Below the pieces are notes generated by a model, which worked only from the letters and a program-made list of their open reading frames with translations, made no database searches and had not been told where the DNA came from. From NCBI RefSeq assembly GCF_963920485.1, contig NZ_OY986431.1:1984001-2048000 (forward strand): a stretch of 64,000 bases of DNA, in the 5' to 3' direction. The DNA comes from Cyanobium usitatum str. Tous. Its GTDB lineage: Bacteria; Cyanobacteriota; Cyanobacteriia; PCC-6307; Cyanobiaceae. Both the position numbers and the translations under genes were made by a program. The stretch's first letter is position 1; each line of letters begins with the position of its first letter. Shown piece by piece: positions 1-64,000 of the stretch.

Positions 1-369
1 TTTGGTCCCAAGCCCCGCAGCTACACCGTGGCGATGAACCGCAAGGAGCGTCGCCTGGCCCTGCGCACCGCCCTGATGAGTCGCATCGACGACATCACCG
101 TGGTCAAGGGCTTTGGCGTTGGGCTCGATACCCCCAAAACCAAGGAAATCACCGCCGGCCTGGGCCGGCTTGGTATCGAAGCCGGCACCAAGGTGCTGGT
201 GGTGCTCGACGGAGCCTCCGAGGCCGTGCGCCGCTCGGTGCGCAACCTCGAGAAGGTCAAGCTGATCGCTGCGGATCAGCTCAACGTGTTTGATTTGCTC
301 CACGCCAACAAGTTGGTGGTGAGCGAGGAAGCACTCGCGAAGATTCAGGAGGTCTACGGCGATGGCTGA
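1..369 (+). CDS. rplD: 50S ribosomal protein L4 (C-terminal part)
   Basis: The frame is open from the first base, so the gene is cut at the window edge and only the last 122 residues are present. Residues begin FGPKPRSYT, followed by the conserved C-terminal domain with LVVLDG and the [19 protein letters not shown] segment typical of L4. L4 binds domain I of 23S rRNA early in large-subunit assembly and lines the exit tunnel. It is the first gene of the visible S10-type cluster; rplC should lie just upstream. Its stop overlaps the rplW start by 8 bases, which suggests translational coupling. Confidence 0.96.
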
Positions 370-664
370 ACGTTTTTCGAGCCGGCTTGCGGATGTGATC
401 CGTCGGCCGCTGATCACCGAGAAGGCCACCCGGGCCCTCGAGCAGAACCAGTACACCTTTGAGGTGGACCCTCGGGCTGCAAAACCCGACATCAAGGCTG
501 CCGTTGAACAGCTGTTCGACGTCAAAGTCATCGGCATCAGCACCATGAATCCCCCTCGCCGCTCCAGGCGGGTGGGCCGCTTCGCCGGCAAACGTGCCCA
601 AGTGAAGAAAGCAGTGGTGCGCCTCGCCGAAGGCAATGCCATCCAGCTGTTCCCTGAGTCCTGA
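362..664 (+). CDS. rplW: 50S ribosomal protein L23
   Basis: This 100-residue protein has the L23 pattern: an N-terminal [10 protein letters not shown] segment, a central [19 protein letters not shown] helix region and the basic loop before [11 protein letters not shown]23 sits at the polypeptide exit site of the large subunit and is the docking point for trigger factor and SRP. The length is normal for the bacterial family. It overlaps the end of rplD and is followed 15 bases later by rplB, so it is clearly part of the same operon. Confidence 0.97.
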
Positions 665-679
665 GGGGTCTGAAAAGTA

Positions 680-1543
680 ATGGCTATCCGTAAATACCGA
701 CCCATCACCCCCGGCACCCGTACTCGTGTCGCCAGTGACTTCTCCGAAGTAACTGGCCGCGAACGGGAGCGAGGCTTGGTGGTCGCCAAACACCGCCGCA
801 AAGGCCGCAACAACCGTGGCGTGATCACCTGCCGCCACCGCGGCGGTGGTCACAAGCGCCTCTACCGCATCGTCGACTTCCGCCGCGACAAGCTCGGAGT
901 CGTCGCCAAAGTGGCGGCCATTCACTACGACCCGCACCGCAACGCCCGCCTGGCTCTGCTCTTCTACGTCGATGGCGAGAAGCGCTACATCCTGGCTCCG
1001 GCTGGCATTGAGATCGGCCAACAGGTGATCTCCGGACCCGAGTCGCCGATTGAGACGGGCAATGCCCTGCCTCTATCTGCCATTCCCCTCGGCTCCAGCG
1101 TCCACAACGTTGAGCTCTATGCCGGGCGGGGCGGCCAGATGGTCCGCACCGCTGGTGCCAGTGCCCAGGTGGTTGCAAAAGAGGGCGACTACGTAGCCCT
1201 CAAGCTGCCTTCCACCGAGGTGCGCCTGGTGCGCCGCGAGTGCTACGCCACCCTTGGTGAAGTTGGCAACTCCGAAGTGCGCAACACCAGCTTGGGCAAG
1301 GCTGGTCGCAAGCGCTGGCTTGGTCGCCGGCCTGAAGTACGCGGCTCGGTGATGAACCCCTGCGACCACCCTCACGGTGGTGGTGAGGGCCGCGCCCCGA
1401 TCGGCCGCGCCGGTCCGGTCACCCCCTGGGGCAAGCCAGCCCTTGGCTACAAAACCCGTAAGCGGAACAAACCCAGCAATCGGTTTGTGCTCCGGAAACG
1501 TCGCCGTACCTCCAAACGGAGCCGTGGCGGACGCGATTCCTGA
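680..1543 (+). CDS. rplB: 50S ribosomal protein L2
   Basis: This is a full-length L2 of 287 residues. It shows the N-terminal [12 protein letters not shown] start, the OB/SH3 core, and near residue 230 the highly conserved [18 protein letters not shown] segment whose histidine lies near the peptidyl-transferase region. The C-terminus is strongly basic. L2 binds 23S rRNA and is needed for subunit association. It lies between rplW and rpsS in the usual order. Confidence 0.98.
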
Positions 1544-1578
1544 TGATCAACACCGCTTTGCTGTTCGCTTAATCAACC

Positions 1579-1854
1579 ATGGGACGTTCGCTCAAAAAAG
1601 GACCGTTTGTTGCCGACAGCCTGCTTCGCAAGGTTGAAAAGCAAAACGGCGCAGATGACAAGTCCGTGATCAAAACCTGGTCACGCGCTTCCACCATCCT
1701 GCCGATGATGATCGGCCACACCATTGCTGTTCACAACGGCAAATCCCATGTTCCCGTCTACGTGACGGAACAGATGGTGGGCCACAAACTCGGGGAATTT
1801 GCCCCCACCCGCACCTTCCGGGGCCACATCAAGGATAAGAAAGGAGGCCGCTGA
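1579..1854 (+). CDS. rpsS: 30S ribosomal protein S19
   Basis: S19, 91 residues, begins [16 protein letters not shown] and contains the conserved [25 protein letters not shown] core and a C-terminal [10 protein letters not shown] stretch. It binds the 3' major domain of 16S rRNA in the head of the small subunit, with S13. The start is fixed by homology; a 35-base spacer separates it from rplB. A good ribosome-binding site (AAGGAGG, 1841-1847) for the next gene lies inside its last codons. Confidence 0.97.
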
Positions 1855-1858
1855 CGCT

Positions 1859-2212
1859 ATGGCAAACACACCTTCCAACCAGGCTCTCGCCCACGGCCGC
1901 TTCATCCGCGGTTCCGTATCCAAGGTGCGAAGAGTTCTCGACCAGATCCGTGGCCGCAGCTATCGCGAGGCCCTGATCATGCTCGAGTTCATGCCTTACC
2001 GCTCCACCGGCCCCATCACCAAGGTGTTGCGCTCGGCTGTTGCTAACGCCGAGAACAATCTCGGCCTGGACCCCTCGACCTTGGTGATCGCTTCAGCGAT
2101 CGCCGACATGGGTCCCTGCCTGAAGCGCTTCCGCCCCCGCGCCCAGGGTCGTGCCTTCGCGATCAAAAAGCAAACCTGCCACATCAGCATTGCTGTGGCT
2201 CCTTCCACCTAA
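1859..2212 (+). CDS. rplV: 50S ribosomal protein L22
   Basis: L22, 117 residues. The frame is open further upstream, but the start is placed at the ATG at 1859 because the protein there begins [19 protein letters not shown], and AAGGAGG at 1841-1847 is correctly spaced. Conserved segments are [20 protein letters not shown] and the C-terminal beta-hairpin region [11 protein letters not shown] that reaches the exit tunnel. L22 binds several 23S rRNA domains and its hairpin is the site of macrolide-resistance changes. It is 4 bases from rpsS. Confidence 0.96.
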
Positions 2213-2231
2213 CCCCCGAGGACACCGAAAG

Positions 2232-2960
2232 ATGGGACACAAGATCCATCCAACCGGCCTGCGCCTGGGGATTACCCAGGAACACCGCTCGCGTTGGTAC
2301 GCCCCCAGTAAGACCTATCCAATCCTGCTTCAGGAAGACGACCGCATTCGCAAGTTCATCCACAAGAAGTACGGCGCCGCAGGCATCAGCGATGTGCTGA
2401 TTGCCCGCAAGGCCGATCAACTGGAAGTTGAACTCAAGACCGCTCGTCCCGGCGTGCTTGTTGGCCGTCAGGGCAGCGGCATTGAAGAGCTGCGCACCGG
2501 TATTCAGAAAACCCTCGGCGATGCCAACCGTCAGGTGCGCATCAACGTGGTGGAGGTCGAGCGGGTCGATGCCGACTCGTTCCTGCTGGCCGAGTACATC
2601 GCTCAGCAACTGGAGAAGCGCGTTGCCTTCCGCCGCGTCATCCGCATGGCCGTGCAACGGGCCCAGCGGGCTGGAGTGCTCGGCCTGAAAATCATGGTGG
2701 CCGGCCGCCTCAACGGCGCCGAGATCGCCCGGACCGAATGGACCCGGGAAGGTCGAGTGCCCCTACACACCCTGCGTGCCGACATCGACTACGCAACCAA
2801 GCTGGCCAGCACCACCTACGGAGTGCTGGGAATCAAGGTGTGGATTTTCAAAGGCGAGGTGCTACCTGGCCAGAAAGAGCAGCTGCCCGTGGGTGCTGCG
2901 CCCCGCCGCCGGACCAGCCGGCAGCCGCAACAGTTTGAAGACCGCTCTAACAAAGAGTGA
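2232..2960 (+). CDS. rpsC: 30S ribosomal protein S3
   Basis: S3, 242 residues, placed at the ATG at 2232 ([16 protein letters not shown]). An in-frame extension back to 2151 lies inside rplV and is rejected. A type-2 KH domain with the GxxG-like [14 protein letters not shown] loop lies near residues 70-90, followed by the S3 C-terminal domain ([21 protein letters not shown]). S3 lines the mRNA entry channel. The C-terminal tail is Arg/Gln rich. Confidence 0.97.
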
Positions 2961-2976
2961 TCCGGAGCCCTGAACC

Positions 2977-3420
2977 ATGCTGAGTCCAAGACGCGTCAAA
3001 TTCCGCAAACAACAGCGAGGCCGCATGCGCGGTGTCGCTACCCGGGGCAACACGATTGCCTTCGGGGAGTTTGCACTGCAGGCCCAGGAATGTGGCTGGA
3101 TCACCTCCCGCCAGATTGAAGCCAGCCGCCGAGCCATGACCCGCCACGTCAAACGCGGCGGCAAGATCTGGATCCGGATCTTCCCTGACAAACCAGTCAC
3201 CATGCGCGCCGCCGAAACCCGTATGGGTTCCGGTAAGGGCAACCCGGAATTCTGGGTGGCCGTTATCAAACCGGGGCGCATTCTGTTTGAGATGGGTGGT
3301 GCTGAAATCACCCCCGAGATCGCCAAGGAAGCCATGCGCCTGGCGCAGTTCAAGCTTCCTCTCAAGACCAAATTCCTGAGCCTGGCGGATCAGGAAACTG
3401 CAGCCCCAGTGGAGGCCTGA
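2977..3420 (+). CDS. rplP: 50S ribosomal protein L16
   Basis: L16, 147 residues, with the family opening [19 protein letters not shown] and the central segment [20 protein letters not shown]. This segment includes the region that contacts the A-site tRNA and, in some bacteria, carries the hydroxylated arginine. The ending KTKFLSL followed by a short acidic tail is typical. The order rpsC-rplP-rpmC is the canonical S10 order, and rpmC starts 3 bases after the stop. Confidence 0.97.
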
Positions 3421-3423
3421 CCG

Positions 3424-3648
3424 ATGGCAAAACCAAACATCGCCGATGCGCGCAAGCTCACCGGTGAACAGATCAACGAACAGGTCAACGCCACCCGGCG
3501 TGAACTGTTTGAGTTGCGCTTCCAGCAAGCCACCCGCCGGCTGGAAAATACTCACCGCTTCAAGGAGGCTCGCATCAAGCTGGCCCACCTGATGACGGTG
3601 CAGCAGGAGCAGCAACGCTCCGCCGCCACGGCTGCTTCAGCCTCCTGA
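3424..3648 (+). CDS. rpmC: 50S ribosomal protein L29
   Basis: L29 is a 74-residue, mostly helical protein. It contains [20 protein letters not shown] and the family signature [21 protein letters not shown]29 lies next to L23 at the polypeptide exit. It starts only 3 bases after the rplP stop. The C-terminus carries a short Gln/Ala/Ser-rich tail of low complexity. Confidence 0.95.
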
Positions 3649-3664
3649 TACCCCCTCGATCCCC

Positions 3665-3916
3665 ATGGCACTCAAGGAAAGGGTCGGCACCGTCGTCAGC
3701 GACAAGATGGACAAAACGGTGGTGGTGGCGGTGGAAAACCGCTTCCCCCATCCCATCTATCAAAAGACGGTCAGCCGCACCACCCGATACAAAGCCCACG
3801 ATGAAGCGAACAGCTGCAAAGTGGGTGACCGGGTTCGCATCACCGAGACCCGCCCGCTCAGTCGCACCAAGCGCTGGACCGTGGCCGAAGTTCTCACCAA
3901 CAGCACCGCCGGTTGA
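3665..3916 (+). CDS. rpsQ: 30S ribosomal protein S17
   Basis: S17, 83 residues: [20 protein letters not shown] at the start, then the OB-fold core with [19 protein letters not shown] and the signature [20 protein letters not shown]17 is a primary binder of 16S rRNA helix 11. It follows rpmC after 16 bases and precedes rplN. Confidence 0.97.
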
Positions 3917-3929
3917 GGAGAACTCCTAA

Positions 3930-4295
3930 ATGATCCAACAAGAAACCTATTTAAACGTCGCTGATAACAGCGGCGCCAAGCGCATCCAATGCATCCGGGT
4001 GCTCGGCACCAACCGTCGCTACGCCCACGTGGGCGACGTGATCGTGGCAGCCGTCAAGGATGCCATGCCCAACATGGGTGTCAAAAAATCGGATGTGGTC
4101 AAGGCCGTAGTGGTGCGCACCAAAGCCACCCTGCGCCGTGACACCGGCAATTCAATCCGGTTTGACGACAACGCAGCCGTGATCTTGGGTAACGACAACA
4201 ACCCCAAGGGAACCCGAGTCTTCGGCCCGGTTGCCCGTGAACTGCGCGAGCGCAACTTCACCAAGATCGTTTCCCTCGCTCCGGAGGTCATCTGA
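3930..4295 (+). CDS. rplN: 50S ribosomal protein L14
   Basis: L14, 121 residues, beginning [20 protein letters not shown], with the conserved [17 protein letters not shown] region. It forms part of the inter-subunit bridge B8 and is the site where the silencing factor RsfS binds. A plausible ribosome-binding site, GAGGAG (3915-3920), precedes the ATG. In the usual order it opens the spc part of the cluster. Confidence 0.98.
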
Positions 4296-4296
4296 A

Positions 4297-4653
4297 ATGG
4301 CGACCGCAACTCCCAAGGCAAAACCCGCTGAGCGCATCAAGATGCGCCTCAAAAAGGGTGACACCGTCCAGCTGATCTCCGGCAAGGACAAGGGCAAAAC
4401 CGGAGAGGTGCTACGCACCCTTCCCTATGAAAATCGTGTCGTAGTGCAGGGAATCAACCTGCGCACCCGCCACGTCAAGCCCACCCAGGAAGGCGAGAGT
4501 GGCCGCATCGTCACCGAGGAAGCCTCTGTGCATGCCTCGAATGTGATGCTCTACTCCAGCTCAAAACAGGTGGCAAGCCGCGTCGAAATCGTGGTGGAGA
4601 AAGACGGCACTAAAAAGCGTCGCCTCAAGAAGACAGGAGAAATCCTCGATTGA
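4297..4653 (+). CDS. rplX: 50S ribosomal protein L24
   Basis: L24, 118 residues. The start is set at the ATG at 4297, one base after the rplN stop; upstream in-frame codons lie inside rplN. The KOW motif is clear in [20 protein letters not shown] near residues 20-40, followed by [16 protein letters not shown]24 is an assembly initiator that binds the 5' end of 23S rRNA. An atypical 107-base spacer separates it from rplE, where E. coli has only a short gap. Confidence 0.96.
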
Positions 4654-4760
4654 GCTCCAGAAGCGTGCCTCGCGATCACTCGCCCAGGCCCCGCCAACTT
4701 CAACTCCAGTCCCTGTCAGCCTTCTGACCCAGACCAGAAGCGCACCCTCCTCTCCCCGTC

Positions 4761-5300
4761 ATGTCACTGAAAAAGCGCTACCGGGAGTCGATTCAGCCCA
4801 AACTCCTCAAGGACCTGAATCTCTCCAATATTCACGAAGTTCCCAAGGTGGTGAAAGTCACCATCAACAGGGGCCTCGGTGAAGCCGCCCAGAATGCCAA
4901 AGCCCTCGAGGCCTCAATCACCGAACTGGCCACAATCACTGGCCAAAAAGTGGTGGTGACTCGAGCCAAAAAGGCAATCGCCGGCTTCAAAATTCGCCAG
5001 GGGATGCCAATCGGTGTCGCCGTCACCCTGCGTGGTGAGCGGATGTATGCCTTCCTGGAGCGCCTGATCAATCTTGCTCTGCCCCGCATCCGCGACTTCC
5101 GCGGTGTGAGCCCCAAGAGCTTTGACGGCCGGGGGAATTACACCCTGGGGATCCGCGAACAAATCATTTTCCCTGAGATCTCCTTCGACAAAATCGATGC
5201 GATCCGGGGGATGGACGTCACGATTGTGACCAACGCCCGTAACGACGAAGAGGGCAGGGCCCTCCTCCGCGAGATGGGAATGCCGTTCCGCAGCAACTGA
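4761..5300 (+). CDS. rplE: 50S ribosomal protein L5
   Basis: L5, 179 residues, with [19 protein letters not shown] at the start, the [20 protein letters not shown] segment and [20 protein letters not shown]. It binds 5S rRNA and contacts the P-site tRNA. No Shine-Dalgarno is seen; the leader CTCTCCCCGTC is pyrimidine rich. rpsN, which follows rplE in many bacteria, is absent here; rpsH follows directly. Confidence 0.97.
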
Positions 5301-5319
5301 GCCCTCTTCGGACCCGACC

Positions 5320-5721
5320 ATGGCCAATCACGACCCAATTTCAGACATGCTCACCCGCATTCGCAATGCGAGTGAGAAGCGCCACGAGACCACCAAGATT
5401 CCTGCATCCCGACTGGTGCGTAACGTCGCCAATGTGCTGCAGCAGGAAGGCTTCATTGCCGCAATCACCGAAGAAGGTGAAGGCGTCATGAAGCACTTGG
5501 TGCTTGAGCTCAAGTACAGCGGCAAGCATCGCCAGCCCACGATTCGCTCTGTCCAGCGAGTCAGCAAGCCAGGCCTGCGCATTTACAAGAACAACCGCCA
5601 GCTGCCCAAAGTTTTGGGCGGCCTGGGAGTTGCCATCATCTCTACGTCGAAAGGGGTGATGAGCGACCGCGATGCCCGTAAGCAGGGCGTCGGTGGCGAA
5701 GTGCTTTGCTACGTCTACTGA
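5320..5721 (+). CDS. rpsH: 30S ribosomal protein S8
   Basis: S8, 133 residues, starting [20 protein letters not shown] and ending with the conserved [20 protein letters not shown] region and the terminal CYVY. S8 is a primary 16S rRNA binder in the central domain, and in E. coli it also represses the spc operon. It lies between rplE and rplF, with spacers of 19 and 17 bases. Confidence 0.97.
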
Positions 5722-5738
5722 ATCTGGGAGATTGATCC

Positions 5739-6278
5739 ATGTCTCGTATTGGTAAAGCGCCGATTCCCCTCCCCGACAAGGTGAGTGTCAGCCTTAATGG
5801 CTTGGCGGTCACCGTGAAGGGTCCTAAAGGCGAACTCAGCCGCACCCTGCCCGAAGGGGTGCAGATCTCCCAGGACGGCAACACCCTGGTGGTGAGCCCC
5901 AGCAGCGAAAACCGTCGCTCCCGCGAGCGCCACGGTCTCTGCCGCACGCTTGTCGCCAACATGGTGGAAGGCGTCAGCCAGGGATACACCCGCAAGCTGG
6001 AAATCATTGGCGTGGGCTACCGCGCCGCCGTCCAAGGCACAAAGCTTGTGGTCTCAGCTGGCTACAGCCACCAAGTGGAGATGGTGCCCCCCGAGGGCGT
6101 CACCTTCGCCGTAGAGGGAAACACCACCGTGTTTGTCTCCGGTGCCAACAAGGAATTGGTGGGCAACGAAGCTGCCAAGGTGCGTGCCATTCGTCCGCCT
6201 GAGCCTTACAAGGGCAAGGGCATCAAGTACGAGGGTGAGCGCATCCTGCGCAAGGCCGGTAAGACCGGTAAGAAATGA
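5739..6278 (+). CDS. rplF: 50S ribosomal protein L6
   Basis: L6, 179 residues, [19 protein letters not shown], with the two homologous L6 domains. The signature [20 protein letters not shown] near the C-terminus is intact. L6 sits near the sarcin-ricin loop and the factor-binding site. It follows rpsH by 17 bases and precedes rplR. Confidence 0.97.
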
Positions 6279-6310
6279 GGTCTGCCTGAGCGTCGTTACC
6301 CTGTATCGCA

Positions 6311-6676
6311 ATGTCATCCATCTCCCGCAAACAGCAGACCCAGAAGCGTCACCGCCGCCTGCGTCGTCAGCTCACTGGCACGTCCTCCCGTCCCCGGTTG
6401 GCCGTGTTCCGCTCCAACAACCACATCTACGCCCAAGTCATCGACGACGACGCCCAGAACACCCTCTGTGCGGCTTCGACCCTCGACAAGGACCTGCGCA
6501 CCAACCTCGACGCCAGCTCTACCTGTGATGCCTCCGTGGCGGTAGGCGAGCTGGTAGCCAAACGGGCACTCGCCCAGGGCATCCAGCAGGTGGTCTTCGA
6601 TCGAGGCGGCAACCTGTACCACGGCCGGGTCAAGGCCCTGGCTGACGCCGCCCGGGAAGCGGGCCTTCAGTTCTGA
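6311..6676 (+). CDS. rplR: 50S ribosomal protein L18
   Basis: L18, 121 residues, with the basic N-terminus [20 protein letters not shown], then [20 protein letters not shown] and the C-terminal [20 protein letters not shown] signature. L18 carries 5S rRNA into the ribosome together with L5. It is followed 14 bases later by rpsE. Confidence 0.97.
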
Positions 6677-6690
6677 TCCCTGCTCTCACC

Positions 6691-7344
6691 ATGACCGAAA
6701 CCAACGATCAAGTTCAGTCCAACGACATCCCGGCCGCGTCGGATGTACCTGCTGCTGCCGAAGGCCAGCAGGATCGCCGCGCTGGTCGGGCTGAAGGCCG
6801 AGGCGGCGATAGCCGTCGCGGTGGCGGCCGCGGGCGCGACAACCGTCGCGGCCAGGAGCGCGACTCCGAATGGCAGGAGCGGGTGGTGCAAATCCGCCGC
6901 GTCTCCAAGACCGTTAAAGGCGGCAAGAAGATGAGCTTCCGGGCCATCGTTGTCGTTGGCAACGAGAAGGGCCAAGTAGGTGTGGGCGTCGGCAAGGCCG
7001 GCGACGTGATCGGCGCAGTCCGCAAGGGCGTAGCCGATGGCAAGAAGCACCTGGTCAAGGTGCCCCTGACCCGTCACAGCTCCATCCCTACCCTCAGCAA
7101 CGGCCGCGACGGTGCCGCCAGCGTGCTGATCCGCCCGGCAGCGCCCGGAACCGGGGTGATTGCGGGCGGCTCGATCCGCACGGTGCTCGAACTGGCCGGC
7201 ATCAAAAATGTGCTGGCCAAGCGCCTCGGATCCAAGACCCCCCTCAACAACGCCCGCGCTGCGATGGAGGCTTTGGCCGGCCTTCGCACCCACAAGGAGA
7301 CCGCCAAGGAGCGGGGCATCTCCCTAGAGCAGATCTACTCCTAA
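6691..7344 (+). CDS. rpsE: 30S ribosomal protein S5
   Basis: S5, 217 residues. About the first 60 residues are a low-complexity extension rich in Arg, Gly, Asp and Gln that the E. coli protein lacks. The S5 double-stranded-RNA-binding domain then starts at [20 protein letters not shown] and the second domain includes [21 protein letters not shown]5 helps form the mRNA entry and decoding centre. rpmD, found after rpsE in many bacteria, is missing; rplO follows directly. Confidence 0.97.
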
Positions 7345-7353
7345 GGCCTCGCC

Positions 7354-7803
7354 ATGACGTTCAATCTCCAGTCCCTCAAACCCAACCCTGGCGCCCGGCG
7401 CCGCAAGCTCCGCAAGGGTCGCGGCATTGCTGCAGGCCAGGGAGCCAGCTGCGGTTTCGGCATGCGCGGCCAGAAGTCCCGCTCGGGTCGCCCGACCCGT
7501 CCTGGCTTCGAGGGTGGCCAAATGCCTCTCTACCGCCGCATCCCCAAGCTCAAGCACTTTGAGCTGGTCAACCAGAAGGAGTTCACGATCATCAACGTGG
7601 CCAAGCTCGCCGACTGCAAAGCCGGCAGCACTATCAGCCTCGATTCCCTGGTGAAGGAAGGTCTCGTGACCAGCCCCAAGCATCCCCTCAAGGTGCTTGG
7701 CAACGGTGAACTCTCCGTCAAGCTGACCGTGCAGGCCGCCGCATTTACTGCCAGCGCTCGCACCAAGATCGAAGCTGCCGGTGGCAGCTGCGAAGTCATC
7801 TGA
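7354..7803 (+). CDS. rplO: 50S ribosomal protein L15
   Basis: L15, 149 residues, with the Gly/Arg-rich N-terminal region ([40 protein letters not shown]) and the C-terminal globular domain ending in [10 protein letters not shown]. It is a late-assembly protein of the large subunit. It closes the rpl/rps run before secY; a likely terminator lies in the following 102-base spacer. Confidence 0.97.
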
Positions 7804-7835
7804 TCGCCTTGCGGGCCTCCGCCCTAAGGTCTGAG

Positions 7836-7885
7836 CCGTCCAGTCGAGCCCCGGGCACGCCGCGGGTCTTGATGGGCGGTTTTTT
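7836..7885 (+). terminator. Probable terminator/attenuator between rplO and secY
   Basis: A 7-bp closing stem, CCGTCCA (7836-7842) with TGGGCGG (7873-7879, one G-U pair), encloses a GC-rich region that can form its own small hairpin. It is followed at once by six T residues (7880-7885). This resembles a branched rho-independent terminator, and a partial stop before secY is inferred from it. The large apical region makes it less certain than a simple hairpin. Confidence 0.45.
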
Positions 7886-7905
7886 CATGTCCATCACACG
7901 CCGCC

Positions 7906-9225
7906 ATGCTTGTTAGCCGGGGTCGCAACCCAAGTGCCGGGGAAATCCTCAGCCAACTGATCCAGTCGAAGGGGCTGCGCGACCGGGTGCTAACCACCCT
8001 CGGCCTGCTGCTGCTGGTCCGGCTGGGCATCTACATCCCGATGCCAGGCATCGACCGGGTGGCCTTTCAGCAGTTCCTCTCCCAGGGCGGTCAGCTGATC
8101 GGGTTCCTTGACATCTTCACCGGGGGCGGCCTATCCACCCTCGGCGTTTTTGCTCTGGGCATCCTGCCGTTTATCAACGCCTCGATCATCATTCAGCTGC
8201 TAACCGCAGCCCTGCCCCAACTGGAGGACCTCCAGAAGAATGAGGGCGAGGCAGGCCGGCGCAAGATCGCCCAGATCACCCGCTACGTGGCTCTGGGCTG
8301 GGGCATCCTGCAGAGCCTGGTCTTTGCCCTGATCCTGCGGCAATACGCCACAGAGGGCCTTTCGGAGCCCGTGTTTGTAATCCAGACGGCCCTCGCCCTG
8401 GTGACCGGCTCCATGGTGGTGATGTGGATCAGCGAGGTGATCACCGAGCGGGGCATCGGTCAAGGCGCGTCCCTGGTGATCTTCGTCAACATCGTGGCCA
8501 CCCTGCCCAAGGCCCTGGGATCAACGATCGAGCTGGCCCAGAGCGGGGACCGCAGCACAGTTGGCGGCATCGTCGTGCTGGTGCTGGTTTTCCTGCTGAC
8601 GATCGTGGGGATCATCTTTGTGCAGGAGGGCAACCGCCGCATCCCAATTGTGAGCGCCAAGCGCCAAGTGGGAGGCGCTGGGGTGCTTGCGGCACGGCAG
8701 AGCTACCTGCCGCTGAAGCTCAACGCCGGCGGCGTGATGCCAATCATTTTTGCCTCGGCCGTGGTGTTTCTGCCGCTCACCATTGCCAACCTCACCCGCA
8801 ACCCTTGGCTGATCAAGTTGGCGGGATACCTCAACCCCAACAGCAGCACTCCCTGGCTGTATGCGTTGGTGTTCTTCGGCCTGATCTGCGGCTTCGGCTT
8901 CTTCTACGCCTCACTCACCGTGAATCCGGTGGACATCGCCACCAATCTCAAGCGCAGCGGCGTGGCCATCCCCGGCGTGCGCCCCGGCTCAGCCACTGCC
9001 AACTACCTCAGCGGCGTGCAAAACCGGCTCACCCTGCTGGGTGGTGTGTTCCTCGGCGCCGTGGCGATCATTCCCTCGGCCGTGGAAGGCGCCACCCAGG
9101 TGCGCACCTTCCAGGGGCTGGGGGCCACCTCCCTGCTGATTCTGGTGGGCGTTGCGATCGACACAGCCAAACAGGTGCAGACCTACGTGATCTCCCAGCG
9201 CTACGAGGGCATGGTGCGCCAGTGA
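7906..9225 (+). CDS. secY: Preprotein translocase subunit SecY
   Basis: SecY, 439 residues, is the channel-forming subunit of the Sec translocon in the plasma and thylakoid membranes. Ten membrane segments can be followed through the sequence. Hallmarks include the N-terminal LIYIPMPGID-like IYIPMPGIDRVAF, the early loop GGLSTLGVFALGILPFINAS, and the cytoplasmic segments EGNRRIPIVSAKR and NPVDIATNLKRSGVAIPGVR. Length matches the family. The position in the spc cluster, followed by adk, is standard. Confidence 0.97.
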   Translation: MLVSRGRNPSAGEILSQLIQSKGLRDRVLTTLGLLLLVRLGIYIPMPGIDRVAFQQFLSQGGQLIGFLDIFTGGGLSTLGVFALGILPFINASIIIQLLTAALPQLEDLQKNEGEAGRRKIAQITRYVALGWGILQSLVFALILRQYATEGLSEPVFVIQTALALVTGSMVVMWISEVITERGIGQGASLVIFVNIVATLPKALGSTIELAQSGDRSTVGGIVVLVLVFLLTIVGIIFVQEGNRRIPIVSAKRQVGGAGVLAARQSYLPLKLNAGGVMPIIFASAVVFLPLTIANLTRNPWLIKLAGYLNPNSSTPWLYALVFFGLICGFGFFYASLTVNPVDIATNLKRSGVAIPGVRPGSATANYLSGVQNRLTLLGGVFLGAVAIIPSAVEGATQVRTFQGLGATSLLILVGVAIDTAKQVQTYVISQRYEGMVRQ

Positions 9226-9285
9226 CCACCTGCCCCTTGCTGCGGCCCTCGCAGCAACCCCTTCCTCCAACTCGCAAGTTCAGCG

Positions 9286-9846
9286 ATGAAGCAACGTCTC
9301 CTCTTCCTTGGCCCCCCAGGAGCTGGTAAGGGCACCCAAGCCCAGCAACTGGCCGCCGATCGCCAGCTGCTGCACCTCTCTACGGGAGACCTACTGAGGG
9401 CGGAGGTTGCTGCTGGCAGCGATCTCGGCAAGGAAGCCGAGGCCGTGATGGCCCGTGGTGAGCTGGTGAGCGATGCGCTGGTGTTGGCGATCGTGAGGGG
9501 CCGGCTGGAAGCACTGGCCGCCAGCGGCGGCGGCGGCTGGTTACTGGACGGCTTCCCCCGCAACCTCGTTCAAGCCGAGGCTCTGGGGCTGCTGCTCGAT
9601 GAGCTGCAGCAACCGATCGAGCTGGTGGTGCTGATGGAGCTCGACGACGCCGTCTTGATCCAAAGGCTCCTAAGCCGGGGGCGCTCTGACGACAACGAAA
9701 GCGTGATTCGCCACCGGCTGGAGGTCTACCGGGAACAGACCGCACCGCTGATTCACCATTATCAGCAGCTTGGCTTGCTGCAGGCCATTGAGGCCAATGG
9801 CAGCGTCGAGGCGATCGCCGAACGGATCGACGCCCTGCTCGGTTGA
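9286..9846 (+). CDS. adk: Adenylate kinase
   Basis: Adenylate kinase, 186 residues, interconverts AMP + ATP and 2 ADP. The P-loop is GPPGAGKGTQ (residues 8-17), the AMP-binding strand is LSTGDLLR, and WLLDGFPRN is the conserved DGFPR motif. The protein is the short type without an extended zinc LID: after LLSRGRSDDNESVIRHRLEVY the lid is reduced. It lies between secY and rpmJ; infA, common here elsewhere, is missing. Confidence 0.96.
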   Translation: MKQRLLFLGPPGAGKGTQAQQLAADRQLLHLSTGDLLRAEVAAGSDLGKEAEAVMARGELVSDALVLAIVRGRLEALAASGGGGWLLDGFPRNLVQAEALGLLLDELQQPIELVVLMELDDAVLIQRLLSRGRSDDNESVIRHRLEVYREQTAPLIHHYQQLGLLQAIEANGSVEAIAERIDALLG

Positions 9847-9911
9847 ATCACCAGAGGGTGTTGACCCGTGTGGTAGCTTGTCGGTTTGCAAATTAGGAGA
9901 GCACAACTCCC

Positions 9912-10025
9912 ATGAAGGTGCGTGCCTCGGTCAAGAGAATGTGCGACAAATGCCGGGTGATTCGTCGCCACGGCCGGGTGATGGTGATCTGCACCAACCC
10001 CAAGCACAAACAGCGCCAAGGCTGA
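9912..10025 (+). CDS. rpmJ: 50S ribosomal protein L36
   Basis: A 37-residue protein, [20 protein letters not shown] at the start, then [17 protein letters not shown]. The zinc-ribbon ligands C11, C14, C27 and H32 are all present, so this is the zinc-binding form of L36. A good Shine-Dalgarno, AGGAGAG, lies 9-15 bases upstream (9895-9901). It is the smallest ribosomal protein and completes the large subunit. It stands between adk and rpsM. Confidence 0.96.
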
Positions 10026-10072
10026 CCAGCCTTAGCCAGCCCCCCTGGGGGCCAGCTGTGCATCATTTCCCC

Positions 10073-10090
10073 GCTCCGCTCAGGCGGAGC
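10073..10090 (+). other. Hairpin in the rpmJ-rpsM spacer
   Basis: GCTCCGC (10073-10079) pairs perfectly with GCGGAGC (10084-10090) across a TCAG loop. There is no T-run, so it is not a standard terminator. A second G/C inverted repeat (GCCCCC, 10039-10044, with GGGGGC, 10047-10052) lies just upstream. Confidence 0.4.
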
Positions 10091-10116
10091 CCCTTGCCCC
10101 CTCATCGAATTCCTAC

Positions 10117-10482
10117 GTGGCTCGGATTGCCGGCGTTGATATCCCACGCGAAAAGCGCGTCGAGATTGCCCTCACCTACGTGTATGGCATCGGTCTTACC
10201 CGTGCCCAGAAGATTCTGGCCAAATCCGGTGTCAGCCCAGACATCCGGGTAAAAGACCTCAGCGACGCCGACGTCCAGAAGTTGCGCGGTGCGGCCGAAA
10301 CCTTCACCCTCGAAGGCGACCTGCGCCGTCAAGAGGGCATGGCCCTCAAGCGCCTCCAAGACATCGGCTGCGTTCGCGGTCGCCGCCATCGCATGGGTCT
10401 GCCCGTGCGTGGCCAGCGCACACGCACCAATGCGCGCACCCGTCGTGGTGCACGCAAAACCGTGGCCGGCAAGAAGAAGTAA
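10117..10482 (+). CDS. rpsM: 30S ribosomal protein S13
   Basis: S13, 121 residues, GTG start at 10117: (M)[20 protein letters not shown], a helix-two-turn-helix core, and the C-terminal signature [20 protein letters not shown]. It is in the small-subunit head and contacts P-site tRNA and L5. It opens the alpha-type segment rpsM-rpsK-rpoA-rplQ. rpsD, part of the E. coli alpha operon, is not here. Confidence 0.97.
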
Positions 10483-10507
10483 GGCCCCGCCTTCCTTCAC
10501 CTGCTCC

Positions 10508-10550
10508 CACCCTGCCGCCAACTGCGCAAGCGACCGGCGTCACCAGGGTG
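10508..10550 (+). other. Possible stem-loop in the rpsM-rpsK spacer
   Basis: CACCCTG (10508-10514) can pair with CAGGGTG (10544-10550), and the inner CGCC (10516-10519) with GGCG (10536-10539). The result is a long imperfect stem in the 117-base spacer. No T-run follows. It may be an attenuator, a processing site or a ribosomal-protein target; this is inference. Confidence 0.35.
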
Positions 10551-10599
10551 CCCCCCGACGTTCCCCTGATCACCTCCTGCACCAGCAGGCCTTTCCGCC

Positions 10600-10992
10600 A
10601 TGGCAAAGCCAGCCAAAAAATCCGGCGCCAAGAAAACGAAGCGCAACGTCCCCAACGGCGTTGCCCACATTCAGAGCACCTTCAACAACACGATCGTGTC
10701 AATCACTGACACGGCCGGAGAGGTGATCTCCTGGAGTTCGGCCGGCGCCAGCGGCTTCAAAGGAGCCCGTAAAGGCACACCCTTTGCCGCCCAAACCGCA
10801 GCTGAAGCAGCCGCCCGACGCGCCCTCGAGCAGGGCATGCGCCAGATCGAAGTCCTGGTACGGGGTCCTGGTTCAGGCCGCGAAACCGCAATCCGAGCCC
10901 TGCAGGTGGCCGGCCTTGAAATCACCCTGATCCGCGACGTGACTCCCCTGCCCCACAACGGTTGCCGTCGCTCCAAGCGCCGTCGCGTCTGA
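10600..10992 (+). CDS. rpsK: 30S ribosomal protein S11
   Basis: S11, 130 residues, with a Lys-rich N-terminus, the conserved [20 protein letters not shown] segment, [19 protein letters not shown] and the C-terminal signature [17 protein letters not shown]. It lies in the platform near the E-site codon. Its gene is separated from rpsM by an unusually long, structured spacer and precedes rpoA. Confidence 0.97.
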
Positions 10993-11048
10993 GTCGTCGT
11001 TTCGTTCCTGCCCCCTGGGCTTTCTCCAACCTTTCGACCCTTCAGAAC

Positions 11049-11987
11049 GTGTTGCATTACCAAATCGATCGCATTGAGCATCAGGTCGCCGAAGACCGAT
11101 CCCAGACCGGCACCTTCCTGATCGGCCCGCTCGATCGCGGCCAGGCCACCACGCTTGGCAATGCCCTGCGACGCGTCCTGATCGGCAGCCTCGAAGGCAG
11201 TGCCATTACCGCAGTTCGCATCTCCGGGGTCAACCACGAGTACGCCACCGTGCCCGGGGTTCGTGAAGATGTGCTCGACATACTGCTCAACTGCAAGCAG
11301 ATCTCCGTTAGCAGCCGCAACCGCGAGCTGGAGATCGGCCGCCTAGTGGTGAACGGTCCCGCGACGGTTACCGCCGCCGATCTGCAGTTCTCCTCCCAGG
11401 TGCAGGTAATCGATTCAGATCGCCTGATCGCGACCGTGGCTGAAGGCCACAGCCTCGAAATGGAGGTACACGTTGAGCGTGGTGTCGGCTACCGGCCCGT
11501 CAATCGCCATAGCGAAGACACCAGCGCCATCGACCTGCTGCAGATCGATGCCGTGTTCAAGCCCGTGCGCCGGGTCAACTACACGGTGGATGAAACCGCC
11601 GTTGGCGAAGGTGGCTCCGCTCGCGAAAGACTGCGCCTAGAGATCGAAACCAATGGCAGCGTCACACCAGACGACGCCATGGCCCAATCAGCCAACCAGC
11701 TGATCGGTCTGTTCCAGCCCCTGGCCAGCTTGACCATGGTGGAAGAGCCCGGCCTTGAGCCCGAGCCCTCCGCCGAGGCTCAAATTCCCCTCGAAGAACT
11801 CAACCTCTCCGTGCGGGCCTACAACTGCCTGAAGCGCGCCCAGGTCAACTCCGTGTCCGACCTGATGGGCTTCAGCTACGAAGATCTGCTAGAGATCAAA
11901 AACTTCGGCTCCAAATCTGCCGACGAGGTGATCGAAGCGCTGGAGCGCATCGGCATCACCCTGCCCCAGAGCCGCACTAGCGCCTGA
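11049..11987 (+). CDS. rpoA: RNA polymerase alpha subunit
   Basis: RpoA, 312 residues from the GTG at 11049, giving (M)[20 protein letters not shown] as in cyanobacterial homologues. The frame runs open back to 10962, but that part overlaps rpsK and is not conserved. The N-terminal dimerisation domain has the signature [17 protein letters not shown]. The C-terminal domain, joined by an acidic linker, has the HhH helices [20 protein letters not shown] and [16 protein letters not shown]. The subunit assembles core polymerase and contacts UP elements and activators. Confidence 0.96.
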
Positions 11988-12032
11988 TCGGCGGCCCCTT
12001 TTACCGACAGCCTTCTCACCTGAGTCAGCCCA

Positions 12033-12383
12033 ATGAGACACCAGTGCCGAGTCCCCATGTTGGGACGCCCCGCCGACCAACGCAAAGCCATGCTGCGGGG
12101 TCTCACCACCCAGCTGATCCGCGAGGGTCGGGTTACCACGACTAAAGCCCGTGCCAAAGCTTTGCGCGATGAAGCTGAGCGCATGATCAGCCTGGCCAAG
12201 GACGGCAGCCTGTCTGCCCGTCGCCGCGCCATCGGCTACATCTATGACAAGCAGTTGGTTCATGCCCTGTTTGACAAAGCCCAAGACCGCTACGGCGAGC
12301 GCCAAGGTGGCTACACCCGCATCATCCGCACCGTTCCCCGCCGCGGCGATAACGCCGAGATGGCCATCATCGAACTGGTCTAA
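12033..12383 (+). CDS. rplQ: 50S ribosomal protein L17
   Basis: L17, 116 residues, starts [20 protein letters not shown] and has the signature [19 protein letters not shown]. It lies at the base of the large subunit near the exit tunnel. It is the last gene before a strong terminator, so it ends this transcription unit. Confidence 0.97.
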
Positions 12384-12414
12384 ACCTCTCCCCGTCTGGC
12401 GAGATCCCAAACTG

Positions 12415-12445
12415 CCGCGGTGGCGTAAGCCCACCGCGGTTTTTT
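12415..12445 (+). terminator. Rho-independent terminator after rplQ
   Basis: A perfect 9-bp stem, CCGCGGTGG (12415-12423) with CCACCGCGG (12431-12439), 7-base loop, followed by six T residues. It lies 31 bases after the rplQ stop and 10 bases before truA. Confidence 0.9.
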
Positions 12446-12454
12446 AATGGCTGC

Positions 12455-13378
12455 ATGGTGCCCTTGCTGACTCCCGCCCCCGCCGCCCTGCGCCGCATCG
12501 CTCTTTGCCTGCAATACGACGGCTCCGCCTACTGCGGCTGGCAGCGGCAACGCAATGCCCACAGCGTGCAGCAGACCCTGGAGCAAGCGATAGCTGGGCT
12601 TGACCCCCAGGGACCCAACCGCACCATGGCTGCTGGCCGCACCGATACGGGCGTGCATGCTGCTGCCCAGGTGGCACACTTCGAAGCGGCTGGACCAATT
12701 CCACCGGAGCGCTGGGCCAAGGCCCTCAATGGTCGGCTACCAGCCACGATCCGCATCCGGGCGGCTGTTGAGGTCGACCCCAGCTGGCACGCCCGCTTCA
12801 GCGCTAGCTACCGGCGGTACCGCTACACGATCTACAACGCCCGCACCCCCAACCTGTTCCTGGCCCCCTGGAGCTGGCACCGCTATCAGCGCCGGCTCGA
12901 TGAACAAGCCATGGGCCAGGCCCTGGAGGCCATGCTGGGCGAACACGACTTTTCTGCCTTTCAACGAGCCGGCAGCCGCCGCGCCCACGGCCGCACCACC
13001 CTTCAGGAGGTGCGTTTGGAGCGCCAAGGTGACCTGATCAGCGTCGAGTTGCAAGCCAGCGGTTTTCTGTACGGCATGGTGCGTCTGGTGCTGAGCCAAC
13101 TCGTGGCGGTTGGCGAGGGGCGGCTCAGCGGCGCCGACTTCGAGCGCCGCTGGCGCGAGTGCCAGCGCCTGGAAGTGAAAGAGGCAGCACCACCTCAGGG
13201 CCTCTGCCTGCTGCGGGTGGGCTACCCCAAGCCGGTATTCCCCCGAGCCGCCTGGTATGATTGCCAACCGCGGTTTCAGCTCGAGATTTCCGATTCTCCG
13301 GATCTCCAGCCTGGTTCAGCCCAGCCTTTCGTCAGTTCAGCGCAGCTACCTCCTGGGGGCGCGCCGACCAGGCGGTAA
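12455..13378 (+). CDS. truA: tRNA pseudouridine(38-40) synthase
   Basis: TruA, 307 residues, isomerises uridines 38-40 in the anticodon stem of many tRNAs. Characteristic segments are the opening [19 protein letters not shown], the catalytic-aspartate motif [11 protein letters not shown] (about residues 54-64), [16 protein letters not shown] and the late [14 protein letters not shown]. About 45 C-terminal residues (from GYPKPVFPR on) extend beyond the catalytic core. It follows the rplQ terminator by only 10 bases, so it depends on read-through or on a promoter overlapping the terminator. Confidence 0.94.
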
Positions 13379-13391
13379 GGTCACTGAACCC

Positions 13392-13455
13392 GGTCGTTGG
13401 GTTTCCAACGACCAGCTGTCCTGCCCCACTTCCGGCCTGCCGGTGCCTGATCAGG
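13392..13455 (+). promoter_or_regulatory. Structured leader of rplM-rpsI
   Basis: Three consecutive inverted repeats fill the 81-base gap before rplM. GGTCGTTGG (13392-13400) pairs perfectly with CCAACGACC (13405-13413) around a GTTT loop. CCGGC pairs with GCCGG (13432-13443). CCTGATCAGG (13446-13455) is a perfect palindrome 4 bases before the ATG. No T-run follows the first hairpin. A role in control of L13/S9 synthesis is inference. Confidence 0.5.
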
Positions 13456-13459
13456 CGAA

Positions 13460-13912
13460 ATGAACAAGACCCCCCTGCCCTCCATTGATTCCCTCGACCG
13501 CCAGTGGTATCTGGTGGACGCAGAGAATCAGACCCTCGGTCGCCTAGCGAGCGAAGTGGCCCAAGTGCTGCGTGGCAAGAACAAGCCCTGCTACACCCCC
13601 CACCTCGACACAGGCGATTTCGTCATCGTCATCAACGCCGACAAGGTGAAGGTGAGCGGTAACAAGTCGACCCAGAAGATTTACCGCCGCCACTCCGGCC
13701 GGCCCGGTGGCATGAAGACCGAGACCTTCGCCCACCTGCAAGCCCGGATCCCTGAGCGGATCGTGGAGAAAGCCATCAAAGGCATGCTTCCCCACAACGC
13801 CCTGGGCCGTCAGCTGTTCCGCAAGCTGAAGGTTTACAAGGGTACTGAGCATCCCCACGCTGCCCAACAACCCCAAGCCCTAGCCCTCGATCCCGCCACT
13901 GCCTCCCGATGA
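13460..13912 (+). CDS. rplM: 50S ribosomal protein L13
   Basis: L13, 150 residues, with [20 protein letters not shown], the [18 protein letters not shown] segment and the signature [20 protein letters not shown]. It is an early assembly protein of the large subunit. It overlaps rpsI by 4 bases (ATGA), so L13 and S9 are translationally coupled, as in most bacteria. Confidence 0.97.
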
Positions 13913-14310
13913 GCACTAACAAAGTCGTCTATTGGGGTACGGGTCGTCGTAAGACGGCAGTTGCCCGAGTGCGTGTGGTTCCCGGGACCGGCACCGTAAC
14001 CATCAACGGTCGCCCTGGCGACAACTACCTCAACTACAACCCCGTTTATCTCGCAGCGGTCAAAGCTCCTCTGCAGACTCTCGGCTTGGCAACCGACTAT
14101 GACCTGCTTGTGAATGTGCGTGGTGGTGGTCTTACCGGCCAGGCCGACGCCATCAAGCAGGGTGCAGCTCGTGCCCTGTGTGAATTGTCCCCGGACAACC
14201 GCAAGCCCCTTAAAACCGAAGGCCACCTCAGCCGCGACCCTCGCGCCAAGGAGCGTCGCAAGTACGGCCTGAAGAAAGCCCGTAAGGCACCTCAGTTCTC
14301 CAAGCGCTGA
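13909..14310 (+). CDS. rpsI: 30S ribosomal protein S9
   Basis: S9, 133 residues: [20 protein letters not shown] near the start, the [20 protein letters not shown] signature, and the basic C-terminal tail ending in FSKR that reaches the P-site tRNA anticodon. The start codon overlaps the rplM stop. rpmE follows after 33 bases. Confidence 0.97.
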
Positions 14311-14343
14311 TTTCTTCTCCCCGCCATCAGCCCCTTTCCCGTC

Positions 14344-14658
14344 ATGCCCAAGGCCGAAATTCATCCCACCTGGTATCCCGATGCCAAGGTGATTTGCAAC
14401 GGAGAGGTGGTTATGACCACCGGTTCCACCTCCCCCGAACTCCACGTCGATGTGTGGAGTGGCAACCACCCCTTCTATACCGGCACCCAAAAGATCCTCG
14501 ACACCGAGGGCCGTGTAGACCGCTTTATGCGCAAGTACGGCATGGGTGGAGCCGATTCCCTCTCCAACGCCGCTGCCAAGCAGGAGCCCCAGGTTGAGGC
14601 CTCGGCTGAAGCTGCAAGCCAAGTTGAGACCGAGGCCCCCGCTGTGGCCGAAGCCTGA
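14344..14658 (+). CDS. rpmE: 50S ribosomal protein L31, zinc-less form with acidic tail
   Basis: L31, 104 residues. The core MPKAEIHPTWYPDAKVICNG and GNHPFYTGTQKILDTEGRVD match the bacterial family. Of the four zinc-ligand cysteines of the C+ form only C18 remains, and the CHPFYTG cysteine is replaced (NHPFYTG), so zinc binding is unlikely. From about residue 80 there is a Glu/Ala/Val/Gln-rich acidic tail. L31 bridges the subunits (B1). It is followed by a strong terminator and closes the supercluster. Confidence 0.95.
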   Translation: MPKAEIHPTWYPDAKVICNGEVVMTTGSTSPELHVDVWSGNHPFYTGTQKILDTEGRVDRFMRKYGMGGADSLSNAAAKQEPQVEASAEAASQVETEAPAVAEA

Positions 14659-14684
14659 TCTCTGCAGGCCTGATTGAACCCCCC

Positions 14685-14719
14685 AGCCGGGTGCTTACGG
14701 GCACCCGGCTTTGTGTTGT
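14685..14719 (+). terminator. Rho-independent terminator after rpmE
   Basis: A perfect 10-bp stem, AGCCGGGTGC (14685-14694) with GCACCCGGCT (14701-14710), 6-base loop, followed by the T-rich TTGTGTTGT. It lies 26 bases after the rpmE stop and before prfA. Confidence 0.85.
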
Positions 14720-14752
14720 CTGGTGCCCATGCGGGCTCCTCCTACCTCGCTG

Positions 14753-15850
14753 ATGGATCCTTCCCTACTGCATGAGCGCCTGGAGACGGCCCGCCGCACT
14801 TTCGAGACCCTGGAACGCCAGCTGGCAGATCCAGCCGTGGCGGCTAATCCCAGCCAGATGCAGGCCATCGCCCGCGAGAGAGCTCGCCTCGAGCCCCTGG
14901 TGCAAGACCACCTGAGCCTGCAGAAACTGCAGCAGGAAGAACGCGAAGCTCGCGCCCTGCTGAAAGAACATCGGGGCGACCTCGCCATGGAGGAGCTGGT
15001 AACCGAGGAGCTGGCAACCCTGGCGGAAGCCACGGCCAGCCTGCTCGACAAGCTCACGGTGGCCCTGCTGCCCCGAGACCCCCGCGATGAGCGCAGCGTG
15101 ATGCTGGAGATCCGCGCCGGCGCCGGTGGCGATGAAGCGGCGATCTGGGCCGGCGATCTAGCCCGCATGTATGAGCGCTACGCCCAAGGGGTGGGCTGGC
15201 GGGTGGAACCTGTCAGCGCCTCCGAAGCCGAGCTGGGGGGCTACAAAGAACTAATCCTCGCCATCAAGGGTGATGGGGTTTTCAGCCAGCTGAAGTTCGA
15301 GGCCGGCGTGCATCGGGTGCAACGGGTGCCGGCCACCGAGTCCCAGGGCCGGGTGCACACCTCAACCGCCACGGTCGCCGTGATGCCGGAGGCCGATCCC
15401 GTGGAGGTTCAGATCGAACCCGGCGATATCGAAATCAGTACCGCCCGCTCCGGTGGCGCCGGCGGCCAAAACGTCAACAAAGTGGAAACGGCCGTAGACC
15501 TGCTGCACAAGCCCACCGGCATTCGGGTGTTCTGCACCCAGCAGCGCTCCCAGCTGCAGAACCGCGAGCGCGCCATGGAAATCCTGCGGGCCAAGCTCTA
15601 TGAGCGCCAGCTGGCAGAAGCCAACGCCCAGGAGCGTTCCACCAGGCTGGCCCAGGTAGGCAGCGGCGACCGCAGCGAGAAAATCCGGACCTACAACTTC
15701 AAAGACAACCGCACCACCGACCACCGCCTCGGCCGCAACTTCGCGCTTGAGCCGGTGCTCAACGGCCAGCTCCACGACCTGATCAGTGCCTCAATAGCCG
15801 CCGATCAGAGCCGCCAGCTCGAAGAGCTGGCCCAGCAGGTAGCCAGCTGA
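14753..15850 (+). CDS. prfA: Peptide chain release factor 1
   Basis: RF1, 365 residues from the ATG at 14753 ([20 protein letters not shown]). An in-frame start at 14711 would begin inside the terminator and is rejected. The universal GGQ motif appears in [19 protein letters not shown], and the UAG/UAA-recognition loop region lies around [20 protein letters not shown]. The C-terminus has [17 protein letters not shown]. The factor hydrolyses peptidyl-tRNA at UAA and UAG codons. Confidence 0.96.
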
Positions 15851-15856
15851 GGGTTC

Positions 15857-16357
15857 TCAGGACCCAATCACATATTTGGCCCACTCACCATGCTGACCAG
15901 CGGAGATCTGGCGACTGGCTTCAAAGCTGAAGCTGCCCAGGGGCCGATGGGGTGGCCGCAGCAGGGGCATGGCCGCCTCCCGCGGCGTGCGGTTGCCCTT
16001 GCGGACATTGCAGGGCAGACAGGCTGTGGTGACGTTTTCCCAGGTATCGAGGCCACCGCGGCTGCGGGGCACCACATGGTCGACAGAGAGCTGCTCAGCG
16101 CTGGCACCGCAGTACTGGCAGCGATGGCCATCGCGGTGAAACAGGTTGCGGCGGGTCAGGGGCAACGGCTTATAGGGCACCCGCACGAAATGACGCAGGC
16201 GGATCACTGTGGGTAGCAGGGTGTCCTCGCGAATTCTGCGGTCCGGGTCATGCTCAAGCCCCTCCGCCTTCCCCTTCAGCACCATCACCACCGCACGACG
16301 CCAGGTGGTGATGTTGAGGGGCTCGTAGGACGCGTTTAGAACGAGAACGTGGCCCAT
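15857..16357 (-). CDS. HNH endonuclease family protein
   Basis: A 166-residue protein if the ATG at 16357 is used (MGHVLVLNASYEPLNITTWR); an ATG 8 codons upstream is also possible. The C-terminal half is an HNH domain: zinc-binding HRCQYCGASAEQLSVDHVVP, then SRGGLDTWENVTTACLPCNVRKGNRTP, with the two CxxC pairs and the catalytic DHVVPRSRGG histidine. Such short HNH proteins are widespread in cyanobacteria; their substrate is not established. It is convergent with prfA (6 bases) and divergent from alr (50 bases). Confidence 0.85.
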   Translation of the reverse strand: MGHVLVLNASYEPLNITTWRRAVVMVLKGKAEGLEHDPDRRIREDTLLPTVIRLRHFVRVPYKPLPLTRRNLFHRDGHRCQYCGASAEQLSVDHVVPRSRGGLDTWENVTTACLPCNVRKGNRTPREAAMPLLRPPHRPLGSFSFEASRQISAGQHGEWAKYVIGS

Positions 16358-16407
16358 GCCAGCACCCGTGATCGGCGGCATGCTAGTGGCAATCTTCGCT
16401 GTAATCC

Positions 16408-17625
16408 GTGACCCAAGCGACCGAGACCAGCTGGAGTGCCCCGGCCCATGAGGCCAGCCTGGCTCGGCAACGGGCCTGGGTAGAGGTGAATACCGGTGCC
16501 ATAAGTGCCAACGCCCGCAGCCTGAAACGCTGCATAGGCAATGGCACCGAGCTGATGGCTGTGGTCAAGGCCGACGGCTATGGCCATGGATCGATCCCCG
16601 TGGCCCGGGCCGCCCTCGCTGGTGGAGCCAGTCAGTGCGGTGTCGCCACCCTGAGCGAAGGCATCGAGCTGCGCAGGGCCGGCATCGAAGCGCCAATCCT
16701 GGTACTCGGCAACCTCACCCAGGTAGAGGAGCTGCGCAGCTGTCTGCACTGGCAGCTCATGCCAACCATCAGCGGCATGCGCGAAGCCCTGCTCTGCCAA
16801 AACCTCGCCAGCGGCCAAGGCCGCCCGATGGCTCTGCAGCTCAAACTCGACACTGGCATGGCTCGGCTCGGGGCCGATTGGCAGGAGGGGCCCAGACTCG
16901 TGGCCGCGATCACGGAACTGGAAGCCGTGCAGTTGGCCGGTCTCTATTCCCATCTCGCTAGTGCCGATGCATCAGCGGACGCCGATGACGGGCTCACCGA
17001 TCAACAGCAGCGACTGTTCGAGACGGTGCTTCAGGCCCTAGAGCAGCAGCGCCTGCAGGCTGGCATCAGCCACCTGGCCAACTCGGCCGGCACCCTGCGC
17101 AGCCCAGGGTTGCACTACGACCTAGTGCGAGTCGGCCTGGCGCTTTACGGCCACAGCCCGGCAGCCCACCTGGCGTCTGTCACACCCCTGCAGGGAGCGA
17201 TGACCCTGCACGCCCGCGTCAGCCTGATTCGCGAGGTGGGCAGCGGGGTGGGGGTGAGCTACGGCCATCGCTTCCGCACCAGCCGCCCCAGCCGTCTGGC
17301 CGTTGTTGGCATTGGCTACGCCGATGGAGTGCCCCGCCAGCTCTCCAACCAGCTGGAAGTGCTGTTTGCAGGCCAACGTCTGGCCCAAGTGGGAGCCATC
17401 ACCATGGACCAACTGGTGCTCGATGCCACCGACTGCCCGGAACTGGAGGTGGGGTCGGTGGTGACCCTGCTAGGCCAGGAGGGAAGCGAACAAATCACCC
17501 CCACCGACTGGAGCGATCGCTGCCAGACCATCCCCTGGGAAATCCTCTGCGGCTTTAAGCACCGCCTGCCGCGACTCACCGCCGCCCAGGCCGCCTGGGA
17601 GGCCCCAGGCGATAGGGCTCACTGA
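16408..17625 (+). CDS. alr: Alanine racemase
   Basis: Alanine racemase, 405 residues, PLP-dependent, makes D-alanine for peptidoglycan. The PLP lysine lies in the signature AVVKADGYGHGSIPVARAAL (about residue 53). The second catalytic residue lies in the tyrosine segment VGSGVGVSYGHRFRTSRPSR, and the C-terminal beta domain includes VGAITMDQLVLDAT. The start is GTG at 16408, 50 bases from the divergent HNH gene. tRNA-Ser and two cell-wall-type enzymes follow. Confidence 0.95.
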   Translation: MTQATETSWSAPAHEASLARQRAWVEVNTGAISANARSLKRCIGNGTELMAVVKADGYGHGSIPVARAALAGGASQCGVATLSEGIELRRAGIEAPILVLGNLTQVEELRSCLHWQLMPTISGMREALLCQNLASGQGRPMALQLKLDTGMARLGADWQEGPRLVAAITELEAVQLAGLYSHLASADASADADDGLTDQQQRLFETVLQALEQQRLQAGISHLANSAGTLRSPGLHYDLVRVGLALYGHSPAAHLASVTPLQGAMTLHARVSLIREVGSGVGVSYGHRFRTSRPSRLAVVGIGYADGVPRQLSNQLEVLFAGQRLAQVGAITMDQLVLDATDCPELEVGSVVTLLGQEGSEQITPTDWSDRCQTIPWEILCGFKHRLPRLTAAQAAWEAPGDRAH

Positions 17626-17643
17626 TAAAGTCAGCAAGCCCCT

Positions 17644-17732
17644 GGAGAGGTGGCTGAGTGGTTGAAAGCGGCTCCCTGCTAAGGAGTTACAGGAGGCAAC
17701 TCTTGTCGAGGGTTCGAATCCCTCCCTCTCCG
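17644..17732 (+). tRNA. tRNA-Ser (GCU)
   Basis: The acceptor stem GGAGAGG (17644-17650) pairs with CCTCTCC (17725-17731), followed by discriminator G at 17732. The T arm is GAGGG-TTCGAAT-CCCTC. The anticodon loop reads CTGCTAA with anticodon GCT. The long extra arm between anticodon and T stems is typical of class II serine tRNAs. The 3' CCA is not encoded. It lies between alr and the serine hydrolase gene. Confidence 0.95.
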
Positions 17733-17749
17733 TTGATAAGTCCGGATGC

Positions 17750-18700
17750 TTAGTTACGGCTGGCTGCAGCCAGCCGGCTAGCTATCTCGGCTAGGAGCTT
17801 GGGATCTTGGGCGCAGGCTTGGCCCTCGGAAAAAATCACCAGCAGGAAGGGTGCCGCTTTTGGCATTGAGCCCTCAGCTGGCAGCTCCACGTAGGCAGCA
17901 TCGTGCCGGGCCTGGCTCATCCAGCCCGCCTTGCTCCAGAGGCGAGAGCCCAGAGGCAAACCCTCACCAATGAAGCCATCCACCTGGTTTTCTGGATCCG
18001 CAAGCCTCAGGGCCGGATCCAGGCTGCGCGCCAGCAGAGCTGTCATCCGGGCACAAGCCGGTGGCGAGACCAGGGCCGCCGCCAGCACGGCCTGCAACAG
18101 ACGGGCTACCGCATCGGTACTGAGGCGATTGCGGTTTTCAAGCTCACTGCCGTAGAAGTCCCGCTCCCGCCCGTAGGGACCATCTCCCCAGGTTTTCTGG
18201 CAAGCGTTACAGCCATGCAGCTCCGGCCAGCCAAGCTCGCTCAGCCAACGATTCACAAGCTGACGCTGCTCCAGCCAGTGGGCCATGCGCTCGGGGGGCA
18301 GAGCAGGGCCGCTGGTGGTGCCACTCAACAAATCCACCACCAGGGAGGTGGCGTCGTTGCTGGAGTCGCGGATCATGTCTGAAAGGGCCCGCCGCAGCTC
18401 GGGCGTATCCGCAAGCAAATCAGCCTGGCGCCAGGCCTCGGCCGCCACCAGGTACACCAGCTTCACCACGCTGGCTGGGTAGCGGGGCCGATCCCCAGCC
18501 CAGCTCGCCCCCTGCACCGGCTGGGCCCAGAACTGAGCGGGATCGAGATCGGCAGCTCGGCCAAGCAAGGGCTGGTCGTAGCGGAGCCAGGTAATGGAGA
18601 TGTGCTGGGCCAAACCAGGCCGCCCCTCCAGCTCTAAAGCCCGCACCAGATCGGCCAGGATCTGAGCCATGGCTGGATCGGGGCTGTAAAAAGCCATCAC
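17750..18700 (-). CDS. Serine hydrolase, beta-lactamase/PBP-like
   Basis: A 316-residue protein with the three active-site motifs of the penicillin-recognising fold: SVVK at 77-80 (RYPASVVKLVYLV), SSN at 113-115 (DSSNDATS) and KAG at 257-259 (LWSKAGW). These fit a D,D-peptidase or class-A-like beta-lactamase family protein; substrate cannot be read from sequence. No signal peptide is evident, so location is uncertain. Two adjacent ATGs make the exact start ambiguous. It is divergent from the NlpC/P60 gene with only 14 bases between starts. Confidence 0.8.
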   Translation of the reverse strand: MMAFYSPDPAMAQILADLVRALELEGRPGLAQHISITWLRYDQPLLGRAADLDPAQFWAQPVQGASWAGDRPRYPASVVKLVYLVAAEAWRQADLLADTPELRRALSDMIRDSSNDATSLVVDLLSGTTSGPALPPERMAHWLEQRQLVNRWLSELGWPELHGCNACQKTWGDGPYGRERDFYGSELENRNRLSTDAVARLLQAVLAAALVSPPACARMTALLARSLDPALRLADPENQVDGFIGEGLPLGSRLWSKAGWMSQARHDAAYVELPAEGSMPKAAPFLLVIFSEGQACAQDPKLLAEIASRLAAASRN

Positions 18701-18714
18701 CGCCGGCCAACGTA

Positions 18715-19506
18715 TTGGCGAGATTAGCTGTGCTGACAGTGGACACCATCAACCCTGCCCAGCTGGCTGCCGGCACCCCAGCCGCGCCGGAATGGCTCCT
18801 CGCCGGCACAAACTGGCAGCTCACTGGCAGCGCCGACCTCTACAGCCAGGCCCGCGGTGAGGGGCTAGCCAGCCAGGCCTGGCCTGGCCGCCACCTGCAA
18901 ATCCTGACAAGTCCTGCAGCTAAAGGGCCAGGAATGCGCCTGCGGGTACGACTGCTCGACGATGGCTACCCAGGCTGGCTTGAGCCCGATGCCCTGCTGG
19001 GGCGAGCAGTGGCCTGCTCCCCGCCCCAGCCCCAACTCCTGCAGCGCTGCAGCATTGCCCGCAGGCTTGAGCAGGTGCTGAGCTTCGCGCAGGCCGCCCA
19101 GCGCCTAGCCAACACCTACCTCTGGGGCGGCAGCCTGGGCCCCAACTACGACTGCTCCGGGCTAGTGCAGCGGGCCTATGCCAGCGCCGGCATCTGGATT
19201 CCGCGCGATGCCTACCTACAGGAGCGGTTCTGTCAGCCAGTGGCGGTGCGCCCTGGCCAGGTGCAGTTGCTGGAGCCTGGCGACCTGATCTTTTTTGGCA
19301 CACCCCAGCGCTGCAGCCACGTGGGGCTGCACCTAGGTGGGGGCCACTATCTACATAGCTCCGGCGTCGCCCACGGCCGCAACGGCATCGGCCTCGACAA
19401 CCTGGCGCCCCAAAATCCCGACCCGGTGGCGCGCCACTACCGACTGGAACTGCGGGGAGCGGGGCGGGTAATGCACAGCCATAACGGCAGTCCCCTACCC
19501 ACCTAG
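18715..19506 (+). CDS. NlpC/P60 family cell-wall peptidase
   Basis: A 263-residue protein in two parts. Residues about 25-100 look like an SH3b-type targeting domain. Residues about 120-250 form an NlpC/P60 catalytic domain with Cys147 in NYDCSGLVQRAY, His202 in RCSHVGLHLGG and a second His in HYLHSS. The family cleaves gamma-D-Glu-diamino-acid bonds in peptidoglycan stem peptides. The longest start is TTG at 18715; GTG at 18730 is equally plausible. No signal peptide is obvious. A glycosyltransferase gene starts within 30 bases of its stop. Confidence 0.85.
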   Translation: MARLAVLTVDTINPAQLAAGTPAAPEWLLAGTNWQLTGSADLYSQARGEGLASQAWPGRHLQILTSPAAKGPGMRLRVRLLDDGYPGWLEPDALLGRAVACSPPQPQLLQRCSIARRLEQVLSFAQAAQRLANTYLWGGSLGPNYDCSGLVQRAYASAGIWIPRDAYLQERFCQPVAVRPGQVQLLEPGDLIFFGTPQRCSHVGLHLGGGHYLHSSGVAHGRNGIGLDNLAPQNPDPVARHYRLELRGAGRVMHSHNGSPLPT

Positions 19507-19511
19507 GGTCG

Positions 19512-20507
19512 ATGCCAAGGGCTGACAAAGACATGCAGCAAACGGGGGAAGGCCAAGCCGAGCTTTCCGTAGTGGTGCCCCTCTACAACGAGGAGGAGAG
19601 CCTGCCCCAGTTGGTGGAGCAGTTGCTGGCGGCACTGCGACCGCTGCAGCTGGGCTTTGAGTTGGTGCTTGTAGACGACGGATCTAAGGACGGCACAGCG
19701 AAGGTGCTCAGCCAGCTGGCCGCCACGGTTCCGGAGCTGGTGGCCGTGCTGCTGCGCCGCAACTACGGCCAGACGGCGGCCATGGCGGCCGGCTTTGACG
19801 CCAGCGGCGGGGCGGTGATCGTGACCCTCGATGGCGATCTGCAGAACGACCCAGCTGATATCCCCCTACTCCTGGCCGAGCTCGAGCAAGGCTTCGACCT
19901 GGTGAGCGGCTGGCGCCACCAGCGCCAGGATGCGGCCATACAACGGCTGCTGCCCAGCCGCATCGCCAACAGCCTGATTGCCCGGGTAACTGGGGTGCGC
20001 CTCCACGACTACGGCTGCTCCCTCAAGGCTTATCGGCGCGAGGTGGTGAGTGACCTCAACCTCTACGGCGAACTACACCGCTTCCTGCCTGCCCTGGCCT
20101 TCATCGAAGGTGCCCGGATCAGCGAGGTGAAAGTAAACCACCATCCCCGTCGTTATGGGGAGAGCAAATACGGACTCGACCGCACCTTCCGGGTGTTGAT
20201 GGACCTGCTGACGGTCTGGTTCATGAAGCGCTTTCTAACCAGGCCGATGCACGTCTTCGGCTTCGGCGGCCTGGCCGCCATGGGCGCAGGCCTGCTGATC
20301 GGACTCTGGCTCGTAGGCGAAAAACTACTGCTTGGCGCCGACATCGGCGATCGCCCCCTGCTGCTGATGGCCCTACTGAGCTTCCTGACGGGGGTGCAGC
20401 TCTTCTGCTTTGGCCTGCTGGCCGAACTGCAGATGCGCACGTACCACGAAAGTCAGGGACGACCTATCTACCGGGTGCGGGGCATCGTGCGCGGATCCGG
20501 CGGCTGA
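19512..20507 (+). CDS. Family 2 glycosyltransferase, polyprenyl-phosphate type
   Basis: A 331-residue protein; ATG at 19512 or at 19533 (MQQTGEGQAELSVVVPLYNE). The GT-A domain has LSVVVPLYNEEESLPQLVEQ, the nucleotide site VLVDDGSKDGTAKVL and the metal motif TLDGDLQNDPADIPLLLAEL. Two hydrophobic C-terminal segments (near residues 240-265 and 275-300) are typical of GtrB/DPM1-like enzymes that load a sugar on undecaprenyl or dolichyl phosphate at the membrane. The sugar is not predictable. It lies 5 bases after the NlpC/P60 gene and is probably co-transcribed. Confidence 0.85.
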   Translation: MPRADKDMQQTGEGQAELSVVVPLYNEEESLPQLVEQLLAALRPLQLGFELVLVDDGSKDGTAKVLSQLAATVPELVAVLLRRNYGQTAAMAAGFDASGGAVIVTLDGDLQNDPADIPLLLAELEQGFDLVSGWRHQRQDAAIQRLLPSRIANSLIARVTGVRLHDYGCSLKAYRREVVSDLNLYGELHRFLPALAFIEGARISEVKVNHHPRRYGESKYGLDRTFRVLMDLLTVWFMKRFLTRPMHVFGFGGLAAMGAGLLIGLWLVGEKLLLGADIGDRPLLLMALLSFLTGVQLFCFGLLAELQMRTYHESQGRPIYRVRGIVRGSGG

Positions 20508-20610
20508 GAGCCGGGGCAAGGGGATTGAATTTTTATGTCGCCCTAGCCGGCCCCGCAGGCTGCCTCGGGAGGCCTTCGTACAGTATTAACGGTTGCTATT
20601 GGCCCGCGCC

Positions 20611-20727
20611 ATGACTGGAGAATTTGCTGCCGCTTGGTTGCCCTCGGTGTTAGTCCCACTTGTTGGAATCCTCGGCCCAGCCGTGGCCATGGCCCTGCTT
20701 TTCAACGTAATCGAAGCCCGCGACTGA
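20611..20727 (+). CDS. psaI: Photosystem I subunit VIII
   Basis: A 38-residue protein, beginning [20 protein letters not shown] and ending [11 protein letters not shown]. It has one transmembrane helix with the PsaI pattern of N-terminal Pro, a long hydrophobic run and a charged end. PsaI sits beside PsaL and helps organise PSI trimers. The small size and the position 46 bases upstream of psaL, the order known from marine picocyanobacteria, support the call. A possible -10 box TATTAA is at 20584-20589. Confidence 0.9.
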
Positions 20728-20773
20728 GCCCGACCCAAGCCGTCGCTCAGCCTCACCGCCTACCCCCGCCACC

Positions 20774-21265
20774 ATGACCGTGACCCCCGTGGCCGACCCC
20801 TGCGTCGGCAATCTGGCAACCCCCGTCAACAGCAGCTATTTCAGCCGGGCCTTCATAAACGCCCTGCCCGCCTACCGCCCCTCCCTATCTCCGAACCGTC
20901 GTGGTTTGGAAGTGGGCATGGCCCATGGCTTCTTTCTTTACGGACCCTTCGCCGTCTGTGGGCCCCTGCGGCTCACCGAGTACGCCAGCACCGCTGGTTT
21001 ACTCGCCAGCATTGGACTGGTGTCGATCTTGACCGTATGTCTCTCGATCTACGGCACCGCTGGCAACGGACCCAACATCCAGCCGGCTGACGCCACCATC
21101 GACAACCCGCCCGCAGACCTGTTCACCAAGGCTGGCTGGGCAGAATTTGCCAGTGGTTTCTGGCTGGGTGGCTGCGGTGGCGCCGCCTTTGCCTGGTTCC
21201 TGGCCGGCACCGCGATCGTTGCCCCACTGGTCAACATCGCCGGCGGCGTCTGGAGCGTCAACTAA
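20774..21265 (+). CDS. psaL: Photosystem I reaction centre subunit XI
   Basis: PsaL, 163 residues, with [40 protein letters not shown] and [20 protein letters not shown]. Two to three transmembrane helices follow, including the C-terminal [17 protein letters not shown]. PsaL forms the interface of PSI trimers in thylakoids. It is co-directional with psaI, with a terminator after the stop. Confidence 0.97.
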
Positions 21266-21294
21266 ATCTCAAGCGGTTTTCCAAACCCCCTTCA

Positions 21295-21319
21295 AGCTCC
21301 GCCCAGGCGGGGCTTTTTT
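21295..21319 (+). terminator. Terminator after psaL
   Basis: AGCTCCGCC (21295-21303) pairs with GGCGGGGCT (21306-21314, one G-U pair) followed by a run of six T residues (21314-21319). It ends the psaI-psaL unit. Confidence 0.8.
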
Positions 21320-21478
21320 ATTGGCTTGATATGCCCCAAAGGGCAGCTCAGATAGCCAATGCCTGCTGGGCCACGAGCCAAGCTCTCGGGAGCAGCGCTA
21401 ATGCCCTAGGGGGAAAGAGCCGGTGCTGGGCAATGGTAGGCAGTGATGATGGGCAAGATAAACAACTACTAATGGGCA
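21320..21478. other. Non-coding gap between the psaL and psaB terminators
   Basis: About 160 bases lie between two convergent units. Short frames here show no recognisable protein and no promoter or RNA gene is evident; I see nothing in it. Confidence 0.6.
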
Positions 21479-21506
21479 ATAAAAAACCCCAGCTTGCGCC
21501 GGGGTT
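21479..21506 (-). terminator. Terminator after psaB
   Basis: Read on the minus strand, AACCCC and GGGGTT close a hairpin around a CGCAAG-type loop, followed by TTTTATT (plus-strand A-run 21479-21486). It lies about 35 bases after the psaB stop and terminates psaA-psaB. A perfect 10-base palindrome, CCCTCGAGGG, sits between it and psaB. Confidence 0.8.
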
Positions 21507-21539
21507 AATTCGTCCCTCGAGGGAACAAGTAGGCAGAGA

Positions 21540-23747
21540 TTAGCCGAACTTGCCCGAGGTAGAAGCAATCAGGAAGGCTGCATACGTGAGTATGTAGCCA
21601 ATCGTGAAGTGAGCAAGACCCACAACACGAGCCTGGACGATCGAAAGAGCGACAGGCTTATCGCGCCAGCCAACGAGGTTGGCGAGCGGGGTGCGCTGAT
21701 GAGCCCAGACGATGGTCTCGATCAGTTCCTGCCAGTAGCCGCGCCAAGAGATCAGGAACATGAAACCGGTGGCCCAAACCAGGTGACCGAAGAGGAACAT
21801 CCAAGACCAGACGGCCAGGTTGTTGCTGCCAAACGGGTTGTAACCGTTGATCAGCTGGGAGGAGTTAAGCCACAGGTAGTCGCGGAACCAACCCATTAGA
21901 TAGGTGCTGGATTCGTTGAACTGAGCCACGTTGCCCTGCCAAATGGCGAGGTGCTTCCAGTGCCAGTAGAAGGTGACCCAACCGACGGTATTCAGGGCCC
22001 AGAAGACACTCAGATAGAAAGAGTCCCAGGCACTGATATCGCAGGTACCACCACGGCCGGGGCCGTCGCAGGGGAAGGAATAGCCGAAGTCCTTTTTGTC
22101 AGGCATCAGCTTGGAACCCCGGGCATCCAGGGCACCCTTCACCAGGATCAGAGTCGTGGTGTGCAGACCAAGCGCAATGGCGTGGTGAACAAGGAAGTCA
22201 CCAGGACCGATCTGCAGGAAGAGGTCGTTGCCACCATTGATGGCGTCGATCCAACCGGGCAGATAAACCGCACTGGCGGTGCTAGCTGCGGATGCGGAAT
22301 TTGATAGCAGCACATCCATGCCGTACATCGCCTTGCCGGAAGCGGCCTGGACGAATTGGGCAAAGACGGGCTCCACCAAGATCTGCTTCTCGGGAGTACC
22401 AAAGGCCACGACCACATCGTTGTGGACGTAGAGACCCAGGGTGTGGAAGCCAAGGAACAGGGAGACCCAGCTCAGGTGGCTGATTAGGGCTTCCTTGTGC
22501 TCGAGCATCCGGGCCAACACGTTGTCTTTGTTGGCTTCCGGGTCGTAGTCGCGGATGAAGAAGATCGCACCGTGGGCGAACGCACCGCACATCAGGAAGA
22601 TGGCGATGTACTGGTGGTGGGTATAAAGCGCAGCCTGCGTTGTGTAGTCCTTAGCGATAAACGCGTAGGACGGCATCGCATACATGTGCTGGGCCACCAG
22701 GCTGGTGGCCACACCCAGAGCTGCCAAGGCCAGACCAAGCTGGAAGTGGAGCGAGTTGTTGATCGTGTCGTAGAGGCCCTTGTGGCCAGCGCCGAGGTCA
22801 CCAGGGGTGCCCTTGGGCGGGTTGTGGGCTTCCAGAATCTCGCGAATCGAGTGGCCGATACCGAAGTTTGTCCGGTACATGTGGCCAGCGATCACAAAGA
22901 TGCAACCGATCGCCAGGTGGTGGTGGGCAATATCCGTGAGCCAAAGAGCTTCCGTTTGGGGGTGGAAGCCACCCAGGAAGGTAAGGATTGCGGTGCCAGA
23001 ACCTTCAGCAGTACCGAACTGTTGATAGACGGTGTCGGGGTTCTGGGCGTACACGCCCCAGTTGCCTGTGAAGAACGGAGCCAAACCAGCGGGGTGAGGC
23101 AGCACGGAGAGGAAGTTGTCCCACCCAACGTGCTGACCACGGGCCTCAGGGATAGCCACGTGAACCAGGTGACCGGTCCAAGCAATCGAGCTGAAACCAA
23201 ACAGAACCGCCAGGTGGTGGTTTAGGCGGGATTCAGCATTCTTGAACCAGGCCAGGGAAGGCCGGAACTTGGGCTGAAGGTGGAGCCAGCCTGCGAACAG
23301 CGCCCAAGCAGACAGGATCATCATGAAGATGGAACCCTGATAAAGCTCAGCGTTGGTGGTCATCCCGATCGTGTACCACCAGTGGTACAGACCCGAATAA
23401 GCAATGTTCACAGGGGAGGTAGCACCAGCCTGGGTGAAGGCGGCGATAGCTCCCTGGCCAAAGTGGGGATCCCAGATCGCGTGAGCGATGGGACGTACAT
23501 GCAGAGGATCGGCGACCCACTGCTCAAAGTTGCCCTGCCAGGCGATATGGAACAGGTTGCCCGAAACCCAGAGGCCAATGATGGCCAGGTGACCGAAATG
23601 GGTGGAGAACAGCTTTTGGTAAAGCCGCTCCTCGGTCATGCCGTCGTGGCTCTCGAAATCGTGAGCCGTGGCAATGCCGTACCAAATCCGGCGGGTTGTC
23701 GGGTCCTGTGCCAGACCCTGGCTGAACGAAGGAAATTTCGTTGCCAT
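21540..23747 (-). CDS. psaB: Photosystem I P700 apoprotein A2
   Basis: PsaB, 735 residues, one of the two large PSI reaction-centre subunits, carrying P700, the A0/A1 cofactors and one half of the FX [4Fe-4S] site. It starts [20 protein letters not shown], has eleven hydrophobic helices, and contains the FX-binding segment [20 protein letters not shown] conserved with psaA. The stop lies 35 bases before a terminator. The start is 19 bases after psaA, so the two are one operon. Codon use is strongly biased, as expected for abundant proteins. Confidence 0.98.
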
Positions 23748-23766
23748 TGGGAGAGGTCAGAAAAGG

Positions 23767-26070
23767 TCAGCCGACCGCGACGATGCGGGCCAGGAAGAAT
23801 GCCCAGGTTGTTGCAATACCGCCCAGCAAATAGTGAGCGACACCGACAGCACGGCCCTGGGTAATGGAAAGCGCCCGCGGTTGGATGGCGGGTGCAACCC
23901 TCAGCTTGTTGTGAGCCCAGACGATGGACTCGATCAGCTCTTGCCAGTAGCCGCGGCCACTGAACAGGAACATCAGGCTGAAGGCCCAGATGAAGTGGGC
24001 TCCAAGGAACATCAAGCCATAAGCACTGGAACTCGAGCCGTAGCTGTTGATCACCTGTGCGGCTTGGGCCCAGAGGAAGTCCCGCAGCCAACCATTAATG
24101 GTGATGGCGCTTTGGGCAAAGTTGCCGTTGGTGATGTGCTGGACGCTGCCATCAGCGTTGACGGTGCCCCACACGTCGCTCTGCATCTTCCAGGAGAAGT
24201 GGAAAATTACGATCGACAGGGAGTTGTACATCCAGAACAGGCCAAGGAACACGTGGTCCCAAGCCGACACCTGGCAGGTACCACCACGGCCAGGCCCGTC
24301 GCAGGGGAAGCGGAAGCCCAGATTCGCCTTGTCAGGAACGAGGCGGGAGCTACGCGCATACAACACACCCTTCAGCAGGATCAGCACGGTGACGTGGATC
24401 GTGAAGGCGTGGATGTGGTGGACCATGAAGTCGGCCGTTCCCAAAGGAATCGGACCGGCAGCCACCTTGCCGCCCACCGCTACAACGGTGCCGTTGAACA
24501 CTTCGCTCACACCCGCGAGGGCGTTGGGCGCAGTGCTACCTGCAGCGGCAGCGTGCAGACCCTGAATCCACTGCGCGAAGACAGGCTTCAGGGCAATGGC
24601 GGAGTCGCTGAACATGTCTTGGGGACGCCCCAAGGCACGCATCGTGTCGTTGTGGATGTATAGGCCAAAGCTGTGGAAGCCAAGCCAGATGCACACCCAG
24701 TTGAGGTGGCTGATCAGGGCATCACGAGCTTTAAGTACCCGGTCCAGCACGTTATCGACGTGCTTGGCGGGGTCGTAATCGCGAATCATCGCGATAGCGG
24801 CGTGCGCACCAGCACCCACAACTAAGAAACCACCGATCCACATGTGGTGGGTGAAGATCGACAGCTGGGTGGGGTAATCAATCCCGATATAGGGATAGGG
24901 AGGCATCGCATACATGTGCTGGGCCACGATGATGCTCAGCGAGCCGAGCATCGCCAGGTTCACAGCCAGTTGGGCGTGCCAGCTGGTGGTCATGAACTCG
25001 AAGAGTCCGTCATGACCATTGGGAGCGGGGAACAGCAGGGGATCACCCTTCTGGCCCTGGAGAATCTCCTTGATGCTGTGACCAATGCCCCAGTTGGTGC
25101 GATACATGTGGCCAGCCACGATGAACAACACCGCGATAGCCAAGTGGTGATGGGCGATGTCGGTCATCCAGAGGCTGCCGGTCACAGGATTCAACCCACC
25201 TTTAAAGGTGAGGAAATCGCTGTAAGCGGCCCAGTTGCCCGTGAAGAAGGCTGAAACGCCAGCCCCGAAACCGGGGAATATCTGGGCGATCACGTCCTGG
25301 TTCAGGAACTCGTGGGGCAGAGGAATGTCGGCGTAAGTGGCGATGGTTTTGCCATTGAGCGCCAGCGGCTGGCCGGCGTCGATGGCCTCCATCAGCGCAT
25401 TGGTGGGCAGGGACACATGAAGCAGGTGTCCTGTCCAGGAGAGAGATCCCAGACCGAGCAGGCCGGCCAGATGGTGGTTGAGCATCGACTCAACGTTCTG
25501 GAACCACTCGAGCTTGGGAGCCGCCTTGTGGTAGTGGAAGACGCCGGCATTGAGCATCAAGCCGGCCATCACCAACGCACCGATGGCAAGAGCCATCAGC
25601 TGGGTTTCATTGGTGATGCCCCAGGCCCTCCACACATGGAAGAGGCCGGAGGTGATCTGAATGCCGTGGAACCCGGCACCCATGTCTCCATTGAGAATTT
25701 CCTGGCCGAAAATGGGCCACACCACCTGCGCCGAAGGCTTGACGTGCAGGGGATCGGTCAACCAACCGGCGTAGTTGGAGAAGCGCGCTCCATGGAAGAA
25801 GGCGCCACTCAGCCAGATGAAGATGACGGCCAAATGGCCGAAGTGAGCTGAAAAGATCTTGCGAGAGACCTCTTCAAGGTCACTCGTGTGACTGTCGAAA
25901 TCGTGAGCATTGGCGTGGAGGTTCCAAACCCAGGTGGTGGTTTTGGGACCTTTGGCAAGGCTGCGATCGAAATGGCCGGGCTTGCCGAACAGTTCGAAGG
26001 TGGCCGGAACTGGGTTCCGGTCGACCATGGCCTTCGCCTTTTCCCCACGCTCTGGTGGGCTGATGGTCAT
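23767..26070 (-). CDS. psaA: Photosystem I P700 apoprotein A1
   Basis: PsaA, 767 residues from the ATG at 26070 ([20 protein letters not shown]), the start used by cyanobacterial homologues. The frame is open another 55 codons upstream but this part is Pro/Arg rich and unrelated to PsaA. The FX loop is [20 protein letters not shown], and His-rich membrane helices bind chlorophyll throughout. With PsaB it forms the PSI heterodimer in thylakoids. A long leader precedes the gene. Confidence 0.98.
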
Positions 26071-26474
26071 CGAGACGTTCCTCGAGGGACGGGATCGAGG
26101 TGGTGGGTCCACCCCTGCAGCAGGCCGGAGAGCCTGCCGTTGGGCCCCATGAACGACCGGCGGCCGAGACCTCCAAGCGTTCATGGGCACCAGCCGGGAA
26201 GGGGGGCCGCGAAAACGCGAAACCACTTGCCGCAACTGGGGCTTTGGGCCCCAATTAGGGGACCGCTCGCCGAAGTATAGGGGTCGTTTCCGAGAGGTTT
26301 TGGCTTGCAGTTACAAAGGTTCAATCCCGGCGCTTCCCAGGCCAGCACAGGGCTTTACAGAACAGAAAGAATCATCAACTTCAGCCATCTTGCAGGCGGT
26401 TTTTTATTACTTAGAGAGCATCAAAGCCAGCCGTCTGCCGCATCCGTTTACCCGGGGTGGCACCGGCCAGCAGA
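26071..26474. promoter_or_regulatory. psaA leader and divergent intergenic region
   Basis: About 400 bases separate psaA (-) from the lipoprotein gene (+), and no protein family is recognised in the short frames. On the minus strand a TATACT hexamer (plus 26274-26279) is a candidate -10 box. It would give a psaA leader of about 200 bases, although no good -35 box precedes it. The region around 26380-26410 is T-rich on the plus strand (GGCGGTTTTTTATTAC) without a clear stem. A regulated, long 5' leader for psaA is inferred. Confidence 0.4.
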
Positions 26475-27878
26475 ATGCATCCACTACAAGCTGAGCAACC
26501 CAGCGTGGGCGCAGGCAGCGCAACCCATCCGGCTCTTCCGTCTCGCCCCCTGCGATGGCGGCAGAGATTGCTAGCGGTCCTGCTAGTGGCAGCGTTGATG
26601 TTGTTGGCAGGCTGCAATCAAGTAGGCACCAGCCGCAGCAGCGGCCCAGCCCCAGCACCTCTTCCAGTCCAGGGGCCCAGTGGCCGCTTGCAGGAAGTTG
26701 CGCCACCTGCCGCCGTACAACAAATTCAAGCGGCCCTGGCCGAGCGCCAGCCCCAGGTATCGATCCAGATCCCGCGAGATGGCAGCGATCTGCCAGCCGG
26801 GCCGGTCAAGTTGCAAGTGCAGGTTCGTGATTGGCCCTTGGTTGATGCGGGAGTGCTCGGGCTGGGGCCTCACCTCGTGGTGCAGGTTGACGACCTAGCC
26901 CCCCAACGCCTCACCACCTCACGCTCTGGGCAATTCCCAACTCGTCTGGACGCCGAACTACCGCCCCTGGGCCCGGGCAGCCATCGCCTTACCGCCTATG
27001 CGGCCAAACCCTGGGGGGAAGTGGTGAAAAGTCCAGGAGCCTGGGACCAGGTGCGGGTAAACCGGGTGGCTGCCAATCCCCTGGCCACTCCCCAGCTGGG
27101 CACACCCCAGTTGATCGGCGTAGGCACAGCAGATCTGGCCGGTCGCGAACCGGTGCTGCTCGACTGGCTGTTAATAGACGCTCCCCTTCAGGGCCTGCGC
27201 GACAACGACGGCAGCTGGCGCCTGCGGGTGACGGTCAACGGGGACAGTTTTTTGGTGGATCAGAACTCGCCTCTATGGCTCAAGGGCTGGCACAGCGGCA
27301 GCAACAGCGTGCTGATGGAGCTGCTTGATGGCCGCGGCGCCCCCCTTAACCCCCCTTTCAACACCTTGGTGAGCGAGGTGACGATTAATAGTTCCTCGCC
27401 CACGCCCAGTTGGCAGCGGGGGCACCTGGATGCCAGCGAGTTAGCCCAGCTGCTGGGAGAGGAGCCTGCAACTCCGGCGGCTCCAGAACCAGAACCAGAA
27501 CCTGAACCAGAAGCTGAACCAGTTCCAGAGGCACCAGTAGAAGCAATAGAAATCAATCCGACGCCGGCCAGCGAGCCCCAATCCCCACTTGAACCGGAAT
27601 CTTCGCCGGAACCAGAATCGCCAGCCGAACCCGAGCCCCTACCTGACCCGGAACAACTGCCTGAGCTGGAGCCCGCTGTTGAAGCTGAGTTAGCCGAACC
27701 TGCGCAGCAAGATGCCCCACCAGCAGAGTCCGCCCCTACTACGGCTCCCACTGATCGGCTCAGCGCCTCCACCAGCCTGGAAGGATCGGCACGCAGCCAG
27801 CTGAATCCAGATGGTTCCCTGCTCAAGCCCAAGGCGCCGGGCCCCCTGGCCGGGCTGCGTCAGAAGCTAGGAACGTGA
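26475..27878 (+). CDS. Proline/glutamate-rich lipoprotein of unknown function
   Basis: 467 residues from the ATG at 26475; GTG at 26457 is also possible. A basic segment (LRWRQR) and hydrophobic stretch end in the lipobox LLAGC, so export and lipidation at Cys47 are likely. Residues about 85-310 form a beta-rich domain without a family I recognise. Residues about 330-415 are low complexity, dominated by Glu-Pro repeats (PEPEPEPEPEAEPVPEAP), which may span the periplasm. The stop overlaps the start of the CbiG-CobJ gene by 4 bases (GTGA), suggesting coupled translation. I do not know its function. Confidence 0.75.
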   Translation: MHPLQAEQPSVGAGSATHPALPSRPLRWRQRLLAVLLVAALMLLAGCNQVGTSRSSGPAPAPLPVQGPSGRLQEVAPPAAVQQIQAALAERQPQVSIQIPRDGSDLPAGPVKLQVQVRDWPLVDAGVLGLGPHLVVQVDDLAPQRLTTSRSGQFPTRLDAELPPLGPGSHRLTAYAAKPWGEVVKSPGAWDQVRVNRVAANPLATPQLGTPQLIGVGTADLAGREPVLLDWLLIDAPLQGLRDNDGSWRLRVTVNGDSFLVDQNSPLWLKGWHSGSNSVLMELLDGRGAPLNPPFNTLVSEVTINSSSPTPSWQRGHLDASELAQLLGEEPATPAAPEPEPEPEPEAEPVPEAPVEAIEINPTPASEPQSPLEPESSPEPESPAEPEPLPDPEQLPELEPAVEAELAEPAQQDAPPAESAPTTAPTDRLSASTSLEGSARSQLNPDGSLLKPKAPGPLAGLRQKLGT

Positions 27879-29698
27879 CTTCACCAAACAACCGCCCCGA
27901 GCAGGACGCGCCGCGCGCCCGCCGCTGGGGACTGGGCTTCAGCCCTGCCAGCACCCCGGTGCTGAACCAGCTCCTTCAGTCCGGCCTGATCGACTCCCAG
28001 GCGGGGCCTGACGACCAGATCGCCGCAGGAGACTGCTTAGTTGAACAGTGGTCAACGGCCAGCGGCTTTGTAGTCGTTGGTGCCTGTGGCCTTGTGACCA
28101 GGCTGATTGCGCCGCTGCTCGTGAATAAAGAGCGCGATCCCGCCGTGGTGGTGGTGGATCCCCAGGGTCGGTTCGCCATTCCCCTGCTAGGCGGGCACGC
28201 GGCCGGGGCCGAGCGACTGAGCCACCAGATTGCCGCCTGCCTGGGCGGCCAGGCCGTGCTCACCGGGGCAACGGCTGCAGCAGGGTTACTAAGCCTCGAC
28301 AGCTTCGGCAAAGACTGGGGTTGGCAGCGGGGAAAGGGCGATTGGAGCGCTCTGATGCGTAAGGCAACCCATGTGGATCAACCGCTGCGGCTGGAAGCTC
28401 ACCACGGCAGCCGCCGCTGGCTGGAGCTCGAGGCCGCAACCTGCCTGCTAGAGCGCGCTGGTGGCTCTGGCGAGAACCCAGAGGCGGATCTGGTCGTAGA
28501 TATCCACACCGGCGCTGGCTGCCGCTGGCATCCGCCGAGCCTTTGGCTTGGTATGGGCTGTGAACGCAACACCAGCCTGAGCCTGCTAGAGCGCTTGCTG
28601 GAACAGACCCTGGGCGACCAGCAATTGGCACCTGAATCCGTAGCTGGTTTGGCGAGCGTCGACCGCAAGGCCGATGAGCCGGCCCTGCTTGCTCTGGCAG
28701 CTAAAAGAGGCTGGCCAGTGCGCTGGTTTGGGGCCGATTCCCTAGCGGCAGTACCAGTACCCACCCCATCGGCGGCCGTGGCCCAGGAGATGGGCACCGC
28801 AAGCGTGGCCGAGGCCGCAGCCCTGCTGGCAGCTGGCCCCGCAGCCCAATTGCTGCAAACCAAGCGCATCGAGCATGCCAACCCAGGCGAGCTCGGGGCA
28901 GCTACCCTGGCGCTAGCGCTGGCCGAGAGTCAATGGGCTCCCGAGCGGGGCCAGCTGCACCTGGTGGGCAGTGGCCCAGGCAGCCTGGAGCTGCTTACTG
29001 CGGATGCCCGCCGCGCCCTATCGGAAGCCACGGTGTGGGTGGGGTACGGCCTCTACCTCGACCTGCTTGAACCGCTGCGGCGAACTGATCAGCTGCGCTG
29101 GAACGGCCAACTCACCGAGGAGCGGGCCCGCTGCGCCCTGGCCCTGGAGCTGGCGAGCCAGGGGCTGAATGTGGCCCTGGTCTCCTCTGGCGACAGCGGC
29201 ATCTACGCCATGGCCGGCCTGGCCCTGGAGCTTTGGCTGGCCAGCCCAGCCGATGGCCGGCCCAGCTTCAGCGTGCATCCGGGCATCTCGGCCCTGCAAC
29301 TCGCCGCTGCCAGGGCCGGAGCTCCCTTGATGCACGATTTCTGCACCATCAGCCTCAGCGACCGACTCACCCCTTGGGGAGTGATCGAAAAGCGGCTGCA
29401 AGCAGCGGCTGCGGGAGACTTTGTAGTAGCCCTCTACAACCCCCGCTCCCTGGGCCGCGACTGGCAACTGGCCCGAGCCAGGGAGCTGCTGCTGGAGGGC
29501 CGGCCGGCCTCAACACCGGTAGCCCTGGCCCGCCAACTGGGGCGAGCCGATGAGGCCGTCAGCCTGCACAGCCTGGGCGAATTACCGGTGGAGCAAGTGG
29601 ACATGCTGACCCTGGTGCTGATTGGCAATAGCAGCAGCTACGCCAAAGACGGATGCATGGTGACTCCCAGGGGTTACCCGGGAGCCGAGCTCAGCTGA
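27875..29698 (+). CDS. cobJ: CbiG-CobJ fusion for corrin ring synthesis
   Basis: 607 residues, GTG start. The N-terminal part (about 1-340) resembles CbiG: VVGACGLVTRLIAPLLVNKE, AVVVVDPQGRFAIPLLGGHA, and later LWLGMGCERNTSLSLLERLL. CbiG opens the delta-lactone of cobalt-precorrin-5A. The C-terminal part (about 355-607) is a SAM-dependent CobJ/CbiH precorrin-3B C17-methyltransferase: LHLVGSGPGSLELLTADARR, VGYGLYLDL, VSSGDSGIYAMAGLALEL and DFVVALYNPRS. Such fusions are known in cyanobacteria, which make pseudocobalamin. It overlaps the upstream lipoprotein gene by 4 bases and is convergent with tRNA-Pro. Confidence 0.9.
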   Translation: MTSPNNRPEQDAPRARRWGLGFSPASTPVLNQLLQSGLIDSQAGPDDQIAAGDCLVEQWSTASGFVVVGACGLVTRLIAPLLVNKERDPAVVVVDPQGRFAIPLLGGHAAGAERLSHQIAACLGGQAVLTGATAAAGLLSLDSFGKDWGWQRGKGDWSALMRKATHVDQPLRLEAHHGSRRWLELEAATCLLERAGGSGENPEADLVVDIHTGAGCRWHPPSLWLGMGCERNTSLSLLERLLEQTLGDQQLAPESVAGLASVDRKADEPALLALAAKRGWPVRWFGADSLAAVPVPTPSAAVAQEMGTASVAEAAALLAAGPAAQLLQTKRIEHANPGELGAATLALALAESQWAPERGQLHLVGSGPGSLELLTADARRALSEATVWVGYGLYLDLLEPLRRTDQLRWNGQLTEERARCALALELASQGLNVALVSSGDSGIYAMAGLALELWLASPADGRPSFSVHPGISALQLAAARAGAPLMHDFCTISLSDRLTPWGVIEKRLQAAAAGDFVVALYNPRSLGRDWQLARARELLLEGRPASTPVALARQLGRADEAVSLHSLGELPVEQVDMLTLVLIGNSSSYAKDGCMVTPRGYPGAELS

Positions 29699-29703
29699 AA
29701 AAA

Positions 29704-29777
29704 TCGGGATGACAGGATTCGAACCTGCGGCCCCTTCGTCCCGAACGAAGTGCGCTACCAAGCTGCGCCACATCCCG
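29704..29777 (-). tRNA. tRNA-Pro (CGG)
   Basis: On the minus strand the acceptor stem CGGGATG (29777-29771) pairs with CATCCCG (29711-29705), discriminator A at 29704. The anticodon arm is CTTCG-TTCGGGA-CGAAG, giving anticodon CGG, and the T loop reads GGTTCGAATCC. CCA is not encoded. The gene is antisense to the space between cobJ and lipA. Confidence 0.95.
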
Positions 29778-29884
29778 ATGCGGCGAGTTTAGGGGATCAA
29801 CTCGGCTGTAGGCCTTGGCCTGCCGCTGGCTTCCTAAAGTTGGACCTAGCCCTTCTTCTGGCCCCCCGGGGCCCTACTGGCGCC

Positions 29885-30754
29885 TTGCTCAAACCCGACT
29901 GGCTGCGCGTCAAGGCCCCCCAGCGGGAGCGGATCGGCGAAGTGGCAGACCTGCTGCAAGATCTCAAGCTCAACACCGTCTGCCAGGAAGCCAGCTGCCC
30001 CAACATCGGCGAGTGCTTTGCCGGCGGCACGGCCACCTTTTTGATCATGGGGCCCGGCTGCACCCGCGCCTGCCCCTACTGCGACATCGACTTCGACAAG
30101 AGCGTGCGGGAGCTCGACCCCAGCGAACCTGAACGGCTGGGGGAAGCGGTGGCGCGCCTGGGCCTGAGCCACGTGGTGATCACCTCGGTCAACCGCGACG
30201 ACCTGGCCGATGGCGGCGCCAGACAGTTTGTGGCCTGCATTGAGCAGGTGCGCCAGCGCTCACCACTCACCACGATCGAGCTGCTGATCCCGGATTTCTG
30301 CGGCAACTGGGACGCCCTGGCCGCCGTTATGGAAGGCGCCCCTGAGGTGCTCAACCACAACATCGAGACCGTGCCCAGGCTCTACAAAAAAGCCAGGCCC
30401 CAGGGCATCTACGAACGCTCCCTGGAGCTGCTGCAGCGGGTGCGTAGCGGCTGGCCGCGCACCTACACCAAATCAGGCCTGATGACTGGACTGGGGGAGA
30501 GCGACGTTGAGGTGAAAGAGGTAATGGCCGATCTACGCAGCCACCAGGTGGACATCGTGACAATCGGCCAGTACCTCTCGCCAGGCCCCAAACACCTGCC
30601 GGTGGATCGCTTCGTGACCCCGGAGCAATTCCAGGCCTTCCGGGCCATGGGGGAGCAGGAGCTGGGCTTCCTGCAAGTGGTGAGCAGCCCGCTCACCCGC
30701 AGCAGTTACCACGCCGGCGAGGTGCAGCGGCTGATTCGGGAGTATCCGCGCTAA
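29885..30754 (+). CDS. lipA: Lipoyl synthase
   Basis: LipA, a radical-SAM enzyme that inserts two sulfurs into octanoyl-protein. The auxiliary cluster ligands are in [12 protein letters not shown] (C-x4-C-x5-C) and the radical-SAM cluster in CTRACPYC (CxxxCxxC). [20 protein letters not shown] and [11 protein letters not shown] are further signatures. The frame is open back to 29750, but that overlaps tRNA-Pro. I place the start at TTG 29885 ([20 protein letters not shown], 289 residues); TTG 29840 is an alternative. The end overlaps the convergent Fd-GOGAT gene by 4 bases. Confidence 0.9.
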
Positions 30755-33700
30755 GCCGCCACGGCCTGCCGTTCCGCCAGACCCACGCTGGCCTTCTCGC
30801 TGGGGGGCACCAGCAGCTTGAAACGGCCCCTCCAGCCATCCCAATCGGCCAGGATTTCAGCCGCCTTGGCGCTGCCGGTGGCCTGGAGGTGCGCCTCCAG
30901 CAGCGGCTTGAGCAGGGCATCCTGCTCTGGGGTTGTGAGCTCGCAAATGGCCACAATTTCAGGGTTTACCCGCTCCGCCAAGCCGCCGCTCTCGTCAAGG
31001 ATGAAGGCCACACCACCGGTCATGCCGGCGGCCACATTGCGACCGGTGCTGCCCAGCACCACTACCACCCCACCGGTCATGTATTCGCAGCAGTGATCGC
31101 CGGCGCCCTCCACCACGGTTTTGGCCCCGCTGTTGCGCACGCCAAAGCGCTCACCGGCGCGGCCTAGGGCAAACAGCTCTCCACCGGTGGCGCCATAAAG
31201 ACAGGTGTTGCCCAGGATCACCTGGTTACCAGGGTCGTTGACGCCGGCAGGGGGCACCACGGTGAGGCGTCCGCCATTAAGGCCCTTGCCCACGTAGTCG
31301 TTGGCCTCACCCACCAGGCGCACGTTCATGCCCTGGAGCACGAAGGCCCCGAAGCTCTGGCCGGCGGCCCCTTCGTAGGTGAGGTCAAGCTGGCCACCGA
31401 AGCCGGTGTTGCCATGGCGGGCGGCGATCTCGCCGGAGAGGCGGGCGCCCACGCTGCGGTCGGTGTTCACGATCGCCAGGGTGCGGGCCACGCGGCCGTG
31501 GCCCTCAATCGCGGCCATCACCTCGGCATCGGCAAGCAGCTGGTCTTCCAGGATCGGGCCATTGCCATGGGCCTGGGCGTCGTGCTGCAGCCAGGCGCGA
31601 TCGGAGGCGGCTGGGATTGGATCGATCAGACAGGAGAGATCGAGGGCCTGGGTTTTGGCCAGGGCCACGGCGCGGGGCTGCAGCAGCTCACTGCGACCGA
31701 TCAGATCCTCGAGACGGGCAACACCGAGCACGCTCAGCAGCTGGCGCACCTCCTCGGCCACAAACAGGAAGAAGTTCACCACGTGCTCGGGCACGCCGGG
31801 GAAGCGCTTGCGCAGGTTCTCCTTCTGGGTAGCCACCCCCACCGGGCAGTTATTGGTGTGGCAAACGCGGGCCATGATGCAGCCCTCGGCGATCATCGCC
31901 ACCGAGCCGAAGCCGTATTCCTCAGCGCCCAGCAGGGCGGCGATGATCACGTCCCAGCCGGTTTTGAGGCCGCCATCGGCCCGCAGCAGCACCCGATCGC
32001 GCAGGCCGTTCTCGAGCAGGGACCGGTGCACCTCAGTGAGGCCCAGCTCCCAGGGACTGCCGGCATGTTTGATCGAGCTGAGCGGTGAAGCGCCCGTGCC
32101 GCCGTCGTGGCCGGAGATCTGAATCACATCGGCGTTGGCCTTGGCCACACCGGCGGCGATGGTGCCGATGCCGATTTCCGCCACCAGCTTCACGCTCACC
32201 TTGGCGGCGGGGTGCACCTGGTGCAGGTCGTGGATCAGCTGGGCTAAATCCTCGATCGAATAGATGTCGTGGTGGGGAGGCGGCGAAATCAGCGCCACGC
32301 CGGCCTTGCTGTTGCGCAGCCAGGCGATGTAGGGGTCGACCTTCGGACCGGGCAGCTGGCCTCCCTCCCCCGGCTTAGCCCCCTGGGCCACCTTGATCTC
32401 CAGCTGGCGGCCACTGCGCAGATATTCGGGGGTCACACCGAAGCGCCCTGAGGCGATCTGCTTGATGGCGGAGCAGGCGGTATCACCGTTGCGCAGGCCA
32501 TTGAGGCTGGGCAGGGTCGGCGAATGACCGTCGCCGTCCACATCGCTGAGCAGCCCGAAGCGGGCCGGATCTTCACCGCCCTCACCGCTATTGCTCTTGC
32601 CGCCGATGCGGTTCATGGCGATGGCTAACACCTCGTGGGCCTCGCGCGAAAGGGCACCGAGGCTCATGCCTCCGGTGCAAAAGCGGCTGCAGATGCTCTC
32701 CACGCTCTCCACCTGCTCGATCGGCAGTGGGGCGGGAGCGGGCTTGAGTTCCAGCAGGTCCCGCAGGGCCGTGACTGGCCGGTGCTCCAGCAGGGTTTTG
32801 TAGGTGGAGAAGTGGTCGTAGCCGGGGCCCGCCTTGACGGCGGCATGCAGGGCTTTAGCCATCTCCGGGCTATTGAGGTGATACTCGCCGCCAGTGCGGT
32901 ATTGCACGAAGCCCATGAACTCGAGCTTGGTGCGGTTGAGCTCGGGGAAGGCCTTGGCATGGAAGCTGAGGGTTTCGCTGGCCAGCTCGCCCAAGCTCAG
33001 GCCAGCCACCCGGCTGGTGGTGCCACTGAAGGCAAGCTGGATCAGATCGGCGCCAAGGCCGATGGCTTCGAAGATCTGGGCGCCGTGATAGCTGGCCAGC
33101 AGGGAGATGCCTATCTTGGAGAGGATCTTGCGCAGGCCGTCTTCTAGGGCCTTGCGCACATTTGCCTGCACCTGATCGGGGCTGAGCGCCGGCAGCTTGC
33201 CGGTTTCGATCAGCTTCTGCACCCGGGGGTGGGCTAGCCAGTGGCGGCTGGTTTCCCAGGTGAGCCAGGGGCAAACGGCACTGGCGCCATAACCGATCAG
33301 GCAGGCCAGGTGGTGAGTGCTCCAGCACTGGGCCGTTTCCACCACCAGGGAAGCCTGCAGCCGCAAGCCCAGGTTGAGCAGGTGGTGATGCACCGCGCCG
33401 ACGGCCAGCAGCGGTGGAATGGTGGCCGTGGTGGCATTGATCCCACCAGCCTCGCCGCCCCGATCGCTGAGCACCAGGATCTGGCTGCCGGCGCGCACGG
33501 CCGCCTCGGCAGCGCTGCGCAGGCGCTGCACCGCAACCTCGAGACCTCCGGGCCCGTCGGTGACGGCCATCAGCGTGGAAAGGGTGGTGGTGAGCAGGCC
33601 CTGCTGGCTCACCGCCGCCAGCTCCGCCTCATTGAGGATCGGGCTGGCCAGGTGCAGCACCGCCGCCGAGGCAGCTTCGGGGCGCAGCGGCGAGCCCCGC

Positions 33701-35349
33701 TTGCCCAGGTGCATCTCCAGGCTCATCACCAGCTTTTCCCGCAGCGGATCGATCGGCGGGTTGGTGACTTGGGCGAAGCGCTGCTTGAAGTAGTCGTAGA
33801 GGAGGTGGGGCTTGTCTGAGAGCACCGCCAGGGGGATGTCATCGCCCATGCAGTAGGTGGGCTCCTTGGCCGCGCCGGCCATGTCCTCGATCACCAGCTC
33901 GAAGTCTTCGGCGGTGAAGCCAAAGGCCGTTTGCTGTTGCAGCAGCTCCAGATCTCCCAGCTGACGCTCCTGGGTCCAGGGCTGGGGGACAAGGTTGCGG
34001 CGATGCTGCGCCAGCCAGTCACCGTAGGGATGGCGGGCGGCCACCTCGGCCTTCACCTCCCAATTGCGTAGCAGGCGGCCCTGCTCCAGATCCACTGCCA
34101 GCATCTGGCCAGGGCCGAGGCGACCCTTTTCGATGATGCGGCTCTCCTCAAGCTCGACCACACCGGTTTCTGAGCCCATCACCACGAAACCATCGCTGGT
34201 AATGCAGTAGCGGGCTGGGCGCAGGCCGTTGCGATCCAGGGTCGCTCCCACGCAGCGACCATCGGCGAACACCAGCAGGGCCGGACCATCCCAGGGCTCC
34301 TGGGTGCAGGCGGAATACTCGTAAAAAGACTGGATATCGGGCTTATCTGCCAGCTCGGGCTGGTCGCGGAAAGCTTCTGGCACCAGGGTGAGCAGGCTCT
34401 CGGTGATCGGCCTGCCGCTGCGCACCAGCAGTTCAAGGGTGGCGTCGAGGTTGGCGGAATCGCTGAAGGCGGGGTTCACCACTGGCTTCAGTTCTGCAGC
34501 CGCCTCCCCCCATACCGCATCGAGATTGGCTTCCGAAGCCCTTGCCCAGTTGAGGTTGCCCAACAAGGTGTTGATCTCGCCGTTGTGACCGAGCAGCCGC
34601 ATGGGCTGGGCCAGGGGCCAGCGGGGCAGGGTGTTGGTACTGAAACGGCGGTGGTACACCGCAAAGCTCACGGCAAAGCGTGCATCGCGCAGGTCGCCAT
34701 AGAAAGCAGACAGCACCGCTGAACGCACCATGCCCTTGTAGACAACAGTTCGGCTGCTCAGGGAGGCGAAATAGAGCTCACCTGGCCCTGGCCCCCAAAC
34801 GGCGCGGGCCCGATCGCCGCAACGGCGGCGCAGCCGAAACAGCAGCGCTTCCAGGTCATCACCGGCTTGGTCAGCGGCAAGCAGCCACTGCTCAATGGCC
34901 GGAGCGGTCTGGCGGGCCAGGGGGCCGAGAACAGATGCATCCAGAGGGACTGCACGCCAACCCAGACTGACCAGCCCCAGCTTGGCGGCCTCATCATCAC
35001 AAAAAAGTTTTGCCTGCTCGCGCTTTGCAGCATCGGCTGGCAGGAAAACCATGCCCAGCCCGCGAGCCGCTCCCTTGGCTGCCGCCGCCTCGGGCCATAC
35101 CTCTTCTAGATAGCTCCAGGGGATGCCGCAGAGCACCCCGGCCCCATCGCCGGAATCACCATCGCCACCGCAACCACCGCGGTGTTCCATGCAGTCGAGG
35201 CCGCGCAGGGCCTGCTGCAGCACCCAGTGGCTGGCTTCGCCCTGAAGATTTGCCAGAAAGCCCACACCACAGGCGTCCTTTTCGCCAGCGACCGCGGCCG
35301 GAGCAGCGCTATCGCAATGGGGCCAAACAGGGCGAGAGAAGTGAGGCAT
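30751..35349 (-). CDS. glsF: Ferredoxin-dependent glutamate synthase
   Basis: Fd-GOGAT, 1532 residues, makes two glutamates from glutamine and 2-oxoglutarate with reduced ferredoxin, the second half of ammonium assimilation. The mature N-terminal nucleophile is Cys27 in [15 protein letters not shown], opening the class-II glutaminase domain ([34 protein letters not shown]). A central domain, the FMN/synthase domain ([35 protein letters not shown]) and the 3Fe-4S site ([13 protein letters not shown]) follow. The C-terminal beta-helix ends the protein. No gltD subunit is nearby, as expected for the ferredoxin type. Confidence 0.97.
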
Positions 35350-35511
35350 AACCCGAGACGGTCCGGCAGGTGATCTGTCAGGGCAGCGCCGCTAACACCA
35401 ATAGGTGCTGGCAACAGCAGAGCTGCTGATCCTAGGGATGCACATCCCCAAACCAGGGCGCCCCAACTCATAAAGAGGGCTAGCTTTCATGGCTGTCGGC
35501 CTGGCTGGCCC

Positions 35512-37254
35512 ATGGCCTCTACTGCATTCCTGGCTGGCTGGCTCCTGGTTCTGTGCCTGCCAGGGGTCGGCCGGGCCATGCCGATTACGCCGCCGCCGCC
35601 ACCGCCGCTGGTCCCAATCGGTGCGGCCGCCGCAACTGAGCGCCGGGGCAGCAGTATCCGCATCAACGGCCGGCTCCAGAGCGCCCGCTGGCTCTGGATT
35701 GGGGGCTTGGGCAACACGCCCCAACAACTGTGGATACCCCTAGAGGTGCTCGAGAACCAGCTCGGGGTCACCAGCCGCAGCCGCAGCGATGGCGCTCTGG
35801 AGCTGGAGTGGTTTGGCCAGGAACTCAAGGTTCCCGCCAGCGCCCAACGCAGCCTTGAAGACGAGGTAGCGGTAGAGGTGAGCAGCCTGTTCGGCCGCAT
35901 CGGCGTGGGCCTACGCCGGGAGGGCAGCCTGCTCAGCCTGGAGCTGGCCAGGCCCCAGCTACTCCAGGTGCGCAGCTCAAACCCTGGCCCCGTCAAGCGA
36001 ATCGTGCTCGATCTGGGCGGCCCGGCGACCATTGGTAGAGACGACGCCGGACTGGTGGTCGACCTGCTCAGCCGCAGCGACCAACAGACCCTGCTGGGGA
36101 GCCTGGGCCTCCAGGCCCAGCAGGGCAGCACCGGGCTAAGGCTCAAACCCTCCGCAGCCAAATTGACGCGGGTATTCAGCCTGGGCGAACCCAACCGGGT
36201 GGTGATCGAGTGGCCGGACCAGGGGGCCGCTAGCCGCCCCGACAGTCCAGCCCCGATCGATCCGCGCCTGCAGGCCCTGCTTGGCAAAGAACTTCACTGG
36301 GATCGCCTGGTGCGCCAGGGGGTGCGCATTAACGCGATCCGCATTGATCCACTTAACGCCTCATTGCAGCTGCGGCCCCTGGCTAGGCCTGGAGCCATGG
36401 AGGGCCTCAGCTCCCTGGTGCAGCTTGCCAACCAGCAGCAGGCCTGGGTAGCGATCAATGGGGGTTACTTCAACCGGGTAAAGCGCCTGCCCTTGGGGGC
36501 TCTAAAACAAGACGGCCGCTGGCTTTCCGGGCCAATTTTGAACCGGGGAGTCGCCGCCTGGGACGAGCGAACCATGCCCCGCTTTGGCCGGCTACAGCTT
36601 TCAGAATGGGTTGTGGGTCCAGGAGCTCTGCGTCTACCGGTCGCCGTTGTCAACAGTGGCTACGTGCAGCGAGGCATCAGCCGCTATACCGCCGATTGGG
36701 GGCCCAACTACCGAGCCCTCAGTGGCTCTGAGACTGGCTTATTAATCCAAGGAGGCCTGGTGCGGCAGCAGTTTGGCCCCTCCGAACTGGATGCGGGTGT
36801 GCCGCTACGGGGCGATGACCTGCTGCTGGTGGGAAGGGGCGGCAGTGAGCTGCCCTGGGGCTTAGGCGATCGGCTCCAGATCGAAAGCCGCCCCAGCAGC
36901 AACCTCGGCCTCGCAACACACGTGATCGGCGGGGGGCCATTGCTTTTGCAGGCTGGCCGCATCGTGCTCAATGGCGCCGCTGAAAACTTCAGTTCCGCCT
37001 TCCTCAACCAAGGAGCACCCCGCACCGTGCTGGCCAGAGACGACCGCCAGATTTGGCTGATCACCCTGGAAGGGATCCAGGACAGCGGCCCCTCCCTGGG
37101 GGAAACCGCCGCCCTGCTGCAACAGCTAGGCCTGCAAGACGCCCTGAATCTCGATGGCGGCAGCTCCACCGGCCTGGTGCTGGGGGGGTCCCTGCAGGTA
37201 AAAGGGCGAGGTGTGGCCGGATCGGTTCACAACGGTGTCGGCCTGGTGCCGTGA
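35512..37254 (+). CDS. Secreted phosphodiester glycosidase-domain protein
   Basis: 580 residues with an N-terminal signal peptide (STAFLAGWLLVLCLPGVGRA) and a Pro-rich linker. Residues about 45-250 look like a stalk or AMIN-type wall-binding region (LWIPLEVLENQLGV, VKRIVLDLGG, NRVVIEWPD). Residues about 290-580 match the NAGPA/phosphodiester glycosidase domain: QAWVAINGGYFNRVKRLPLG, IGGGPLLLQAG and the C-terminal ALNLDGGSSTGLVLGG. The family removes GlcNAc from phosphodiesters in animals; bacterial substrates are uncertain. It is divergent from Fd-GOGAT across 162 bases. Confidence 0.8.
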   Translation: MASTAFLAGWLLVLCLPGVGRAMPITPPPPPPLVPIGAAAATERRGSSIRINGRLQSARWLWIGGLGNTPQQLWIPLEVLENQLGVTSRSRSDGALELEWFGQELKVPASAQRSLEDEVAVEVSSLFGRIGVGLRREGSLLSLELARPQLLQVRSSNPGPVKRIVLDLGGPATIGRDDAGLVVDLLSRSDQQTLLGSLGLQAQQGSTGLRLKPSAAKLTRVFSLGEPNRVVIEWPDQGAASRPDSPAPIDPRLQALLGKELHWDRLVRQGVRINAIRIDPLNASLQLRPLARPGAMEGLSSLVQLANQQQAWVAINGGYFNRVKRLPLGALKQDGRWLSGPILNRGVAAWDERTMPRFGRLQLSEWVVGPGALRLPVAVVNSGYVQRGISRYTADWGPNYRALSGSETGLLIQGGLVRQQFGPSELDAGVPLRGDDLLLVGRGGSELPWGLGDRLQIESRPSSNLGLATHVIGGGPLLLQAGRIVLNGAAENFSSAFLNQGAPRTVLARDDRQIWLITLEGIQDSGPSLGETAALLQQLGLQDALNLDGGSSTGLVLGGSLQVKGRGVAGSVHNGVGLVP

Positions 37255-37298
37255 GCAGGCTGCCAAAGTGGGCTTAGATATGCAGCCCCCCCATCCTC

Positions 37299-37655
37299 AT
37301 GGCCAAGGCGCACAGCCTGCGCGTGACCGCCGCCGCCGCCGCCGAGCTGGGCCGGCACGCAGCTGTGGCGGGCACCCCCGGGATGATGCATCTGGATCTA
37401 GTAGATGGGCGCTGTGAGCGCTGGGCGATTCGCTTGCGCCCCGGCCACCTGGCGGGCACGCCGATTGCCCGCGCCGATGGCATCACCCTTTATGCGCCAG
37501 CAGAGCAGCTGAACCTGCTGAGCGGCCTGAGCCTGGACTACCGGGGTGACATCAGCGGCGGCGGCTTTTTGGTACGTCCAGGCGAAGGCACGGTGACTTG
37601 CGCCTGCGGCACTGCCTTCAGTCGCTCAGGAGGAGGGCGACAGGCGACCCAGTAA
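37299..37655 (+). CDS. HesB/IscA-type iron-sulfur carrier-like protein
   Basis: 118 residues, related to the A-type Fe-S carrier family (IscA/SufA/HesB). The three-cysteine pattern is kept in position: Cys39 (DGRCERW), then Cys101 and Cys103 (TCACGTAFS). The region LNLLSGLSLDYRGDISGGGF corresponds to the conserved D-Y segment. The surroundings of the first cysteine diverge from the usual GCSG, so this is a divergent member. It follows the glycosidase gene by 44 bases and precedes rpsL by 65 bases. Confidence 0.75.
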   Translation: MAKAHSLRVTAAAAAELGRHAAVAGTPGMMHLDLVDGRCERWAIRLRPGHLAGTPIARADGITLYAPAEQLNLLSGLSLDYRGDISGGGFLVRPGEGTVTCACGTAFSRSGGGRQATQ

Positions 37656-37720
37656 GGTGACGGATTGTCGAAATCGGTCGGACGTCCGACCAATATTCTC
37701 CGACCAGACCCCGGTCCTCG

Positions 37721-38095
37721 ATGCCCACCATTCAGCAGCTAATCCGTACTGAGCGCCAGAGTCTTTCCCGGAAGACCAAGTCGCCCGCCCTGCGCGCTTG
37801 CCCCGAGCGCCGCGGTGTGTGCACACGCGTGTACACCTCCACCCCCAAGAAGCCGAATTCGGCCCTGCGCAAGGTGGCTCGGGTGCGTCTCACCTCTGGC
37901 TTTGAGGTGACCGCCTACATCCCCGGCATTGGGCACAACCTTCAGGAGCACTCCGTGGTTCTGATCCGGGGTGGACGCGTCAAGGATCTGCCTGGCGTCC
38001 GCTACCACATCATCCGCGGCACCTTGGACACCGCGGGCGTTAAGGACCGTCGCCAGTCCCGCTCCAAGTACGGCGCCAAGACCCCAAAGAGCTGA
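37721..38095 (+). CDS. rpsL: 30S ribosomal protein S12
   Basis: S12, 124 residues: [20 protein letters not shown], the streptomycin-region loop [20 protein letters not shown] with Lys, and the [20 protein letters not shown] segment with the Asp often thiomethylated. The sequence looks streptomycin-sensitive. It opens the str operon rpsL-rpsG-fusA-tuf-rpsJ. Confidence 0.98.
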
Positions 38096-38201
38096 AGCCG
38101 CCTAGATCAGCGTAACCAGCCGCTGACCAGCAACTTCAGCAAAGGGCGTCACCGATGCCCGCTCCTTTCCCATCCCCTAGTTCTCCCCGCTCCGGTCGAC
38201 C

Positions 38202-38672
38202 ATGTCTCGCCGCAATGCCGCCGAGAAGCGCCCAGTGCTTCCCGACCCCCAGTTCAACAGCCGCCTGGCCTCCATGATCGTGGCCCGGCTCATGAAGCAC
38301 GGCAAAAAGTCGACAGCACAGCGCATCCTTTCGGATGCCTTCTCCTTGATCAACGACCGCACCGGTACTGATCCCCTGGAGCTGTTTGAAACAGCTGTAC
38401 GCAATGCCACTCCGTTGGTTGAGGTTCGTGCCCGCCGGGTTGGCGGTGCCACTTACCAGGTGCCGATGGAAGTTCGCCAGGAGCGCGGTACAGCCATGGC
38501 CCTGCGCTGGCTGGTGAATTTCTCCCGCGCCCGCAACGGTCGCAGCATGGCCCAGAAATTGGCCGGTGAGCTGATGGATGCAGCCAATGAAGCCGGTAGC
38601 GCGGTTCGCAAGCGGGAAGAGACCCACAAGATGGCTGAAGCCAACAAGGCTTTCGCCCACTACCGCTACTGA
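38202..38672 (+). CDS. rpsG: 30S ribosomal protein S7
   Basis: S7, 156 residues, with [20 protein letters not shown], the [20 protein letters not shown] beta-hairpin and the C-terminal [21 protein letters not shown]7 initiates assembly of the small-subunit head. Spacers of 106 bases (from rpsL) and 100 bases (to fusA) flank it; both hold inverted repeats. Confidence 0.98.
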
Positions 38673-38686
38673 TCCTGCCTGAAATT

Positions 38687-38731
38687 GCTGAAGCCCAGGG
38701 CGACTTCAGCTTCTACAGACCCGGTCTGTAG
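38687..38731 (+). promoter_or_regulatory. Tandem hairpins in the rpsG-fusA spacer
   Basis: GCTGAAG (38687-38693) pairs with CTTCAGC (38704-38710), and CTACAGACC (38713-38721) with GGTCTGTAG (38723-38731). The second has a tight loop but a perfect repeat. A TTGACC hexamer follows at 38750-38755. These may form an attenuator or processing site, or may mark a promoter for fusA-tuf; none is proven. Confidence 0.4.
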
Positions 38732-38772
38732 AGTGACGCCCACGTTTTGTTGACCTTTCGGAGACCTCCCCC

Positions 38773-40848
38773 GTGGCCCGCGCCTTTCCACTGGAACGCG
38801 TAAGAAATATTGGTATTGCCGCCCACATCGATGCGGGCAAAACCACGACGACTGAACGGATTCTGTTCTATTCAGGCGTTGTCCACAAGATGGGCGAGGT
38901 GCACGACGGTGCAGCGGTCACCGACTGGATGGACCAGGAGCGGGAGCGTGGAATCACGATCACAGCAGCTGCCATTTCCACCACCTGGAAAGACAACCGC
39001 ATCAACATCATCGACACCCCCGGGCACGTCGACTTCACCATCGAGGTGGAGCGTTCGATGCGGGTCCTGGACGGAGTGGTCGCTGTCTTCTGCGCCGTTG
39101 GTGGCGTTCAGCCCCAGTCAGAAACCGTTTGGCGTCAGGCTGACCGCTACAACGTGCCTCGGATCGTGTTCGTCAACAAGATGGACCGGACCGGTGCCGA
39201 CTTCCTCAAGGTCTACGAGCAAATCAAGGATCGGCTCAAAGCCAATGCAGCCCCGATCCAGCTGCCGATCGGAGCTGAGGGCGAACTAAAAGGAATCATC
39301 GACCTTGTACACAACAAGGCGATTATTTACACCAATGATCTCGGCACCGACATCATTGAAAGTGAAATTCCTGAAAATATGGTTGAAGAGGCTAAAAAGT
39401 GGCGCCTCAAGTTGATGGAAACAGTCGCTGAGTCCGTTGAAGACTTAATCGATCCCTTCCTGGAAAATGGCGAGCTCACCGAAGAGCAGTTGATCAAAGG
39501 CATCCGCCAGGCCACCATCCATCATGGCTTGGTGCCAATTGTTTGTGGCTCAGCCTTTAAAAATAAGGGCGTCCAGCTGGTGCTAGACGCGGTGGTCGAC
39601 TACCTGCCAGCACCAGTTGATCTACCTCCCATCACTGGCCTCATGCCAGATGGCAGTGAGTCAAACCGCCCCTGTGACGACAGCGCCCCCTTCAGCGCCC
39701 TGGCCTTCAAAGTGATGGCTGATCCCTACGGCAAGCTCACTTTTGTGCGCATCTATTCCGGGGTGCTGAACAAAGGCAGCTACGTACTCAACTCCACCAA
39801 GGACAAGAAGGAGCGCATTTCCCGCTTGATCCTGCTCAAGGCTATTGACCGCGAAGAGGTGGACGAGCTCCGTGCAGGTGATCTTGGTGCAGTCTTGGGC
39901 CTTAAAGACACCACCACTGGAGACACACTTTGCGTCGAATCTGACCCGATCATCCTCGAATCGCTCTTCATCCCAGAGCCAGTGATCTCGGTGGCTGTCG
40001 AGCCGAAAACCAAGGGTGATATGGAGAAGCTTTCCAAAGCTCTTCAGTCACTTTCAGAAGAAGACCCCACTTTCAGGGTCTCCACCGATCCAGAAACCAG
40101 CCAGACAGTTATTGCTGGCATGGGAGAGCTCCACCTTGAAATCTTGGTGGATCGGATGCTGCGCGAATTTAATGTTCAAGCAAATATCGGCGCTCCGCAG
40201 GTTTCCTATCGCGAAACCATTCGCACCAGCTCCAAGGGGGAAGGAAAATATGCTCGTCAGACTGGTGGCAAAGGTCAATACGGCCACGTAGTGATCGAAA
40301 TGGAGCCAGGCGAGCCAGGCACAGGATTCGAATTCGTCAATAAAATTATTGGTGGCATCGTTCCCAAGGAGTACATCGGTCCTGCAGAAGCCGGCATGAA
40401 GGAGACCTGCCAATCCGGTGTGATTGCTGGTTTCCCGATGATCGACGTCAGGGCAACCATGGTTGACGGCTCTTACCACGACGTCGACTCCTCGGAGATG
40501 GCGTTTAAAATCGCCGGATCCATGGCCTTCAAAGACGCCGTCAAGAAGTGCAATCCCGTACTCCTTGAGCCAATGATGAAGGTGGAAGTCGAGATCCCCG
40601 AGGATTACCTTGGGTCGGTCATCGGCGACCTTTCATCCCGTCGAGGCCAGGTCGAAGGGCAGTCCATTGACAAAGGTCAGTCCAAAGTCCAAACAAAAGT
40701 GCCCCTGGCCGAAATGTTCGGCTACGCCACCCAGCTCCGATCCATGACCCAGGGTCGGGGTATTTTCTCGATGGAGTTCAGCCATTACGAGGAAGTTCCT
40801 CGCAATGTGGCTGAGGCCATCATCTCCAAGAATCAGGGCAATTCCTGA
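38773..40848 (+). CDS. fusA: Elongation factor G
   Basis: EF-G, 691 residues, GTG start, drives translocation and ribosome recycling. GTPase motifs: [19 protein letters not shown] (P-loop), [24 protein letters not shown] (G3) and NKMDRTGAD (G4). Domains II-V follow, with domain IV carrying the loop that enters the decoding site ([20 protein letters not shown]). The central part has visibly more A/T-ending codons than neighbouring ribosomal genes. It is in the str operon between rpsG and tuf. Confidence 0.97.
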
Positions 40849-40887
40849 TCTCTCCTCTACCCACTAACCCCCCGATTCTTTCTACTC

Positions 40888-42117
40888 ATGGCACGCGAGA
40901 AGTTCGAAAGGAACAAACCCCACGTCAACATTGGCACTATCGGCCACGTTGACCACGGCAAAACCACCCTCACGGCTGCCATCACCAACGTGTTGGCGTC
41001 CCAGGGCATGGCCAAGGCCCAGGCCTACGACGAAATCGATGGTGCTCCTGAGGAGAAAGAGCGGGGCATCACTATCAACACGGCCCACGTCGAGTACGAG
41101 ACAGTCAAGCGTCACTACGCTCACGTGGACTGCCCCGGCCACGCTGACTACGTCAAGAACATGATCACCGGTGCCGCCCAGATGGACGGCGCGATCCTGG
41201 TAGTAGCAGCGACCGACGGGCCGATGGCCCAGACCAAGGAACACATCCTCCTTGCCAAGCAGGTGGGCGTTCCCGCCCTAGTGGTGTTCCTCAATAAGAA
41301 GGACATGGTCGACGACGAGGAAATCCTCGAGCTCGTCGAACTGGAAATGCGCGAGCTGCTCAGCAGCTACGACTTCCCTGGCGATGACATCCCCGTGGTG
41401 GCAGGTTCAGCCCTGAAGGCCCTCGAATTTATCCAAGCTGGCAACAAGGCCGAGCGCGGTGCCAATGAGTGGGTTGACAAGATTCTCGACCTAATGGATG
41501 CCGTCGACGAGTCGATTCCCGAGCCCGAGCGCGAGGTCGACAAGCCCTTCTTGATGGCAATCGAGGACGTTTTCTCGATCACCGGTCGTGGCACCGTGGC
41601 AACTGGCCGTATCGAACGCGGCAAGGTCAAGGTTGGCGAAACCGTCCAGATCGTCGGCATCCGCGACACCCGCGAGACCACTGTCACCGGCGTGGAAATG
41701 TTCCGCAAGCTGCTCGAAGAGGGCTTGGCTGGCGACAACTGTGGACTACTGCTGCGCGGTATCCAGAAGGAGGACATCGAGCGCGGCATGGTGCTGGTGA
41801 AGCCCAACTCCATCAAGCCCCACACCAAATTTGAAGGTGAGGTGTATGTGCTTAAGAAGGAAGAAGGCGGCCGCCACACCCCCTTCTTTGCTGGCTATCG
41901 CCCCCAGTTCTACATCCGTACAACTGACGTAACTGGCCAGATCACCGCCTTCACCTCTGACGACGGTGCCAACGTCGAGATGGTGATGCCCGGCGACCGC
42001 ATCAAGATGACCGGCGAGCTCATCTGCCCCGTGGCCATTGAGCAGGGCATGCGCTTTGCTATTCGCGAAGGTGGCCGCACCATCGGTGCTGGCGTGGTCT
42101 CCAAGATCATCGCCTGA
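40888..42117 (+). CDS. tuf: Elongation factor Tu
   Basis: EF-Tu, 409 residues, delivers aminoacyl-tRNA. GTPase motifs are [14 protein letters not shown] (P-loop), [12 protein letters not shown] (switch I), [12 protein letters not shown] (G3) and NKKDMVDD (G4). Domains 2 and 3 follow, with [20 protein letters not shown] and [20 protein letters not shown]. The length, about 10 residues above E. coli, is normal for cyanobacteria. A strong hairpin lies between its stop and rpsJ. Confidence 0.98.
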
Positions 42118-42123
42118 TCCTGA

Positions 42124-42169
42124 GGTAGGTTTTTGGGGTGGGACCTCTTGGGTCTCCACCCCACCTGCC
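42124..42169 (+). promoter_or_regulatory. Long hairpin between tuf and rpsJ
   Basis: Three stacked stems form a 17-bp hairpin. GGTAGG (42124-42129) pairs with CCTGCC (42164-42169), GGGGTGG (42135-42141) with CCACCCC (42156-42162) and GACC (42142-42145) with GGTC (42151-42154), with a TCTTG loop. No T-run follows, so it is not a classical terminator. A second small hairpin, GGGCG/CGCCC, is at 42202-42214. It may lower rpsJ expression relative to tuf, or be an RNase site. Confidence 0.5.
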
Positions 42170-42240
42170 GCTCCTCGACAATCCAGCTCCACCAGCCACC
42201 AGGGCGTTTCGCCCAGGAGCTTCCTGACGCCTGATCCGAC

Positions 42241-42561
42241 ATGTCCACCGCCATTGCCCAGCAGAAGATCCGCATTCGCCTCAAGGCGTTTGATCGCCGG
42301 ATGCTTGATCTCTCCTGCGAAAAAATCATCGAAACTGCCGACCACACTGCCGCCACGGCGATCGGCCCCATTCCGCTACCCACCAAGCGCAAGATCTACT
42401 GCGTGCTGCGCTCGCCCCACGTCGACAAAGACTCCCGCGAGCACTTCGAAACCCGCACCCATCGGCGCATCATCGATATCTACAGCCCTTCGGCAAAGAC
42501 GATCGACGCCCTGATGAAGCTTGACCTGCCCAGCGGCGTTGATATTGAAGTCAAGCTCTGA
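42241..42561 (+). CDS. rpsJ: 30S ribosomal protein S10
   Basis: S10 (NusE), 106 residues: [40 protein letters not shown] and the signature [20 protein letters not shown]. It also takes part in transcription antitermination with NusB. Here it closes the str operon instead of opening the S10 cluster, the known cyanobacterial arrangement. A good terminator follows. Confidence 0.97.
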
Positions 42562-42612
42562 TCTGAGCCCAATCTCAGATAATCCTGCCTGGCCAGTCGC
42601 TGACCCCAGAAT

Positions 42613-42649
42613 GCCCCTGTCACGCCAACGCGTGGCTGGGGCTTTTTTT
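42613..42649 (+). terminator. Rho-independent terminator after rpsJ
   Basis: A 13-bp stem with one mismatch and one G-U pair joins 42613-42625 and 42630-42642 around a CAAC loop, followed by seven T residues (42643-42649). It ends the str operon 51 bases after the rpsJ stop. Confidence 0.85.
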
Positions 42650-42680
42650 CTAGGATGGATTCGCATCTCCTGTTCAAGCC

Positions 42681-43328
42681 ATGGGCGAGCTGGCCGTAAG
42701 GGAGCTGCCGCTGTTTCCCTTGCCCGACGTGGTGCTCTTCCCCCAGGAAGTACTGCCACTTCATATTTTTGAGCCCCGCTACCGGATGCTGCTGCGCACG
42801 GTGATGGCCGGAGACCAGCGCTTCGGAGTTGTGCGTTGGGACCCCCAAAACCAGACCATGGCCGATGTGGGCTGCTGTGCCGAGATCCTGCACTGTCAGA
42901 CCCAGGACGACGATCACAGCAACATTGTGACCATGGGGCAACAGCGTTTTCGCGTACTGGACATCGTGCGTGAGGCGCCCTTTCGGGTGGGAATGGTGAG
43001 CTGGATCGAAGATGAACCCGAGACAAGCCATGCTGATCTCGCTGCTTTGGCGGGCGATGTTGGCCAAGCCCTACGGGATGTGGTGGAACTCACCGGCAAG
43101 CTGATTGGCAAACCGGCCAGCCTGCCAAACGACCTGCCCGACCTGCCCCGGGAGCTGTCGTTCTGGATCGGAGCCCACCTAGGTGGCCCGGTGGCCGACC
43201 ACCAGCAGGCCCTGCTGGAAATCACTGACACCAGCGAGCGCCTGCGCCAGGAATACGAACTGCTGGACCAGACCAGGAGGCAGTTGGCTGCGCGCACCGT
43301 GCTCAAAGACACCTTCCAGCCCCAATAA
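42681..43328 (+). CDS. LON substrate-binding-domain protein
   Basis: 215 residues, consisting only of the N-terminal domain of Lon proteases: VRELPLFPLPDVVLFPQEVL, HIFEPRYRMLLRTVMAGDQR, FGVVRW and QRFRVLDIV. No ATPase or protease domain is present. Stand-alone LON-domain proteins are common in cyanobacteria and their role is not defined. It starts 31 bases after the rpsJ terminator T-run, and the methyltransferase gene begins 8 bases after its stop, so the two are probably co-transcribed. Confidence 0.88.
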   Translation: MGELAVRELPLFPLPDVVLFPQEVLPLHIFEPRYRMLLRTVMAGDQRFGVVRWDPQNQTMADVGCCAEILHCQTQDDDHSNIVTMGQQRFRVLDIVREAPFRVGMVSWIEDEPETSHADLAALAGDVGQALRDVVELTGKLIGKPASLPNDLPDLPRELSFWIGAHLGGPVADHQQALLEITDTSERLRQEYELLDQTRRQLAARTVLKDTFQPQ

Positions 43329-43336
43329 CTCCTGCC

Positions 43337-44320
43337 ATGACCGTCCTGAGCTGGCCCCTGGCCGCCACCATCGGGGCCGGAGCCCTTGGCTGCCTTGCCG
43401 TCGCCCTATCAGCGCGTCTCTGGCTGAAACGCCGGCGACGATATGAATCCTCAGCAAGCGTGGCGGACGCCTACGACCGCTGGACCAATGACCAGCTGCT
43501 GGAGCGGCTCTGGGGGGACCATATCCACCTGGGCTACTACCGCCAGAGTGGTAGCGGCAGGTCGCGCCACCAGGATTTCCGAGTTGCCAAGGAAACCTTC
43601 GTCCATGAACTGGCCCGCTGGAGCGGCCTCGACCAACTGCCCCCCGGCTCCACCGTGCTCGATGTGGGCTGCGGCATTGGCGGCAGCGCCCGCATCCTGG
43701 CGAGGAACTACGGACTGAACGTCCTGGGTATCAGCATCAGCCCGGCCCAGATCGCCCGGGCCACAGCCCTCACTCCAGCCGGCCTCAGCTGCCGCTTTGC
43801 GGTGATGGATGCCCTGGCCCTGGAAATTGCCGACGCCAGCGTTGACGCCGTCTGGAGTGTGGAGGCCTGTCCCCATATGCCCGACAAGCAGCGCTACGCC
43901 GATGAGTTGTTGCGGGTGCTCAAACCAGGCGGCCTGCTGGCTGTAGCTGACTGGAACCGGCGCGATCCGGCCGCTGGCGCCATGGACCGGCGCGAGCGCT
44001 GGGTGATGCGTCAGTTGCTTGAACAGTGGGCCCACCCTGAATTCGCCAGTATCCGCGGGCTGCAAAAGCACCTCGAACAAAGTCAGCAGGCTGGTGGCAT
44101 GACAATCGAAACCGGCGACTGGACCAGCGCCACCCTGCCCTCCTGGATCGAATCGATCTTTGAGGGCGTACGCCGGCCCGGCGCCATCCTGGGCCTGGGT
44201 CCCGCCGCAGTTTTGCAAGGCCTGCGCGAAACGCCCACGATCCTGCTGATGCGTTGGGCCTTCGCCACCGGGCTGATGCAATTTGGCGTCTTTCGCGGCC
44301 GCAAGCCCAGCCAGGCCTAA
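43337..44320 (+). CDS. MPBQ/MSBQ methyltransferase
   Basis: 327 residues, highly similar in motif order to Synechocystis Sll0418. It methylates 2-methyl-6-phytyl- and 2-methyl-6-solanesyl-benzoquinol in tocopherol and plastoquinone synthesis. A single N-terminal membrane anchor (about residues 6-28) precedes AYDRWTNDQLLERLWGDHIH and the SAM site VLDVGCGIGGSARILARNYG. VDAVWSVEACPHMPDKQRYA and LLRVLKPGGLLAVADWNRRD follow. The C-terminal ETPTILLMRWAFATGLMQFG is typical. It lies 8 bases after the LON-domain gene. Confidence 0.88.
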   Translation: MTVLSWPLAATIGAGALGCLAVALSARLWLKRRRRYESSASVADAYDRWTNDQLLERLWGDHIHLGYYRQSGSGRSRHQDFRVAKETFVHELARWSGLDQLPPGSTVLDVGCGIGGSARILARNYGLNVLGISISPAQIARATALTPAGLSCRFAVMDALALEIADASVDAVWSVEACPHMPDKQRYADELLRVLKPGGLLAVADWNRRDPAAGAMDRRERWVMRQLLEQWAHPEFASIRGLQKHLEQSQQAGGMTIETGDWTSATLPSWIESIFEGVRRPGAILGLGPAAVLQGLRETPTILLMRWAFATGLMQFGVFRGRKPSQA

Positions 44321-44327
44321 GCGACGG

Positions 44328-45155
44328 CTAAGCGAGGTTGGTGACCGGATAGGCCCCAAATAGGGCTAGGTGCTCGCAAAGGGGCGCCAGCTCAGCAAGG
44401 GCTGCCTCCAGGGGGGTTGATCCGTCGGGAAGCTCCAGATCAACAAAAAATATGTACTCACCCATCTCCCGCTTTGATGGGCGCGACTCGATCCGGCCCA
44501 TGTTGAGCCCGCGCTGGGCAAAGCAGCCCAGGGCTTCGAGCAGGGCCCCTGGCTGGTTGGAGTGCAGGGAAAAGGCGAGGCTTGCCATCGGGCCCTGCGA
44601 TGAGCGGGGGCCCCGCCGCAGCAACAGGAAGCGGGTGCAGTTGCCCGCCACATCATTGATCGGGTAGGCCAGCTCCAGCAGGCCATGCTCCGTGCCGGCC
44701 TGCTGGGAGGCGATCGCCGCCCGGAAGCGACTGCCCGCCACCATGCGGGCCGCCTCCGCCGTCGAGCTGGTGGGCAGCTGCAAGGCCTGGGGCAGGTGTT
44801 CCGAAAGCCACTGGCTGCACTGGGCCAGGGCCTGGGGATGGGAGAGCACCTCACTCACGCCCGTAATCGGGCCGCTGCCAAGCAGGGCATGGCGGATCGG
44901 CAGCACTAGGGCCCGGGCGACGCTGAGATCCGGATGCTCCCAAAGAGCGTCCAGGCAGGCAGTCACCCCCCCCTCCACTGAATTCTCGACAGGCACCACT
45001 GCCGCATCACAGGTGCCCTGGGCCAGGGCTTGAACAACGGCCCGAATACCTAGCTGAGGCACCAATTCAGGATTGGCGACACCTTCCAACTCGGCCAGTT
45101 GCCGGGTGGCCTGCTCGCCGTAGGTGCCGGCCGGCCCGAGGAAGGCAAAACGCAT
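44328..45155 (-). CDS. pheA: Prephenate dehydratase
   Basis: Monofunctional prephenate dehydratase, 275 residues, converts prephenate to phenylpyruvate for phenylalanine. The catalytic domain has FLGPAGTYGEQATRQL, VVPVENSVEGGVTACLDALW and the TRFLLLRRG region. The C-terminal ACT domain (about residues 188-270) has LAFSLHSNQPGALLEALGCF and LNMGRIESRPSKREMGEYIF, the Phe-feedback ESRP motif. It is convergent with the methyltransferase (7 bases) and divergent from the DUF1997 gene. Confidence 0.95.
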   Translation of the reverse strand: MRFAFLGPAGTYGEQATRQLAELEGVANPELVPQLGIRAVVQALAQGTCDAAVVPVENSVEGGVTACLDALWEHPDLSVARALVLPIRHALLGSGPITGVSEVLSHPQALAQCSQWLSEHLPQALQLPTSSTAEAARMVAGSRFRAAIASQQAGTEHGLLELAYPINDVAGNCTRFLLLRRGPRSSQGPMASLAFSLHSNQPGALLEALGCFAQRGLNMGRIESRPSKREMGEYIFFVDLELPDGSTPLEAALAELAPLCEHLALFGAYPVTNLA

Positions 45156-45224
45156 CGTTTCCGAAACCGAGGACAGGCCATCGAGTGGTGACCGATAGGA
45201 TCATGCCGCGCCGGCCCGCAGGCC

Positions 45225-45737
45225 ATGCCCCTGGCCTTCTGCGCCAGTCAGCAACTGCAACTTGACGTGAGCCACCAGCCCGAACGGCTGGCCGCCTACT
45301 TGAGCGATCAGGATCGGGTGGTCAAAGCCCTGCTGGATCCCAACCAGCTCGAGCCCCTTGGCCCAGGTCGCTATCGCTACGCGGTGACCCATCTGCAGGT
45401 ATTTCAACTGCAGATTCAGCCAGTGGTAGATCTGCGCATCCGTCTTGCCCAAGAACGGCTGGTACTGGAAGCCACCGAGTGTGAACTGGAGGGTTTGGGG
45501 CTAGTGGATGATTTCCAGCTCACCCTGGGATCCTGGTTGGCAGCGGGTGCCAACGGGCTGGAAGGGGAAGCCAGCTTGGCCGTGACGGTGAGCCAGCCAT
45601 CGCTGCTCAAACTGATTCCAGCCAAGGTGCTGGAGGCCACCGGCCGCTCTCTGCTGGCGGGCATCTTGCTGGGCATCAAGGGCCGGGTGGGGCAGCAGCT
45701 ACTCAGCGACTATCGCCTCTGGTGCCAGGAGCACTGA
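45225..45737 (+). CDS. DUF1997 family protein
   Basis: 170 residues, a conserved cyanobacterial and plastid family without an established function. It shows [40 protein letters not shown] and the C-terminal [20 protein letters not shown]. It looks soluble and beta-rich, like a lipid- or ligand-binding fold (inference). Its 3' end overlaps the convergent rnhB gene by 35 bases. Confidence 0.75.
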
Positions 45738-46344
45738 GCTCCAGCCGCCCCAAAAAACTATGACGATGCAGCGGCGTTGTGCCGAGGTTTTGGAGGGCGG
45801 CGCGATGCAAGGCCGTGCCATAACCAGCGTGTCGCTCCAGCCCATAGCCCGGATAGCGCTGCGCCAGGGCGGTGATCAAGGCGTCCCGGGCCTGCTTAGC
45901 CAGCACGCTGGCGGCCGCAATCGCCAGGCAGTGGCTATCGCCTCGCACCATTGTGATCTGGTCGCCGTGCCAGCCCCGCAGGGGCAGCACCCCATCCACC
46001 AGCAGCAGCTCAAACGGACACGACAGTTTTTGCAGGGCGCGGGCCATGGCCAGCTCGGTTGCTAGCCGGATGCCGCCGCGATCGATTTCTGCCGCTGAGG
46101 CCTGGCCGAGGGCCCAGGAAGCAGCCAGACGCTGGATAACGGGTACCAAGGCCGCCCTGCGCCGGGCGGTGAGCTTTTTGCTATCGGTGAGCCCCAGACC
46201 AGCCAAGGGCGGTAGCGCTGCGGCCGGCAGCACTACCGCAGCGGCAAACACAGGGCCGAACAGACAGCCACGACCTACCTCATCAACGCCGGCGCACTCG
46301 CCCGGATCCCGGCCCTGCCAGGGATCCGGCTCCGGCCGGCCCAC
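45703..46344 (-). CDS. rnhB: Ribonuclease HII
   Basis: RNase HII, 213 residues, GTG start, removes ribonucleotides from DNA and cuts RNA-DNA hybrids. The metal-binding signature is [20 protein letters not shown] (DEVGRG), with [12 protein letters not shown], the LLVDG aspartate and [20 protein letters not shown]. The start codon follows the rne stop with no gap (TGAGTG), so the two RNases are almost certainly co-translated. The C-terminal 35 bases overlap the convergent DUF1997 gene. Confidence 0.95.
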
Positions 46345-48381
46345 TCAGCTGGAGGCCGAGGAGCGCCGGCGGCGGCGGCGCGGTTCGCCTGACTCATCAA
46401 GCTCTGGCTCAGCAACTGCCACCGCGGTGTCAGTTTGGGAGGTTGGGGCTTGGGGGGTTGTGGCCTGAGAAGTTTGGGTTTTCGCTGCAGGGGTTTTGGC
46501 CGCAGAACTGCGGGTGCGACCGCGGCGAGCTGGAATCTCGACTTCAGGAGGAGCGATGCTGGCAGTGGTCGGCACCGACACCGTGACCACAGTCTCGGGC
46601 TCGCTGCGCTCTGGCAGGGGCGTTATTTCCACCAGCGCCGGCATATCTCCATTGCCGTACTGAGCGTCAGCGGCGACCGCGGTACCGCCACGACCACCTC
46701 GTCCACGGCGACGACGGGAACCGGCAGCGGCCAGCTGCTGCCTGGCTTGCTCCAGCACTTCTTCCGCCTCCATGCCGGGGCGAACCACCCTGACCACGAC
46801 GTTGTCGTTGCTGGGGGGCTGCTCGAGCAGCAGGGCGGGATTGAGGCCCATCCAGCCAAACACCAATTCCTGGTCCGCATCCATCGGCACGGCCACCAGC
46901 TCCTGATCAAAGCGGCGGGGGGCCGGCTCCATGCTGGCGCTGCTGCTTGAGACAGGGGCCTCAATCGGGACGATCTCGACCCCATCAGCGGCCTGGGTGC
47001 CAGGCGCATCGAGGAACTCACTGCCATTGCGCCCGCCTCGACCGCCTCGGCGGCGGCGACCGGTAGCGGCCTCGGGGATGGCGGGGCTGAGTACCTCAGC
47101 GCGAGCCGATGCGGCGGAGCGCACCAGGCCGGTGAGGGTTGCCAGGGGCTGCAGCGTGTCTTTGCCAGGGAGAACGGCCACATGACCCAGGCCCCCACAG
47201 CTGGGACAAGCTCGCCCAAACAATTCGTAGATGTTCTGACCCTGGCGCTTGCGGGTGAGCTCCACTAGGCCGAGCTCGGTGAGCTGGGCTATCTGGGGAC
47301 GGGCGGCATCGTCTCGAACCGCCTGGGTGAAATGCTCGAGCAGCTGCAGCTGATCACGACGGGACTCCATATCAATGAAGTCGATGATCACCACCCCACC
47401 GATATTGCGCAGCTTCAGCTGGCGGCCGATCTCCACCGCCGCTTCGCAGTTGGTCCAGAGCACCGTCTCGCGGGAGTTGGCCGAGCGGGTAAAGGAGCCG
47501 GAGTTGACATCAATGACAGTGAGCGCCTCGGTGGGCTCGATAATCACGTAGCCGCCAGAAGGCAGATCAACTCGCGGCTTCAAGGCATCGCGAATGGCGG
47601 CATTGACCTTGAAGTGCTCGAGAATCTCAGCCGACTCGGTGTGAGCTTCCACCAGCACCGTGGTGTGATCAGAGCCCAAAAAGGCATTGGCCCGGGCAAC
47701 CGCTTCCGGGGTATCAACCACCACCCGCACCAGCTCTGGGCTGTAGAGATCGCGCAAGACGCGATGCACAAAGTCTTCGTCGCGGTTGAGCAGCACCGGT
47801 GGGCTGGCGCTTTCGGCGGCGGTTTGGATGCCCTCCCACTGGCGCAGCAGGGCTTCAAGGTCGTCGATCAGCAGCTCTTCGCTAACAGCTTCTGCCTCGG
47901 TGCGGATCAACAGGCCGGCGCCTGGTGGCTTGATCAGCACACCGAGGGCCCGCAGCCGGTTGCGCTCGTTCTCACCGTTGATGCGGCGGGAGATGTTCAC
48001 TCCCTGGCCGTGGGGCTGCAGCACCAAAAACCGCCCCGGCAAGGCCAGGTTGCCGGTGAGGCGAGGCCCCTTGGTGCCCGTGGGCTCCTTCATCACCTGC
48101 ACCAACACCTTCTGGCGCGGCTCCAGTAGCTCGGTAATGCCGGCAGCTCCCTTGCGCAGCCGCAGGGGACCCAGATCGGTGACGTGAATAAAGCCGTTCT
48201 TTTCGCTTTCGCCGATATTTACAAAAGCGGCATCGATGCCAGGCAACACATTTTCAACGGTGCCTAGATAGACGTCTCCGATCTGATAGCGGCCTTGGGC
48301 TACAACCAGTTCATCAACACGTTCGTCGTTGAGAACTGCGGCGATTCGCAGTTGCTCGGCTATGACGATCTGCTGGGGCAT
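46345..48381 (-). CDS. rne: Ribonuclease E/G
   Basis: RNase E/G family, 678 residues, cyanobacterial type with a short C-terminal tail. The S1 domain is near residues 30-120 (YLGTVENVLPGIDAAFVNIG). The 5'-sensor region follows, and the catalytic DNase-I-like region includes VIDVNSGSFTRS and GGVVIIDFIDME with the acidic metal ligands. The Zn-link is FGRACPSCGGLGH. From about residue 420 the tail is Arg/Gly and Pro/Thr rich, a likely disordered scaffold. A long structured leader precedes it, and rnhB follows directly. Confidence 0.95.
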   Translation of the reverse strand: MPQQIVIAEQLRIAAVLNDERVDELVVAQGRYQIGDVYLGTVENVLPGIDAAFVNIGESEKNGFIHVTDLGPLRLRKGAAGITELLEPRQKVLVQVMKEPTGTKGPRLTGNLALPGRFLVLQPHGQGVNISRRINGENERNRLRALGVLIKPPGAGLLIRTEAEAVSEELLIDDLEALLRQWEGIQTAAESASPPVLLNRDEDFVHRVLRDLYSPELVRVVVDTPEAVARANAFLGSDHTTVLVEAHTESAEILEHFKVNAAIRDALKPRVDLPSGGYVIIEPTEALTVIDVNSGSFTRSANSRETVLWTNCEAAVEIGRQLKLRNIGGVVIIDFIDMESRRDQLQLLEHFTQAVRDDAARPQIAQLTELGLVELTRKRQGQNIYELFGRACPSCGGLGHVAVLPGKDTLQPLATLTGLVRSAASARAEVLSPAIPEAATGRRRRGGRGGRNGSEFLDAPGTQAADGVEIVPIEAPVSSSSASMEPAPRRFDQELVAVPMDADQELVFGWMGLNPALLLEQPPSNDNVVVRVVRPGMEAEEVLEQARQQLAAAGSRRRRGRGGRGGTAVAADAQYGNGDMPALVEITPLPERSEPETVVTVSVPTTASIAPPEVEIPARRGRTRSSAAKTPAAKTQTSQATTPQAPTSQTDTAVAVAEPELDESGEPRRRRRRSSASS

Positions 48382-48774
48382 GGGGAATGGGATGGGCCCG
48401 ACGGGCCCGGCCAGGGATAAGACGATGGATATGGGCGGACTTGAAGGCTGAAACCTGGTGCAAGCCCTACGGGGCCAGGCCAGACAAACATCAACAAGCC
48501 AAAAAAACTTGGACTATTGGAAGCCCAGAAAGTGATCGGAACGCCGGCAAATCCGGAACGTTCTGGCGGCAATACTGCAACAAATGCTGTTCTGAATCTT
48601 TCGCGCATCGAGTGCCGCGAAACTGCTTTCAAGAATCGAGCTTCCTGAAGGCGGTGGGGCGAAGACTGGGACAGGGGTGTCCTGGGGCGGTTAAACCAGC
48701 GAACCTGGCTACCGGCAACCGCTGGAACTCGATCAATAAACCGAGCCCAATCGGCTATTCGCCTTGGTAGGAAA
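48382..48774 (-). promoter_or_regulatory. Long leader region of rne
   Basis: About 390 bases without a supported gene separate rne from the radical-SAM gene. The minus strand just before the rne ATG has a perfect hairpin, GGGCCCG (48408-48402) with CGGGCCC (48400-48394). A T/G-rich segment (plus 48503-48511 A-rich) lies upstream. The region is less GC-rich than its neighbours. In enterobacteria the rne leader mediates autoregulation by RNase E; a similar role here is inference. A 127-codon plus-strand frame shows no homology I recognise. Confidence 0.45.
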
Positions 48775-51426
48775 TTAGCACGGCTTCAGCACCAAGTCTT
48801 TCCGCCGCAAGCCACTCAGGGCAAGGGATTGACCGAGCCGTTCAGCGAGCCAGTGCTGCACCTGCTCAGGGCGGAGACTGCGGCCAGCAGCATCGATCGC
48901 AGCCCATAGGGTGCACAGCAAGGAACCATCCGACTGCGGCTCCGCCCATTGCAAATCGAGCAGAAACGGCCGGCAATCGCGGCTGCGGGGGCGACCTTTT
49001 TTATCTGTGTCGTTCCAGGTCAGCGTCTCAGCGGCGAGCAGGCTGGCGCGGGCCTGCTGCCACTGCTCCGGGGTCGGCGGCGCCCCGGCTTGGGGCTGCA
49101 AAACAAACTGCCAATGGGCAGAAGCCAGCTCTTGGGAAAGGCTGACGCCAAACACCTCAACCCGAATAGCCGAGAGCAACTGGAAGCCAGCTGGAAGCTC
49201 AGGCTGCAACCGAGAGCGAACCAGGCCTGGATCCACCTGTTCGGTGAACTCCAAATCCAGCCACTCTCCGCTGCCCTCTACCCCTAAGGGCAGCGGCAGG
49301 GCTAGCTGCAGGCGAGGCAGAGGATGGAAGCCACCGGTGAAACTCACCGGCAAGCCAGAGCGGCGCAGGGCCCGCTCCAGCATTCGCAAGGTGTCTAGGT
49401 GGCTGATCAAAGCCAGGGAGCCAGTTTTGGCAAAGCCAATGCGGAGCCGGTCGACCCGCTCGCTGGCAGGGGCCCGCTGGGGAAGGGCCGCCGGAATGGC
49501 AGGCGGCGGAATTACCACGTTGTGGCCAAGCTCCGGGCCGCACACGCCACAGCTGCTGCAGCCATCAAAGGAGCAATCGGGCACCACGGTGGCGGCTAGG
49601 GCACGCTGCAGGTCCTCAGCCAGCCAGCGCTTATCCAGGCCGGAATCGATGTGGTCCCAGGGAAGGCTCTGTTCGCAAAAGGTCTCCAGGTCAGCAGCAT
49701 CCATCGCCTCCACCGCGCTCCAGGCGCCTAGCTCCAGCTGGCGGTAGCGGCCGCCTAGACCCGCCGCCTCGATTGCACCAGTCCAGGCGGCGTAGCTGCG
49801 CTCGGCCGACTCAAACCAGGCATCCAAGCCCGCCCCAGCCCGCCAGGCCGCCTCAATCACCGCTGAGAGGCGGCGGTCGCCGCGGCCAACAAAGTCTTCC
49901 ACCGCGGAAAGGCGCACATCGCTGAAATTAGTTTTGAGGCCCCGCAACTGGCGCAGGGCGCGGCGCAACAGCTCCTGACGCCGCCGAAATTCATCGGTGC
50001 TGACGCTGTGCCACTGGAAAGGCGTGTGGGGCTTGGGCGTGAAATTACTGATCGTGAGGTTGAGCTCCAGCCGGCCCAGATCTGAGCACTGCTGCTGCAG
50101 GGCCTGGCACGTATCGGCGATGCCAAGCACATCGGCATCGGTTTCACCCGGCAGGCCGATCATGAAATAGAGCTTCAATTTGCGATAGCCGTTCTCCATC
50201 GCCGTACGCACGCCGGCCAGCAGCTCCGCATCGGTGAGCCCCTTATTGACGATGTCGCGCAGACGCTGGCTGCCGGCCTCCGGCGCAAAGGTGAGGCCCG
50301 CCTTGCGGGTACCGCCCAGGATGTGGGCGATGTTTTGATCGAAACGATCCACCCGCTGGCTAGGCAGGGTGAGGGATACGTTTTTGTCAGCCAGGCGGTT
50401 GCGCAGCTCCACCCCCACCGCAGGCAGAGCCAGGTAATCCGAGCAGCTCAGGGACAGCAGCGAGAAATCGCTGTAGCCGGTGCGGCCCATGCCCTCCTCA
50501 ACAGCCTCAATGACCGCTTCTGGCTCCACATCGCGGGCAGGGCGGGTCAGCATCCCCGGCTGACAGAAGCGGCAACCGCGGGTGCAGCCGCGCCGAATTT
50601 CCACCGTGAGCCTGTCGTGCACGGTTTCGATATGGGGCACCAACCCCATGGCGTAGTGGGGCATGGGCGTGGCGGTGCGCCGCTGAATCCGGGCCGGGGC
50701 GCCTGGTTCGAGCGGCTCGATGCTCACCCCATCGGCGCCGGGGCCATACAGCGAGGGCACGTACACGCCAGGCACTTGGGCCAGATCGCGCAGCAGCTGC
50801 CGGCGCGTATGGCCGGCAGCGCGAGCCTCAGCCACCACCAGGCCGATCTCCGGCAGCAGCTCCTCGCCATCGCCGAGGGCCACAAAATCAAAGAAGGCGG
50901 CAAAGGGCTCCGGGTTGCTGGTGGCGGTGGGGCCGCCGGCAAAGATCAGCGGTGGCGCATCCGGGTGAGCCAGGGGCAGGTCGCCGCGATCGGCCGCCCG
51001 GATCGGGATGCCGGCTAGCTCCAGCATCTCGAGGATGTTGGTGCCGCCCAGTTCGTAGCTGAGCGAGAAGCCCAGGATGTCGAAGGCGGCTAGGGGCCGC
51101 CGGCTCTCGACCGCAAACAGGGGCGCGCCGCGCTCGCGCAGGCGGGCGGCCAGATCCGGCGCCGGCAGGTAGCTGCGGTCGCACAGCTGGCCGGGAACGG
51201 CGTTGATAATTGAATAGAGAATGATGTGGCCGCTGTTGCTTGCCCCCACCTCGTAGACCTCGGGGTAGGTGAGCGCCCAGCGCACCCCTACTTGCTTCCA
51301 ATCGGCCTCCCAGTCGCGCGGCTTCACCCCCAGCTCATTGCCCAGGTAGCGGGCGGGCTTGCTGATGCCCAGATCAATCAGGGCGTCGAAGTCGACCGGC
51401 GCATCAGCCGAGGTGGCAACGGTCAC
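48775..51426 (-). CDS. B12-binding-type radical SAM protein with DUF2344 domain
   Basis: 883 residues from the GTG at 51426; an ATG 18 codons upstream is possible. The N-terminal ~620 residues are a TIGR03960-like radical-SAM protein: a B12-binding-like region (LIFAGGPTATSNPEPFAAFF), the cluster motif CTRGCRFCQPGML (CxxxCxxC) and YRKLKLYFMIGLPGETDADV. A zinc-ribbon-like CSFDGCSSCGVCGPE segment follows, then a TIGR03936/DUF2344 domain (LRIGFAKTGSLALISHLDTL, FTGGFHPLPRLQLALPLPLG). In many bacteria the two domains are separate genes beside rne and ribosomal genes; a role in RNA modification is suspected, not proven. Confidence 0.88.
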   Translation of the reverse strand: MTVATSADAPVDFDALIDLGISKPARYLGNELGVKPRDWEADWKQVGVRWALTYPEVYEVGASNSGHIILYSIINAVPGQLCDRSYLPAPDLAARLRERGAPLFAVESRRPLAAFDILGFSLSYELGGTNILEMLELAGIPIRAADRGDLPLAHPDAPPLIFAGGPTATSNPEPFAAFFDFVALGDGEELLPEIGLVVAEARAAGHTRRQLLRDLAQVPGVYVPSLYGPGADGVSIEPLEPGAPARIQRRTATPMPHYAMGLVPHIETVHDRLTVEIRRGCTRGCRFCQPGMLTRPARDVEPEAVIEAVEEGMGRTGYSDFSLLSLSCSDYLALPAVGVELRNRLADKNVSLTLPSQRVDRFDQNIAHILGGTRKAGLTFAPEAGSQRLRDIVNKGLTDAELLAGVRTAMENGYRKLKLYFMIGLPGETDADVLGIADTCQALQQQCSDLGRLELNLTISNFTPKPHTPFQWHSVSTDEFRRRQELLRRALRQLRGLKTNFSDVRLSAVEDFVGRGDRRLSAVIEAAWRAGAGLDAWFESAERSYAAWTGAIEAAGLGGRYRQLELGAWSAVEAMDAADLETFCEQSLPWDHIDSGLDKRWLAEDLQRALAATVVPDCSFDGCSSCGVCGPELGHNVVIPPPAIPAALPQRAPASERVDRLRIGFAKTGSLALISHLDTLRMLERALRRSGLPVSFTGGFHPLPRLQLALPLPLGVEGSGEWLDLEFTEQVDPGLVRSRLQPELPAGFQLLSAIRVEVFGVSLSQELASAHWQFVLQPQAGAPPTPEQWQQARASLLAAETLTWNDTDKKGRPRSRDCRPFLLDLQWAEPQSDGSLLCTLWAAIDAAGRSLRPEQVQHWLAERLGQSLALSGLRRKDLVLKPC

Positions 51427-51479
51427 AGGTGCCGACGGCAGGCAAGAGCTCAATCGTATGCATGCCCGCAACACCGGCA

Positions 51480-51524
51480 ATAACCGTGCAATTTGGCACC
51501 TATGCTGCAGAAATGCACGGTTAT
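51480..51524 (+). promoter_or_regulatory. Inverted repeat over a divergent promoter and start codon
   Basis: ATAACCGTGCA (51480-51490) and TGCACGGTTAT (51514-51524) form a perfect 11-bp inverted repeat with a 23-base spacer. A TATGCT hexamer (51501-51506) in the spacer lies 6 bases before the ATPase ATG at 51513, so the mRNA could be leaderless. On the other strand TTGCCG (51480-51475) and TACGAT (51458-51453), 16 bases apart, could drive the radical-SAM gene. The repeat is a candidate operator; its protein partner is unknown. Confidence 0.55.
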
Positions 51525-52667
51525 CTGCCCAGGCAAGCCCAGCTGGCGCTCAGCAAGGCCCTGAACCGGGCGCCGGCGGCCCTGCTGCTGGGACCCCGGC
51601 AGTGCGGCAAATCAACGCTGGCGCGCCAACTATTGGCCGAGCGCGGTGATGCCGTATTGCTCGACTTGCAGGACCGGAGCGATCGAGCCCGCCTGCAGGA
51701 GCCGGAGCTGTTCTTCGAGGCCCACCGCCACGACCTGGTGTGCCTCGACGAAATCCAGCTACTGCCAGATTTTTTCAATCTGCTGCGCGCCGAGATCGAC
51801 CGGGATCGCCGGCCCGGCCGGTTCCTACTGCTGGGCTCGGCCTCCGGCCCGCTGCTGCACCAGAGCCAGGAAAGCCTGGCCGGCCGCATCGCCCAGGTGG
51901 AGCTCACCCCGTTTCTGCTGAGCGAAGTGGCCCCCGCCATCCGCTGGCAGCAGCTGTGGCTGCGCGGCGGCTTCCCCGAGAGCCTGCTGGCTAGTGCAGA
52001 CGACGACAGCATCGACTGGCGCGAGGATTTCATCCGCACCTTCCTGGGCCGCGACATCGCCGCCCTGGAGCTCGGGCTGCCGCTGCCATTGATGGAGCGG
52101 CTGTGGCGGTTGCTGGCCCACCTCCAGGGTCAAACCCTCAATGCCAGCCGGCTAGCGGGCCTGCTGGATCTCAGCAGCGCCCGGTTGCAGAAGCTGCTGG
52201 CGGCGCTGGAGCACACCTTCATGCTGCGGCGTCTACCGCCCCTGGAGGCCAACCTGAGCAAGAGACTGGTGCACTCCCCCAAGCTCTACCTGCGCGACAG
52301 CGGCCTGCTGCACAACCTGCTCGGCATCGAGAGCTACGACGATCTGCTGGCCCACCCGCAGGCCGGTGAGAGCTGGGAGGGTTTCGTGATTGAGCAGCTG
52401 ATCGCCGCCCATCCGCGCTGGCGTCCCCATTTCCTGCGCACCAGCCACGGCGCCGAACTCGACCTGGTGCTGGAGCGGGGCCAGCGCCGGCGGGTCTATG
52501 AAATCAAGCTCTCCAAAGCACCGAAGCTCTCCCGCGGCTTCCATGAGCTGGTGGAGCAGCTCCAACCGGAGCAGGCCTCACTGATCGCCCCGGTGGAAAC
52601 GAGCTTCGAGATCCGCCCGGGCATCTGGGTGCAACCGCCCCTGGAGGTGGGCCAGCAACCCGCATAG
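51513..52667 (+). CDS. DUF4143-type AAA ATPase
   Basis: 384 residues from the ATG at 51513 (MHGYLPRQAQLALSKALNRA); the frame is open to 51429. The AAA_14 ATPase domain has Walker A LLLGPRQCGKSTLARQLL, Walker B DLVCLDEIQLLPD and a sensor-type LLLGSASGPLLHQS. A winged-helix-like middle (RLAGLLDLSSARLQKLLAAL) leads to the DUF4143 nuclease-like end, with GLLHNLLGI, WEGFVIEQLI and HGAELDLVLERGQRRRVYEI, a PD-(D/E)XK-like motif. The family is patchy across prokaryotes, often presumed mobile or defence-linked, without a proven role. Base composition matches the neighbours. Confidence 0.85.
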   Translation: MHGYLPRQAQLALSKALNRAPAALLLGPRQCGKSTLARQLLAERGDAVLLDLQDRSDRARLQEPELFFEAHRHDLVCLDEIQLLPDFFNLLRAEIDRDRRPGRFLLLGSASGPLLHQSQESLAGRIAQVELTPFLLSEVAPAIRWQQLWLRGGFPESLLASADDDSIDWREDFIRTFLGRDIAALELGLPLPLMERLWRLLAHLQGQTLNASRLAGLLDLSSARLQKLLAALEHTFMLRRLPPLEANLSKRLVHSPKLYLRDSGLLHNLLGIESYDDLLAHPQAGESWEGFVIEQLIAAHPRWRPHFLRTSHGAELDLVLERGQRRRVYEIKLSKAPKLSRGFHELVEQLQPEQASLIAPVETSFEIRPGIWVQPPLEVGQQPA

Positions 52668-52718
52668 GACAATCGCCCCATCACTCACCGGGCCCGGCGG
52701 CGGCCCACACCGCGCACC

Positions 52719-53945
52719 ATGGCCCAGGTCAACGGCAACTACCTCAAGCTCAAGGCTGGCTACCTGTTTCCAGAGATCGCCCGGCGGGTGAAGGCCTTCA
52801 GCGAGGCCAACCCTGAGGCGCCGATCATCCGCCTCGGCATCGGCGACGTCACCGAGCCGCTGCCAGAAGCCTGCCGCAACGCCATGAAAGCGGCCATCGA
52901 TGAGATGGGCAGCCGCGAGGGCTTCCACGGCTACGGCCCCGAGCAGGGCTACCTGTGGCTGCGCGAGAAGATCGCGGCGCAGGATTTTCAGGCCCGCGGC
53001 TGCCAGATCAGCGCAGAGGAGATCTTCGTCTCCGACGGCTCAAAGTGCGACAGCGCCAACATCCTCGACATCCTCGGCGAGGGCAACCGCATCGCCGTGA
53101 CAGACCCGGTTTACCCGGTTTATGTAGACAGCAATGTGATGGCAGGCCGCACCGGCGACGCCGATGACGTTGGGCGCTACGGCGGCCTCACCTACCTGCC
53201 GATCACCGCTGCCAACGGCTTCACCGCCGAGATCCCCAGCGAGAAGGTGGATCTGATCTACCTGTGCTTCCCCAACAACCCCACCGGCGCTGTAGCCACC
53301 AAGGCGCAGCTGCAGGCCTGGGTCGATTACGCCCGCGCCAACGATGCCCTGATCCTGTTTGACGCCGCCTACGAGGCCTTCATCCAGGACCCCGAGCTAC
53401 CCCACTCGATCTACGAAATCGCAGGCGCCCGGGAGTGCGCCATTGAGTTTCGCTCCTTTTCCAAGAACGCCGGCTTCACAGGCACCCGCTGCGCCCTCAC
53501 CGTGGTGCCCCGCGGCCTAATGGGCACTGCCGCCAATGGCGAACGGGTGGAGCTGTGGGCCCTGTGGAACAGGCGCCAGTGCACCAAATTCAACGGCGTC
53601 AGCTACATCGTGCAGCGGGGCGCCGAAGCTGTGTATGCACCTGAAGGCCAGGCCCAAGTGAAAGCCCTGGTGGCCTTTTACATGGAGAACGCGGCGATCA
53701 TCCGGCGCGAGCTCAGCGCCGCGGGCATCCAGGTGTATGGCGGCGAGCAGGCCCCCTACGTGTGGCTGAAAACCCCCGAAAACTTGGATTCCTGGGGCTT
53801 CTTCGACCACCTGCTTAGCAATGCCCACGTGGTGGGCACCCCCGGCAGCGGCTTCGGCGCCGCCGGTGAGGGCTACTTCCGCCTTTCGGCCTTCAACAGC
53901 CGGGAGAACGTGGAGGAAGCCATGGGGCGCATCCGGGCCCTTTAA
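52719..53945 (+). CDS. dapL: LL-diaminopimelate aminotransferase
   Basis: DapL, 408 residues, PLP enzyme making LL-diaminopimelate from tetrahydrodipicolinate in one step, the route used by cyanobacteria and plants for lysine and peptidoglycan. It starts [53 protein letters not shown] and [20 protein letters not shown] follow, and the PLP lysine is in [20 protein letters not shown]. Length is normal. It lies 51 bases after the ATPase gene and 13 bases before clpS. Confidence 0.96.
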
Positions 53946-53958
53946 TAGGGCAAACGTC

Positions 53959-54300
53959 ATGTCTGTTGCCATGACTCCTATGCCAATCGCCACCCAGAGT
54001 CCCGGCCGCGAGAGCGGCGGGGCAGCCGTGATGGAGAAGGCCCCGGAGCGGGTGCGAAAACCATCGCCTCGCTACAAGGTGCTGCTGCACAACGATCCCG
54101 TCAACTCGATGGAATACGTGGTGACCACCTTGCGCCAAGTAGTGCCCTCGCTCAGCGAGCAGGACGCCATTGCCGTAATGCTGGAAGCCCACAACACCGG
54201 CGTAGGCCTAGTGATCGTCTGCGATCTAGAGCCCGCTGAGTTTTATTGCGAAACCCTGAAGGGCAAGGGCCTGAGCAGCAGCCTCGAGCCCGAAAGCTGA
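53959..54300 (+). CDS. clpS: ATP-dependent Clp protease adaptor ClpS
   Basis: ClpS, 113 residues from the ATG at 53959; upstream in-frame codons lie inside dapL. A flexible N-terminal region of about 35 residues precedes the N-end-rule binding core YKVLLHNDPVNSMEYVVTTL, with EAHNTGVGLVIVCDLEPAEF further on. ClpS delivers N-degron substrates to ClpC/ClpA. Cyanobacteria usually carry two versions; which one this is cannot be told here. Its stop overlaps the CPBP protease start by one base (TGATG). Confidence 0.93.
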   Translation: MSVAMTPMPIATQSPGRESGGAAVMEKAPERVRKPSPRYKVLLHNDPVNSMEYVVTTLRQVVPSLSEQDAIAVMLEAHNTGVGLVIVCDLEPAEFYCETLKGKGLSSSLEPES

Positions 54301-55154
54301 TGGAGCCGCCTGCTGCGGCAGCCAACGCGGCAGTGCGGCCGCACTGGTGGGGCACCTTGTTTTACGTGCCCTTGCTCTACCTAGCCGGCTGGTTGGTGGC
54401 CAGGCCGCTTGCCCTGCTAGCCCCCAATTGGCGCTCCGACCAGGTGGATCTGGCGGGTCTGGTCGTGGCCTTAATTTTGTTGCTTGCAAGTCTGCCTTTG
54501 AGGCTGAGGCGGGTCTGGCAGGAGCCCAATCCCTGGCGGCGCCTGGGCTTGGCTGTGCCAGCTGCCCTTGCCCTACGCAGCGGCGTGCGGGGGCTGCTGA
54601 AGGCGCTGCTGTTGCTTGCTCTAGTAGCCACGGGCTTAATGCTCGCGGGCCAAGCCCAATGGCTTGGGGAGCTCAATGGAGCCCTGCTGCTCAACGGCCT
54701 GCTGCTGCTAGCCGGGGTGGGATTTGCCGAAGAGCTGCTATTTCGCGGCTGGCTATGGGGCGAACTTGAGCTCCAGCTGGGGGCCCGCCGGGCGCTGGTG
54801 CTGCAGGCGCTGATCTTTGCCCTGCTGCACCCTTGGTATCGGGCCCCTGGGCTCGAGGCCTTGGGGCTGCTGGGGGGCCTATTTCTGTTGGGTCTGGTGC
54901 TGGCTCTTCAGCGGCGAGCCGACGCGGGCTCCCTATGGGGAGCAATAGGCCTGCATGGCGGCCTGGTGGGGGGTTGGTTTTTGGTGCAGAAGGGCCTGCT
55001 GCAGATTTCCCCAGCAGCGCCTGGCTGGCTGGTAGGGCCCGGTGGCGCCGACATCAATCCGATCGGCGGACTGATTGGCTGGATAGGCCTAGGCGCCCTG
55101 CTCTGGGTTCGCCGCCGCTGGTGGAGCAAGGACGGGGCTAGCGCGTCGCCGTAG
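54300..55154 (+). CDS. CPBP-family intramembrane metalloprotease
   Basis: 284 residues from the ATG at 54300, which shares a base with the clpS stop. At least six hydrophobic segments are visible. The ABI/CAAX-protease motifs are GVGFAEELLFRGWLWG (EExxxR) near residue 145 and the later LIFALLHPWYR histidine. The family cleaves or processes peptides within membranes; the substrate here is unknown. The end overlaps the convergent radical-SAM gene by 17 bases. Confidence 0.85.
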   Translation: MEPPAAAANAAVRPHWWGTLFYVPLLYLAGWLVARPLALLAPNWRSDQVDLAGLVVALILLLASLPLRLRRVWQEPNPWRRLGLAVPAALALRSGVRGLLKALLLLALVATGLMLAGQAQWLGELNGALLLNGLLLLAGVGFAEELLFRGWLWGELELQLGARRALVLQALIFALLHPWYRAPGLEALGLLGGLFLLGLVLALQRRADAGSLWGAIGLHGGLVGGWFLVQKGLLQISPAAPGWLVGPGGADINPIGGLIGWIGLGALLWVRRRWWSKDGASASP

Positions 55155-56724
55155 CCAGGGCTTTGCGCCCCTCCACCGGAGCATGCAGGGCCTCCTCCAG
55201 TGGGGCGAGGCCGTAATCACGCTCAAGGAGGTCCATCACGGTGCGACCGAAATCCCCGGGGTTGCGCTCGAAAGCCTCTAGACAGATGCGGCCGAAGGTG
55301 CTGCCCATCGGCTCGGGGTTCCAGAGCAGCTGGCGAGCCGTCCAAGGCAGCATGCTCATCGGGTTGTAGCCGGGCTTGATCAGGCCCTGATCAAAGCCGT
55401 ACTGCTCCAGGTGGGTGTGGGGCTGCAGGCCGATGAAAAAGATCGCCGGCTCCACCTTGTCGGCACCGAAGATGCGCTCCAGCTCGCGGTGGTAGGCCAC
55501 GGTCTGGCGGATGGTTTCGGGCCGCTCGTCGATCACGTTGAACGAGTAATTCACCGACACGTGCTCGCGGAAACCTGCCCGGGCCAGCAAGCGGCAGTTT
55601 TCGAGCACGGTGCGCAGGTTGTAGCCCATGCGCATCTTGCGCACGAGCTCCTGGGAGCCGGAGGTGATGCCGATCTCGAAGTAATCCATGCCGGTGGCCA
55701 CCATCAGCTCAGCCAGCTCGGCGTCGAGGTTGTCGGCGCGGATGTAGGCGGCCCAGCGGATATCGCTCCAACCCTGGGCCTGAATCGCCCGCAGCAGCTC
55801 CTTGGCATCATCGATGTAGCGCCGGGCCGGGATGAACTGGGCATCGGTGAACCAAAACCCCCGCACGCCCTTGGCGTAGAGCTGGCCCATCTCGGCGATC
55901 ACCTCCGCCACCGGGTTGACCCGCACCTGCTTCCCTTCCACCACGGTGTACACGCAGTAGCAGCAGTTGTGGGGACAGCCACGCTTGGTCTGGACGCCCA
56001 CGTAGAAGTCGCCGCCGTCGAGATACCAGTCGAGCTGGGGCCAAATCTCACCGATATAGGCGTAGTTGCAGGCGGTTTTCTCCATGCCGCCGGGCTGCTC
56101 ATGGATCAGGCCGGGTCGGGGCTCGTCGCCGGCGATGAAGCAGCGCTCCGCCGCCAGGGATTCGCCACGGATCAGCTTTTCCAGCAGGGGCTCCCCTTCT
56201 CCCACCGACACCACGGTGCCCTTGGGCAGCTTGCGGCCCAGCTGCTCATAAAACACACTCACCGCGCCCCCTCCCAGCACAGCGGTGGCCTGGGGCTCGA
56301 AGCGGCGGGCCCGGCGCAGGCCGCGGCGTACCAGCCGCAAATTGCGCCATAGCTCACCGTAAAAGGAAGCCATCAACCCCAGACCACCCAAGGCACCGCG
56401 CAGGCGCCGCAGGGGATTGCGGGCATAAAACACCTCAAAAGAGTTCTGCAGTGGATTGCCGCCACGACCATCCACGGGCGCATAAATCTGGATGTCGCGC
56501 CAGGAGAACACCAGCAGGGTGGGCCGAAATGCCTCAACTGCCTGCAGCAGCACCTGCTCCACATCAAGCAGGGGCACTGCCGCCAGATCAAGAATCCGCT
56601 GAGGCAGCTGCGGGAACTGCTTATGCAGGTGATCAGCCAGGTAGATCGGGCCGATCGGAAAAATTGGATTGCAGGGAAGCCGCACTAGCAGCACCCTTTG
56701 GTCGCTCGCGGCGCTCACGGCCAT
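55138..56724 (-). CDS. B12-binding-type radical SAM protein next to cofG
   Basis: 528 residues from the ATG at 56724 ([20 protein letters not shown]); an open frame to 56832 lies inside cofG. The N-terminal ~200 residues resemble a cobalamin-binding domain (FRPTLLVFSWRDIQIYAPVD, AVLGGGAVSVFYEQLGRKLP). The radical-SAM motif is TKRGCPHNCCYCVYTVVEG (CxxxCxxC), followed by FWFTDAQFIPARRYIDDAKE. The overall build is like BchE-type methylases or cyclases, but the function is unknown to me. It overlaps cofG by 10 bases and so is translated with it. Confidence 0.85.
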   Translation of the reverse strand: MAVSAASDQRVLLVRLPCNPIFPIGPIYLADHLHKQFPQLPQRILDLAAVPLLDVEQVLLQAVEAFRPTLLVFSWRDIQIYAPVDGRGGNPLQNSFEVFYARNPLRRLRGALGGLGLMASFYGELWRNLRLVRRGLRRARRFEPQATAVLGGGAVSVFYEQLGRKLPKGTVVSVGEGEPLLEKLIRGESLAAERCFIAGDEPRPGLIHEQPGGMEKTACNYAYIGEIWPQLDWYLDGGDFYVGVQTKRGCPHNCCYCVYTVVEGKQVRVNPVAEVIAEMGQLYAKGVRGFWFTDAQFIPARRYIDDAKELLRAIQAQGWSDIRWAAYIRADNLDAELAELMVATGMDYFEIGITSGSQELVRKMRMGYNLRTVLENCRLLARAGFREHVSVNYSFNVIDERPETIRQTVAYHRELERIFGADKVEPAIFFIGLQPHTHLEQYGFDQGLIKPGYNPMSMLPWTARQLLWNPEPMGSTFGRICLEAFERNPGDFGRTVMDLLERDYGLAPLEEALHAPVEGRKALATATR

Positions 56725-57731
56725 GGACTCCTGAGTCCGGAAGATTTGGACGCTAACAACCTTGATTCGGCGCGGAGAGCCTGGCGCCGCATGGCCAGCG
56801 GCAAACAGCGGCGCCAGGCTTGATGGACGCACAGCCGGGGGGTCAGCTCGTAGCCAGCCTGGGCAAGCACTTCCGCCAACTGGCTTGGCGTGGGCTGGGG
56901 ATAGGCGCGGTTGATCACGTCACTGCTATCGATGCCGCCGAGATCATCGATGCCCGCCGCCAGGGCAGCAGGCAGCTCTTGCAAGGGCCAAAGATTTGGT
57001 GGCAACTGCAAGTGCACTTCCGGCGGCAGGATTGTCCGGGCAGCGGCAATGGTGCCAAGCAGGTCGGCCTGCTCAGTGGCATTGAGCAACTGCGCAGAAG
57101 TGGCATCCGGGCGAAAGGGCTGCAGGATCACCTCCTGCAAGTGACCCCAGCGGCGCTGCAGCTGGGCCAGCAGCTCCAGGGCCGCGAACCTGTCGCCCAG
57201 AGACTCCCCCACGCCCAGCAACAACCCCGTGGTGAAGGGGATCCCCAAACGACCGGCCTGCTCCAATTGGCCCAGTCGCACCGCCAAGCTTTTGCTCGGA
57301 GATTGGCGATGCAGGGCGTCGTAGGCCGGGCCGAGCCCTTCCAGCATCAGCCCCATGGAGCCATTAAGCCGGCCCAAGGCGGCCATTTCAGCGATGGAGA
57401 GGGGGCCCGCGTTTGTGTGCGGCAGCCGGCCTTCTATCCAGGCCAGACGACTAAGGGCCAGTAGCCGGCCGAACCAGGCGCGGCGCTGGGGAGAGCCAGG
57501 CGACACCTCGCCGCTGAGCAACAGCACCTCCGCAGCCCAAGGGCGCCGCCTCAATGCCGCTTGCGCCTCGGCATCACTGAGCCCATCAGCTAAAGGATCT
57601 AGGCCATCTGGGGGGCGCCGAAAGCTGCAATAGCCGCAGGAGTTGAAACAGAAGCGGGTGGGCACCAGGGTGACGCTGGGGCTCCAGGTGATCCGCCGCA
57701 CCCCGACATCAGCGCCGCTGATGGGATGCAT
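56715..57731 (-). CDS. cofG: FO synthase subunit CofG
   Basis: CofG, 338 residues, is the radical-SAM half of 7,8-didemethyl-8-hydroxy-5-deazariboflavin (FO) synthase, acting with CofH on tyrosine and the ribityl-uracil precursor. The cluster motif is [16 protein letters not shown] (CxxxCxxC) near residue 28. [22 protein letters not shown] and [20 protein letters not shown] are typical. In cyanobacteria FO serves as an antenna in some photolyases. It overlaps the downstream radical-SAM gene and is divergent from psbA. cofH is not in this window. Confidence 0.93.
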
Positions 57732-57887
57732 CAGCAGGGCTTTGGCGCCGCCCGGCCAGTCTTCTCACCAACGCTGCAATCTTCCGTTACAGTTGTGTTG
57801 CGCAATGTTCTTGCGCTCGACGGGATTCCGTCTGGTGGCTTGCCACCTTCCATACCCGTTCCTCTGGAACACCCTCTTCTCGTTCTC
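57732..57887. promoter_or_regulatory. Divergent cofG/psbA promoter region
   Basis: This 156-base gap must hold promoters for psbA and cofG. A weak candidate for psbA is TTCCGT (57782-57787) and AATGTT (57804-57809), 16 bases apart, giving a leader of about 70 bases. A pyrimidine-rich tract leads to the psbA ATG without a Shine-Dalgarno. I do not see a clear repressor site. Confidence 0.35.
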
Positions 57888-58967
57888 ATGACAACCACTA
57901 TTCAGCAGCGCCAAGGCGCTTCTGCGTGGAACCAGTTTTGCGACTGGGTCACCTCCACCAACAACCGCCTCTACGTGGGCTGGTTCGGTGTGCTGATGAT
58001 CCCCTGCCTGCTGGCTGCCACCATCTGCTTCATCGTGGCCTTCATCGCCGCACCCCCTGTCGACATCGACGGCATCCGTGAGCCCGTAGCTGGCTCCCTG
58101 ATGTACGGCAACAACATCATCTCCGGTGCTGTTGTTCCTTCCAGCAACGCCATCGGCCTGCACTTCTACCCAATCTGGGAAGCCGCCAGCCTCGATGAGT
58201 GGCTCTACAACGGTGGTCCTTTCCAGCTGGTGGTCTTCCACTTCCTGATCGGCATCTACGCCTACATGGGCCGCGAGTGGGAGCTTTCCTACCGCTTGGG
58301 CATGCGCCCCTGGATCTGCGTTGCCTACAGCGCTCCTGTGGCCGCAGCATCTGCCGTGTTCCTGGTGTATCCCTTCGGTCAAGGCTCCTTCTCGGACGCC
58401 ATGCCCCTGGGCATCTCCGGCACCTTCAACTACATGTTGGTGTTCCAGGCTGAGCACAACATCTTGATGCACCCCTTCCACATGCTGGGAGTGGCTGGCG
58501 TCTTCGGTGGCAGCCTGTTCTCCGCCATGCACGGTTCACTCGTTACCAGCAGCCTGGTGCGTGAGACCACCGAGAGCGAGAGCCAGAACTACGGCTACAA
58601 GTTTGGCCAAGAAGAGGAGACCTACAACATCGTGGCTGCTCACGGCTACTTCGGTCGCCTGATCTTCCAATACGCCTCCTTCAACAACAGCCGCAGCCTC
58701 CACTTCTTCCTGGCTGCCTGGCCCGTGGTTGGCATCTGGTTCACCGCCCTGGGCGTGAGCACGATGGCCTTCAACCTGAACGGTTTCAACTTCAACCAGT
58801 CGATCCTCGACGGCCAAGGCCGTGTGGTGAACACCTGGGCCGACGTTCTGAACCGCGCTGGTCTCGGTATGGAAGTGATGCACGAGCGCAATGCTCACAA
58901 CTTCCCGCTTGACCTGGCTGCTGCTACTGCCACACCCGTGGCACTGACCGCACCTGCAATCGGTTGA
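57888..58967 (+). CDS. psbA: Photosystem II D1 protein (Glu130 form)
   Basis: D1, 359 residues from the ATG at 57888. The PSII functional residues are all in place: Tyr161, Asp170, Glu189, His190, His198 and the C-terminal processing region after NFPLDLAA. Residue 130 is Glu ([12 protein letters not shown]), the high-light-type D1 in Synechococcus; the low-light form has Gln. The tail after about residue 344 is removed by CtpA. Codon bias is very strong, as for a rapidly turned-over protein. It is followed by two hairpins, the second with a T-run. Confidence 0.98.
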
Positions 58968-58977
58968 TAGTCAACAG

Positions 58978-58993
58978 CCCAGCTACGGCTGGG
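58978..58993 (+). other. Hairpin directly after psbA
   Basis: CCCAGC and GCTGGG pair around a TACG loop, 10 bases after the psbA stop and without a T-run. It may protect the 3' end of psbA mRNA. Confidence 0.5.
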
Positions 58994-59011
58994 AAACAAC
59001 GGAATCCCCAA

Positions 59012-59039
59012 AAGCTCCCTGTAATAAGGGGGCTTTTTT
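59012..59039 (+). terminator. Terminator after psbA
   Basis: AAGCTCCCT (59012-59020) pairs with AGGGGGCTT (59027-59035, one G-U pair) around GTAATA, followed by a T-run to 59039. Confidence 0.85.
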
Positions 59040-59070
59040 ATTGGCTGGGGGTTGTTGCACACGCTGTAAA

Positions 59071-59724
59071 TCAGGGCTTACGCCAGATCACAGCAGTGCG
59101 CCGGCGGGGATAGAGCTCCCGGCACAGCGGGCAGATGGTGCCATCACAACCCCGGGCCGTGCAGAATTCGCGCCCATAAAAAATGATCTGCAGGTGCAAG
59201 CGATTCCAGGCTTCCTTCGGAAACAAGGTCTTGAGATCATGCTCCGTTTGCACAACGCTCTTGCCACTGCTCAGACCCCAACGCTGCGCCAATCGGTGGA
59301 TGTGGGTGTCTACGGGGAAGGCGGGCACACCGAAGGCCTGGGCCATCACCACGCTTGCGGTTTTATGACCAACCCCAGGCAGGTCCTCAAGCTGTTCAAA
59401 GCTGCGGGGCACCATGCCGCGATGGCGCTCAAGCAAGAGCTCGGCAAGGCGCTTGACATTGCGAGCCTTGGTGCGAGCCAGGCCAAGCTGGCGGATATGG
59501 GCCAGGATCGTCTCCTCACTCAGGGCTGCCATCGCGGCAGGGTCCTGGCCAGCCGCAAACAGGGCCGGGGTGACCTCGTTGACCTTCTTATCTGTGCATT
59601 GGGCGCTCAGTAGAACCGCCACCAGCAGCGTGAAGGGATCGCTGTGGTCGAGAGGTACAGGGGTTTCGGGGTAGTGCTGCTGCAGCCGCTCCATGATCAG
59701 GGCGGCACGCTCCTGCCTCTTCAA
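59071..59724 (-). CDS. nth: Endonuclease III
   Basis: Nth, 217 residues from the TTG at 59724 ([20 protein letters not shown]); an ATG at 59784 would overlap aroC. It is a DNA glycosylase/AP lyase for oxidised pyrimidines. The helix-hairpin-helix is [20 protein letters not shown] with catalytic Lys, and the catalytic Asp is in [35 protein letters not shown] is also conserved. The Fe-S cysteines are spaced C-x4-C-x4-C-x2-C ([14 protein letters not shown]), unlike the C-x6-C-x2-C-x5-C of E. coli. It lies 31 bases beyond the psbA terminator, in convergent orientation. Confidence 0.93.
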
Positions 59725-59783
59725 GATTGGACTATGCCAAAGGTGAAGCCCAGTTTGTAGGCTCGCCCCAACGCAGATGGTCA

Positions 59784-60872
59784 ATGGGCAGCAGCTTCGG
59801 AGATCTCTTTCGGATCAGCACCTTCGGCGAATCCCATGGCGGCGGGGTTGGCGTAATCATCGACGGCTGCCCGCCCAGGCTGGAGCTGGATCTTGAAGCG
59901 ATCCAGGCCGAACTCGACCGCCGCAAGCCAGGCCAGAGCAAGATCACCACCCCCCGCAAGGAGGATGACCAGGTCGAAATTCTCAGTGGCCTGCTCGATG
60001 GCGTGACCCTCGGCACACCGATCGCGATGGTGGTGCGCAACAAAGATCAACGCCCGCAGGACTACAGGGAGATGGAAGTGGCCTTCCGTCCCTCCCACGC
60101 CGATGCCACCTACCAAGCGAAGTACGGCATACAAGCCCGCAGCGGCGGTGGCCGGGCTTCAGCCCGTGAAACCATCGGCCGAGTAGCTGCCGGGGCGATC
60201 GCCAAACAGCTGCTGGCCAAGGCCCACGGCACCGAAGTGATCGCCTGGGTGGAGCGCATCCACAACCTTGAGGCTTCGATCGACCCAGAACAGGTGACCC
60301 TGGCGGCTGTGGAAGCAAATATCGTGCGCTGCCCAGACCAAGCCATGGCCGGCCAGATGATCGAGCGCATTGAGGCAATCGGCCGGGAGGGCGATTCCTG
60401 CGGCGGCGTGATCACCTGCCTGGTGCGCCAGGCGCCAATGGGCCTTGGCATGCCCGTATTTGACAAGCTCGAAGCGGACCTGGCCAAGGCGGTGATGTCG
60501 CTGCCGGCCACCAAGGGGTTTGAAATCGGCTCGGGCTTCGCAGGCACCTTGCTCAAGGGCAGCGAGCACAACGATGCCTTCCTGCCCACAGGCGATGGCT
60601 CCCTGCACACAGCCACCAACAATTCCGGTGGCATCCAGGGGGGCATCAGCAACGGCGAGCAAATCGTGATTCGGGTGGCCTTCAAGCCCACCGCCACGAT
60701 CCGCAAGGCCCAGCAGACGATCAATGACCGCGGTGAGGCCACCACCCTGGAGGCCAAGGGCCGGCACGACCCTTGTGTACTGCCGCGGGCCGTGCCGATG
60801 GTGGAAGCGATGGTGGCCTTAGTGCTCGCCGATCACTTGCTACGCCAAAAGGGCCAGTGCGGCCTGTGGTAG
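59784..60872 (+). CDS. aroC: Chorismate synthase
   Basis: AroC, 362 residues from the ATG at 59784 ([20 protein letters not shown]); upstream starts are not conserved. It is an FMN-dependent enzyme converting EPSP to chorismate, the last step of the shikimate pathway. Signatures are [38 protein letters not shown] and [17 protein letters not shown]. It is divergent from nth across about 60 bases and abuts the convergent eda-like gene with no gap. Confidence 0.97.
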
Positions 60873-61466
60873 CTAGGGCCTCAGGCGCTCGACAAGCCTG
60901 GCCAACGACTCCCAATCGGCGGGGTTGACCAGCGAACCACCCAAGGCGACCGCATCAACTCCGGCAGCCAGCCAGGGCTCCACATCAGCAGGGCCAAGTC
61001 CACCTGCCGCAATGCAGAAGGGCAAGCCAGCAGCGCCAGCCAGAGGAGCTGCGAGTCGTTGCCAATAGGAGCGACCCAGCGCGGCGGCGGGGAAGAGCTT
61101 GACGATCGAGCATCCCCACAAACGGGCTAGATGCACCTCTGATGGAGACATCACGCCTGGCACGAACTGCAAACGCAAAGCCATTGCAGCCTCAATCAAG
61201 CCACGATCCAGCACCGGTGAAACCGCATAGCCCAGGCCAGCGGCAGCAGCAGCTTCAAGGCCAGCCAAGTCGACTACCGAAGCCGCACCCAAGCGCAAAT
61301 GGGCGAAGCGCTGACGAAGCTCACTCGCCTGGGCAACCCAACGGGGATGAGTGCTCCAAGCAAGCTCTACATGCTGAACACCCAGCCCCTGCAAACGCTC
61401 TAAACGGGGCAGCAGCTCAAGCAGGTCATAAGCACGAAGCACCACCAGCAAGGGCTGGTGGTGCAA
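60873..61466 (-). CDS. eda: KDPG/KHG aldolase family protein
   Basis: 197 residues, TTG start. It is a class-I aldolase of the Entner-Doudoroff type. The Schiff-base lysine lies in CSIVKLFPAAALG, the glutamate in VQHVELAWST, and FVPGVMSPSEVHLARLWG and PFCIAAGGLGPADVEPWLAA are conserved. It cleaves 2-keto-3-deoxy-6-phosphogluconate or a related keto acid; cyanobacteria use such a pathway. It is the last gene of the minus-strand sat-ftsH-eda run, 22 bases after ftsH. Confidence 0.88.
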   Translation of the reverse strand: MHHQPLLVVLRAYDLLELLPRLERLQGLGVQHVELAWSTHPRWVAQASELRQRFAHLRLGAASVVDLAGLEAAAAAGLGYAVSPVLDRGLIEAAMALRLQFVPGVMSPSEVHLARLWGCSIVKLFPAAALGRSYWQRLAAPLAGAAGLPFCIAAGGLGPADVEPWLAAGVDAVALGGSLVNPADWESLARLVERLRP

Positions 61467-61488
61467 AGCGTCTAGCAGCTTTGGCGGT

Positions 61489-63333
61489 TCAGACGTATTC
61501 CGCCACCTTCACATCGCTGCGGATCAGCAGCTCCTGCAGATCATCGGCGTCGACTGTCTCCTTCTCTACCAGCATCTCGGCGAGCTCATCAAGCACCGAA
61601 CGATTGTCAACGAGAACGGAAGTGGCGCGCTTGTAGGCCACCGCCACCAGGTCGCTCACTTCCTCATCGATTGCGGCAGCGGTGTCTTCAGAGAAATCAC
61701 GCTCGGCAGCGATATCACGACCAAGGAACATGCCCCCCTGGCTGCGACCCAAGGCCACTGGGCCAAGGCGATCGCTCATGCCGAATCGGGTAACCATCTG
61801 ACGGGCAACGCGGGCTACCTGCTGGAGGTCGTTTGAAGCACCGGTGGTGACTTCGTCTTCGCCATATACGATCTCTTCGGCAACCCGACCACCTAGTGCA
61901 ACTGCCATCTGGTTCTGCAGATAGGCGCGGGAATAGAGACCCGATTCCATCCTCTCCTCAGAGGGGGTGAAGAAGGTGAGGCCGCCTGCATTACCCCGAG
62001 GAATGATCGAAATCTTCTGTACCGGGTCGTAATCGGGCATCAGGGCACCAACCAGGGCGTGGCCAGCTTCGTGATACGCAACAAGCCGCTTGCGCTTCTC
62101 ACTCATCACCCGATCCTTCTTCTCGGGTCCAGCCATGACGCGCTCGATGGCGTCATTGACCTCGTCCATCGCTACTTCGGTGAGTTGACGGCGGGCAGCG
62201 AGAATGGCCGCCTCATTGAGGAGGTTGGCCAGATCAGCGCCGGTGTAGCCAGGGGTGCGGCGAGCAATCTTGTCGAGGTCGACATCCTTGGCCAAGGTCT
62301 TGCCTCGGGCGTGGACGCCAAGGATCTGCAGGCGGCCGGCATAGTCGGGACGATCTACAACCACCTGGCGATCAAAACGGCCCGGACGCATTAAGGCTGC
62401 GTCCAACACGTCTGGCCGGTTGGTTGCAGCCACAATGATGACGCCGGCATTGCCCTCAAAGCCGTCCATCTCTGTGAGCAGCTGGTTGAGGGTCTGCTCG
62501 CGCTCATCGTTACCACCGCCGAGACCAGCACCGCGCTGGCGGCCTACGGCGTCGATTTCGTCAATAAAAACGATGCAAGGAGCGCTCTTTTTGGCCTGCT
62601 CAAAAAGATCACGCACCCGGCTGGCGCCAACACCTACAAACATCTCGACGAATTCCGAACCGGAAATCGAGAAGAAGGGCACGCCGGCTTCACCTGCCAC
62701 AGCCTTGGCGAGCAGGGTTTTACCGGTTCCTGGCGGGCCTACCAGCAGCACCCCTTTGGGAATTTTGGCGCCAACAGCGGTGAAGCGATCTGGATTCTTG
62801 AGGAAGTCAACGACTTCAGTGAGCTCGAGCTTGGCTCCCTCGATACCGGCCACATCGCCGAAAGTCACCTGGGTTTGGGGCTCCATTTGAAGCCGCGCCT
62901 TGCTTTTACCGAAATTCATTGCCTGATTGCCGCCACCACCCTGGGCGCGCCGCAACAGGAAAAACAGGCCGCCAAGCAGCAGTAGCGGGAAAATCAGACT
63001 GCCTACCGCCTGCTGCCATGCCGCGGGCTCGCGGCTGGGCTGGACGGCGATATCGACGTTGTGGTCGGTGAGCAGCTTGAGCAGGTCCTTGTCGGGGGCA
63101 AGGTTGACGACCGCACGGCGTCCGTCGTTTTCGACCACCTGGGCCGTGCCCCGGTCTGGGGAAATCAGCACCCGGGAGACTTCGTTGTCCTGAACGGCCT
63201 CTACGAAGTCGCTGTAGCGGAGGGTGCGCGGCGCATTGGCCGGGTCTGGCCTGTCGAGGAAGGCCGTACCCACGGCGATCATCACGATGACCAAAAGGAC
63301 ATAGAGCCCCGCATTGCGCCAGCGCTTCTTCAA
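61489..63333 (-). CDS. ftsH: ATP-dependent zinc metalloprotease FtsH (PSII-repair type)
   Basis: 614 residues, TTG start at 63333 ([20 protein letters not shown]). Two N-terminal membrane helices flank a lumenal domain. The AAA domain has [20 protein letters not shown], Walker [16 protein letters not shown] and the SRH ([19 protein letters not shown]). The protease has the zinc motif [16 protein letters not shown]. It resembles the thylakoid FtsH2/FtsH3 group, which degrades damaged D1. It is downstream of sat, and close to psbA as in picocyanobacteria. Confidence 0.95.
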
Positions 63334-63369
63334 GAACCTTGCCTCAGCTGAGAAGTCAGTTACGGAATG

Positions 63370-64000
63370 TTAACCGGCTGCGGCCCGCAGCACTTCAACC
63401 ACACTACGGAAGGCGAACCACTCTGGGATTTCTTCGCCCCCACGCAGCATCTGACGGAATTGGGTGCCGCTGAGCTTGCGGATGTGTAGGCCTCTGGCCT
63501 CGGCATGTTCAGCGGTCACGTAGCCCTCCTCCTCCGTGTAGACGAGGTTGAGCGAGGGCACGGTCTCCATCCCAAGCTCTGCAGCGTTGTCGCGGGCAAA
63601 ATCCTGGGCTTGGTAGGGGCCGTAGAAGTCTTCGCCGCTGAGGGAGCTTTTGCAGCCGGCCATGTCGCGGCCAATGATGAAGTGGGTGCAGCCGTAGTTC
63701 TTGCGGATGATCATGTGCTGCAGAGCCTCCCGTGGGCCGGCCATGTGCATCGAGTAGGGCAAGTAGGCCCAGCGAATTCGGGCGTTATTCACCTCAGCCG
63801 CCAGCCGCTCGTAGGTCTGGAAGCGCACCTCGCCGGCAATGTCGTCGTCCTGGGTGGGGCCGCAGGTGGGGTGCACCAGCACCACACCCTGCTCACTGAC
63901 GTTGGCCGCGTCCAATGCCCGGGTAAACAGCTCGTAGTGGGCGCGGTGAATGGGGTTGCGGCACTGGAAAGCCACGACGCTCTGGCCAGAGGGGAGGGTG
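63370..64000 (-). CDS. sat: Sulfate adenylyltransferase (C-terminal part)
   Basis: The frame is open through the window edge, so only the last ~209 residues are present and the start is missing. The nucleotide-binding HxxH motif is in CRNPIHRAHYELFTRALD. HMIIRKNYGCTHFIIGRDMA and GTQFRQMLRGGEEIPEWF complete the ATP-sulfurylase signatures. It makes APS from sulfate and ATP, the first step of sulfate assimilation. It lies 36 bases upstream of ftsH on the same strand. Confidence 0.95.
   Translation of the reverse strand, partial: TLPSGQSVVAFQCRNPIHRAHYELFTRALDAANVSEQGVVLVHPTCGPTQDDDIAGEVRFQTYERLAAEVNNARIRWAYLPYSMHMAGPREALQHMIIRKNYGCTHFIIGRDMAGCKSSLSGEDFYGPYQAQDFARDNAAELGMETVPSLNLVYTEEEGYVTAEHAEARGLHIRKLSGTQFRQMLRGGEEIPEWFAFRSVVEVLRAAAG

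Follow-up and report, generated by a model that had tools for sequence, protein, structure and literature searches.

Which molecule reads a perfect inverted repeat that straddles the promoter and start codon of a DUF4143 ATPase gene? The sequence-only reading of the window (the whole 64,000-nt stretch of DNA analyzed here) had left several answers: one regulator that could shut both this gene and a divergent radical-SAM gene, the nuclease-like ATPase itself, or an RNA hairpin over the start.

The repeat and the gene it precedes

Segments 51480-51490 (ATAACCGTGCA) and 51514-51524 (TGCACGGTTAT) form a perfect 11-bp inverted repeat with a 23-nt spacer, and imperfect pairing reaches outward to about 51476-51528. 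The arms, the spacer, TATGCT at 51501-51506 and the ATG at 51513 were all found exactly as first read, and domain matches confirmed the neighbors as a divergent radical SAM + DUF2344 gene and a right-hand AAA_14 + DUF4143 gene. The full pattern occurs once in the window even when up to three mismatches are allowed (shuffles predict 0) and once in the 2.66-Mb genome containing the window. Neither arm has a second exact copy anywhere in that genome, on which ground a dispersed repeat was rejected. By itself the repeat is unremarkable, because simple arithmetic gives about 0.6 perfect 11-bp inverted repeats with a spacer of up to 40 nt per 64 kb by chance; its weight rests on conservation. The locus is laid out as follows.

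51480 to 51524, no strand assigned: 45-bp palindromic element, two 22-bp half-sites centered on 51502; proposed operator of the DUF4143 gene, with the same element at homologues
51480 to 51490, plus strand: left outer arm, ATAACCGTGCA; specificity base N is G at 51486
51495 to 51498, plus strand: left inner specificity bases, element positions 15-18, tracking residues 221-223
51501 to 51506, plus strand: putative -10 box TATGCT, 6 nt before the ATG; predicted +1 at 51513, leaderless
51506 to 51509, minus strand: right inner specificity bases, element positions 26-29, tracking residues 221-223
51513 to 52667, plus strand: AAA_14-DUF4143 ATPase/nuclease-like protein P0001, 384 aa, PADLOC PDC-S01
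51514 to 51524, minus strand: right outer arm, ATAACCGTGCA on this strand; mirror of N at 51518; codons 1-4 covered
51573 to 51929, plus strand: AAA_14 ATPase domain, residues 21-139, Walker A K33, Walker B D79-E80
52083 to 52235, plus strand: winged helix, residues 191-241, recognition helix 222-234; residues 221-223 at 52173-52181
52422 to 52508, plus strand: PD-(D/E)XK-like core, residues 304-332; His312 at 52446-52448

P0001 matches the profiles PF13635 (E = 4.6e-38) and PF13173 (E = 1.3e-25) and the PADLOC PDC-S01 models PDLC04790/04789 (E = 1.2e-86 and 3e-43). PDC-S01 has been described as an ATPase fused to a PD-(D/E)XK-type domain and as the fourth most common defense system across prokaryotes, with antiphage experiments pending (PMC12988326). 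Across 53 sequences K33, D79, E80, E315, D317 and K332 are invariant and E330 is nearly so. The AlphaFold2 model of P0001 (mean pLDDT, 91) has a fold consistent with a PD-(D/E)XK-like domain; a PDB match, 1xmx at rank 3, is weakly informative. Residues 221-223 fall at the N-terminal end of the winged-helix recognition helix, and residue 312 is predicted to form the turn between strands 304-310 and 315-322, just before E315-x-D317 and E330-x-K332.

Conservation of the palindrome and its promoter

Upstream regions of DUF4143 homologues were compared, the check that the sequence-only reading had proposed, and the arms proved to be conserved. In a different genus of the family, orthologues with 86% aa identity have TAACCATGCA-23-TGCATGGTTA at the equivalent site, with the central G-C pair of the window arms replaced by A-T on both sides, and compensated changes among orthologues give CCGTGCA/TGCACGG versus CCATGCA/TGCATGG. 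Upstream of a paralogue in the window's own genome (49% identical) stands ATCCTTGCA-23-TGCAAGGAT. Among 80 homologues drawn from a bacterial and archaeal genome collection (43 to 95% identity to P0001), a strong upstream inverted repeat was present in 36 of the 76 that were testable, versus 4 in shuffled sequence. A profile walk located the element at 84 of 87 AAA_14-DUF4143 loci from several phyla (82 scored above the profile threshold; the other two, L085 and L086, have a 24-nt spacer), its carriers including Burkholderiales, Rhodocyclales, Nitrospirota, Bacteroidota and Planctomycetota. Nine of 10 plasmid homologues sampled, alpha- and gammaproteobacterial ones included, also have it; the tenth, from Thermus, has a degenerate form. 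The consensus reads CCNTGCAAWTT, inner bases, and the mirror image (AAWWTGCANGG), and the ATG lies at or close to the right end. Spacing between the TGCA cores is 23 bp, with rare exceptions of 24 (L085, L086) and 25 (L198). Across 201 family genomes examined, the exact pattern was confined to sites beside DUF4143 genes, and a genome-wide restriction-type site was rejected on this evidence. On viral contigs a protein scan with P0001 gave no match, and DNA-only pattern scans gave 47; 5 of these (3 distinct elements) begin a DUF4143 gene, the 4 that reach residue 312 have Ala there and base T in the element, and the remainder look like chance or redundant viral sequence.

A lone, well-preserved, near-exact palindrome is present without a DUF4143 gene in two species of one genus (L157:2433-2477 and L158:2350-2394), where it adjoins what is, by eye, a probable Fic-protein remnant. 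In genome G140 (L162:1615-1980) an intact palindrome is followed by a gene of which only the first ~110 codons match (82 to 85%), the open frame then running on into other sequence as a possible fusion. An Agrobacterium plasmid (L202:1850-1910) has lost 946 bp of the gene and retains the palindrome and the 3' end; many Thermus plasmids retain just the 3' part of the DUF4143 gene. More distant DUF4143 subfamilies (~30 to 40% identity; L013, L017, L020, L075, L076 and L201:9854-11074) have different upstream palindromes, some over the start region. Because these subfamilies carry palindromes of their own, self-operators may be general in the DUF4143 family.

Fifty distinct sequences with the ATG at element position 41 were aligned for the promoter. 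In this register -11 is A, -7 is T and -34/-33 is TG in all 50, as expected if the palindrome overlies a promoter of the sigma70 type in which the spacer measures 17 bp and transcription starts at the A of the ATG. Since the predicted +1 falls on this A and the distance from -10 box to ATG is conserved, the transcript is probably leaderless, as had been suggested for the window. The window's clade has its ATG at element position 33, with promoter and ATG shifted by 8 bp relative to the palindrome. Here TAnnnT stands at -12 to -7 in 12 of the 16 sequences of the window's start register, relatives having TAAAAT, TATAAT, TAAGAT or TACACT. The TATGCT box 6 bases before the ATG was thus read correctly, and elsewhere in the family a corresponding box keeps the same distance from the ATG. 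Because promoter and ATG are displaced in the window's clade, the palindrome is more than promoter sequence; it stays constant while the promoter slides and is therefore maintained by something other than RNA polymerase.

Coevolution with the DUF4143 protein

All 45 element positions were scanned against 377 protein columns (16,965 pairs) in 91 gene-element pairs. Both measures placed the pairing of element position 6, the N of CCNTGCA, with residue 312 first (mutual information, 1.35; co-change p = 4e-8). Mirror position 38 with the same residue came second by mutual information (1.18), followed by position 27 with residue 223 (1.17), for which mirror position 17 was also high (1.02). In the residue-base table, a mapping partly read from the same data, T goes with Ala in 44 of 50 cases, G with His in 24 of 27 and Thr in 3, and A with Asn in 13 of 14 and Gln in 1. 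Newly fetched sequences obeyed the code (Ala:T in seven, Thr:G in Azotobacter with a spacer of 25) and added the fourth base: Spirosoma and a Rhizobium pair Asp with C, and in them the neighboring T is also C. Of 101 left half-sites, 100 follow the code, and the one that does not (L138) fits it on its right half; among 101 right half-sites 93 follow it, one of the 8 misses being an alignment artifact (L085). By parsimony there are 9 base steps, 10 residue-class steps and 10 joint steps, and therefore every base change coincides with a residue-class change. When traits were simulated on the tree, 1 of 4,000 runs reached the observed mutual information in its best column and 0 did so in column 312; by simple branch co-change, residue 312 ranked top in one tree and not in an enlarged one.

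At the inner bases, Lys223 was paired with GG in seven of seven cases. Of the other motifs at residues 221-223, SGQ occurs with TCC/ACC, xHT mostly with GAG, and SAP mostly with GAA or AAA. The outer and inner modules vary independently, since SGQ accompanies Ala312 and base T in the Rhodobacterales and His312 and base G in the Burkholderiales. The two close paralogues in the window's genome differ in both specificities. On this comparative evidence the palindrome is coevolving with the DUF4143 protein at residues 312 and 221-223, and the earlier suggestion that the ATPase itself recognizes the site gains strong support.

Comparison of the loci thus brings out a conserved element, a conserved promoter-to-ATG spacing and an amino acid-base coevolution; we infer that a two-fold symmetric oligomer of the AAA_14-DUF4143 protein would occupy the 45-bp palindrome. 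Each half-site would be read at two points: its inner bases by residues 221-223, where the recognition helix begins, and the N of CCNTGCA by the turn at residue 312 that precedes the PD-(D/E)XK-like motif. Binding would block transcription, because the site covers the core promoter and the leaderless start codon, and the gene would hold itself off until the ATPase changes state, for example when an invader is sensed. That the protein recognizes its own palindrome appears very likely from the coevolution; that repression is the purpose of this recognition is a good deal less certain, though probable. The palindrome is, in our assessment, probably an operator by which the protein, bound to its own promoter, would regulate itself. 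A distant Thermus family member was reported to be induced under the combination of a plasmid and Argonaute (PMC4406477). This gene is TT_P0211 (from its position probably TT_RS11170); it falls in a distant subfamily and lacks a clear element, so that its induction is compatible with autoregulation and speaks weakly for it.

Alternative readings and known systems

An RNA hairpin over the start codon, limiting translation, would be favored by the strong predicted fold of the repeat (-26.8 kcal/mol, z = -6.1) and by the up to 22 contiguous pairs found in some homologues, but its left arm would lie upstream of the predicted +1. Pairing is also uneven across 85 distinct elements: position 17 pairs in 78, by all four pair types, and positions 11, 12, 19 and 21 in just 29 to 49. 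Mismatches (87 G-T versus 63 A-C) lack the strong skew expected of an RNA helix, and a contiguous helix kept by compensatory change inside the transcript was not found, since pairing is position specific and the left arm falls outside the predicted transcript. Coevolution with the protein fits DNA binding instead, and we regard the hairpin as extremely improbable. Binding by a separate host regulator that controls the DUF4143 gene, with or without the radical-SAM gene, is likewise very unlikely. Repressor sites do usually take the form of palindromes over promoters, and the left arm does touch TTGCCG upstream of the radical-SAM gene, sharing one base (51480) with this minus-strand hexamer. However, members of the genus without DUF4143 keep the radical-SAM gene and a conserved GATCGTATG box, and the palindrome is absent from their radical-SAM junction; the palindrome is thus not the regulatory site of that gene. 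Across phyla it accompanies DUF4143 beside unrelated genes, and it coevolves with residues of the DUF4143 protein. The idea that one regulator serves both genes therefore finds no support, and divergent co-regulation was rejected because gene-free relatives have no palindrome.

The junction itself shows further features. The minus-strand radical-SAM gene probably starts at GTG 51426 and not at the listed TTG 51480, and ATCGTA (minus-strand TACGAT, 51453-51458), which is present at all genus junctions read, with or without DUF4143, looks like its -10 box. At the other end (52655-52680), the DUF4143 stop codon TAG lies inside CATAGGACAAT, a stretch also found before dapL in relatives without the gene. 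Because they share it, the DUF4143 gene appears to have been inserted (or lost) with its end flush with the dapL promoter. In some genus members (L177, L181, L185) dapL is separated from the radical-SAM or DUF4143 gene by a further small gene, AbrB-like by eye, so that the junction upstream of dapL may be an insertion hot spot.

The nuclease-like domain raises a different prospect, that the palindrome is a substrate which this domain nicks or cuts, for self-exclusion of incoming copies of the module or as a step in mobilization. Cleavage is conceivable because the residue that would read the outer base has conserved catalytic residues as neighbors: residue 312 is three residues from E315 of the conserved E-x-D...E-x-K motif. 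Homologues occur on many plasmids, often beside recombinases or replication genes; the DUF4143 gene is patchy at its chromosomal site, and PADLOC lists the family as a defense candidate. Retention of the catalytic residues suggests a nuclease and not a plain repressor, no other DUF4143-controlled promoter explains the retained catalytic site under the operator reading, and the gene-less palindrome that persists in two species also tells against that reading. Cutting its own promoter would, however, destroy the gene unless tightly controlled, the exact site has no other copies in family genomes, and neither a conserved second end nor a flush boundary was found. Gene-free rSAM-dapL junctions are present in the genus, with a possible but very short CCCGC duplication, and plasmid comparisons for empty sites gave partial or internal deletions instead of clean boundaries. 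An operator accounts for the promoter overlap without extra assumptions, and the substrate reading seems unlikely to us. The corresponding view of PDC-S01, as a sequence-specific nuclease that targets its own promoter palindrome and excludes DNA of the same module (or moves itself), residue 312 contributing to specificity, is similarly doubtful.

For PDC-S01, a candidate defense family reported to be among the commonest in prokaryotes (PMC12988326), the papers searched gave no description of a DNA target; the comparison supplies a probable one, its own promoter. P0001 agrees with that family in its model matches and in joining an ATPase to a PD-(D/E)XK-type domain; the promoter palindrome and recognition code described here were not found in the literature searched for DUF4143 and PDC-S01. 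The amino acid-base code is readable, and part of it lies in a nuclease-like and not a transcription-factor domain. With it, operators could be predicted for many homologues, and it offers a hint of how paralogues that share a genome stay insulated from each other. An AAA+ ATPase fused to HTH and RecB nuclease domains, arCOG03166, has been suggested to be a defense or plasmid gene (PMC4158269). In its published description the domain order matches that of P0001.

Autoregulatory palindromic operators are familiar from transcription factors and toxin-antitoxin systems. The element described here resembles them in being a two-fold symmetric site over the core promoter of its apparent reader, and in the divergence of specificities between paralogues. 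It differs in that the reader would be an AAA-type ATPase with a nuclease-like domain, in half-site cores 27 bp apart, and in one contact that apparently comes from the nuclease-like domain. At position 3 of zinc fingers, Asn specifies A, His G, Asp C, and Ala, Ser or Val T. Residue 312 shows chemically matching Ala, Asn, His and Asp residue-base pairs, although the two are not homologous: residue 312 belongs to a PD-(D/E)XK-like turn and not to a zinc-finger helix.
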